Source: a virus
IMG/VR virus record: IMGVR_UViG_3300045738_002443
Location: 1 to 36,576 of that record
Reading direction: 5' to 3' (one strand)
Length of the DNA: 36,576 bases
A program made the position numbers and the translations under genes. The notes below the pieces were generated by a model. That model saw nothing but the letters and a program-made list of their open reading frames with translations, was not told where the DNA came from and made no database searches. How positions within the stretch are numbered: the stretch's first letter is position 1; each line of letters begins with the position of its first letter. Of the stretch, positions 1 to 36,576 are shown one piece after another.

Positions 1-270
1 TTACGCATCACGCTCTTTCCGTGTCCGACGCACGATGATCAGCAGAAAGCAGATCGACAGCAGCGCCTTTTGCACGATGATCGGCCACGCCAATGCAACG
101 TCGAAGTTTCGGGCAAACATCGTGAACATCGTAGCCAGCCCCAGCAGCGACAGGATCGCGGCAATCGCTCGGCCTGGTGGCTTGATCCGTGCATATTGAT
201 GCGCCAGCCACCAGCAGGAAAACACCACCGTCAGCGACAGGCTGTTCGTTATCCAAAGCGATAGTTCCAT
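1..270 (-). CDS. Small three-span membrane protein, putative second holin or holin modulator
   Basis: An 89-residue protein with three hydrophobic stretches (about residues 4-24, 35-53 and 57-79) and a basic C-terminal tail (RRTRKERDA). Size, three spans and charged tail fit a class I holin or a holin-regulating protein, but I recognise no specific family. The ATG overlaps the stop of the upstream holin-like gene as ATGA, so the two are probably translationally coupled. It is the last gene seen in the lysis cassette. The gene ends exactly at the window edge on its TAA, so any further lysis genes lie outside. Membrane location is clear from the sequence; holin function is inferred from context. 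Confidence 0.7.
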   Translation of the reverse strand: MELSLWITNSLSLTVVFSCWWLAHQYARIKPPGRAIAAILSLLGLATMFTMFARNFDVALAWPIIVQKALLSICFLLIIVRRTRKERDA

Positions 271-584
271 CAGTCCTTTTCCTTTAAGATCAGCTTACGG
301 ACGCCCCGCACGGCGGCGATACCACCCTCACCCATTACGAACCCGGCGGCGAGATACGCCCATGTTCCCGCGTCAGTCATGCGCTCAAGCACATGGCCGA
401 CCAGCCCGCCCAGAAAGATCGCGGACAGCGCCCCGGCAAAGCCCTCGGACACCCTGCGCTTCCAGCTTGATTGCGGCGCGAACACGGCCCGGACATAGGC
501 ACCAGCGGCACCTGACAAGCAAAGGGCGCTGATCTGTTCCGGCGCGGCGCTGAATACGTTTTCTACGGTCTGCCAGAAATTCAC
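270..584 (-). CDS. Putative phage holin (LydA/superfamily III-like)
   Basis: About 104 residues from a GTG start at 584. This start overlaps the TAG stop of the o-spanin gene (TAGTG) and has GGGGCAGG just upstream; an upstream in-frame GTG at 617 would add 11 residues but lacks this spacing. The protein has hydrophobic segments around ALCLSGAAGAYVRAVF and GFAGALSAIFLGGLVG, plus a glycine-rich third segment, and ends in basic and acidic residues (KLILKEKD). The pattern resembles LydA-type phage holins, which make inner-membrane lesions that release endolysin. Position directly after endolysin and spanins supports this. The family match is from memory of the pattern and is not proven. Confidence 0.7.
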   Translation of the reverse strand: MNFWQTVENVFSAAPEQISALCLSGAAGAYVRAVFAPQSSWKRRVSEGFAGALSAIFLGGLVGHVLERMTDAGTWAYLAAGFVMGEGGIAAVRGVRKLILKEKD

Positions 585-826
585 TAAACCTGCCCCACGC
601 ATCCAAACCGATTGCACTTACGGGCAGTCTCGGCAATCCACTCGGCAAGCGGGCGGTCATTGGCAATCAAATAGTCAGCCGTTGCAGGCTGGGCCTTTGG
701 CGGCGGGCGCTGGATGTCTTTAAACGCCGGGGCAGCACCCAGCTTGTCACCGCACCCCGTCAGTGAGAATACCGCGCAAACCATCATCGTCAGTATCGCG
801 TGTGTCGTTTTCAATGGTCCGCGCAT
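584..826 (-). CDS. Outer-membrane spanin lipoprotein (Rz1-like)
   Basis: An 80-residue protein with a lipoprotein signal: basic N-terminus (MRGPLKTTH), hydrophobic core, and a lipobox LTGC with Cys25 as the predicted acylated residue. The mature part is short and contains a proline run (QRPPPKAQP), typical of Rz1-type o-spanins. After endolysin has cut the murein, the o-spanin works with an inner-membrane i-spanin to fuse the two membranes. Its 5' part overlaps the 3' part of the i-spanin gene by 80 bp in another frame, an architecture known for spanin pairs. The mature part also carries two cysteines (near KCNRFGCVG), which is less usual. Assignment rests on lipobox, proline motif and overlap. 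Confidence 0.75.
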   Translation of the reverse strand: MRGPLKTTHAILTMMVCAVFSLTGCGDKLGAAPAFKDIQRPPPKAQPATADYLIANDRPLAEWIAETARKCNRFGCVGQV

Positions 827-956
827 CGCGTATCCCTTCGATTGTTCGTGTGGTATTGGCGTTGTTGACCTTGGCCCGCTCTGAACTGCGGATGTAGAAG
901 AACGCGCCCGCGATCAGCGCAACCACCGCGGCGACGATAATCAGGTCGCGTCTCAT
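747..956 (-). CDS. Inner-membrane spanin (Rz-like, short)
   Basis: A 69-residue protein with one N-terminal membrane anchor (LIIVAAVVALIAGAFFYI) followed by a charged, helix-prone periplasmic region rich in Arg, Asp and Glu. This matches the topology of an i-spanin, although it is short compared with lambda Rz. The ATG at 956 was chosen because it overlaps the endolysin stop as ATGA; an in-frame extension to 1028 would put 24 arginine- and glycine-rich residues before the membrane anchor and is unlikely. The last 80 bp are shared with the o-spanin gene. The pair would act in the final, outer-membrane step of lysis. Confidence 0.7.
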   Translation of the reverse strand: MRRDLIIVAAVVALIAGAFFYIRSSERAKVNNANTTRTIEGIRDARTIENDTRDTDDDGLRGILTDGVR

Positions 957-1747
957 GTCTTTTGCCGCCGCAGAAGCCACACAACGCCCGCCACGGCGCC
1001 GATCACCACAACAGCGGCCACCGCCCATGCAAGCGGCCCCTCAAGTTGTGACAGCGCCCCTACGCCCGCCGTGATGCCGCCGATTGTGCCAGCTGCGCCC
1101 TTATCGGTGATCGCGTCCTTGATCGACGCGGTGACAGTGATTTCATCCGGTGCCGCCTTGGCCTGTCCAACGGGTGATGGTTCGGGGATATTCTTCGCCC
1201 CACGAGCCAGCTTGACGCCGCGATCAATCACGCCGATATCGTCTGTCTGCACCCCGTCGCGCTTGCCCATGACGCGGATTTTCCAGCCGGTCTCAAACAT
1301 GGGCCAATGCTTGAGCCGCTTCATAAACGCCAAGCGCCGCTGGCACAGTTCCACGACGATCTTGGCCGCGTCCATCGCGTCAACCGCTGCCATTGTCTGC
1401 GGCCCGATCTGCCCGTCAGCCTTCACGCCAACGACACGTTGCAAATCCTTGACCGCTTGCGATGGACCGCTGTTGATGCTGTAATCCGCAACGGCATAAT
1501 CAACGCCGCTCGGCAGTTCATCCGCCCGCACCGCATCCAGATACTCGACCGCAAGGATTTCGTCGGCAGTTTCTTTCGAGATACCGCGCACCGACCGCTT
1601 CGGCAGGCCGTGGCGACGGTTCCAAGCGTCAAACGTCCGCTGCGTGATGCCGCGATCCGTCGCGCCGCCTGGGTCCGATGGATGATTAATATAGCCACCT
1701 TCGGACAGGCCAGCCCATTTCAGGATTAGGGGGTAGTTTTCACGCAT
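953..1747 (-). CDS. Endolysin, GH108-type muramidase with C-terminal membrane anchor
   Basis: 264 residues. The N-terminus carries the GH108 signature: SEGGYINHPSDPGGATDRG, with Glu16 of EGGY as the likely catalytic acid, then GITQRTFDAW. A second region (about residues 85-150, with KADGQIGPQTMAA) matches the peptidoglycan-binding part that normally follows in this family. A hydrophobic span near residues 240-259 (LAWAVAAVVVIGAVAGVVWLL) with a basic tail (RRQKT) forms a C-terminal anchor. The enzyme should cleave the glycan strand of murein during lysis. A C-terminal rather than N-terminal anchor is less common and could hold the enzyme at the membrane until the holin acts. AAAGGA lies upstream of the ATG. 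Confidence 0.9.
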   Translation of the reverse strand: MRENYPLILKWAGLSEGGYINHPSDPGGATDRGITQRTFDAWNRRHGLPKRSVRGISKETADEILAVEYLDAVRADELPSGVDYAVADYSINSGPSQAVKDLQRVVGVKADGQIGPQTMAAVDAMDAAKIVVELCQRRLAFMKRLKHWPMFETGWKIRVMGKRDGVQTDDIGVIDRGVKLARGAKNIPEPSPVGQAKAAPDEITVTASIKDAITDKGAAGTIGGITAGVGALSQLEGPLAWAVAAVVVIGAVAGVVWLLRRQKT

Positions 1748-1759
1748 GGGGGTGTTCCT

Positions 1760-4312
1760 TTAAGCCGCTACTGCTGAATTGAAGCGATCTAAGTTGCTGA
1801 ATGCAGGCACGATCTTCGCCCTTCCGAACTTGATATTTGATCCGAAAACAAACGTAAGATCGTTGGTTGTCACTGTGGATGTGAGATCTGATCCGGTGTC
1901 AGCGGTGCCCCAATGCGCTGAAACGATATCACAGTTTGATAGATCGGAAGGGCCGAACGTATCACCGGATATCTTTTCCACCTTCACGCGTAATTTTACT
2001 CCGCTTGAAAAAAGACCAGACACCGTGACACGGTACGAAGAAGCGCCCGCATAAGCATTGTTGTTGCTGGTGAATGTGCCTTGCCCACCCAAGAAAAGAT
2101 CAAACACAAGGGGGCTGGTCAGGGACGTCGCAGAGAACCCCGCGAACAACTTCATTGTTGCCTTTTTCTGGCCGTCAGTTGCTGTCGCAAAGATTGGGAT
2201 ATGCCCATCCTCCCACATGCCAGAACCGACGAGCGTTGCAGGGTCTGGATTGCGGATGTAACCACGCAGCGAACGAGCAATGCGGTATGTCGAGGCTTCA
2301 CCCACCGCCCGCTGTGCGTTGCGATATGTGTCATCGTCAACGTCGATACAGAAACTCTGGGGGGCCGCATCAGTCAAAGCATCGTCTTTTGAGACAAGTG
2401 CAGAAGTCGTGTTTCCGAGCGTAACAAATCCTGTCCCACCAAACGAAACGGACGCGGGCCATTGCCGCAAGTGAACAATCCCGGTTTCCGTGCCCCCGCT
2501 TTCATAGTGTGCCCCGTGAGAACCAACCAAAACACATCCGTCGATGCTGATGATCGGAGTGATATTCCTATTTATATTCGTCACAGGGAAGTCGTTGACG
2601 ACAAGCGGACCTTGCCCCGCCTCGTTAGAAGCCCGTGTATTCGTGATCGTAACCCCACGCATAGGCTCAGTGGTCAACCGCCCACCGACACCGTCGTCGT
2701 TTGTAAGGTAGACAATCGACCGACCAGCGGCGGCTGTTCCGGCAGGTATCAACATGCACTCGTCAATGGTCACGAAGCTGTTCGCGTAGATCATGTTCCC
2801 GCTTCCTGTACCCGAACCGATCCAGCACTTGTTGAAGTTTAGCTTGTCGAAGAAAACCCGCGTAATCTGGGTGACCCGATACCCAAAATAGCATTCATCA
2901 AACGTGCAAAGAGTGGAACGTGATCTGACGTAGCTATGGCTGTCGAGCACGAGATTGATACCATCAAACCAGCAGTTTTTGAAATTCCAGCGGGAACTAT
3001 CAAGGTTAGTAGTGTTCGCAGATACCACCCCATCAAAGTTGATAAACTCGATACCCTCGACATTCAAATATCGGAGGTTGCCGTTTTCTGTTGTACTCCC
3101 GGCAGTGATAAAGGTGGATGTGCGAAGGTCGTCTAGATTGCCCCGAATAACAGGCTTACCCAAGGCCTTGATATTAAGATACCCAAGACTTGCAGCGGCA
3201 ATCCCTTCGGGTATTACGTAGCTACCAGACGGGACCAAGATCGCAGGTGTGCCAGTGGAGAAGGGCAGTAAGTCGTCGCCCGTGTCTGTGTGGCGGAAAG
3301 ACGTTCTGTTTCTTAGACAGGCATTCGCCGCACGCTGAAAAGCCAAACTGTCACTGTCCACCCCATTTGCGGGCGCACCGAATTGCTTGACGTTAAAGTC
3401 ACCAGTAAACATTGGAATGGCATAAAATTTAACCCCAGCAGCGTTCTCAAAGTCTGCATTGCTGACGTCATCTCCAACAACTTCAAAATCAAATGAGCGA
3501 ATTTTGGTCTTTGCCCCTTCTGGAAGATGCTCATACCCCCTTGTATCAGCCATTAATTCCACAAAACCCGAGTACCTTTTCCGCCTGCTGATCCACTGCC
3601 CGCCCACCCCGTTCACGACAAACGCGCTGGTTGGTAGGGTGCTCCCAAATTTGAATTCAAAGCCCTCACGCTCGCCGTTGAAACCATTCAGGAAAACGGC
3701 ACTTTTGCCATCAACCGGATTTGGGTATTCGGCCATCTGCTCAAATGTAGCAAACTTTGGCTCGTCGAACTGAGCTGCTTCAATCGCACTTTTTTGAGCA
3801 GCGACAGCTGCATCCAAGGATGTCTGCGCGTTGTTGGCCGCATTCTTGATCTCTGCAGTGCTTGGACCAGGGATTAGCTTCAAGTCTGCATCGAACAAGA
3901 CGGTTCGGCCAGACTTCAAGATGCCCGGCTCCAATGGCACCGTAGAGCGCAGCGAACGCCGGACTTCGCGCGCGGTGTCTTGGATCGCCTCAGTCATCCA
4001 GTCAAGCTGCGCGGCCAAACCGTTTTCCCGCGCGGACTGCCCAGCGAAGCCTTGTTCAATGTCCGTCTGACGCAAGATGTAAAGTGTGCCGCCATCATAG
4101 GCCGTTGCTGATGGTCCGGTCAGCACGATATTTCCCACGGTATTGCTGCTGAGCGGGTCGGTCAGGTACTCGCTGGGTTCAAGCGAGATCAGGCTTTCGT
4201 CGAGTTCGACAAAGGCGCGCAAGGCTCCTTGCGTGTAGGGGTTGTTGTAAGGATAGGGACCGACCCCGTTGATCGGGTAGCTTGGCGTGATTGCTAGTGC
4301 TTCGCGGCTCAT
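1760..4312 (-). CDS. Tail fibre/spike with T7 gp17-like N-terminus and pectate-lyase-like beta-helix
   Basis: 850 residues from the ATG at 4312, which overlaps the upstream gene as ATGA; an in-frame extension of 38 residues upstream is basic and not fibre-like. Residues about 1-135 match the T7 tail-fibre attachment domain (YPYNNPYTQGALRAFVELD, later GGTLYILRQTDIEQGFAGQS). Next comes a short alanine-rich coiled-coil (about 155-185). From about residue 305 there is a beta-helix start of the pectate-lyase-3 type (DFNVKQFGAPANGVDSD, then ILVPSGSYVIPEG). It should attach to the tail by its N-terminus and bind, and perhaps cut, a surface polysaccharide. The 3' two thirds of the gene is visibly more AT-rich than its 5' part, which suggests exchange of the receptor-binding region. 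Confidence 0.88.
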   Translation of the reverse strand: MSREALAITPSYPINGVGPYPYNNPYTQGALRAFVELDESLISLEPSEYLTDPLSSNTVGNIVLTGPSATAYDGGTLYILRQTDIEQGFAGQSARENGLAAQLDWMTEAIQDTAREVRRSLRSTVPLEPGILKSGRTVLFDADLKLIPGPSTAEIKNAANNAQTSLDAAVAAQKSAIEAAQFDEPKFATFEQMAEYPNPVDGKSAVFLNGFNGEREGFEFKFGSTLPTSAFVVNGVGGQWISRRKRYSGFVELMADTRGYEHLPEGAKTKIRSFDFEVVGDDVSNADFENAAGVKFYAIPMFTGDFNVKQFGAPANGVDSDSLAFQRAANACLRNRTSFRHTDTGDDLLPFSTGTPAILVPSGSYVIPEGIAAASLGYLNIKALGKPVIRGNLDDLRTSTFITAGSTTENGNLRYLNVEGIEFINFDGVVSANTTNLDSSRWNFKNCWFDGINLVLDSHSYVRSRSTLCTFDECYFGYRVTQITRVFFDKLNFNKCWIGSGTGSGNMIYANSFVTIDECMLIPAGTAAAGRSIVYLTNDDGVGGRLTTEPMRGVTITNTRASNEAGQGPLVVNDFPVTNINRNITPIISIDGCVLVGSHGAHYESGGTETGIVHLRQWPASVSFGGTGFVTLGNTTSALVSKDDALTDAAPQSFCIDVDDDTYRNAQRAVGEASTYRIARSLRGYIRNPDPATLVGSGMWEDGHIPIFATATDGQKKATMKLFAGFSATSLTSPLVFDLFLGGQGTFTSNNNAYAGASSYRVTVSGLFSSGVKLRVKVEKISGDTFGPSDLSNCDIVSAHWGTADTGSDLTSTVTTNDLTFVFGSNIKFGRAKIVPAFSNLDRFNSAVAA

Positions 4313-6798
4313 GATCCACCTACTGCGTTGGAAAGGTTGGGAAGGCGGGATGGGGCGAGCGCGCCGCGATCCCAGAAGGTTTCGGTGCCGTAGTCTTTGG
4401 CCTTTTTGCGCATCTGCTTTTTCCAAAGAGTTTCAGCCTCGGGATCCAGAAAGGACTGGATCTGATCCGCGACCAGGCGATCGAAGGCGAGCCGCTGGTA
4501 CCAGAGGCTGGATGCAACGGGCGTGTTGTATCGGATGAAGTTGGCGGCATCGCGGCCCAGCAGGCTATCTTTGCCTTCAGCAACGCGGCGGGCGTTGGAC
4601 GCGACGGGCTGGATGACACTGCTGCCGAAGCCCACGACCGGCCCCGCGATCGTTTCTGCCAAGCCGCCACCAAAGCGGTTTGTCTCTGATGCAAGGAAGT
4701 CACCGAAAATGCTGAAGCCGCCGCCCTGCATCTGTGCTGCGCCCCAGAACTTCAGGGTGTTCATAGGCCGGGGATCATTGCCCTTGGACATTTCCTTGAG
4801 CTGGATGGCCAGCCCGCCCATAAGCAGCAAACCAGATCCCATTGTGGCAGCGTACTTGGCTTTAGCCAGCGGGGTCGGCAGGGTTATAAATCGACGATAC
4901 TGGTTGATGAACAAAGACAAGCCGAACGATTTGTACATTGTGACAGACCGGGCTAGCTCACCCATGAAAGATCCAGGGGCATTATTGCCAATTGTGAGCG
5001 CACGCATTTCGACGTTGGCTGTCGGCACGGCAAATTCCAGCTGCTCTTCCATCGCCATCTGCAGGCGCATAGCCAGCCCTTCAGCCTCAGCTCGGGGCAG
5101 CGTCGTCTGATGCTCAAGCCAGTGCTGCGGCGTGATGAAGTTGGCATCGGTGGGCGCGACAAACTGGGTCTGCGCATCCCGCAGCAGATCCCAGTCATCA
5201 GGCTTGATGCCGCGCTGCTCAAACAGGTTGCGCAGGGGCGCATCGATGTCGGCGAAGGCGCGATCGGCATTATCGGCCAGAAAACCGGAGAACTCCATTT
5301 TGAAGGCCGTGCGGTTCATGTCGGTCCAGAACGACAGGCCAGAAGCGCGCATGACAAAATCAGACAGCCTGCCGGTGAATTCGCCTGAGATGACATCGCC
5401 TGTGTAGCGCGCGGCCGCCTGCCCTGTTCCAGCCAGGGTATCGGCGACATAACCCATGCGCGCTGCGGTTTCGCGAGTAGCGCTGCTGGACATCAGCTGG
5501 ATCGACTTTGACAGCACGTTGGTCGGGCGCATCCCGACAGCGGCAGCCGCATGGCTGATTGTCACCAGATCCGTCGGCGTCGACAGGAGCGCGGACCCCA
5601 GCTGGATCGATGTCAGCGTGTTTCGCACACCCCCAAAAAATCGCGCCCAGCCTTCGCGTTCCGCAACACTGACGGATCCGTCGACATGGGCAAGCAGCGT
5701 GCGCGCGCTTTTCGCAGCGGCATCCGTCTTGTCGAGCATCTTGGCATCACCGGCGATCTCAAGCTTCTTACGTGCCACCTGACTGGCATATTCCAGCCCC
5801 ATGCGCGGGTTCGGCCCCAGGACGCGCATCTGCGCCACTTCGCGGGCCATGCCATGCAAACCGCCGATCATCGCGCTGAACGGGTCGGACGTGCCGAATT
5901 CCTTGTTGTACTCCAACCAGGCATCCCCATCTTTGAAGTGCAGGACGCGATGTTCGGCGTGGCGGTTGTAAAGCGCCTTGCCCCCGACGGTTAGCGATGG
6001 TTCTCGGGTATCCCAGCCTCGCGTTGTGATGCCGTCGTAGACATCCTTCAGGAAAGCATCGGCGTCACCCTTGCGGGGCATTGCGCCAGCTGCTGCAAAG
6101 GGCTTGCCGGTTCTGAAGTCCGTGATGCGCGACCAGTCGAGCTTGGGGGCGACGGTTTGCGACCAGGCATCGAAACCTACCTTGCGGATCTGCGCGGTGT
6201 CGTGGCTGTGCGATACCCCAAAATCGTCCAGCTCGCCGATGTCGCCGCCATGCGCGTTGAACATCTGTCGCATGCGACGCTGCTGGTGCCGCACAGCATC
6301 GGCCATCACCTTGGCCCGTGGGTTGCCGCTATCCTGCATGTGCAGCTCGCGCATCAGGTCCCGGAGCATGACCTTGTCGCGGCTGTTGCCAAAGACGTTG
6401 CGGCCTGTGGTGCGCATGACGTCGTTCAGGCCGGCATTGACCGATCGCATCAACGCGTCGCTCAGCGCCTGGACATTCTCCCCCTTGAAGTCGAAGCCTT
6501 CCTGATGAGCTAAAAGGGCACGAACGGCGCGCAGCGGGTCAGCGGACGTCTCAACCAGGTTGCTGATCCGCTGCATCGATTGCAGCTGGTTCAGCACCTT
6601 ATGTCTGCGCGACAGCCGGGCCTTTGAAGTTGCCTCTTTCAAATTTGCCGCGGCTGTCGCTTCAGCTTGGTGACGTGGCATCGCCTGTTCGTACCGCGCC
6701 ACCAGCTGATCGTATTCGGACTGGATCGCGCGGCCGCGCGTCGTGTCCAATTCTTTGGCATCCATCGCCCGTTGGATGCAGTCGTGCAGGTTCGCCAT
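4309..6798 (-). CDS. Internal virion (ejection) protein, large core protein
   Basis: 829 residues, mostly alpha-helical and charged, with glycine-rich hydrophobic stretches near the C-terminus (GSGLLLMGGLAIQL). It lies between the lysozyme-bearing ejection protein and the tail fibre, where T7 keeps gp16, and it starts in a TAATG overlap with that gene. I infer that it corresponds to the C-terminal, non-enzymatic part of a gp16-type protein encoded as a separate gene, and that it is ejected into the cell envelope with the DNA. Recurrent segments (FGVSHSHDTAQIRKVGFDAW; PKLDWSR) look like those of conserved large proteins in alphaproteobacterial T7-like prophages. I see no enzymatic motif. Confidence 0.72.
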   Translation of the reverse strand: MANLHDCIQRAMDAKELDTTRGRAIQSEYDQLVARYEQAMPRHQAEATAAANLKEATSKARLSRRHKVLNQLQSMQRISNLVETSADPLRAVRALLAHQEGFDFKGENVQALSDALMRSVNAGLNDVMRTTGRNVFGNSRDKVMLRDLMRELHMQDSGNPRAKVMADAVRHQQRRMRQMFNAHGGDIGELDDFGVSHSHDTAQIRKVGFDAWSQTVAPKLDWSRITDFRTGKPFAAAGAMPRKGDADAFLKDVYDGITTRGWDTREPSLTVGGKALYNRHAEHRVLHFKDGDAWLEYNKEFGTSDPFSAMIGGLHGMAREVAQMRVLGPNPRMGLEYASQVARKKLEIAGDAKMLDKTDAAAKSARTLLAHVDGSVSVAEREGWARFFGGVRNTLTSIQLGSALLSTPTDLVTISHAAAAVGMRPTNVLSKSIQLMSSSATRETAARMGYVADTLAGTGQAAARYTGDVISGEFTGRLSDFVMRASGLSFWTDMNRTAFKMEFSGFLADNADRAFADIDAPLRNLFEQRGIKPDDWDLLRDAQTQFVAPTDANFITPQHWLEHQTTLPRAEAEGLAMRLQMAMEEQLEFAVPTANVEMRALTIGNNAPGSFMGELARSVTMYKSFGLSLFINQYRRFITLPTPLAKAKYAATMGSGLLLMGGLAIQLKEMSKGNDPRPMNTLKFWGAAQMQGGGFSIFGDFLASETNRFGGGLAETIAGPVVGFGSSVIQPVASNARRVAEGKDSLLGRDAANFIRYNTPVASSLWYQRLAFDRLVADQIQSFLDPEAETLWKKQMRKKAKDYGTETFWDRGALAPSRLPNLSNAVGGS

Positions 6799-9554
6799 TA
6801 GCGTGCCCCCCCAAGTGTGCAGGCATCGATGACGGCTTGCGCCGTTTCATCAGCGTCCAGATCTTCTAGAAAATCGCGCAAGGTGATGACCTCGCCTCCC
6901 TCGATCGCGAATTCCATGTCGTCGGCGACGTCACCCAGGGCGGATGAATTGGCGCGGATTGCCGCTCGTTGCGCTTCAACCAGCTGGTCGAAGGCGAGAT
7001 CGTCAGCAGCCTGCGCCTCTGGCGATGCAGCACCTTTGGCAAACGCCTCGGCCGGTATCACTTCAGCATCGACCTGTGGCGGCACCGGGTCTGCCATCCT
7101 GGCCATGCCAGTTTCCACCAGGTCGCCAAAAGCCTGTTTGTCGATCGCCTTCAGCACATCCAGCGGGCCGGGCTGTTCAAACAGGGCATCGCCCGTGCGA
7201 CCGGCCTTGCGCGCCTCGTCCACGTAGCGCTTCAGGAAGGCGCTGATCTTGGCTGCAGGAGCCTGCTTGCCGCCCGGCATGAGGTGACGCACCAGCGCCT
7301 GCGTCAGCGGAGCTACAGCGCCATCAAGCAGATCGATGTCGTCCAGCATCTCTGCTACCACCTTGGCGGCTGTGCTGCCTTCTTTCGCCGCCAGATCCCG
7401 CGCCGACATGATCAGGCGGGCCGCGTCCAGAATGAACGGCGTGATGTCCATTTCCGGACGCACGTTTCCAGCTTCGATTTCGGCGCGCAGCAGCGCAATG
7501 TCGGGGGCCGCTTCGGACATGGCATCCAGCAGGCTGCGCAATTCGCCTGGCTCAGTTTCGACATAGCGGGCGAGAATGTCAGGCGCATCGAACGCACGGG
7601 CAAAAACAGCATCATTCAGCTGACGGACGCCGTCGATCGACAGTGCGCCATCCTTGTCAAAAAATGCATTGCGTTCAGATCTTGGAAAGGATCCGGAAAA
7701 CGCCCTGGCAAAGTCACGGTTTTCAGCTGAGCTGAATTTGCGGCCGGGCACATAGCGGGCCATCAGATCCGCTGTCAGCGCGCGCTGGCCTACCTGGGCC
7801 CGCTCCGTGGCGTTCATGCGCGCAACGCCGCTGTCCTGGGCTTCGACCGCCATCTGGCGGCGTACGGCGCTGGACAGGTCCGTCTGGCGGCGGGCGATCA
7901 GCACAGGTTCCGTGATGCCTTCAGGGATCGGCTGGCCCGTCGTCTGCTCGATCTGCTGGCGATAGGCAGCTGCGCGATCCGGATTTTCCGCATAGGCCCG
8001 GCCGATTGCCCGCGCACGCCCGTTGCCGCTTTCGATCATGTTGTCGGGCCCCACGATGGGTGTGCCACGATCTGCCGTCGGACTGGGCATCAACAGCGCA
8101 GGATCCAGTCGTGCAGCGGTGTCAGCCACCCAGGCATCCGACGCAGCCCGCGCACGGTCACGCGGCTGCAGATCCCCAGCCGCCTGGCGAAGACTGGACA
8201 GATCAACAACCTGGTACTCAACATCGATGCGCAGATTGTCCCCAACGGACACCTGCCCGGTGCCCGTATAGCCCCGACTTGTGTAGCCGGTGAATTCCGG
8301 TGCCGGCGCATCGCCAGTCGCCATGCGCGGCGGTTGGCTGCGCGGTCCGCGATACCCTTCCCAAGCGCCCGTGCCTTGGCGCCGGTAGATCCACATGCCC
8401 AGCTGATCCTGGAGCTCTTCGCTCATGACCTCCTTGCCGGACAGGCCAAGGCCTTTTTTGGCCGCTTTCAATGTCGTGCCGACAATCTGATAGGCACCCA
8501 TTGGTGTGGCGACACGCCCGATCTGCCCCTTGACCCACTGACCGTATTCACCATTGACGTTGGAAAATGCGATTGCATCATCAACAGTCATTTCCGTGAG
8601 CTTCACACTTGCAAATCGCCCGCCTGATCTGTTCTGATAGCCAAACAGCGCGTTATAATCACCGCCGCTTTCCCCAACAAAAATGCCGTTTTTGATCGCT
8701 TCCCAATTGGGCGGCGCGGGTTGCGCCCAAGGTGCGGCTGTGGTTGGCCGTGCACCGGCGTCCAGATCTTGCCCGGCACTCAGTCGTTCGTATTCTTGAT
8801 TGACTGCGTCCAGGTCAGCCGCCTGCTCTGCCATGCCCGCCTCTTTGGCCGCTTCACGGCGCATCGCTCCGTAGGACAGCATGCGCGCTGCCCCGCCGAT
8901 GCCAAGGGCAAAGCCACCGCCCAGGCCCGCGCCAAGTGCAATGCGGGCAACCGGGTTGGGATCCTCGATCCCCAGTTCTTCAGCAACGCGATATTCACGC
9001 GGCAGCAACAAGGCCTCACTCGCGCCGCCCAGAACCGCTTCAGACAGGGTCAAGCGCATCAGGCTGCCTGAACCAAGTCCCAAGGGCAGCATTGCCAGGC
9101 TTAGCGGGTCTGTCATCGCCCTTGCGCTGGCACCGGCGAAGCCCGCAACGCCGCCACCATCGATTGCCAGAAGATCTTGCGCTTCCTGCAATTCCGTCTG
9201 CCGACGCTTCAGGGTGCGTTCTTCGAGCTCGTCAGGATTGGTAGGCAGATCGACCCAATCGTTCGGGGCCTCATCTCGGGCTTTCTGCGCCTCTTCAAAC
9301 AAAATGGCATCCGCTGCGTCGGTATCGATCGCAAACGGCTGTTCCCCCGCGGCCAGTCGCTGCTTGGCCTCGCTTGGCAGACTGTCGAAAATCTCGCGCT
9401 TGTAGCCCAGCTTGACCCGGGAACCATATCCCCAGGTATCCGTCCGCACAGTTTCCTCTTTCCAAGCGGCGGAGAACTTTTCGCCGAAAGACAGTTCCGG
9501 CGTCGCGGCCGTGACGCCCTCGGGGTTTTGTGGTTCTTCGACCAGGATCGTCAT
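6798..9554 (-). CDS. Ejection protein with lysozyme-like and DdrB/ParB-like domains
   Basis: 918 residues. Residues 1-130 are charged and helical; 135-225 are hydrophobic and glycine-rich (LGAGLGGGFALGIGGAA) and could cross a membrane. About 284-405 is a lysozyme/transglycosylase-like domain: GIFVGESGGDYNALFGY with Glu295 as the likely catalytic acid, then TPMGAYQIVGTTLKAA. About 445-575 resembles the DdrB-like ParB-superfamily domain of phage polyvalent proteins (DLQPRDRARA; IVGPDNMIESGNGRARAIGR). The remainder is helical. By position it is the T7 gp16 counterpart, which cuts murein for DNA entry. The ParB-like part could act on nucleic acid or nucleotide after ejection; this is inference. 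Start overlaps the next gene as ATGA. Confidence 0.8.
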   Translation of the reverse strand: MTILVEEPQNPEGVTAATPELSFGEKFSAAWKEETVRTDTWGYGSRVKLGYKREIFDSLPSEAKQRLAAGEQPFAIDTDAADAILFEEAQKARDEAPNDWVDLPTNPDELEERTLKRRQTELQEAQDLLAIDGGGVAGFAGASARAMTDPLSLAMLPLGLGSGSLMRLTLSEAVLGGASEALLLPREYRVAEELGIEDPNPVARIALGAGLGGGFALGIGGAARMLSYGAMRREAAKEAGMAEQAADLDAVNQEYERLSAGQDLDAGARPTTAAPWAQPAPPNWEAIKNGIFVGESGGDYNALFGYQNRSGGRFASVKLTEMTVDDAIAFSNVNGEYGQWVKGQIGRVATPMGAYQIVGTTLKAAKKGLGLSGKEVMSEELQDQLGMWIYRRQGTGAWEGYRGPRSQPPRMATGDAPAPEFTGYTSRGYTGTGQVSVGDNLRIDVEYQVVDLSSLRQAAGDLQPRDRARAASDAWVADTAARLDPALLMPSPTADRGTPIVGPDNMIESGNGRARAIGRAYAENPDRAAAYRQQIEQTTGQPIPEGITEPVLIARRQTDLSSAVRRQMAVEAQDSGVARMNATERAQVGQRALTADLMARYVPGRKFSSAENRDFARAFSGSFPRSERNAFFDKDGALSIDGVRQLNDAVFARAFDAPDILARYVETEPGELRSLLDAMSEAAPDIALLRAEIEAGNVRPEMDITPFILDAARLIMSARDLAAKEGSTAAKVVAEMLDDIDLLDGAVAPLTQALVRHLMPGGKQAPAAKISAFLKRYVDEARKAGRTGDALFEQPGPLDVLKAIDKQAFGDLVETGMARMADPVPPQVDAEVIPAEAFAKGAASPEAQAADDLAFDQLVEAQRAAIRANSSALGDVADDMEFAIEGGEVITLRDFLEDLDADETAQAVIDACTLGGAR

Positions 9555-11620
9555 TGTGACGCCCCGCTGATCAGTTTCTGCAGGTCAAGCTTGAACACGC
9601 TGCCATTCTGGCCTGCCAGATATGTTGGGCGTCCGTTTCGCGTGCGCTGCAGCACATAAACTGGCGAATGGTCGCCCTCCGGCCAGAACGGGACAAGCTC
9701 GGTTTCTTGCCAGATGTCTGCAGGGTCACTGCCTTCAAAGTCGGGCAGATCCCCGGCGATCGATGCCGCTTGAAGGCGTTTCATGTCAGCATTGCGCAGA
9801 TCTGTTTCGACGGTGCCGATGACGGTTTCGACATCTTCAGCAGCGACGCCGGGGGGCAGCGGCAGAAGATAGCCTTTGCCCATCCACGAAGTGTCAATCC
9901 GCTGAATACCGCCAACAGTCAGATCGTTGTTGCGGCCTTGGGTGGCCCCCAGAACAAGGTTTACCGACCGTTGAAACGCGTCACCGTCCATGTCCGCTGG
10001 ATCCGCTGTCGGATTGGTTTCGGCGTAGTGGGCAATTGCAGCACCGATCACGGCTTCTGTCATCCCAGGCAGATCGCGGAAGTTGTTTTCCGTCTGCGTG
10101 TGGAATTGCTCGATCGCTTGCGACCGTGAAGGCGTGATGACAGTTTTCTGATCAAGTTTCGTCTGCCCGGCAAGGATCTCGCGTGCCGTCTTGTCTGGCA
10201 GGCCTTTGGCCACCAACGATGTGACCCAGCCGAAAACAGGATCTTCATTCAGCCGCTGTGCTTCGGTCCGTGCGGCAACGCCAAAGCCGATCGCCAGCGA
10301 TTTAGCTAGGGCAAGGCGCTCGGACACCGGCTGATCAGAATTTGCACGGGTCTCGATCTGGGCGCGCTCATCGTCAGAAAACGCGACGGGCCGCTTTACA
10401 TAGCCATCCGCCACGCGCTCTTCTGCAACCTGCTGGCGGTCGCGCAAAGCCTTGCCGAAAACCTCCGGGTTGGCCGGGTCGAAGTCGGGCAGATCTGGCA
10501 CGTAGAGGCCAACCTCTTGCGCATAGGCAACCTGGTCTTTTTCCCAGGCCTGCTCTGCCGTATCCTTCAGGTCGCGCAGAACCTTGACCCGTTCGACCTG
10601 ATACTTGTGCTTGACCGGGCGCGCTTCTTCGCCCGCGATCATCGCATCAATCTCTGCCGGGGTCATCTGGGCCAGGCGCGGCTGTTCATTTGACAGGGAA
10701 AGCGCGGCCATCGTTTCGGGATAGTCGGGCGATGCCTTGGCTTCTTCGCTTGCCAGCCATGCCTCATCAACGGACTTCATGCCCCCTGCACGCACGTCCC
10801 GGATGCTTTGCAACCTTTCGGAAACCACCTTTGCCTGGGCTTTCGCGGTCTTCTCAGCTTCGGTCTGGGCAGCAGCTGCCGCGCGATCGATATTGCCTTG
10901 AGCCTGGACGCGGTACCGCGCCTGGATATCTGCAGGCAAACCACCAAAATCACCATTTTCGCTGGCTGCCAGAAACGCTTCGGGATTGGTCGACACCATG
11001 TCGATCGCCCGGGCGTTATCGACATTCTCGGTCAGGCCGATTTTCCGGCGCTCGCCTTCCGCTGCATCGATGACGCCTTGCGCGACCATGTCATCGATCT
11101 TGTCATAGCCCTGCCCTAGCAGCGTTGCGCGCATCTCCGGATCGCTGACAGCGCCTTGCTGCGTCGCAACCTGTGAATATCTGATGAAATCAGCTTCACG
11201 CTGCGACTGGCGGGCCGCCAATGTCTGCTTGCCCAGCGAAAACGTGTTGCGGCTGTTCAGCTCATCGAACGTGAGCCCGAACCGCTCTTCGTTCTTTTTG
11301 CTGACACGGGGCCGGCCATCATCGGTCTGGCCGGTCATATACGAGTTCTTCAGGCCTTCGACACCCTGCTGCCAGGCATAGTCAGCAGCGTCCGGATCAC
11401 CGATCTGCGATACCTGCAAGCGCAGATCGTTCATGTCAGCGGTCAGATCGGTTTGGAACCGCTGCGCTTCACGCGACAGATAGTCAGTTTCCACTGCGGT
11501 GCCGATTTGCTGCGCTACTTCCCCAAACCGGGCAACAATGTCGCCGGTCTGGGATGCTTCGAACCGAACCTGTGCGGCGCGGCCGGCATCACTGCCAGCT
11601 TTGGGGACCGTGAGCGTCAT
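9551..11620 (-). CDS. Internal virion protein, T7 gp15-like
   Basis: 689 residues from the ATG at 11620, which overlaps the stop of the upstream gene as ATGA; a six-residue in-frame extension exists but lacks this signal. The protein is soluble, alpha-helical and rich in Gln, Ala, Arg and Asp, with no catalytic motif I can recognise. Its length and its position, after a 177-aa gp14-like gene and before the lysozyme-bearing gene, match T7 gene 15. T7 gp15 is part of the internal core and is ejected to form part of the DNA channel across the envelope. The assignment is mainly by gene order and size. Confidence 0.75.
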   Translation of the reverse strand: MTLTVPKAGSDAGRAAQVRFEASQTGDIVARFGEVAQQIGTAVETDYLSREAQRFQTDLTADMNDLRLQVSQIGDPDAADYAWQQGVEGLKNSYMTGQTDDGRPRVSKKNEERFGLTFDELNSRNTFSLGKQTLAARQSQREADFIRYSQVATQQGAVSDPEMRATLLGQGYDKIDDMVAQGVIDAAEGERRKIGLTENVDNARAIDMVSTNPEAFLAASENGDFGGLPADIQARYRVQAQGNIDRAAAAAQTEAEKTAKAQAKVVSERLQSIRDVRAGGMKSVDEAWLASEEAKASPDYPETMAALSLSNEQPRLAQMTPAEIDAMIAGEEARPVKHKYQVERVKVLRDLKDTAEQAWEKDQVAYAQEVGLYVPDLPDFDPANPEVFGKALRDRQQVAEERVADGYVKRPVAFSDDERAQIETRANSDQPVSERLALAKSLAIGFGVAARTEAQRLNEDPVFGWVTSLVAKGLPDKTAREILAGQTKLDQKTVITPSRSQAIEQFHTQTENNFRDLPGMTEAVIGAAIAHYAETNPTADPADMDGDAFQRSVNLVLGATQGRNNDLTVGGIQRIDTSWMGKGYLLPLPPGVAAEDVETVIGTVETDLRNADMKRLQAASIAGDLPDFEGSDPADIWQETELVPFWPEGDHSPVYVLQRTRNGRPTYLAGQNGSVFKLDLQKLISGASQ

Positions 11621-12150
11621 GCGCCCAACGCCGGCCACATGTCGGGCGCTCTGGTCAGGAAACTACTGGCTGCAGAAAAGCCACCCTTCAGAAGGGCACT
11701 TTTGCCGCGCGATGATGTGATCAGCTGTTCGCCGGTCAACTCCGCCTGGCGCGCCTCTCCGCCACTCCGGATAGATTGAGAATTAAAGGCCATTTCCTGC
11801 GCAGCGGTCTGCCCCAGAAGAACGGCTGTGGGGCTGTTCAGATTTACGCCCCGGCCCGCAATTTCGGCTGACTGCTGCGAGATCGCGGATGCAAAGCGCA
11901 GCCTTTCACGTTGATCCTTGACCGCTGTCAGCTGCGCTTCCGTTTTTTTCTGCTGCTCGATCAACGCCACATTCCGCTTCGCAGCCCTATTGGCTGAAAC
12001 GCCTTGATAAAGGCTGCCGCCGATCGCCAGAAGCGTCCCCAGATTTGCAAGGCCAGCCCCGGCCGTTGCCGCCGTCGCCGTTGCCCCGGCAGCAGTGGCA
12101 CCTGCACCGGAAAATGCTGTGAGAAGCGCTGTTGTGAAAAATTCACACAT
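11617..12150 (-). CDS. Internal virion protein, T7 gp14-like
   Basis: 177 residues. The N-terminal third is almost only Ala, Gly and Thr with hydrophobic patches (GLANLGTLLAIGGSLYQG), followed by a helical region beginning with NRAAKRNVALIEQQKK. A hydrophobic Ala/Gly-rich start followed by a coiled helix and an RERLRFASAI-type stretch is typical of gp14-type internal virion proteins, which insert into the outer membrane during DNA ejection. The start overlaps the tail tubular B stop by one base (TGATG) and the stop overlaps the gp15-like start. Gene order (12-14-15-16) is as in T7, except that a GNAT-like protein sits elsewhere instead of gp13. Confidence 0.75.
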   Translation of the reverse strand: MCEFFTTALLTAFSGAGATAAGATATAATAGAGLANLGTLLAIGGSLYQGVSANRAAKRNVALIEQQKKTEAQLTAVKDQRERLRFASAISQQSAEIAGRGVNLNSPTAVLLGQTAAQEMAFNSQSIRSGGEARQAELTGEQLITSSRGKSALLKGGFSAASSFLTRAPDMWPALGA

Positions 12151-14597
12151 CAGGCGTTTGCCTCCTCGATGTTCGGGATAATCGCACCGATCGTCATCGG
12201 CGCACCGCCATCGGGCGTAAAGCGCAGCGACACTTCGTCTGCATACCCTGACGACATGTCCAGCTTGCGTGTTCCGTCGTAAGCCTCAACGATATCGGAT
12301 GCGATCTGCTTCGGGATCAGATCTTGCGCCAGGCTGTATCTAGCGGGCTGTTTGAAGTTACGTTCGACAGACTGCACTTTGCCGGCCGCCGTTTTCAGCA
12401 GCACGATACCGGATCCTGCATGGAGCCGCTTTTTCCGGCCGATCGAGGATCCATCGCGTGCAGGTGCGGGAATATCCAGCAGTTCGCCTTCGTGGGTTTC
12501 GTCGAACAGACCGATCGCCGCTGTCGATACCGGCACTTCAAGCGTCACGTTGCCGGATGCTGGCACCACATACGGGCCGTATTGACCCAGATCGGTCCAC
12601 GCATAGACTGTTTGGCCAACCAGGTGCGGCACAGAAAACGTGTCTGTTGCGGTTTCCGGTTGAAACCGGCTGGCCGCAAAGAAATGAATTGCATCGCTGA
12701 TCGGCTGCTCACCAGCGATAATTCCAAACACCACTGCCTGTTCTTCGATCATCCGCACGGTCTCGCCATCGATGACACGGCGAACGACCATCGTCAGAAT
12801 GTCGTTTTTGCTGTCTGCGCTGGTCGAAACCGACAAGGCCTCAACAAAGCCACCGGCGACCGAACACCGCGCCCAGCCAAGCACCTGTTCATCCGGGTCG
12901 TATAGCATGACGACCAGGTCACCATTGCCACGGCGGATCCACGCAAGGCGCTGTGGTGCAGATTGCCAGGCCAATTCCTCAAACCCGGGCGCGCCAAGAT
13001 GCTGGGATGGCAAGGACAGCTCGACCGGCTTGCCGCCGTCTTCTTCGAAGCTAAAACGGATTTCTTCGATGCGAGTGCCGTCCTTGGTGACAAAGACCGG
13101 ATAGCCATAAGGATTGATCGGGCGGATTGGGCGCGAACCATCGGTCGCTTCCACAGACGTATCAAAGGTTGTCGGCCCGATGCGTTGGCCACTGGCGTTG
13201 GAAAACCCCCGGATCACTTCGCCCAAGGCACCGATAAAGATGCCCCGGCGCGCCCGGCGCAGCCATGTGCCGGAATTCTGGCTATCACTGCCAGAGATGG
13301 TATAAGCGAAAGAGCCATCCGCTTCGACGCTAGGTTCAAAATCCTGAAAATCGCCAAGCGTCGATGCCCAGACCCCGCGTGGGTCGGTCCGGGTAAATGC
13401 CGCGAACAAACTTTGATCGAAAATCTCGATGCTTTTGGGGTAGCCGTAGATTTCCGACCAAGCCCCTTCGGACCAGCGGTAGGTCGGCTGATCGATGACG
13501 GGGCTCGGGATTTCGCTCAAGACGTCTGCTGTCGCGGCGGTACCGCTCTCCACAGTCTTGATCCGGACCACGCCGACGAGGTCGCTGACAAAGCGCCACC
13601 GGGTGCCTTGCTCTTTGTTTAGCAATTGCTCGCCCTGCAGGTGGATGGGTGGGTTTACGCCAGTATTGTTGCCACCTGTCAGCTCATAGATGTTGTCGGC
13701 ATAGCGCATCTTTTCGCCAACCGAAATTGGGGTGTTCCCCGTCCACAACGCGATGTCCTTTAGATCAGTAGGCTGCAGACGAAACAAAGTGCCGACGTGA
13801 TCCGATGTGAAAATACCGACATTTGAGCTAAGATCGATCGTTCCCGTCGCAGGCGTCGTGTAGAGATAAAGCCAATATGCGGTGTGTTCTTCATCGACGC
13901 CAGCAATCCAGGTATAGCCTTCTTCGCCCGTCTCATGGGTTGGGGGCGTTGGGCCGCATGATCCGTTCGTTCTGCCAAAATCACGGCCTTTGAATTCGTA
14001 AACGCGCTGGCCACGCTTGCGAAGATCACCGACCGTCAGGCTTTCATCAGCTGACCAGATCTTAAGCGCGCCGTATACACCGGAACACTGGATCGTTTTC
14101 TCTTCGTCCAGGTTCTGAATTCGAAATGGCCCAGCGTCGAGCTGCAGTGGCGCGATGGTCCAATCATCCAGCGCAAAACGCGACAGCTTCTGAATTGGTT
14201 GTGTTCCGTCGCAGATGTAGATCACGTCGGCCGACTGGACCCACTGCAGATTGTCCAGGTCGGCTTCATCGTACGGCGTGACCAACTCGAACGGGGATCC
14301 TTCGCTTTCGATCAGCGATCCATAGCGCCAGACGCGCATGCGGAGCGCGGTAAACTCAAGGGTCAGCGCGTCATTCTCAGCGAATTCAAAGTCGATCAGC
14401 CGGGCCTTGGCATTGTTGCGGGTGGAACCGCGAAAGATCGTGCCAGGCGCACGCGTAAAGCCGCCCTGCCGCAAGGGGATATACCCATTCATCTTGCGCA
14501 CACCCGTCTGGTTGCGCTGATAATCCGGCCGCGACCAAAGCAGGGGCGAGATTTCACCGCTGGAAAATGAGTATTGCGGTGTGCGGGATTTGGTCAT
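12150..14597 (-). CDS. Tail tubular protein B, T7 gp12-like nozzle
   Basis: 815 residues, beta-rich. The N-terminus (YSFSSGEISPLLWSRPDYQR, then GVRKMNGYIPLRQGGFTRAP) is characteristic of gp12-type nozzle proteins in podoviruses: a turn-rich opening, then a repeated R-P-G-T-like pattern (APGTIFRGSTR). The protein forms the distal tail tube through which DNA leaves. Its start overlaps the tail tubular A stop as ATGA and its stop touches the gp14-like start. Length is close to T7 gp12 (about 794 aa). Confidence in the family is high from the N-terminal motif and context. Confidence 0.88.
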   Translation of the reverse strand: MTKSRTPQYSFSSGEISPLLWSRPDYQRNQTGVRKMNGYIPLRQGGFTRAPGTIFRGSTRNNAKARLIDFEFAENDALTLEFTALRMRVWRYGSLIESEGSPFELVTPYDEADLDNLQWVQSADVIYICDGTQPIQKLSRFALDDWTIAPLQLDAGPFRIQNLDEEKTIQCSGVYGALKIWSADESLTVGDLRKRGQRVYEFKGRDFGRTNGSCGPTPPTHETGEEGYTWIAGVDEEHTAYWLYLYTTPATGTIDLSSNVGIFTSDHVGTLFRLQPTDLKDIALWTGNTPISVGEKMRYADNIYELTGGNNTGVNPPIHLQGEQLLNKEQGTRWRFVSDLVGVVRIKTVESGTAATADVLSEIPSPVIDQPTYRWSEGAWSEIYGYPKSIEIFDQSLFAAFTRTDPRGVWASTLGDFQDFEPSVEADGSFAYTISGSDSQNSGTWLRRARRGIFIGALGEVIRGFSNASGQRIGPTTFDTSVEATDGSRPIRPINPYGYPVFVTKDGTRIEEIRFSFEEDGGKPVELSLPSQHLGAPGFEELAWQSAPQRLAWIRRGNGDLVVMLYDPDEQVLGWARCSVAGGFVEALSVSTSADSKNDILTMVVRRVIDGETVRMIEEQAVVFGIIAGEQPISDAIHFFAASRFQPETATDTFSVPHLVGQTVYAWTDLGQYGPYVVPASGNVTLEVPVSTAAIGLFDETHEGELLDIPAPARDGSSIGRKKRLHAGSGIVLLKTAAGKVQSVERNFKQPARYSLAQDLIPKQIASDIVEAYDGTRKLDMSSGYADEVSLRFTPDGGAPMTIGAIIPNIEEANA

Positions 14598-15190
14598 CGT
14601 GTCGCCTCGGCAACCCAGTCGCCGTGATCTGACTGGCCATCCCAGCTGGCAGCGCTTGCCGATACGGCGTCGTTATCGATGACCATCCGCAAAGCGTTTG
14701 CACCGTCCGACACAAGATCCGCGCGCTTCGTGCGGGATCCGACAAACTTCGGGGCCAGAAGGTTTGCGAGCTGATAGCTGACGGCGGTTTGAAACGTTGC
14801 GGGAAGGCGCGTCTCGTTTGTGATCAATCTGGTGTAGCGGATGCTGATCCCGCCGTTCGTGTCAGCCAGCAGATAGATGCCGTCGATCCGCCATTTGACA
14901 TTCTCGGTCGTGACGCTGCGCAGCTTCAAAAGATCATTTGGCAGCGCGTAGTGGTACGGCATTTCGGGATCTGCGCGCTCACCCTCGGGCGTGTTCGCCA
15001 GCGTCAATTGCGCAAAGCGCCTGGCAAAGCTGAAGTCTTCCTGCTCAAGGCACATGTTCAGCGCGATCGGATACTGTTCGTTGGCATCGCTGGCCATCTC
15101 GGAACCGTCTGCCAGCGAACTGGGGGGCGTCACTTCCATGAAGCGAAACGCCTGCCGCACAATGTTTGCTGTCGCGATGGGTGTGGCCAT
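14594..15190 (-). CDS. Tail tubular protein A, T7 gp11-like gatekeeper
   Basis: 198 residues, matching T7 gp11 (196 aa) in length and position. It starts with a region on helix AFRFMEVTPPSSLADGSEMA, followed by LNMCLEQEDFSFARRFAQL, a pattern seen in gp11-type adaptors (a short helical start, an acidic patch and a conserved F-A aromatic stretch). It forms the ring joining portal and nozzle. GAGG lies upstream of the ATG at 15190. A GC-rich hairpin (15211-15236) separates it from the decoration-like gene, and its stop overlaps tail tubular B as ATGA. Confidence 0.85.
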   Translation of the reverse strand: MATPIATANIVRQAFRFMEVTPPSSLADGSEMASDANEQYPIALNMCLEQEDFSFARRFAQLTLANTPEGERADPEMPYHYALPNDLLKLRSVTTENVKWRIDGIYLLADTNGGISIRYTRLITNETRLPATFQTAVSYQLANLLAPKFVGSRTKRADLVSDGANALRMVIDNDAVSASAASWDGQSDHGDWVAEATR

Positions 15191-15210
15191 GGGTGCCTCT
15201 TTGGGAAACG

Positions 15211-15236
15211 GGCGGGGCGATCCAAACCGCCCCGCC
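15211..15236 (-). terminator. GC-rich hairpin between decoration-like gene and tail tubular A
   Basis: A perfect 8-bp stem (GGCGGGGC/GCCCCGCC) with a 10-base loop lies in the 65-bp gap between the two genes. On the minus strand it is followed by CGTTTCCC, not a long U run, so it is more likely an attenuator, RNA-processing or 3'-end-stabilising hairpin than a full terminator. Confidence 0.45.
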
Positions 15237-15255
15237 GGATATCACGCGGGCCGGA

Positions 15256-15714
15256 TCAGGCCGTGATGTAGTGGATCTGGAACGGCATGCTGCCAGCGGC
15301 GGCGGCGTTGGCTTCGGCGTGTTTCCACAAACCGATATTGCCGCCAGGATCTTTCGCAAGACCCAGCACCTCCCACAGGCGCTTGCCGTGGTTGGCGTCC
15401 CCCTTTGCGATGGGGCTGTGCAGGGCACCGGCAGATTTGGCGACATCGACCAGCGCGTCGGTATCGGTTTCGGTGCCGATCACGATTTGTGCAAAGCCGT
15501 CAGCTGCAACGTCAAAGAACGTGTCGAAGTGCAGGATGCAGCTGGAGGGCAGATCGACCAGATGATATTTTGACAGAGTGCTGTCATCAGCCGCATTGGT
15601 CACGGTACCGGTTGCGATAATCAGCCGGCCGCGTGCCTGCACGGGATCAGCTACATAGCTTTCCATGTCGTAATAGTCATGGATCAGATCAGAGGAGCCT
15701 GTTTTGACGGCCAT
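15256..15714 (-). CDS. Putative capsid decoration/auxiliary head protein
   Basis: 152 residues, beta-rich and acidic, ending in FQIHYITA. I do not recognise a named family with certainty. It lies directly between the major capsid and tail tubular A genes, where head decoration or stabilisation proteins are often encoded in T7-like temperate phages. It has its own good ribosome site (AAGGATATGAGAA before ATG) and is flanked by GC hairpins on both sides, so it may be made in an amount different from its neighbours, as expected for an abundant capsid component. Function is inference from position, size and predicted fold only. Confidence 0.6.
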   Translation of the reverse strand: MAVKTGSSDLIHDYYDMESYVADPVQARGRLIIATGTVTNAADDSTLSKYHLVDLPSSCILHFDTFFDVAADGFAQIVIGTETDTDALVDVAKSAGALHSPIAKGDANHGKRLWEVLGLAKDPGGNIGLWKHAEANAAAAGSMPFQIHYITA

Positions 15715-15748
15715 TTCTCATATCCTTTTTCAGAATTTGGGGGATCAA

Positions 15749-15769
15749 CGGGGCAGCGCACCTGCCCCG
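15749..15769 (-). terminator. GC-rich hairpin after the major capsid gene
   Basis: A perfect 8-bp stem CGGGGCAG/CTGCCCCG with a 5-base loop lies 14 bases downstream of the capsid stop. On the minus strand it is followed by TTGATCCCCC rather than a clean U run. It is probably a partial terminator or an mRNA 3'-end-protecting hairpin that sets a high capsid level over downstream genes. Confidence 0.5.
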
Positions 15770-15782
15770 TCTGGGATCAGGA

Positions 15783-16730
15783 TTAGTCTTCAGCGCAGGG
15801 GATGATCCGCACGCCGACGTCTTCGATGCGGACGGCATCGACGTAAGCGTCGGTGTAGATGTACGGCATGTTTTTTGCCGAGGTGTCATTCCACATGTCG
15901 CCTTGGACGTCCTGCCAAACACCAGCGGCGATGTTCGCCTTGGACCAGATCGGGATCAGACGCTGACCGCTGCTGTTTTTGGGCAGCCGGTTGGTAAACA
16001 GCCAGTTGACGCCCAGCAACATGCCGGGTTTGCCGTTGCGGATGTTTTCGACCTCGAAGGGGTTCAGGTTCTTGCCTGTCTCGACCGCCAGATTGATCAG
16101 GTCGGTCTTTTGCTTCGGCGTGATCAGACCATAGATTTCGTCGTCAGTCTCAAGGCCGAAGTCTTCAAGCTCCATCCCCTCGCAAGCAGCGCGGATCTTG
16201 GCCAGCCCCAAACCGTAGGGCGTGCCGGGGTCGCCCAGGTCAGCGGCGATGTAGTTGCCTGCTGGCAATGGGATCGGGGCACCACCAGGGCGCTTGCCCT
16301 CGATCGCGCGCCCCATGATGCCGCCACCGGATGCCACAAAGCCCGAGCTGGTTTTGCGGATGCCCAGGATACGATCGAAGACACCACGCTCGACGGCCAT
16401 GACCGAATTGCGGACCAGCGGCGATGTCGGATCCTGCGATGCGTCGAACTTCGTTTCCTTGTCGATGTATTCGCCATCTTCGATGACTTCGGGCCGGATG
16501 ATCCAACGGCGGCTGCGCTGCGTTGGGTTGTCAGGGTTGCGGCGGGAATAATCCTCGCCCTCGATGTAGTCCTTTTTGCCCAGCAGATCTGCAGCGTCTT
16601 GCGCTTCGCCAGTTGCGGGGACCATCGTCACGGCATTGCGCAGCGGGTTCTGAACCTGTTGCGCGACCATTTTGACGTTGTTGGTGTAGGATAGTTTGTG
16701 GTGGGCTTCCACCAATTGCGCGTAGGACAT
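15783..16730 (-). CDS. Major capsid protein
   Basis: 315 residues from the ATG at 16730, which has GAGAGGGC directly upstream; an 18-residue in-frame extension is basic and unlike a coat protein. The sequence (MSYAQLVEAHHKLSYTNN, then NPLRNAVTMVPATGEAQDAA) resembles a capsid family found in proteobacterial prophages rather than T7 gp10 itself. It follows the scaffold gene, with four small genes between, and precedes the tail adaptor genes. It has its own promoter-like sequence and a leader of about 180 bases, and hairpins downstream, in keeping with a protein needed in hundreds of copies. No N-terminal prohead peptide or protease gene is seen, so assembly is probably scaffold-driven. Confidence 0.85.
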   Translation of the reverse strand: MSYAQLVEAHHKLSYTNNVKMVAQQVQNPLRNAVTMVPATGEAQDAADLLGKKDYIEGEDYSRRNPDNPTQRSRRWIIRPEVIEDGEYIDKETKFDASQDPTSPLVRNSVMAVERGVFDRILGIRKTSSGFVASGGGIMGRAIEGKRPGGAPIPLPAGNYIAADLGDPGTPYGLGLAKIRAACEGMELEDFGLETDDEIYGLITPKQKTDLINLAVETGKNLNPFEVENIRNGKPGMLLGVNWLFTNRLPKNSSGQRLIPIWSKANIAAGVWQDVQGDMWNDTSAKNMPYIYTDAYVDAVRIEDVGVRIIPCAED

Positions 16731-16854
16731 GTGCCCTCTCCTGCGAAAAATCAACGTTACTTGGTGAGATTTCGGAGTGGGCACCCGGGCGGAGCCGGAC
16801 CAGACCTGTGCATGTCGCTACATGGGCGCAGGGGATTGTCCCTGATCAGACGGA

Positions 16855-16869
16855 CATCGCAACGCGATG
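16855..16869 (-). other. Stem-loop in the capsid leader
   Basis: A perfect 6-bp stem CATCGC/GCGATG with a 3-base loop (AAC) lies within the predicted leader between the capsid promoter and start codon. A further weak hairpin (around 16832-16845, AGGGGA with TCCCT) follows. They could protect or regulate the capsid mRNA. No further structure was tested. Confidence 0.35.
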
Positions 16870-16887
16870 GCACCCGTCGTGAATAGA

Positions 16888-16916
16888 TGTCATCGCGATA
16901 TTTCGCTGTCTGTCAA
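16888..16916 (-). promoter_or_regulatory. Candidate promoter for the capsid transcript
   Basis: The minus strand has a perfect -35 hexamer TTGACA at 16916-16911, directly after a run of six T. The -10 region (about 16893-16887) reads ATGACAT, a weak match, as is usual for alphaproteobacterial promoters. It lies in the only sizeable gap (16731-16948) of the late region and would give the capsid gene a leader of about 150 bases or more. Confidence 0.45.
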
Positions 16917-16948
16917 GAAAAAACGCCAGATGTAGGGTGGTTGGCTCT

Positions 16949-17152
16949 TTATTCGGGGTTTGGTGGATACCAGCGCCGTAAAAAGCCTTCGGCATCCTGA
17001 CAAAAGAACGTGTGACCTTGCATTGCATCAATCACCGCTCGCAGTCGCTGCACTTCGTTTCGGCAATCCGCCATCGTCTTCGCGCTCTCGGTTTCTCCCC
17101 TGCCGGACAAATGCATCACTGCAATGCTTGCCCGCTCACTCAGATCATCCAT
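16949..17152 (-). CDS. Small hypothetical protein, coiled-coil-like
   Basis: 67 residues from ATG 17152 (GGAG seven bases upstream; a GTG one codon earlier is also possible). The sequence is helical with a heptad-like stretch (CRNEVQRLRAVIDAMQ) and ends with an aromatic, proline-rich tail (FLRRWYPPNPE). No family recognised. It is the last of four small genes between scaffold and capsid and precedes the capsid leader. Such small genes in late regions are often non-essential morons or assembly helpers; nothing in the sequence fixes a role. Confidence 0.6.
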   Translation of the reverse strand: MDDLSERASIAVMHLSGRGETESAKTMADCRNEVQRLRAVIDAMQGHTFFCQDAEGFLRRWYPPNPE

Positions 17153-17167
17153 CACACCGCTCCTTTG

Positions 17168-17395
17168 CTAGACAATTACTTGAGGATCATAACTGTTACC
17201 GACCTTGCGCAACTGGCGGCGGTCACTATCCCAATACACCACGCCAGCCTGCCACCAAATCTCGTCGCCCAGAAGGGGCATAGCGGGGGTATTTTCGACT
17301 TTCACAGCGCACTCATCGCCATTTCGATCAACGCACCAGAGGCACGAAACGCCAGATTGAACCACAGAGATCTCGATTATTCTTCCGCCGACCAT
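17168..17395 (-). CDS. Small hypothetical protein
   Basis: 75 residues, beta-strand-rich, with a CLWC pair near residue 18 and C29, and a WWQAGVVYWDSDRR segment. The ATG has GGAG at good spacing and begins four bases before the stop of the next upstream small gene, so it belongs to the same operon. No family recognised; the compact size, tryptophans and strand pattern (e.g. VKVENTPAMPLLGDEIWW) suggest a small beta-barrel, but no function can be assigned. Confidence 0.6.
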   Translation of the reverse strand: MVGGRIIEISVVQSGVSCLWCVDRNGDECAVKVENTPAMPLLGDEIWWQAGVVYWDSDRRQLRKVGNSYDPQVIV

Positions 17396-17399
17396 TTTT

Positions 17400-17633
17400 T
17401 CACTCCGGAGCTGGTTGCGTGGTAATTTTCACCGGGGGATGTCCGGTGCCGATAATCGTCAGCCTGACCGCGCCGCCTGACACCAGATGTGCGATCTCTT
17501 TGGGTGTCGGCTCCCAGACGGACGTCATCTGTGGAACGCCATCGATTTCCTCATCGAGGATCGCCAGCGCGTAGTATTCGTCTTGCGTCTCGGCAAGAAC
17601 ACGGGTCGCGTTGCTTATTCGTAGTGGCTGCAC
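17400..17633 (-). CDS. Small hypothetical protein
   Basis: 77 residues from a GTG start with AAGGAAAAACCC upstream. The sequence reads as a soluble alpha/beta protein (YYALAILDEEIDGVPQM; KEIAHLVSGGAVRLTII). No family recognised. It sits second in the four-gene group between scaffold and capsid, four bases from the next gene. Coding is supported by the ribosome site, compact spacing and plausible residue use. Confidence 0.6.
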   Translation of the reverse strand: MQPLRISNATRVLAETQDEYYALAILDEEIDGVPQMTSVWEPTPKEIAHLVSGGAVRLTIIGTGHPPVKITTQPAPE

Positions 17634-17651
17634 GGGTTTTTCCTTTCGTGG

Positions 17652-17894
17652 TCAGTTTGACTGATCTTTTCTGACGTAAACAACCGCTTCATCGGTGTAG
17701 TGTCTCCGTGTGCCCCAAGAGCCCGTCAGCGCAACTGCGCCGCCCGGCGTCACGGTAGACGGCCAAGCGATTATCTCGTCAGGCATTTCGCGCGGGCGAT
17801 CATCGGGCATGTTGTTCTGACAGCCACAGTATTCGTCGGCCCCATTGCATGGGCATTCTCTGCCTTGATCTGCTTGCCATTTTTCACGCAACAT
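17652..17894 (-). CDS. Small cysteine-rich protein, possible zinc binder
   Basis: 80 residues. Four cysteines in two CxC pairs (ECPCNGADEYCGCQN, about residues 14-27) could bind zinc. The rest is a short beta-like region (PGGAVALTGSWGTRRHYTD). The ATG has GGGAGG six bases upstream. It is the first of four small genes after scaffold, beyond a 6-bp GC hairpin. Function unknown; zinc binding is inferred only from cysteine spacing. Confidence 0.6.
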   Translation of the reverse strand: MLREKWQADQGRECPCNGADEYCGCQNNMPDDRPREMPDEIIAWPSTVTPGGAVALTGSWGTRRHYTDEAVVYVRKDQSN

Positions 17895-17922
17895 GGTGCC
17901 TCCCGAGTTAGTTGAAATGGAA

Positions 17923-17938
17923 CGGGGCTAACGCCCCG
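17923..17938 (-). terminator. GC hairpin after the scaffold gene
   Basis: A 6-bp stem CGGGGC/GCCCCG with a TAAC loop lies 20 bases after the scaffold stop on the minus strand. There is no U run, so it may be an attenuator or 3'-end hairpin like those after the capsid and decoration-like genes. Confidence 0.4.
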
Positions 17939-17957
17939 CCCCTGTCTGTTCGTCGTA

Positions 17958-18974
17958 CTACCCAGCCGCGATCTTGGTCAGCCGGTCGATCTCGGGCTTT
18001 AGGCGCTGGATGGCCTCCCGGTCCCGTTTCTGCGTTGCCTCGTAAAACTCGCCGCCCTTGCCCTGAAGCTGGCTCAGCTTGGCACGGGCTTCTGCCGGGT
18101 TGGTGTTCAGGCTTACGCCGCCATCACCCATTACCATCTGGTCATCGCCCATCATTTCGCCGATCGCCGCAAAGACCCGCATGGTGCCCGCGTCGCCGAT
18201 CTTGGGCTGAAGGGATGCAGCAAGGTTCTCCATCGCCGTAGCGTCAAGGCCTGCCTTTTCTGCGATAACCGACGCCGCCTGGCTGGCGAGGGTCAGCTTC
18301 GCCTGGGTCTGGTCGCCCCAGTCCTTTTCCAGCGCCGACATCATTTCGCCTTTGCCCTTCTCAAAATCAGCTGCGGCCTGTTGGTCCAGGGCCATGATGT
18401 TTTCGGCATAAAGACCGACCATCGCGTTGACGGCACTGTTAGACATGCCGTTGGCCAAACCGATTTCACGCACCTTGCCTTCCAGCGCCTCATTCCAGGG
18501 CGCATCCTTGGGCCAGCTGTCCGGGCGCTGAACATCGTACTTGTCGGGGCTTTCCGGGATCCCGAAAGTGGAACCGTTGGCCTTCAGCCAGTCGGCCACG
18601 TTTTCGTCCTTGCCGGGCTTGGTCAGCAGCTGGTCAGCAGGCTTGCCCAATTTCATCTGCGCGGCTTTTTCGCCCTTGGCCAGCCGGGCGATCACCTCGT
18701 CCTTGTCGTCAAGGGTCAGGCCTTTGGACACCAGCAGATCGCGATGATCGTTGAACTTGGCGTCTTCCCACCATTTGGCGGAACCTGCGGCGAGGGTATC
18801 TGCCCCAACACCGGCTGCCAGCGTGTCAGCGCCTGCGCCGCTTTCCATCGTATCGGCACCCGCATTTCCGGCGACGGTATCGGTGCCTTGTGCACCGGCA
18901 TCTGCACCGCCAGCGCCGGCATCATCGGCTGGCGCGAAACAGATCAGGGGTTTCAGAAAAAATTCAACGTACAT
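17958..18974 (-). CDS. Capsid scaffolding protein, T7 gp9-like
   Basis: 338 residues. The N-terminal part is Ala/Gly/Asp-rich and low in complexity, with short repeats of a GADTLAAG type (about residues 39-65). The middle and C-terminal parts are helical and charged, ending in a basic helix (RDREAIQRLKPEIDRLTKI). This layout, a disordered acidic start and a helical C-terminus that binds coat protein, is standard for scaffolds, and it lies between portal and capsid genes as in T7. GGAG is seven bases before the ATG. It would be internal to the prohead and leave before DNA packaging. Length is close to T7 gp9 (307 aa). Confidence 0.82.
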   Translation of the reverse strand: MYVEFFLKPLICFAPADDAGAGGADAGAQGTDTVAGNAGADTMESGAGADTLAAGVGADTLAAGSAKWWEDAKFNDHRDLLVSKGLTLDDKDEVIARLAKGEKAAQMKLGKPADQLLTKPGKDENVADWLKANGSTFGIPESPDKYDVQRPDSWPKDAPWNEALEGKVREIGLANGMSNSAVNAMVGLYAENIMALDQQAAADFEKGKGEMMSALEKDWGDQTQAKLTLASQAASVIAEKAGLDATAMENLAASLQPKIGDAGTMRVFAAIGEMMGDDQMVMGDGGVSLNTNPAEARAKLSQLQGKGGEFYEATQKRDREAIQRLKPEIDRLTKIAAG

Positions 18975-19308
18975 CCAAGCTCTCCATAAGTTGGTTCAGT
19001 TCAAAGTGGGCAATGTGCCCCTGCGACAGCAGCAGCAGGGCAAGATCGCGACGGCCGGCCTCATAGGCGAGCCGTTGCGGGTCGATCGGGGCTGACTGGG
19101 GATAGCCCTCGATCATGTCGATGGGTTGAAGCGCCAGCAGGCCCGATTGGCGGATAAGATCTTCGGCAAGCTGGGGATCGCGAGCGAACGCTTTCTGCCA
19201 GCGTGTCGCGACCTCTGCAGCTGCTGCGTCCTGGGCGCGGGCCTGATGCGTTCCGGGTTCGCCCTGACCAAAGAAGCTGCGGATGATTGAAAGGCGGTTC
19301 CAGATCAT
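18964..19308 (-). CDS. Bbp19-like small virion-region protein
   Basis: 114 residues, helical. The C-terminal part (DPQRLAYEAGRRDLALLLL) resembles the Bbp19-like domain seen in podoviruses near the portal gene; this is from memory of the family and moderate in certainty. The start overlaps the portal stop as ATGA and the end overlaps scaffold by 11 bases, so it is embedded in the head operon. Its molecular role is not established; by position it may help head assembly. Confidence 0.65.
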   Translation of the reverse strand: MIWNRLSIIRSFFGQGEPGTHQARAQDAAAAEVATRWQKAFARDPQLAEDLIRQSGLLALQPIDMIEGYPQSAPIDPQRLAYEAGRRDLALLLLSQGHIAHFELNQLMESLDVR

Positions 19309-20945
19309 TGCGCACCCCCTGCGTTCAGCGTGATGCCCAGATCCTTGGCGACGCCCCCGGCCTGTTCCATCATCTGCATTTGCTGCGCTTGCGCCTGCTG
19401 GTCGGCACGTGCGCGGGCAAGCTCGTCCGCGTCGTCGCGCGACCGCAAGATGCGTGCAGGCAGCGACGGGCTTGCGTCGTGCAGCGCCTCGGCGATTGCG
19501 TCGGGGTCCAGGCGATCAAGATATCGCGGGTTCATCTGGGCCAGTGGGCCCATGTCGCCGATGAACTGACGTATCGCGGCACCTTCGCGTGCGCGCATCG
19601 CCATCGCTGCCGACGACTGGTACCGGACGCGCAAGGGCTGGCCTGCCGCCTCGGGTGGCGGTGGCCGCAACTGGCCCGCGCGCCACAGCAGACGAAACCG
19701 GCGCTCGAATTTGCGGGCGGCGTATTCCTCCATGATCCGATCGGCATGCGGTGCCCAGTTGCGCAAGCGCGCCTCTTCCTGGATGCGGGTTTCTTCCTCT
19801 GTGACACCCGTCCGGCCCGCCAGCGACATGACCGAATAGTGAAACGCCTCTTTGACCGCTTCGCTTTTCGCGCGCTTTTCTTCCATGGTCAGGCCGATAT
19901 TGGTGGCATGTTCCATGTTTCGGATCATCGGGTTGCCGCGCATGTCGATCGCTCCATAAACGACCGATCCGGGCCTGAATTGACCGTTCAACGGGATCGT
20001 CTGCCGGTCGGGCGCAAGCTTTGTCGGATCTGCCGCGTGCTGCGCCGCCCGGATCGTCGCAGCGTCCATCAGGTTGTGGGTGCGCGCCGACGGCAGGGCA
20101 ATCATGCCCGGCCCAGTGCCATAGGTCATCCCGCTGTCCACGTCCCAGCGGGGGTAATAAGCCGGCATGTCATCATGCCCGCCCATTTTGACCAGGGCGC
20201 GATCGACCTCACAAGCTGTGACCGCCAGCCAGGGCTTGCCGCGCGGTCCCAGCTTGCCCTTGACGAACTGATCGTTGGCGACGACGTGATAGTAAAACGT
20301 CAAATCATCACTTTTGCCCTCGGCCGCCATATCGACAATCTTCTTTGGCAGGGTTTGTTCGCCGTATTCACGCACGGCCGCACGCGGCTTGAGGGTGAAC
20401 TTGCGCACCATCTCGGCCACCCGCCCATGCGTATCGATGTCGACGACCACTTCGGCAAGGGACATTGTCACATCGATGAACTTCCGGTTCGTTGTGTCGA
20501 TCTGGTCATAGCCAGCGGCGTTTCCGAAGCCCGCAAGGTCAGAATAGGCCTGGAAGGTGGCGCCGTAAAAACCCGAGACTGCCGGGCTGAAGCTGGCCAG
20601 CACGCGGTTGGTGACGTGGTCGTTCCATTCCGCCATCGGCCGCCATTTGTTAAGCTCTTCGTCCGGCGTCTCAAACCCTCCCCAGCGGTTGGCCGGATTG
20701 GTCAGGCTGGAATAGATGCCCGCGGCAAAGCTTCCCAGGGCAAGGCTGGGATCACTGGACAGGGGTTTGACCTGCTCACGTCGCTTGTGGTCATAAAGGC
20801 CAAAGCCGCCGCGCTGCGGCCGCATAAGCGCTGCGATATCCTCCCAGTCCTGCTCAAAGCAGGTGCGCCGCGTCTTCAGCTCATCCCAGCGGCGGATCGC
20901 TTCGATCGCGCGGGGATCATTCTCGATGACGGAAATCTGTTTCAT
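19305..20945 (-). CDS. Portal (head-tail connector) protein, T7 gp8-like
   Basis: 546 residues, close to T7 gp8 (536 aa). The N-terminus shows the head-tail connector pattern: RWDELKTRRTCFEQDWEDIA, then MRP...GSFAAGIYSSLTNPANRWGG, and later TFQAYSDLAGFGNAAGY. The C-terminus is a Gln/Met-rich helix (ADQQAQAQQMQMMEQAGG), the usual barrel/crown end of portals. It forms the dodecameric vertex through which the terminase packages DNA and to which tail tubular A docks. Start overlaps the short MCF gene as ATGA and stop overlaps the Bbp19-like gene as ATGA. Confidence 0.92.
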   Translation of the reverse strand: MKQISVIENDPRAIEAIRRWDELKTRRTCFEQDWEDIAALMRPQRGGFGLYDHKRREQVKPLSSDPSLALGSFAAGIYSSLTNPANRWGGFETPDEELNKWRPMAEWNDHVTNRVLASFSPAVSGFYGATFQAYSDLAGFGNAAGYDQIDTTNRKFIDVTMSLAEVVVDIDTHGRVAEMVRKFTLKPRAAVREYGEQTLPKKIVDMAAEGKSDDLTFYYHVVANDQFVKGKLGPRGKPWLAVTACEVDRALVKMGGHDDMPAYYPRWDVDSGMTYGTGPGMIALPSARTHNLMDAATIRAAQHAADPTKLAPDRQTIPLNGQFRPGSVVYGAIDMRGNPMIRNMEHATNIGLTMEEKRAKSEAVKEAFHYSVMSLAGRTGVTEEETRIQEEARLRNWAPHADRIMEEYAARKFERRFRLLWRAGQLRPPPPEAAGQPLRVRYQSSAAMAMRAREGAAIRQFIGDMGPLAQMNPRYLDRLDPDAIAEALHDASPSLPARILRSRDDADELARARADQQAQAQQMQMMEQAGGVAKDLGITLNAGGAQ

Positions 20946-21130
20946 GCGGGTTTCCCCAGCTTACCGGTGGACGGGATCCCGATCGCACTGGTCAGCACGT
21001 TGGCGGCAGCACCTGCGCGGCGTTTGCGCAGACGCGCCTCGATGTCCGCCTGCTGGGTCGCTTCGCGGTTGTCTGTTGCAGCGATCTGAGGGGCTGCAAT
21101 CGATGGCATTTTTGCTTGCTGGAAGCACAT
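20942..21130 (-). CDS. Small MCF-type protein upstream of portal
   Basis: 62 residues from the ATG at 21130, with AGGA upstream; a longer in-frame version would overlap the previous gene by about 90 bases and is unlikely. The protein starts MCFQQAKMPSIAAPQIAATD and ends in a basic helix and LTSAIGIPSTGKLGKPA. Short proteins with an MC-x start and Pro/Ala-rich body are common next to the portal gene in podovirus-type prophages, but their role is not known to me. The stop overlaps the portal start as ATGA. Confidence 0.65.
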   Translation of the reverse strand: MCFQQAKMPSIAAPQIAATDNREATQQADIEARLRKRRAGAAANVLTSAIGIPSTGKLGKPA

Positions 21131-21140
21131 GGTGGTGGTC

Positions 21141-21665
21141 CTATCTGATGTTTGGATTGGTCCAGGCGAATTGACGAAAGACAGTGCGACCGTCACGGCC
21201 GCAGCCGTGCAGATCAGTTTCAAAGGCAAAACCGCAGGCCCGCAGAAAGAGGCTTGCGCGGGGGTGCCCCCCCCAGGTGCGCGCCTCGATGCGGTGGATC
21301 CCGTTTTCGGCGCAGATCACCGGGATGCGATCCCGGATCAAAAGACACGTCGCCATCAGATGACGCTTGAATTTGATATGATCGCGGGCCAGCAGCGCAG
21401 CAGATGCCACGCCCGCTTGGCCGGTATTTGACAGCCCCAGAACCGCGAACGGCATCGGCGCTGCCTCAGAGCCGGCGCATAGCACCAGCGACACCACCCG
21501 TGCAGGCTCAAGTGCGCGCCAGTCTGCAAACAGCTGCAGATGTGACGACACTGCACCACGCACCAAATCGGCTTCGGTCTGGTCGCTGGCGTCAAGTCTG
21601 GACAACACCGCCATGGCAGCGTGGTCGCTGTAGTATTTGACCTGCACGGGTGGTAGTTGGGCCAT
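21141..21665 (-). CDS. GNAT-like acetyltransferase, possible T7 gp13 counterpart
   Basis: 174 residues from ATG 21665; an in-frame extension overlaps the neighbouring gene by 40 bases and was not used. The C-terminal half has the GNAT-type pattern of phage acetyltransferase-like proteins: IHRIEARTWGGHPRASLFL, followed by RACGFAFETDLHGCGRDGR. In T7-like phages a protein of similar size (gp13) is needed for virion assembly, and some relatives have GNAT-like folds. Here the gene lies in the head operon between an acidic protein and the portal-adjacent gene rather than between gp12 and gp14. Whether it is an active enzyme is unknown. Confidence 0.6.
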   Translation of the reverse strand: MAQLPPVQVKYYSDHAAMAVLSRLDASDQTEADLVRGAVSSHLQLFADWRALEPARVVSLVLCAGSEAAPMPFAVLGLSNTGQAGVASAALLARDHIKFKRHLMATCLLIRDRIPVICAENGIHRIEARTWGGHPRASLFLRACGFAFETDLHGCGRDGRTVFRQFAWTNPNIR

Positions 21666-21667
21666 GG

Positions 21668-22150
21668 TCAGGCGGCTTTCAGCAGGGCACGGCGTGCTGC
21701 GTTGCACCAGTTTTGCAGGGTGACACCAGGGCTTTTCTGTGCCCGGCAGGAAACCCCAGCCATGGCTACCATCTCACGGCCATCCTCGCCGTCCACTGGC
21801 TTGAGCCCTTCCTCCTGGATCAGGCGATGCACCAGGTCCAAAGAAGACTGCCCGCCCGCGTTTTCGATCTGTTCGATCAGATCTTTGATCTTGACCGTGT
21901 CGAGCGTTGCTGCAGCCGTTTCATCTTCGGTGCCTTCAGCTTCCGTCGTGGTCGTATCTCCGGTACCGGCGTCGATCGTATCATTGCCCGTCTCGATCGA
22001 GGCTTTTTCAGGTTGATCCTTGGCAGGCAGCGGTGCTTTGTCATCGCCTGTTGCGTCAGCCTTCACCTGCTCCGGTACAGCTGCTTCCAGCTTCGTTGGG
22101 GTGTCCTTGCTAGCGTCTTCCTTGACGTTCGATTTGGTTTTGTCAGTCAT
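21668..22150 (-). CDS. Acidic low-complexity protein in the head operon
   Basis: 160 residues. The first half is acidic and rich in Asp, Glu, Thr and Ala and likely disordered (GNDTIDAGTGDTTTTEAEGT). The second half is ordered, with two helices (VKIKDLIEQIENAGGQSS; LDLVHRLIQEEGLK) and a conserved-looking end (VTLQNWCNAARRALLKAA). No family recognised. Location directly after the large terminase and before the GNAT-like gene suggests a packaging or head-assembly role. GGAG at eight bases before ATG. The sequence would also fit a small scaffold-like or DNA-mimic protein, but this is speculative. Confidence 0.65.
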   Translation of the reverse strand: MTDKTKSNVKEDASKDTPTKLEAAVPEQVKADATGDDKAPLPAKDQPEKASIETGNDTIDAGTGDTTTTEAEGTEDETAAATLDTVKIKDLIEQIENAGGQSSLDLVHRLIQEEGLKPVDGEDGREMVAMAGVSCRAQKSPGVTLQNWCNAARRALLKAA

Positions 22151-22153
22151 GTT

Positions 22154-23944
22154 TTAAGCTCCGTATGGATTGGTGATGTCCCAACCAGTTTTCAGGCCAC
22201 CATCATTCCCCGACAGGGGCGGCCCTCCATTGTGGCCCATGCGGCCGCGTTTATCGTTGTCGGGCATTCTGTGGGCGTAGGGGCTTGTGCCATCCGCCTT
22301 GTGTTCGCTCAGCAGCAGGTACTGCAGGGCGTCGTGAACGTTGGCCTCGGTGTACGACTTGTCGGGCACCTTGCGCTTGTCGCCGCTCCTGTTGATCTCT
22401 TCGGTCCAGACATACCGAGCAGCAAACCCTCGGATCAGGAAACGGCAGCTCGGGTCGATCAGCAGGCCGGGTTCACCACGGGTCAGCGGGGCTTCCAGCG
22501 CGGCGCGCACGGCCTCAAGACGGGGCTGGATGCGGTTGGTCCCGATCCGCTGTGGCCGGATGAAAAACCCCGCCGCCTTGCCGACCATTAGGTTCCAGGT
22601 CGCGTTTTCATCCGCCGCCTGGGACGCGCCATGCTCACCCGCCATGTCGCCCCAGCCCGCTTCGACCCGGTAGCCATTGAACCGCGTGCCTTCCAGCAGA
22701 TCTGCCAGCCGGTTGCCGAACACGGCCGCCATCAGGCGTTCTTCGGGAAAGTGCAGCTCGGCATAGATGCGCCAGCGGAAGGCTTCATCGCATTGGGCGA
22801 TGACAGCGGCACCCTTGAAGCCCTGGTCAAGCCCGATGCGCAGGGGCTGGCCATGGATCAACGCCAAGGGCGTGTCGCTGACGTGGACGCGCTGATTGAA
22901 TTCGCGCTTCCAGACCGGATCGCCGACGCGCAGATAGGTGACCTTGTTGTAAACCAGCCGATCGACCATATCGCCGCGCCCGGCGAGCCGTTGCGTCGCG
23001 ATCTGACGCTGGTAGTAGGTTGGCGACAGGTTCTGCAGGTTTTCGCAGCCGGGCTGGCCGTAGCCAGGCTGGTTGAAAAACTCGATGCTGATCTGTTTTG
23101 CGCCCGTTGGCAGATCACTGGCGAGCGCATCCAGCAGCAGCTTGCGCTTTTCCTTGTCGTGGAAGACCTCGAACGTCCAATTGTCCTCGTCGGGGGCGTT
23201 GAAGTCGCCGACGATCTGGCCATAGCCGCGCAGATGGATGGGCAGACCCTCAAAGTGCTGGCGCGCTGGCCAGCGGTCGATCCGCCCGATCCCTACGGTC
23301 AGGATCTCGACCGGCATCGTATCGCTTTCGTTCAGCACGATATCGGTTGTCTGGACGCCGCGCATCGATGCCACGATGTCATCGCCAAACGCCATGAACT
23401 CAGCCACGAACTCGATCGGGCCATGGTCATCCTCGAAGTGAATGATGTGGGTCACCGGATCGCCGCGCCCGCCTGACCACTTGCCCAGCTCTTTCGGGAA
23501 TGTCTCAAGATATGACGGGATCGATGTGGACCACAGCTGGCGATAGGTTTCGCGGATGAACAGCACCTTGTAGCGCCGCACGCCGTCAATGGTCGATCGC
23601 GGCATTTCGATCGCACGGCGCAGGCGCGACTTCATCAGCGTTGTCGTCTTGCCCGATCCGACCGGCCCCTGAATGCCGGCGACATCGTCGTTCGACCAAT
23701 AGAACCTTTCAGCGATGGGGCCCGGAAAAGTGACCTCGTCGACATCCGGCAGCTTGCCACTGGCGAAATCGCCCTCTAGGCTGTCAATTGCCTCTTTCGC
23801 CGTCTGCCCTGTAAGGGCGGCAAGCTCTTCATCTGTCAGCTCGCGCTTTGCGCCCGATTGAGGCACCTGCCCCCCGCGCCCTTCATGGGATGGGGAAAGC
23901 ACCACCCCCCGACCCCATTGATCGTCTCCGAATTTCGCGTTCAT
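22154..23944 (-). CDS. terL: Terminase large subunit (ATPase and nuclease)
   Basis: 596 residues. ATPase domain: Walker A GPVGSGKT at about 93-100, and a Walker B-like segment DIVLNESD at about 201-208 with Glu206 as catalytic acid (the usual Asp before Glu is Asn here). The nuclease part begins near 366 with RIGLDQGFKGAAVI, in which Asp371 fits the first metal-binding acid. It pumps DNA into the prohead through the portal and cuts it. The first 70 residues are a charged extension. The start overlaps the stop of a 66-aa gene as ATGA; GGAG lies upstream. It differs from T7, in which terminase genes are at the genome end. Confidence 0.93.
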   Translation of the reverse strand: MNAKFGDDQWGRGVVLSPSHEGRGGQVPQSGAKRELTDEELAALTGQTAKEAIDSLEGDFASGKLPDVDEVTFPGPIAERFYWSNDDVAGIQGPVGSGKTTTLMKSRLRRAIEMPRSTIDGVRRYKVLFIRETYRQLWSTSIPSYLETFPKELGKWSGGRGDPVTHIIHFEDDHGPIEFVAEFMAFGDDIVASMRGVQTTDIVLNESDTMPVEILTVGIGRIDRWPARQHFEGLPIHLRGYGQIVGDFNAPDEDNWTFEVFHDKEKRKLLLDALASDLPTGAKQISIEFFNQPGYGQPGCENLQNLSPTYYQRQIATQRLAGRGDMVDRLVYNKVTYLRVGDPVWKREFNQRVHVSDTPLALIHGQPLRIGLDQGFKGAAVIAQCDEAFRWRIYAELHFPEERLMAAVFGNRLADLLEGTRFNGYRVEAGWGDMAGEHGASQAADENATWNLMVGKAAGFFIRPQRIGTNRIQPRLEAVRAALEAPLTRGEPGLLIDPSCRFLIRGFAARYVWTEEINRSGDKRKVPDKSYTEANVHDALQYLLLSEHKADGTSPYAHRMPDNDKRGRMGHNGGPPLSGNDGGLKTGWDITNPYGA

Positions 23945-24141
23945 TCTGAAAACTCCGGCATGGCCAAAAGGCTGAATAGGGTCGGACAGACGGGGATAGA
24001 GAAACCGCGCGCGCAGGCCCCCCTGGGGGTCAAGGCGCGATCGACATTGCGCGGGGACCAGGCGAAAACAGCGGATGCCAACTGATTTTCAATCAGTGTG
24101 ACGACAGGTTTTTTGCCTATGTTTTTCAATGGTTTAATCAT
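23941..24141 (-). CDS. Small basic protein tiled between terminase subunits
   Basis: 66 residues. The start overlaps the small terminase stop as ATGA and the stop overlaps the large terminase start as ATGA, so it fills the gap exactly; this is the main argument that it is real. The N-terminus is basic (MIKPLKNIGKKP), followed by a hydrophobic-mixed body with two cysteines and no recognised motif. It could be a coupling peptide for terminase translation or a packaging accessory protein. A 7-bp hairpin (ACTGATT/AATCAGT, 24082-24098) lies inside the coding sequence. Confidence 0.55.
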   Translation of the reverse strand: MIKPLKNIGKKPVVTLIENQLASAVFAWSPRNVDRALTPRGACARGFSIPVCPTLFSLLAMPEFSE

Positions 24142-24806
24142 TCTGTCCGACTTCCTTTGTCCGACTTGGATTTTCCCGCATCGCTAACGTCTTGTTTTTG
24201 TTCAGTTTCATAGGCGACATCAGCAGGCACCATCCGACCACTGCGCGACCCGCTGACGACGCGGGCATTGTCGCCCGGCTGGCCTGCTGCTGGGGCCGAC
24301 GGCACGTTGACATAGACCGACTGCTGCACGTTGACGTCCGGTGTCGCCTTGGGCGCGCCATAGGGCATCAGGGCATCCGCTGCCCGCAGCTGGATCGTGT
24401 AGATCTGCATGAACACCGCCAGCCTCTGACCACCAGACGGCGTCGCAGGCTTCGTGCCGCCGCCTTTGACCTTCGTGGTGGCACCGTCATATGCCCAGGC
24501 CAACACCAACTCGGTGCGCTCGAGGGCAGCCATCATCGCATCGCCGCCGTTGGCCAGCCCAGCCATCTGCGCTAGCACATCCTCGGGCATGGCGTAGCCC
24601 TTGGCCGCCAGCCAATCGCGCATCTGGTTGTTGACCTTGCCTTTGGAACCCTTCGGACGCCCAGGTGCCTTGTCCTCGACCACGTCCACCACGCTGCCAC
24701 GCTCATCCGGCAGGAACGTCAGCTGCTCACCCGCGTCATGCATCTTGCGCAGACGCACAGCCGCAACCTTGGCCATCTCTTCGAAGGTATTTTTCGCCTT
24801 AGCCAC
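24138..24806 (-). CDS. Putative terminase small subunit
   Basis: 222 residues from a GTG at 24806, chosen because AAGGGGG lies eight bases upstream; the TTG at 24812 would be only about two bases from it. The N-terminal part is basic and helical, with a GRPKGSKGK segment that may contact DNA and a central helical region (QMRDWLAAKGYAMPEDVLAQ). The C-terminal region is Gly/Pro/Val-rich and disordered. It lies directly before terL with one small gene between, as expected for the DNA-recognition subunit. The identification is by position and general layout, not by a firm family motif. Confidence 0.65.
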   Translation of the reverse strand: MAKAKNTFEEMAKVAAVRLRKMHDAGEQLTFLPDERGSVVDVVEDKAPGRPKGSKGKVNNQMRDWLAAKGYAMPEDVLAQMAGLANGGDAMMAALERTELVLAWAYDGATTKVKGGGTKPATPSGGQRLAVFMQIYTIQLRAADALMPYGAPKATPDVNVQQSVYVNVPSAPAAGQPGDNARVVSGSRSGRMVPADVAYETEQKQDVSDAGKSKSDKGSRTE

Positions 24807-24853
24807 GCGCAAAACCCCCTTTTTTATTCATTTCCAAGGGGTTAGCGGTAGCC

Positions 24854-24924
24854 CACAACGCTACCCACAACGCTTTTAGGCCCTTTTGGCCCTGCGTTGT
24901 GGGGTGCGTTGTGCCTTTTTTTTT
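24854..24924 (+). terminator. Terminator-like hairpin plus T9 on the plus strand
   Basis: Inverted-repeat unit 1 forms a long stem (about 20 of 22 positions pair) with a 20-base loop, and on the plus strand is followed by CC and nine T residues (24916-24924). That is the form of an intrinsic terminator for plus-strand RNA. No gene is read in that direction here, so it may block antisense transcription into the replication genes, or the resemblance may be a by-product of the binding-site array. Confidence 0.4.
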
Positions 24925-24985
24925 ATATCTTTCAATGACATAAGATAGAGACACAACGGCACAACGGAAAAAAGGGCATGCTCTC

Positions 24986-25022
24986 ACGCGCGCACGGGCG
25001 CATGTGCATGCATGTGTGTATG
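24986..25022. other. Alternating purine-pyrimidine tract in the centre of repeat unit 2
   Basis: About 37 bases of mostly alternating purine and pyrimidine (ACGCGCGCAC, then GCGCATGTGCATGCATG and TGTGTATG), containing the palindrome TGCATGCA. Such sequence favours Z-DNA or cruciform formation under negative supercoiling. It lies between the two arms of inverted unit 2, so it would be exposed as a loop or a melted segment. Confidence 0.5.
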
Positions 25023-25249
25023 TCTCGATTTTCCGTTGTAGCGTTGTGGGCGGCGGGTAACACGCTGTTTTCGCTGGCATTTTGCCCACAACAAGGGGCA
25101 CAACGCGGGCAATCCCATTTTGTGCGCCGTTGTGCCCCTGACCCATGGCCGCAGGCACCCGTCGCGTGGTAATAATGGCATCCCAGCGGGTCGGGGAGAA
25201 GCGGAAACAATCGCCGCAAATCAATGACTTGAACATTGCGCGCATCATC

Positions 25250-27274
25250 TTAGCCAAAATCCTCCACATCTTTAGGCAACGGCTTGCCCGATGGCGTCGT
25301 GGCGCTGGCCACAACAGCGCCGTCGCGATCCATCGGAAAGCCAGTCAGGCCGGGGATGGACTTCACGGGCATCAGAAATCCGCGTGAGCGTATCCCGGCC
25401 AAGGTCAGGGGGTTCGGGGTGGGCGTTGCACCAGGCACACGGCTGGCGGACTGCTTCCAGACGCCACCGGCCCAGTCTGTGTTCCTGAACAGCTCCTTCA
25501 GCTGGGGGATCGGCTGGTTGGCGATGAACAGGTTCGCACTCTCGCCGGATCCCTGCACGCGCAGGCCGACGGTGGACAGCATGCTGTTGGCCTTCTCGCT
25601 GGCGCGGTTTTCTGCCAGCCCTCCATCATCCTCGCCCAGGCTGCTACGCAGACCAGAGGGCGCACCGGGCAGCTTGGCGGCCGTCATGATCCACTGAGCG
25701 ATGTTGTACTGCTGGCCGCGTCTGAAAGGGTCATACTGTTGGCCCATGAGGTGCAGCAGCATCGCGTCGGCGTCATTGACTGTCTCTTCGCGATCGGCAT
25801 TGGCCATGAACGCAACCTTGACGGCCCAGCTGGCCATGACATCCTCGGTCGCGATGTCCTCCTGGCTGCACATGTCGGCCATCGCCAGCACGGTGCCCCA
25901 GTTGTCGGCATCGCGGCCCGTGACGCCCTGCAGTTCAAGCGCGTGACGCCATGCGGCCATGCGTTCGACCCAGGTGGGCCACCGATCGATCAGCATGCGC
26001 TTCAGGCGGGCACCACGCGCCCGCCAGGTGCGGGGCTGCATGTTCAGCTTGGCCGTCCCAGCCTTCAGTGGGCGCAGCTCCAATCGGATCAGGCGCTGGA
26101 CGTCCTGCGTCTTCATCACGCCGGGGATCAGGATCGAGCTGAAGAAGAATGCGGAATAAACCTTGCCGCCGACGCCTGTCTGGTCAGCAGATCCCCGGAA
26201 CCATTCGCCACCCGATGCTGCGACGCGCGCCAGGGCGATGATATCGCGTTCCTTGGTCGATCGTTCGTCGCCGGGTTCGAGCTCGTCAACGGCGACGGGC
26301 AAGCTGGATTGGCCCAGCTTGCTGGTGATGCCCGATTTAGTGACATCAGTGGTCTGCACAATGCCATCGTCGCCGTGCAGCAGTTTCATCATCTTCTGCA
26401 GCTCGGACTTGCCGGATCCGGCAGGGGCCACAAGCCAGAAAGTAGGACGCCAGTCCAGCGCGCCGCCCAGCATCTGGACGCCAACCATGCCCAGCGTGAT
26501 GAACGGGTGAACATCAGGGGCTGCCCAGTTCCAGGTCCCGATCGTGCGCAGGATCTCGGGCACCGGATCAGTGGGGGTAGTGCTGTCATCAGGGTGCGGG
26601 ATCGGAGGATAGGCCGGGTAGATCTTCTTGCCGATCCGGCCCGGCCGCTGCGCCTCGCCAGCGACCAGCACGGTGTCGCCCATGTGGTAGATCAGCTGAC
26701 CATCGTCATCCGTCCAGGCACCCACGCCGCGCACCGCATTGTCGGGGTTGAACACGCCGCATTCCGATGCGGCCGCGTACATTTCCCAGGCGGCACCAGC
26801 CTGATCGAAGGCGCGGGGCTTACGAACAAACCCGCCGTCTTTGCTCTCTTTCCACTGGGGAAAGTTATAGGCCAGCCGTTCATTCATATGCCCGAACAGC
26901 GACAGGACAGTTTCGCGGTCGTGCTTGGTGATCGCTCTCAGCTGGCCGTTGACGTCAAGATAATAAGCATGGCCGCCCCGTATGCCCAACGGCGTGACTG
27001 GGCAGTCGTCGAAAATCTCGGTGCGGCGTCTGGTGCCCGGTCGGCCACCACCACCTGACGAAGCTCTTTGCGTTGATCCGCTAGCTTTTTTGCCTTTCGC
27101 GCTTGATTGCTTTGATCGATCGGAGCTTTCATCAGCGTTGTCTTCCTTCCTCGGGGCTTCGGGGGCGTTTTCCAACGCATCGCGCAGACCCTCGCGGGTC
27201 GGGGGCTTGCGATAGCTCGCGGGTTTCTGTTCCTGCAACCAGTCTTGGTTTGTTGCTGCCGGGCTGTCGTTCAC
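25250..27274 (-). CDS. Replicative helicase-like ATPase (D5/DUF927-like)
   Basis: 674 residues from a GTG that overlaps the previous stop as GTGA, with GGAGG ten bases upstream. Residues 1-85 are charged and disordered. An ATPase core follows with Walker A APAGSGKS at about 283-290 and Walker B LPVAVDE at about 325-332, then an arginine-rich region (VQRLIRLELRPL) that could hold the arginine finger. The overall layout resembles phage/plasmid primase-helicases of the D5/P4 or DUF927 type. It should unwind DNA at the phage origin, working with the Toprim primase-like protein encoded upstream. The CACAACG array lies directly downstream. There is no DNA polymerase gene, so host polymerase is probably recruited. 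Confidence 0.75.
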   Translation of the reverse strand: MNDSPAATNQDWLQEQKPASYRKPPTREGLRDALENAPEAPRKEDNADESSDRSKQSSAKGKKASGSTQRASSGGGGRPGTRRRTEIFDDCPVTPLGIRGGHAYYLDVNGQLRAITKHDRETVLSLFGHMNERLAYNFPQWKESKDGGFVRKPRAFDQAGAAWEMYAAASECGVFNPDNAVRGVGAWTDDDGQLIYHMGDTVLVAGEAQRPGRIGKKIYPAYPPIPHPDDSTTPTDPVPEILRTIGTWNWAAPDVHPFITLGMVGVQMLGGALDWRPTFWLVAPAGSGKSELQKMMKLLHGDDGIVQTTDVTKSGITSKLGQSSLPVAVDELEPGDERSTKERDIIALARVAASGGEWFRGSADQTGVGGKVYSAFFFSSILIPGVMKTQDVQRLIRLELRPLKAGTAKLNMQPRTWRARGARLKRMLIDRWPTWVERMAAWRHALELQGVTGRDADNWGTVLAMADMCSQEDIATEDVMASWAVKVAFMANADREETVNDADAMLLHLMGQQYDPFRRGQQYNIAQWIMTAAKLPGAPSGLRSSLGEDDGGLAENRASEKANSMLSTVGLRVQGSGESANLFIANQPIPQLKELFRNTDWAGGVWKQSASRVPGATPTPNPLTLAGIRSRGFLMPVKSIPGLTGFPMDRDGAVVASATTPSGKPLPKDVEDFG

Positions 27275-27555
27275 TTTAGGGTTGCCTCCATGTCACTGGC
27301 GATCGAGGCAACGCGATCACAAAATTTACGCCGACGCGCGCTGTCCTTCGCGCCGTAAGGTCCGGGCACAACGTCGCGCGCCTGGCTGCATGCTTTGCCG
27401 ACGATCGACACAGCGGTTTGGAAAAATTGCCGGTCGAGCCGGTGCTTCGCTTGCGGCTTGCGCACGGGCAGGCCGAACTGATCGATGCCGATCCAGCTGC
27501 CGGTGCCGAACGCAACGCCGTAGGCATGATCGCGGATTTCGGCCCGGAAATTCAC
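27271..27555 (-). CDS. Small hypothetical protein in the replication operon
   Basis: 94 residues from a GTG start overlapping the previous gene (GTGA); the stop overlaps the helicase start. Soluble and basic, with an aromatic N-terminal half (AYGVAFGTGSWIGIDQFGLP) and a helical C-terminal half (FFQTAVSIVGKACSQARDVV). No family recognised. Strict coupling on both sides to replication genes makes an accessory role in phage DNA replication plausible, but nothing in the sequence proves it. Confidence 0.6.
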   Translation of the reverse strand: MNFRAEIRDHAYGVAFGTGSWIGIDQFGLPVRKPQAKHRLDRQFFQTAVSIVGKACSQARDVVPGPYGAKDSARRRKFCDRVASIASDMEATLK

Positions 27556-27806
27556 GATATCTGCCCCGCTTTGCGCGCAAGGCGCAGATCTGCTTGGTCA
27601 GCACGGGCAAGTAGCTTTGCAGCGACCCTGCGGGCGAAGTCAGACGACATCGATGCCGACGCAAATTCATCGCCATCCATATCCAGCAGCAGGATGTGAA
27701 CCTGCTGGCAGGGGCATTCAGGCGGGCATTTTTGAATGACGATCTGGGATGCTTGGATCACGTCCTGTGCCTGGACATCAAACGGCTTCGAGCGAGGGCT
27801 TGTCAT
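27552..27806 (-). CDS. Small hypothetical protein with a Cys-Pro motif
   Basis: 84 residues; ATGA overlap at the start and GTGA overlap at the end. It has a CPPECPC segment near residue 27 that could bind a metal, followed by a hydrophobic strand (VHILLLDMDGDEFASASM) and a basic helix (RRVAAKLLARADQADLRLAR). No family recognised. It belongs to the early operon between the primase-like and helicase genes. Confidence 0.6.
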   Translation of the reverse strand: MTSPRSKPFDVQAQDVIQASQIVIQKCPPECPCQQVHILLLDMDGDEFASASMSSDFARRVAAKLLARADQADLRLARKAGQIS

Positions 27807-28093
27807 GCTGCGCCCTCCTCAGCTTCATCACCGTCTGATGTTGCGAAACGCCCCGCCATCTGGATTGCGCCCGATGCAAACAAAGCCAGATCCAGTTCCG
27901 CCATAAGTGCTTCGGCTTCGGTCCAGCCGTCGTCTGTATCAGCAAACGGCCCCTGCTTGATCTCGATCGACACAGAAGGATCGCACCGCGTGATGACGGC
28001 CGGGCCATAGCGATCGTCATCTGTCGTGATTGCCTCAACGCGAGACAGCACCTGCAGCCCGTGATGTGTTTCCAGTCGCGCAAAATCAGTCAT
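27803..28093 (-). CDS. Small acidic hypothetical protein in the replication operon
   Basis: 96 residues, acidic, with a mixed alpha/beta character: LETHHGLQVLSRVEAITTDD, then YGPAVITRC and helix TEAEALMAELDLALFA. Ends in an acidic tail (SDGDEAEEGAA). No family recognised. Both ends overlap neighbours as ATGA. The gene is downstream of the primase-like gene and upstream of the helicase. Confidence 0.6.
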   Translation of the reverse strand: MTDFARLETHHGLQVLSRVEAITTDDDRYGPAVITRCDPSVSIEIKQGPFADTDDGWTEAEALMAELDLALFASGAIQMAGRFATSDGDEAEEGAA

Positions 28094-29253
28094 GCGGCTC
28101 CCCTTCCGTTTTCGGTTTCTGTTGATGCCGCGCGCAAGGCGTCGTTCAGATCCTTGCCGCCCCAGCGGTTTTGAAAGACCCGCACTGTGCGACCGGCCGC
28201 CTGGTGGCTGGCGATCGCGCGGTCCAGTTCGTCGCGCGCGGTCTTGTTGTCGTCCAGATCCGCGATCAGCGTGACGTTGCTGACGGCTTCAGGCAGCACG
28301 ACATGGCCAAGGTTGCTAAGCGATATGGCTGCCAGCACCCGCGCCTCGGGCTTCAGGACAACGGCTGACAGCGCGTCCTCGATGCCTTCAGCAATGAATA
28401 CATGCGCACCGGGCTTTACATCACGCAGGCTGCCCGGCTTGCCGCCGCGCGGGCCGATGCCCTTCCAGATGTGGATGCTGCTGGTCCAGTAATCGCCCAG
28501 GACCTTCTTGGCCTTTGGCACCGGTGCCTTGTCCCAGGTGCCGTTGTCTTTCTGGGCCAACCAGGTGCGATGGACCGCAACGTTTTCGCCCCTGTGGTTC
28601 GTGATCATCGCGACCATGGCGGGATACGAACCTTCGAATACCTCGCCGGTCTTTTCATCCTCGTGGTAATACTTCAGCTGGGGAACATAGCGCAGCACAC
28701 CAGGCTGCCGCCCGAGACTGCGCAGATCGATGCCGCGCTGGTCGCGCAGATAGAATTCGACCGGAGTGTTGGCGATGCGTTCCTGACCGCCCAGAAAGAT
28801 CGCCTGCGCGGCTTTCATGCGCCTGGTCTTTTTGTCCCTCGCGGATGCTTCGGCCTGTTTGCGCCGTTCAGCAGATGCTTGTGCTGCCTCTTTGCGCCGA
28901 CGGATGTCTTCGGGGCTGTCGGATTGCAATCCGAGAAAACCGCGCGCCTCGCGCAAAGCCCCCTGCATGTCGCAGCCCAGCGAAAGCGCGATCAGATCGA
29001 GGATGTCACCATAGCCCTGCCCTGGCACGCTGCCGACGGCGTAATCGTTCCAGCGCCCCGCGTCCGGCCCCGACACGGTTACGCAGAAGCTGCCGACAGA
29101 CCGATCGGCACGGCCGGGGTTCAGCGTGAAATACTTGCCGAACGTCGTATGCGACCCGTTGGCGGGCGGGGCATATTGCGCCAGCACGCTGTCGAGCTGG
29201 TCAACCAGCATGCCCTTGATTTCGTCAAGGGAGTATGTCGGACGGGGGGACAT
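28090..29253 (-). CDS. Toprim-domain primase-like protein
   Basis: 387 residues. An N-terminal primase-like region (about 1-110, including GRADRSVGSFCVTVSGPDAG and GDILDLIALSLGCD) is followed by an Arg/Lys/Ala coiled-coil (about 118-150) and a Toprim domain near 283-345: VFIAEGIEDALSAVVL with Glu289, then LIADLDDN with Asp332 and Asp334 as metal-binding acids. It should make RNA primers for phage DNA replication or process DNA ends. A CHC2-type zinc finger at the N-terminus is missing: only two cysteines (57 and 94) are seen before the coiled-coil. The ribosome site before the ATG is weak, so translation may depend on the preceding gene 13 bases upstream. Confidence 0.82.
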   Translation of the reverse strand: MSPRPTYSLDEIKGMLVDQLDSVLAQYAPPANGSHTTFGKYFTLNPGRADRSVGSFCVTVSGPDAGRWNDYAVGSVPGQGYGDILDLIALSLGCDMQGALREARGFLGLQSDSPEDIRRRKEAAQASAERRKQAEASARDKKTRRMKAAQAIFLGGQERIANTPVEFYLRDQRGIDLRSLGRQPGVLRYVPQLKYYHEDEKTGEVFEGSYPAMVAMITNHRGENVAVHRTWLAQKDNGTWDKAPVPKAKKVLGDYWTSSIHIWKGIGPRGGKPGSLRDVKPGAHVFIAEGIEDALSAVVLKPEARVLAAISLSNLGHVVLPEAVSNVTLIADLDDNKTARDELDRAIASHQAAGRTVRVFQNRWGGKDLNDALRAASTETENGRGAA

Positions 29254-29268
29254 GAGGGCTGCAGCCGA

Positions 29269-30201
29269 TCAGGTCGACGTATGGCCGTCGTGGTGAGCCA
29301 GTCGACCCGCCAACAGCTGCACGATGTCGTCGTTGCTTTGGATCGGCTCGCCAACCCATGCCTTGATCTGCTTCCAGCGCACATGGACGTCTTCCCGCCC
29401 CAGCTTCAGGACAGCTGCTGCGCCACCTTCGCCGGTACCTTTTGCCATGAGCTTCGCCAACTTCAGATCAAGCTTGGGCGTCCAGCTGCCGACCGCTTCC
29501 AGCTCGGCCGTTGGTGCAGGCGCGGGCACCGCTTTTGGCTTCGGAGTTTTTGTTTTCTCGGCAGCCGCCTGCCTTGCCTGTCTCACCTCATGGATCTGCG
29601 CACGCGAATTACTGAGCTTGTTCTTGATGCTTTTTTCAGCGCGCCCCAGTGCCTGGGCAATATCAGAAAGTGATGCGCCGCGCAGATGCATATCGATCAG
29701 CGTGGCAAACTCTTCATCCGAAAACGGCCCGGTCACCAGATCATAGGCTTGGGGTTCACGGGGTGTTGCTGACGGGGACATCTCTGCCCCCGCCGTACCG
29801 CCACCATCACCTACCGCCCCCTGCGGGGTTACGCTCTCTGGCGTTCCTCTGACATCATCAGATTTTTCGGATATGGTTGACGGATCTGGTTGCGTCGGCG
29901 CATCGGGCAAGTCCGACGCTGGTGCATTGGTTTCTTCGGGTTCTGGCTGTTCAGGGTGCGGATCTTCCGTTGTGTCGCCTCGGGCCACGATCAAAGCGGG
30001 CACAATATCACCGTGCAAATGTTCCGGTAGACAAAGCGCCAGATGAATGGCGCCGCATTGACCAGCATCGGTCGCAACATCGACACGCAGATTTTTCAGG
30101 CCCTGCAAAAACACCTCAAAGACGTAGTGCAGCGCGTAGATATCACTGCGGCGCTCATCAAGTTGCTTCATCTTGCCATCCAGAATTTCAAGAATGTCCA
30201 T
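29269..30201 (-). CDS. Early DNA-binding protein with two Myb/GcrA-like helix-turn-helix regions
   Basis: About 310 residues from ATG 30201 (GAGG eight bases upstream; a GTG at 30210 is also possible). The N-terminus is helical (ILEILDGKMKQLDERRS). Residues about 80-150 are Pro/Asp/Glu-rich and disordered. Then GPFSDEEFATLIDMHLRGAS with LSDIAQALGRAEKSIKNKLS looks like a SANT/Myb or GcrA-type helix-turn-helix; a second similar unit is SWTPKLDLKLAKLMAKGT with AAVLKLGREDVHVRWKQIK. Two tandem units joined by a Pro/Lys linker suggest binding to DNA, perhaps the phage origin or promoters. It may be an early regulator or an origin-binding protein; I cannot decide which. Confidence 0.6.
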   Translation of the reverse strand: MDILEILDGKMKQLDERRSDIYALHYVFEVFLQGLKNLRVDVATDAGQCGAIHLALCLPEHLHGDIVPALIVARGDTTEDPHPEQPEPEETNAPASDLPDAPTQPDPSTISEKSDDVRGTPESVTPQGAVGDGGGTAGAEMSPSATPREPQAYDLVTGPFSDEEFATLIDMHLRGASLSDIAQALGRAEKSIKNKLSNSRAQIHEVRQARQAAAEKTKTPKPKAVPAPAPTAELEAVGSWTPKLDLKLAKLMAKGTGEGGAAAVLKLGREDVHVRWKQIKAWVGEPIQSNDDIVQLLAGRLAHHDGHTST

Positions 30202-30529
30202 CGCCTGCACCTCGTTCCTGTTGAAAAACTTCGTTGGATCGCCCTGCCCGCCACCGCGCGAATTTTGCGATCGCCTCGGACGCGTCGAGATGTGCCCAGC
30301 CTGCGCCAGTCTCGCCCTTCTGGATCGCCTGGATCAAACCATGCGCCGGGCCGATCATCGGGCGTATGATGGGATGATCCTCGCTGACGAAGGGCAGCAC
30401 ATCGCCCAGGACGCCGACGAACATTTCCTGATCAGCCCTCGCCGGCATCCGCTCGGCCACAAACCACGACAGGGTGAAGGCCAGCGTTTGATCTGCGGCG
30501 GTCAGCTTGGCTTCGATTTCATTAGCCAT
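30188..30529 (-). CDS. Small hypothetical protein in the early operon
   Basis: 113 residues from ATG 30529; an in-frame extension to 30604 overlaps the neighbour by about 80 bases and is unlikely. It reads as a helical soluble protein (LSWFVAERMPARADQEMFVG; DASEAIAKFARWRAGRSN). No family recognised. It overlaps the preceding gene by eight bases and the following gene's start by 14 bases. Part of the early block between the Cro-like and replication genes. Confidence 0.6.
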   Translation of the reverse strand: MANEIEAKLTAADQTLAFTLSWFVAERMPARADQEMFVGVLGDVLPFVSEDHPIIRPMIGPAHGLIQAIQKGETGAGWAHLDASEAIAKFARWRAGRSNEVFQQERGAGDGHS

Positions 30530-30815
30530 GGATATCCACCCTGTGCGCGTCGGGCGCATCCGGCAGGCAGTCGCGGCGCAGTGCCGCCAAAAGATTTGCC
30601 CCAAGATCGTACAGGCGCACCCGATCGAAGCGGACAGTTGGAAAGTCCTGGTGAAATGTGAGGATCGCCTGACGAAGGCCGCTGTCTTCAGGCAGGTGAC
30701 GTCTCGCCCGGGCCTGCAGGTTCTTCACATCGGCAAGGGTCAGCCGGTTGGTCATGGCCAAGCCGCTGACCGCAAAGGTGCTGAGACGCAGGGCATGGAT
30801 CGGGTTAACGTTCAT
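30522..30815 (-). CDS. Small hypothetical early protein
   Basis: 97 residues; GGGGGG lies four bases before the ATG, a strong ribosome site. The sequence is helical and basic (LTLADVKNLQARARRHLPED; VRFDRVRLYDLGANLLAALR). No family recognised. It is the first gene after a terminator-like hairpin (30835-30878), whose U-rich tail runs into its ribosome site, so its expression may depend on read-through or on translation of the 54-codon frame that spans the hairpin. Confidence 0.62.
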   Translation of the reverse strand: MNVNPIHALRLSTFAVSGLAMTNRLTLADVKNLQARARRHLPEDSGLRQAILTFHQDFPTVRFDRVRLYDLGANLLAALRRDCLPDAPDAHRVDIHG

Positions 30816-30976
30816 GACACCCCCCGAAAAAGAAGGCGCATGTGCACACGGCTATTCCCGCAAACGTGCACATGCGCCAGACCGGACCGCGCCTGTTTGT
30901 CCGTGACCCCTAGCAGAAGGTCAGAACGGCTTGCGATCCGGGGGACCCGGGTCTGGGATGAGGACGACCGGATCAT
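30812..30976 (-). CDS. Candidate 54-aa gene tiled between the Cro-like gene and the early operon
   Basis: An open frame of 54 codons starts with an ATG overlapping the Cro-like stop (ATGA) and ends in a TGA overlapping the next gene's ATG (ATGA). There is no internal stop. The protein is serine- and arginine-rich at its N-terminus (MIRSSSSQTRVPRIASRSD) and then reads DLLLGVTDKQARSG. Exact tiling at both ends, as seen for other genes here, is the only evidence of coding; the same DNA holds a perfect 13-bp inverted repeat, so it could be a leader peptide whose translation controls the hairpin. It may also be chance in GC-rich DNA. Confidence 0.4.
   Translation of the reverse strand: MIRSSSSQTRVPRIASRSDLLLGVTDKQARSGLAHVHVCGNSRVHMRLLFRGVS
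30826..30878 (-). terminator. Strong terminator-like hairpin before the early operon
   Basis: A perfect 13-bp inverted repeat, GGCGCATGTGCAC at 30835-30847 and GTGCACATGCGCC at 30866-30878, with an 18-base loop. On the minus strand it is followed by TTCTTTTT and then the GGGGGG ribosome site of the next gene. This has the form of an intrinsic terminator between the Cro-like gene and the replication genes, comparable in position to lambda tR1. Arms contain GTGCAC palindromes, so it may alternatively be a protein-binding site. Confidence 0.6.
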
Positions 30977-31260
30977 TCCGCAGCCAACGTGGGCGTTTTC
31001 ATGTTGTCCAGCAGCGCATCAATCTCGGCGCGCGTTGCGCCCCAGATCAGATGCGCCGGGGTCAACGGGATCCCGTGACGTTTGGCATATTTGAGAAGGG
31101 TGCGGTTGACATCAGCAGGCATGTCACCGGAACGCCGCCCTTGGGCGGGACGCCTCCATGCATAAGCGCCTTTGGGCTTGCGACCCGTAATCTGTTCGAT
31201 CACGGGCAGCTTGCCGATCATGCGTTCGCATACTTCTAGTGGTGTTAGGTGGTCACTCAT
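30973..31260 (-). CDS. Cro-like early regulator
   Basis: 95 residues. The sequence begins MSDHLTPLEVCERMIGKLPV, followed by a GRKPKGAYAWRRP stretch and LLKYAKRHGIPLTPAHLIWG, which reads as a Cro/helix-turn-helix type regulator of the kind found opposite repressor genes. It is divergent from the repressor gene across a 78-bp gap. No ribosome site is seen before the ATG, and a -10-like TAGATG ends eight bases upstream, so the mRNA could be leaderless. A dyad resembling the int-operon operator lies in its first codons (31242-31256). Its expected role is to favour lytic growth by shutting off the repressor. Confidence 0.65.
   Translation of the reverse strand: MSDHLTPLEVCERMIGKLPVIEQITGRKPKGAYAWRRPAQGRRSGDMPADVNRTLLKYAKRHGIPLTPAHLIWGATRAEIDALLDNMKTPTLAAE
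31242..31256. promoter_or_regulatory. Operator-like dyad at the start of the Cro-like gene
   Basis: GTGTTAGGTGGTCAC matches the perfect dyad at 32268-32282 (GTGATAGGTTATCAC) at 12 of 15 positions. It covers codons 2-6 of the Cro-like gene. A repressor bound here would block early transcription. Coding constraint could also explain the sequence. Confidence 0.45.
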
Positions 31261-31338
31261 AACGCAACATCTAGCCGCCCAAACTAAGTGTTGGCAATAC
31301 TAAAAAAGTAAAATTCACCCGTTTATTGGTAAGGCGTA
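31261..31338. promoter_or_regulatory. Divergent repressor/Cro-like promoter region
   Basis: 78 bp between divergent regulators. For the repressor a -10-like TAAAAT (31309-31314, five of six) lies 30 bases before its GTG. For the Cro-like gene the minus strand has TTGCCA and, 18 bases on, TAGATG (31273-31268). An imperfect dyad AGTGTTGGCAATACT sits at 31287-31301 between them. These are promoter and operator candidates by position and partial match only. Confidence 0.5.
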
Positions 31339-31353
31339 GTGACTACTTGTCAC
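31339..31353. promoter_or_regulatory. Operator-like dyad at the repressor start
   Basis: GTGACTACTTGTCAC has perfect 5-bp arms GTGAC/GTCAC and the same 15-bp length as the dyad at 32268-32282 (10 of 15 identical). It overlaps the repressor GTG start, a position suitable for autoregulation. Confidence 0.4.
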
Positions 31354-31971
31354 CAGATGGATGACAAGTGGTTCAAAAGGCAGCAGAAACGCGCGGGCGT
31401 TACAGCTGAAGATATTGCAGAGGAACTGGGGCGCGATCGCTCGGTTGTCTCAAGGATCTACGTCGGCCGTCAAAGGATGACACTTGATCAAGCCCGCGTG
31501 TTTGCAAAAGTCTTAGAAATGCCGCTGGAAATCATCCTAGAAAGGGCTGGTATCGCCGATCCCGAAGTTAGCCGTCAGGTTAGCCCTGGCTTCGCTGACA
31601 ATGATGTAGTGCCGTTTAAGCACGCAGAATATGTGGGCGAGAACGTTCGAAGCGTTGCGACAGTGTTCGGCGCAGATCGCCCCGGTGTGGATGTCTGGCA
31701 AGTGAAGAGTGACAGCTTGGTGCTGAACGGATATTTGCCTGGCGATTATATTGTCGTAGACACCCATGCCGCCAGCAGATGCGGTGCTGGCGATATCGTA
31801 ATAGCCCAGCAATACAACGGCAAAACGGGCCAAGCCACTACTATCCTGAGACGATACGAGCCGCCCGTCTTGATCGCGGCAAATACCAATCCTGAAGATC
31901 AGCGCGTGCTGTTCCACGACGGAACCAACGTTCTTATAATGGGCCGCGTATCAGCAAGTTGGCGCAACTGA
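31339..31971 (+). CDS. Phage repressor, helix-turn-helix plus S24 peptidase-like domain
   Basis: 210 residues from a GTG at 31339 with AAGG close upstream; an ATG at 31357 has no ribosome site. Residues about 22-42 (TAEDIAEELGRDRSVVSRIY) form a helix-turn-helix. The C-terminal half matches the LexA/CI-like S24 fold: QVKSDSLVLNGYLPGDYIVV, in which Ser126 aligns with the catalytic Ser, then GDIVIAQQYNGK. The Lys expected in the following strand is not present: the segment reads ATTILRRYEPP. The repressor may therefore not self-cleave. A 15-bp dyad GTGACTACTTGTCAC covers its first codons. It should maintain lysogeny by binding the dyads near its own gene and in the int-operon promoter. Confidence 0.85.
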   Translation: MTTCHQMDDKWFKRQQKRAGVTAEDIAEELGRDRSVVSRIYVGRQRMTLDQARVFAKVLEMPLEIILERAGIADPEVSRQVSPGFADNDVVPFKHAEYVGENVRSVATVFGADRPGVDVWQVKSDSLVLNGYLPGDYIVVDTHAASRCGAGDIVIAQQYNGKTGQATTILRRYEPPVLIAANTNPEDQRVLFHDGTNVLIMGRVSASWRN

Positions 31972-32222
31972 TGGAGCGGTTCACCCCTGAACAGGAAAAA
32001 GCCTATAGCCGCGGCTTTGACACTGGTGACACTATTGGAAAGATGCTGGCGATATTCGGGCCCGGGGCGGCTGCGCTTTATGTCGGAACATTTCACAGAT
32101 ATTCGATCGACATCGAAATCGCCGCGATGGCGTGCGTCTTTGCCCAATTAACCCTTCTTCTCTGGCTGCCAAACCAGGTAGCAGACCGTTTGGGCAGGTG
32201 GTACGCATCCAGAGTGAAGTAA
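31971..32222 (+). CDS. Small membrane protein coupled to the repressor gene
   Basis: 83 residues from the ATG that overlaps the repressor stop by one base (TGATG). Two hydrophobic spans: about residues 26-42 (MLAIFGPGAAALYVGTF) and about 49-66 (IEIAAMACVFAQLTLLLWL). Basic C-terminus (RLGRWYASRVK) predicts inside location of the end. Being transcribed with the repressor, it should be made in the lysogen. Small membrane proteins in this position often exclude superinfecting phages; that role is inference. No family recognised. Confidence 0.65.
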   Translation: MERFTPEQEKAYSRGFDTGDTIGKMLAIFGPGAAALYVGTFHRYSIDIEIAAMACVFAQLTLLLWLPNQVADRLGRWYASRVK

Positions 32223-32228
32223 AGTCAG

Positions 32229-32245
32229 ATCACTAATTTTGTGAT
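32229..32245. promoter_or_regulatory. Second dyad upstream of the int-operon promoter
   Basis: ATCACTAATTTTGTGAT has perfect 5-bp arms ATCAC/GTGAT, 17 bp long, 17 bp before the -35 box. Its half-sites are those of the GTGAT motif in the main operator in the opposite arrangement. It may be an auxiliary site. Confidence 0.4.
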
Positions 32246-32261
32246 TATTACTTATTTAGTG

Positions 32262-32289
32262 TTGACAGTGATAGGTTATCACCCATAAC
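32262..32289 (+). promoter_or_regulatory. Promoter with embedded operator for the int operon
   Basis: A perfect -35 TTGACA (32262-32267) is followed after 16 bp by CATAAC (32284-32289; four of six match). The spacer holds a perfect 15-bp dyad GTGATAGGTTATCAC (32268-32282), starting directly after the -35 box. A protein bound here would shut off the promoter. It is the best repressor-operator candidate in the window and faces the small-gene/xis/int operon that starts at 32325. Confidence 0.65.
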
Positions 32290-32324
32290 TCTAGTGTGAA
32301 GCAAATCACATTGGAGCACTCGAC

Positions 32325-32588
32325 ATGGCACAAGCCGCAACTGTACTGACAATCCCCCTCGCAACCGGTGGACCGATCACCGACAACGTCCTGGAACGCG
32401 TGTGCTGCGCCGGTATGGCTGCACAGCACAACGACGATCTGACCGATGCCGACGCCGCGCTGATCCTGCTGGTTCTGCCCCAGTTGGCCAGGGAACTGCT
32501 GCACCGCCGTCGCGCCATGGGCGTCATCGCCGACATGACCGACCTGGACAACGTCACCTTCCTCGATGCGGCGCGCGACAATGGCTGA
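32325..32588 (+). CDS. Small hypothetical protein, first gene of the int operon
   Basis: 87 residues; GGAG eight bases before the ATG. A helical protein with two cysteines together (LERVCCAGMAAQHND) and a leucine-rich helix (AALILLVLPQLARELLHRRR). No family recognised. It is directly downstream of the operator-containing promoter and overlaps the next gene by eight bases. Plus-strand coding is supported by the ribosome site and overlaps. Confidence 0.62.
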   Translation: MAQAATVLTIPLATGGPITDNVLERVCCAGMAAQHNDDLTDADAALILLVLPQLARELLHRRRAMGVIADMTDLDNVTFLDAARDNG

Positions 32589-32814
32589 TCAGCTGACCCT
32601 GCGCGCCATGGATATCCAGACGCTGGATGCGAACGAACGCCGCGGCTTTCTGTACGCCTGCGAAATGATGTCCACCTGGGCGCGCCAGATCGAGGAAAAG
32701 GCCCCCGCCCTGCGCGGTGCCGACATCGACATCCCCTTAAGCCTGCAGATGGAAAACTCTGCCCGCTTTACGGTCGGCTTGGCCACTGCCTTGAGCCGTC
32801 AGGCCACAAGATAG
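32581..32814 (+). CDS. Small hypothetical protein
   Basis: 77 residues from ATG 32581, overlapping the previous stop by eight bases. Helical, acidic/neutral, with LDANERRGFLYACEMMSTWA and RFTVGLATALSRQATR. No family recognised. Second gene of the int operon. A folded leader (32815-32900) separates it from the next gene. Confidence 0.6.
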   Translation: MADQLTLRAMDIQTLDANERRGFLYACEMMSTWARQIEEKAPALRGADIDIPLSLQMENSARFTVGLATALSRQATR

Positions 32815-32900
32815 GTTTGCTGCCGGGGGTCGCCTGCGGGTCTGCTCGACCGTCCCCGTCACTCCACCACCCGACAGGCAGGCGACACTGTCGGGCAAAC
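32815..32900 (+). other. Intergenic leader with two competing stem-loops
   Basis: Long-range arms GTTTGC and GTCGCCTGC (32815-32820, 32829-32837) pair with GCAGGCGAC and GCAAAC (32878-32886, 32895-32900). A local 7-bp hairpin CCCGACA/TGTCGGG (32870-32876, 32889-32895) uses overlapping bases, so the two cannot form together. No U run follows. It could control translation of the next gene. Confidence 0.4.
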
Positions 32901-32914
32901 ATACAGGCAACGAC

Positions 32915-33103
32915 ATGAGCTTATTTACAACAGCATTCGTTTTGGCCGGGATCTGCGCGATCGCAGCCATCGGCGTGAGCATTATAATGACGTGGGTCGC
33001 GGCAGTGCGCTTGCAAAAGCTAACGGCAGATCCCGAGACCCAGGACGATTTCACCGTCTCCATCGCCCGCTGGGGCAAGGTTCAGGAAAGGATCGACCAG
33101 TGA
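32915..33103 (+). CDS. Small membrane protein
   Basis: 62 residues with one long hydrophobic N-terminal region (about residues 5-30; FVLAGICAIAAIGVSIIMTW) and a soluble tail (RLQKLTADPETQDDFTVSIA). Likely a single-span inner-membrane protein. AGG lies upstream of the ATG and the stop overlaps the next start as GTGA. No family recognised; role in the int operon unknown. Confidence 0.58.
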   Translation: MSLFTTAFVLAGICAIAAIGVSIIMTWVAAVRLQKLTADPETQDDFTVSIARWGKVQERIDQ

Positions 33104-33336
33104 GCAAAGCGTCCCGCGACAGCAGGCTCGCGATCAAGGCGGCGAAGGTCATCCTCGCTGGGCGCGACCCAGTGAAGGATCGAGCGCAGGTTCTGATTAC
33201 GCTCGACCACACCATCGCCACCTTGCTGCTGGTTGCCATGGACCGCGACCCAAAGAAGGCAGTGCAGATGTTCAACGAAGGCACGGTCCCACACGTTGAG
33301 GAACGGATCATGCTTTTCGCTTCCAAGTCCGCCTGA
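33100..33336 (+). CDS. Small hypothetical protein
   Basis: 78 residues from a GTG that overlaps the previous stop (GTGA), with AAAGGA seven bases upstream; a longer in-frame start at 32992 would overlap the membrane gene and has no such signal. Helical and basic at its start (SKASRDSRLAIKAAKVILAG), then a hydrophobic helix (TLDHTIATLLLVAMDRDPKK). No family recognised. Located before the AlpA/Xis-like gene. Confidence 0.58.
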   Translation: MSKASRDSRLAIKAAKVILAGRDPVKDRAQVLITLDHTIATLLLVAMDRDPKKAVQMFNEGTVPHVEERIMLFASKSA

Positions 33337-33362
33337 CCCCTCCCATTTGAAAGGACAGACCA

Positions 33363-33614
33363 GTGAGCTTTATCACCGCCGATGCCGTGGCCGAACTGAC
33401 CGGCTTCACAAACGCAACCGCGTTTCTGGCTGCCAGATCCCGCCTGGAACGCGACAATGATTTCCCCGTGCCGATGCCAACCTGCCTGCGGCCGCTCAAG
33501 TGGCGCAAGGATGCCGTGGCCGCATGGGTGGATCTGCAGGGCCGCGCTGACACCAAGACGCCGGTGCCGAAAGGATCCAACGTGGTCATGCTGGAAATGG
33601 CGCGCAGCGTATGA
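33363..33614 (+). CDS. AlpA/excisionase-like DNA-binding protein
   Basis: 83 residues from a GTG with AAAGGA upstream. The sequence FITADAVAELTGFTNATAFL, followed by ARSRLERDNDFPVPMP and RPLKWRKDAVAAWVDLQ, follows the winged-helix pattern of phage AlpA/Xis-type regulators (a helix-turn-helix, then a P-x-P turn and a W-R/K-aromatic wing). It sits directly before the integrase, its stop overlapping the integrase ATG as ATGA, the usual place for an excision or directionality factor. It may help excision or regulate int. Family fit is good; specific function is inferred. Confidence 0.75.
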   Translation: MSFITADAVAELTGFTNATAFLAARSRLERDNDFPVPMPTCLRPLKWRKDAVAAWVDLQGRADTKTPVPKGSNVVMLEMARSV

Positions 33615-34777
33615 CCGTCCGCCCCCCCATTTCCGACAAGATCATCGGCCTGCGGCAACGCCGTCGGGCCAATGGATCGTGGCGGGTATGGTGGGAACCC
33701 AATCACTCCGCGCGGGCTTTGGGCTTCGAGCCGATCGAGCTGAACGCCGATCGCGCCACCTGGTCCGTGCGTGAGGCCAAGCGCCTCAACGATGATGTCG
33801 ATCGCAAGCGTCGCGGTGACACGGCACCACCGCGCAGTGCAGGCGGCCGGACAGTCTCTGCCTTGATCCACGATTACCGCAAGTCGGTCGCCTTCACCGA
33901 AGCGACAGACAGCACCAGGCGCAGCTACGACATCAATCTGAACGCGATCGACAAGAAATGGGGCGAGCACAATGTGGTCGAATTCACCAAGCCGATCATG
34001 CGTACATGGTACGAAAGCCTGTACAAAGGATCCGGCCCGGCACAGGCGCAGGCGCTGATCCGCATGTTCTCGATCCTTATGAGCCACGCGGAGGTGCGCG
34101 GGTGGCGCCATGAAAACGCCAACCCCTGCTTCAAGCTCAAGATGAAATCCGTCCGCAAGCGGCACCGGTCGGCCACGTGGGCCGAATATGATGCGCTGAT
34201 GGATGCCGCCAAGAAACTTGGCTTCAACGCCATGGCCTGCGCGATCGCACTGGCCACCCTCCAGGCGCAACGGCAGACAGATCTGATCGCCGCGACGATC
34301 GACAGTTTCCGCACTGTGCAAATGCCAGGCGAAGACCGCCCCGTGCTGGTCTGGGAGTTGATCCGGTCAAAGCGCGACAACTACGGCGTGATGCCGATCC
34401 ATTCCGAAGCGCAGCCTTACCTCAAGATGCTGCTGGCCGACGCGGGCGAGGATCAAACCCGCCTGCTGATCGATGAAGCAACCGGCGCGCCCTACTCCGG
34501 CGATCTGTTCCGCAAACGTTGGGCTGCAATCCGCACGGAGGCCGCCAAATCAGCGCCTGGCATCCAGACCCTGCAATTTCGGGATCTGCGCCGCACGTTC
34601 GGTGTCTGGGCCCGTGCTGGCGGCGGATCCCGCGAAGATGTCGGCGACGTCCTGGGCAACTCGGCCGCGATGGATCCCCAGCTCGGCGAAACCTACATGC
34701 CACCATCCTATCACACGGCCGCGCGCGCGGTGGCATCGATCCAGCGGCCGACAGAGCAAAAGAGGAAAAAGGCATGA
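33611..34777 (+). CDS. int: Tyrosine recombinase (phage integrase)
   Basis: 388 residues. An N-terminal arm region (about 1-80) and a SAM-like core-binding domain (about 82-185) precede the catalytic domain. Box I arginine is Arg221 in LQAQRQTDLIA; Lys253 in IRSKRDNYG is a possible catalytic Lys. Box II reads FRDLRRTFGVWA, so the usual His is Arg324 and the second Arg is Arg327. The position often held by His or Trp is Asn350 (LGNSAAM), and the likely nucleophile is Tyr362 (GETYMPPS; Tyr367 is an alternative). It should integrate and excise the phage genome. No att core can be seen next to the gene, and at least four more genes follow. Confidence 0.9.
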   Translation: MTVRPPISDKIIGLRQRRRANGSWRVWWEPNHSARALGFEPIELNADRATWSVREAKRLNDDVDRKRRGDTAPPRSAGGRTVSALIHDYRKSVAFTEATDSTRRSYDINLNAIDKKWGEHNVVEFTKPIMRTWYESLYKGSGPAQAQALIRMFSILMSHAEVRGWRHENANPCFKLKMKSVRKRHRSATWAEYDALMDAAKKLGFNAMACAIALATLQAQRQTDLIAATIDSFRTVQMPGEDRPVLVWELIRSKRDNYGVMPIHSEAQPYLKMLLADAGEDQTRLLIDEATGAPYSGDLFRKRWAAIRTEAAKSAPGIQTLQFRDLRRTFGVWARAGGGSREDVGDVLGNSAAMDPQLGETYMPPSYHTAARAVASIQRPTEQKRKKA

Positions 34778-35001
34778 GCGACACATTCATGAGCCAGTCG
34801 TCCGGCACCTACATCGGCTATGACACTGACGGCACGCCCGTCGCGGTCGCCACCTATGGTGCCCGCGCGGAAACGCGTTTGAGCGCGGAGCAATTCACCT
34901 CACGCGACGGCCTGACCTCCCGGCATTTCGAGCAAGGCGATCCCCAGCTGACGCCCGAACTGGAACGCTGGGCCAACCAGATGCCGATAGACGCACGGTA
35001 G
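34774..35001 (+). CDS. Small hypothetical protein after the integrase
   Basis: 75 residues from the ATG that overlaps the integrase stop as ATGA, with AGAGGAAAAAGGC upstream. Soluble and polar (GTYIGYDTDGTPVAVATYGA; LTPELERWANQMPIDAR). No family recognised. Coupling to int suggests co-expression rather than a common function. Confidence 0.6.
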   Translation: MSDTFMSQSSGTYIGYDTDGTPVAVATYGARAETRLSAEQFTSRDGLTSRHFEQGDPQLTPELERWANQMPIDAR

Positions 35002-35007
35002 CGCTCG

Positions 35008-35133
35008 ATGACGCCTGAAATGATCCAGCAACTGCGCGAACAGATCGCTGCTGAAATCGCTGAAAAGTTTGGAAACCTCGCCCCTTACACATTGGTGCAG
35101 ACCTTCGTGCGCACGGGGCCACAGAAAGGATAG
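35008..35133 (+). CDS. Candidate 41-aa gene
   Basis: A short frame encoding MTPEMIQQLREQIAAEIAEK followed by FGNLAPYTLVQTFVRTGPQKG. It starts six bases after the previous stop and ends five bases before the next start. The N-terminal half is a well-formed amphipathic helix, which supports coding, but the ribosome site is weak. No family recognised. Confidence 0.5.
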   Translation: MTPEMIQQLREQIAAEIAEKFGNLAPYTLVQTFVRTGPQKG

Positions 35134-35138
35134 ATCGA

Positions 35139-35897
35139 ATGGCTAAACTCGCTGACATTAACATTTATACGCGCAAGGGCGGAGCTGAATTTAGCCATCG
35201 GTTCCCATGTTATGTAGGTTCCGACGGTATTTTTTCTGTGCTTATTGAAGGATACGTTGCGGAGTTGCGGGCCTTCGCTCGCGTTCGGAGAGGGATCGAA
35301 ATTGACCAGGATCGCCAGAAGCGCTGGCGCATTACCTCTGACAACCTCGGGACACTCCAAGGCGCGCTCTCAGCGTTCGCAGACGAAATGCTAGAAGGCG
35401 ATCAGGAGACGCGCCTGCTGATATACTATGATCCGCGCGTAAGAGGATCCATCACACGCAGCCCTAACAATGAACTTTCGCCACACAACTGGGACGATAT
35501 CAGCAACCGGGTCATGCTGGATGGCGGTCGGTTTCAAAGTAGCCACATCTCAATCAGCGCCAACCCTGAACTTGCACTGTTGCGTGTCACTCGCACTTTG
35601 ACAAAAAGCGGAACTGAAGCCTATTCGATTAAGCAGATCACTAGGCGCGATGTCTTGAATGATGGGGAGATTGGCGAAGCTGGTAAGTTGCTGGTTTGCT
35701 GGACGCCCACCGATGTCAGAGTTGATGCATGGTGGCAGGTGAAAAGCTTTGTCATCCCTTACTCAGAAAGCACAGCAGCTCAGATAAACTTGCTAATGGA
35801 GCGGTTGGTTGGTGTCGCCTATGATCTATCGAGCTTGCGGCAGGAAGATCACGGGCAGCTTTTCACTGATCAATCAAAGTCAGTTTTGGAGGGATAG
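35139..35897 (+). CDS. Unrecognised accessory protein, 252 aa
   Basis: 252 residues with AAAGGA eight bases before the ATG. Alpha/beta and soluble: MAKLADINIYTRKGGAEFSH, GALSAFADEMLEGDQETRLL and a C-terminal helix (STAAQINLLMERLVGVAYDL). No motif or family recognised. The gene is visibly more AT-rich than the rest of the window and uses more A/T-ending codons, which suggests recent acquisition. It lies in the lysogeny arm after the integrase, a typical place for cargo genes such as defence or conversion genes. That role is inference. Confidence 0.7.
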   Translation: MAKLADINIYTRKGGAEFSHRFPCYVGSDGIFSVLIEGYVAELRAFARVRRGIEIDQDRQKRWRITSDNLGTLQGALSAFADEMLEGDQETRLLIYYDPRVRGSITRSPNNELSPHNWDDISNRVMLDGGRFQSSHISISANPELALLRVTRTLTKSGTEAYSIKQITRRDVLNDGEIGEAGKLLVCWTPTDVRVDAWWQVKSFVIPYSESTAAQINLLMERLVGVAYDLSSLRQEDHGQLFTDQSKSVLEG

Positions 35898-36128
35898 ATG
35901 TTTAATGTAGTTCCATCCCGCGAAGGTTGGCAGGCATGTTTGAACGGGCAACCTCTCGGCCGCGCCTATGCGTCGGAAGAACGTGCATGGGCGCAGATCG
36001 ATCGGCACAAGCGCAAGGAAACTCTGACCCAACGCCCTTGCCTCACATGCTCCAAGCCGTTCGCATCCGAAGGGCCGCACAATCGCATGTGCAGTCCCTG
36101 CCGGAATGATAGCGTTTGGCCATTTTAA
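35898..36128 (+). CDS. Small zinc-ribbon-like protein
   Basis: 76 residues, starting immediately after the stop of the 252-aa gene. Four cysteines in a CxxC...CxxC arrangement (CLTCSKPFASEGPHNRMCSP, about residues 48-68) form a likely zinc site of the short zinc-ribbon type. The N-terminus (MFNVVPSREGWQACLNGQPL) reads as a small beta structure. Such proteins can bind nucleic acid or act as adaptors; no closer function is visible. Confidence 0.65.
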   Translation: MFNVVPSREGWQACLNGQPLGRAYASEERAWAQIDRHKRKETLTQRPCLTCSKPFASEGPHNRMCSPCRNDSVWPF

Positions 36129-36246
36129 ATGGGTTTCGTCGCTGACCGGTCTGGGGTTGTGACCTAGATCATCGGCGGCAGAGCGGTTGGGCCGCCGCGC
36201 AGTGGGTGGGAACCCCACACACTCCTAAGAAAATGGATCAAGCCAG
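36129..36246. other. Short structured intergenic region
   Basis: 118 bp without a gene. It holds a 7-bp stem CGGCGGC/GCCGCCG (36174-36180 with 36192-36198) and a second possible stem around GTGGG/CCCAC (36204-36217). The two adjoining hairpins recall a tRNA-like fold but do not form a recognisable tRNA. No promoter is evident. Confidence 0.4.
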
Positions 36247-36576
36247 ATGATATGCGATTGCTGTGGGCAGCAAGTCCAAGAAATACCACCACGACCTATT
36301 GATTTAATCGACCAGCTTTACCTTGCCTTTGGCCCTTGCTGCGCAGGCTGCGATTATTGGCAGCATGACAGCGAAAGGACACGCCCGATGGGGTATTGCC
36401 ACAAGATGAAACTTGGTGACGTTGTAGGCTTTGATCTGGAATATCCAGGCAGCATGACGCGCTCGCAGATTTATGCGATTACCGATGCAAAGCACGTTTG
36501 CCCGAGGTTCCAAGATACCTTTGATTGGAGATCGCTTGGCGTCGACAATCCTCTATGGCTAAAGGCTAATGGTTGA
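36247..36576 (+). CDS. Cysteine-rich hypothetical protein
   Basis: 109 residues, ending on the last base of the window. Cysteines cluster as CDCC (residues 3-6), CCAGC (about 31-35), and single residues near 51 and 85 (YCHKMKLGD; HVCPRFQDT), so it could bind a metal. No family recognised. It follows the structured gap and probably belongs to the accessory genes. No strong ribosome site is seen before the ATG; upstream is GGATCAAGCCAG. Confidence 0.6.
   Translation: MICDCCGQQVQEIPPRPIDLIDQLYLAFGPCCAGCDYWQHDSERTRPMGYCHKMKLGDVVGFDLEYPGSMTRSQIYAITDAKHVCPRFQDTFDWRSLGVDNPLWLKANG

Follow-up and report, generated by a model that had tools for sequence, protein, structure and literature searches.

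The locus considered here raises a simple question: does an array of short repeated words, lying between a helicase gene and the terminase genes of a phage, mark an origin of replication or a site at which DNA packaging begins, and which protein reads it? The stretch of DNA analyzed, referred to as the window, is a complete IMG/VR record (IMGVR_UViG_3300045738_002443, 36,576 nucleotides). It encodes head-tail connector, capsid, tail, and integrase-like proteins, a cI/LexA-like repressor, a Toprim primase, and a D5-like helicase. The description of the phage as T7-like, given in an earlier note on this DNA, suits its virion genes only; because the genome also carries genes for an integrase-like protein and a cI/LexA-like repressor, the phage looks temperate. 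A protein encoded between the connector and capsid genes (17958-18974) matches both a phage protease PHROG and PF00353, an RTX calcium-binding repeat, and positions 6798-9554 of the virion-gene region encode a 918-aa protein with a ddrB-ParB domain (PF18763). Neither DNA nearly identical to the window nor a match to its small terminase was found in the phage records.

The array extends from position 24854 to 25134 (281 bp). The earlier note had placed its end at 25139, for a length of 286 bp; the start was correct, and the final site stops at 25134. A recount bore out the nine exact and two single-mismatch copies of a 7-mer that had been claimed. The exact copies are located at 24854, 24866, 24952, 24960, and 25099 on the plus strand (CACAACG) and at 24895, 24907, 25042, and 25128 on the minus strand (CGTTGTG). 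The near copies are CACAACA at 25087 (plus) and CGTTGTA at 25034 (minus). Same-strand pairs are spaced by 12 or 8 bp, again as claimed. When the window was shuffled 100 times under a first-order Markov model, the maximum count of any 7-mer within a 290-bp stretch was five (usually four), as compared to nine in the array. Since the copy number exceeds the shuffle maximum, the array is real. Seven other exact copies of CACAACG are scattered in the window outside the array, and the chance expectation for the whole window is ∼6.

The overall architecture of the array is that of three inverted modules. The module beside the small-terminase gene (24854-24913) is formed by the sites at 24854, 24866, 24895, and 24907, a geometry that recurs in relatives. 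It is delineated from the central module by an AT-rich spacer (24914-24951), a candidate unwinding element, the AT content of which is 78% versus 40% in the surrounding 11 kb. The central module (24952-25048) contains the sites at 24952 and 24960, the near copy at 25034, and the exact copy at 25042. Near the array center is a zone of alternating purines and pyrimidines (24985-25023), uninterrupted for the 26 bp from 24998 to 25023. The module beside the helicase gene (25087-25134) is formed by the near copy at 25087 and the exact copies at 25099 and 25128; the twelfth site of many relatives is not recognizable in the window array. The module centers originally proposed (24883.5, 25000, and 25116.5) hold if the third unit is taken to be the inner pair, 25099-25134, and the window contains no partner for the outer left arm at 25087. 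A GGGTCAGGG-like sequence occurs at the helicase-side end of the array, at 25135-25148 in the window and in most of 16 arrays compared.

Related loci were gathered with the small terminase, the helicase, and the large terminase, and later with a 40-row helicase alignment. Approximately 65 relatives, mostly phages of the Rhodobacteraceae, have an array of the same geometry between the helicase and terminase genes, mostly with 11-12 sites, pair spacings of 8 and 12 bp, and three inverted modules. A first scan with CACAAC revealed the array in many relatives and missed it in others; a de novo scan demonstrated that nearly all of the latter carry an array built from another word in the same place. 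At least 27 different 8-bp words occur in the 65 arrays. These were placed by hand into a common 8-bp register, and the alignment of odd words (e.g., ACACACCG, GCAAAACA, and GGTACACA) is the analyst's choice and a source of error. Oceaniglobus trochenteri carries two such prophages (L254 and L097, G047), the predicted origin words of which differ. No clear array was observed near the helicase gene in L208, L223, L233, Bordetella PY223, or Serratia MQ-4.

Typical site offsets are +0 +8 -30 -42, +86 +94 -169 -177, and +221 +233 -253 -264. The same-strand neighbor distances (n = 318) are 8 bp in 149 cases, 12 bp in 113, and 11 bp in 37. It had been claimed that the module centers are phased by exactly 116.5 bp. 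This is not general, for in the relatives the centers are separated by 111 ± 6 bp (A-B) and 116.5 ± 9 bp (B-C). What is conserved is the 8/12-bp pair spacing together with the orientation pattern, the equal spacing of modules being merely approximate. The expectation that spacing would be kept while sequence drifts was thus borne out as to spacing, and the binding word itself also changes. In 57 arrays, the spacer that flanks the central module toward the terminase genes has a median AT content of 67% versus 34% overall. The longest alternating purine-pyrimidine run near the array center has a median length of 27 bp versus ∼6 bp in control windows, and in nearly every relative it is the longest, or among the longest, in the flanking region.

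The changes in the word allow its reader to be sought by co-variation, here defined as the partial rank correlation of word distance with protein distance, controlled for large-terminase distance. The value for the helicase is 0.42 (0/500 permutations) and that for the primase is 0.315 (1/500). With the helicase controlled, the primase signal is 0.07 (115/500); with the primase controlled, the helicase signal is 0.32. No coupling was observed for the small terminase (-0.05), the HTH protein (0.05), or the repressor (0.03). The best 30-column windows reach 0.55 in the helicase (residues 613-643), 0.07 in the small terminase, 0.08 in the HTH protein, and 0.13 in the repressor. As judged by co-variation, the word follows the helicase, and best its C-terminus, rather than the small terminase, the Myb/HTH protein, or the repressor.

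The helicase gene (25250-27274, minus strand) was assigned on the basis of PHROG primase-type families and Foldseek. The Foldseek matches, namely AsfvPrimPol, SaPI5 Rep, NrS-1, and D5/E5 (E ∼1e-7 to 1e-6, TM to target up to ∼0.5), identify the product as a D5/SF3-like AAA+ helicase. A search of its sequence against the PDB gave no match, nor did NCBIfam for the helicase or the terminases. The repeats are positioned directly downstream of the helicase gene, the exceptions being relatives with inserted genes and an upstream placement in Acinetobacter phage Acjo_20. Residues 590-648 (25331-25507, minus strand) track the word best and form the proposed origin-binding domain. The model of the C-terminal domain has a pLDDT of 88, and the domain alone has no significant match among PDB folds (best E 0.18). 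Co-variation lends indirect support to a reading of the repeats by this domain. The Toprim primase encoded upstream (28090-29253, minus strand; PF13362 Toprim_3, PF23639 DUF7146, phrog_510) is its proposed partner.

Within the C-terminal domain, residues 620-632 (25379-25417, minus strand) are predicted to form a β-hairpin that contains residues 624, 627, and 629. In column scans these three residues pair with word positions 3, 2, and 5, respectively; the other proteins yielded a few high z-scores, but with low mutual information. Co-changes were counted by parsimony on a tree of the helicase minus its C-terminus, with all branches treated as equal and the p-values therefore rough. Residue 624 and word position 3 changed together five times versus 1.2 expected (p = 0.002), and residue 627 and position 2 seven times versus 1.0 (p = 8e-7). 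The co-change of residue 629 with position 5 is weak and below significance on the tree (p = 0.075). Swapped residue-position controls gave p > 0.8.

Held-out helicases carry a basic residue 624 in 11 of 12 cases with G at word position 3 and in 0 of 5 otherwise, a fit of 16/17 in which the register of several words was set by hand. L203, L217, L219, L226, and L227, whose words have no confident register, were omitted. For clear 8-mers alone, the counts are 4/4 (L174, L193, L209, and L218) versus 0/6 (L176, L187, L170, L204, L202, and the second Oceaniglobus prophage). The word of this last prophage, CCACAACG, and its hairpin, PLTLAGQRTRG, match the prediction of the code; the first prophage uses another word. 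A natural pair, L032/L033, is 99% identical in the large terminase, 96% in the small terminase, and 89% in the helicase, and in it word position 5 changes from G to T alongside a change in the hairpin from VSTRG to VKSRG.

The location of the array might nevertheless suggest a pac site, the target of the small terminase, at which headful packaging would start. The candidate small terminase is encoded downstream of the array (24138-24812, minus strand) and is recognized by its place in relatives, where it precedes the large terminase. The candidate large terminase (22154-23944, minus strand), the anchor for collecting relatives, was assigned from a sequence motif and gene order; neither has a family match. 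In most relatives the array immediately precedes the candidate small-terminase gene. It also keeps to the terminase end in L230, L232, L234, and L235, where genes intervene and the helicase is ∼2 to 3.5 kb away. The small terminase, however, does not co-vary with the word in any alignment window, and in the L032/L033 pair the words differ in spite of nearly identical small terminases. Furthermore, the GTGTAACA-type array of Acjo_20 (L239:3080-3480) lies directly upstream of a fused primase-helicase gene in a record in which a search for homologues of the window's two terminases found none. The annotated small terminase of Acjo_20 is at the other end of the record, ∼4.5 kb from the array if the ends are joined, and is thus not adjacent to it. 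Because the reader cannot be identified from position alone, the coupling outweighs the terminase-end location, and a pac site is considered improbable. The earlier note had offered an origin and a packaging site as its two best explanations. The first stands, with the helicase as probable reader; the small terminase is no longer favored in that role, and the 310-aa DNA-binding protein likewise did not co-vary with the word. The GC skew of the window was uninformative and gave no support for an origin.

On the basis of the word-helicase coupling, the L032/L033 pair, and the Acjo_20 array beside its helicase gene, the array is very probably a replication origin, predicted to be bound by the neighboring, self-loading D5-like helicase in the manner of SaPI Rep/ori. 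Contact with the 8-bp words would be made by the C-terminal domain of the helicase, in which the hairpin near residues 624-629 would recognize word positions 2, 3, and 5. Two hexamers, facing one another, could be accommodated on the up to 12 sites, which are arranged with two-fold symmetry. The AT-rich spacer would then open, perhaps with help from the alternating tract, the helicases would load, and the Toprim primase would prime synthesis. Changes in the word may serve to keep the origins of co-resident phages apart.

The closest precedents are the staphylococcal SaPI Rep/ori and SCCmec Cch2 systems, in which a self-loading initiator helicase uses a C-terminal domain to bind short repeats; the iterons of SaPI Rep lie just downstream of its own gene (PMC7581432). 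The phage helicase is the predicted counterpart, and SaPI5 Rep is among its best solved fold matches. The phage arrays differ in that their geometry, two-fold symmetric and with up to 12 sites, is fixed while the words number at least 27, and in their central alternating tract. The phage also has a separate Toprim primase, whereas the SaPIbov1 and SaPI5 primases are of the AEP type (PMC7581432). Given that the isolated C-terminal domain matches no PDB fold significantly, the phage system would, by analogy, be a variant rather than a proven member of the SaPI Rep/ori group. Other initiators show partial similarities. The α protein of phage P4 is a primase-helicase initiator that recognizes its own repeats, as is predicted here, but it joins both activities in one protein. 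The λ O and iteron-plasmid Rep origins likewise combine repeated sites with an AT-rich region; their initiators are not helicases, however, and direct repeats predominate among their sites.

Co-variation names the reader of the sites and not what follows, and the helicase might bind the array for autoregulation, copy control, or partition, with replication beginning elsewhere. Two considerations make this very unlikely: the composite layout, which includes an AT-rich spacer, and the precedents of SaPI Rep/ori and SCCmec Cch2. Least probable of all are operator or silencing sites for a repressor or Myb/HTH protein: both families occur widely among these phages, and the DNA-binding domains of the HTH protein, which varies very fast, are weakly Myb-like, but the word is uncoupled from either protein, the same word occurs with very different HTH recognition helices, and the additional copies in the window are about as many as chance predicts. 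The HTH protein had been an attractive reader for its Myb-like domains and was rejected by co-variation. The Myb/HTH-like protein of the window (29269-30210) is 45% identical to that of L018, whose large terminase and helicase are 95% and 85% identical, respectively.

Returning to the helicase-bound origin, its fixed geometry with diversified words, partly readable code, central tract, and DNA-binding domain lacking a PDB fold match appear to be new. A search of one literature library revealed no paper on such an origin in Rhodobacteraceae phages, and the podovirus paper PMC10386132 mentions neither a helicase nor repeats. We would put at about even the chance that this helicase family combines an undescribed DNA-binding domain, a readable residue-to-base code, a 12-site two-fold symmetric origin with a central tract that aids opening, and words diversified like incompatibility groups. 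If the array is a helicase-bound origin, these phages would provide dozens of natural origin/initiator pairs that share one geometry but differ in their words, a series in which a code of protein-DNA recognition could be read and directly tested. They could also account for the coexistence of related prophages in one host, with neither firing the origin of the other, and the geometry would offer a motif-independent route to such origins in viral genomes.

One further contig among the relatives, 3300034375_010233 (L020, L092), is interrupted within its large terminase gene and has overlapping ends, which suggests that the genome is circular or terminally redundant.
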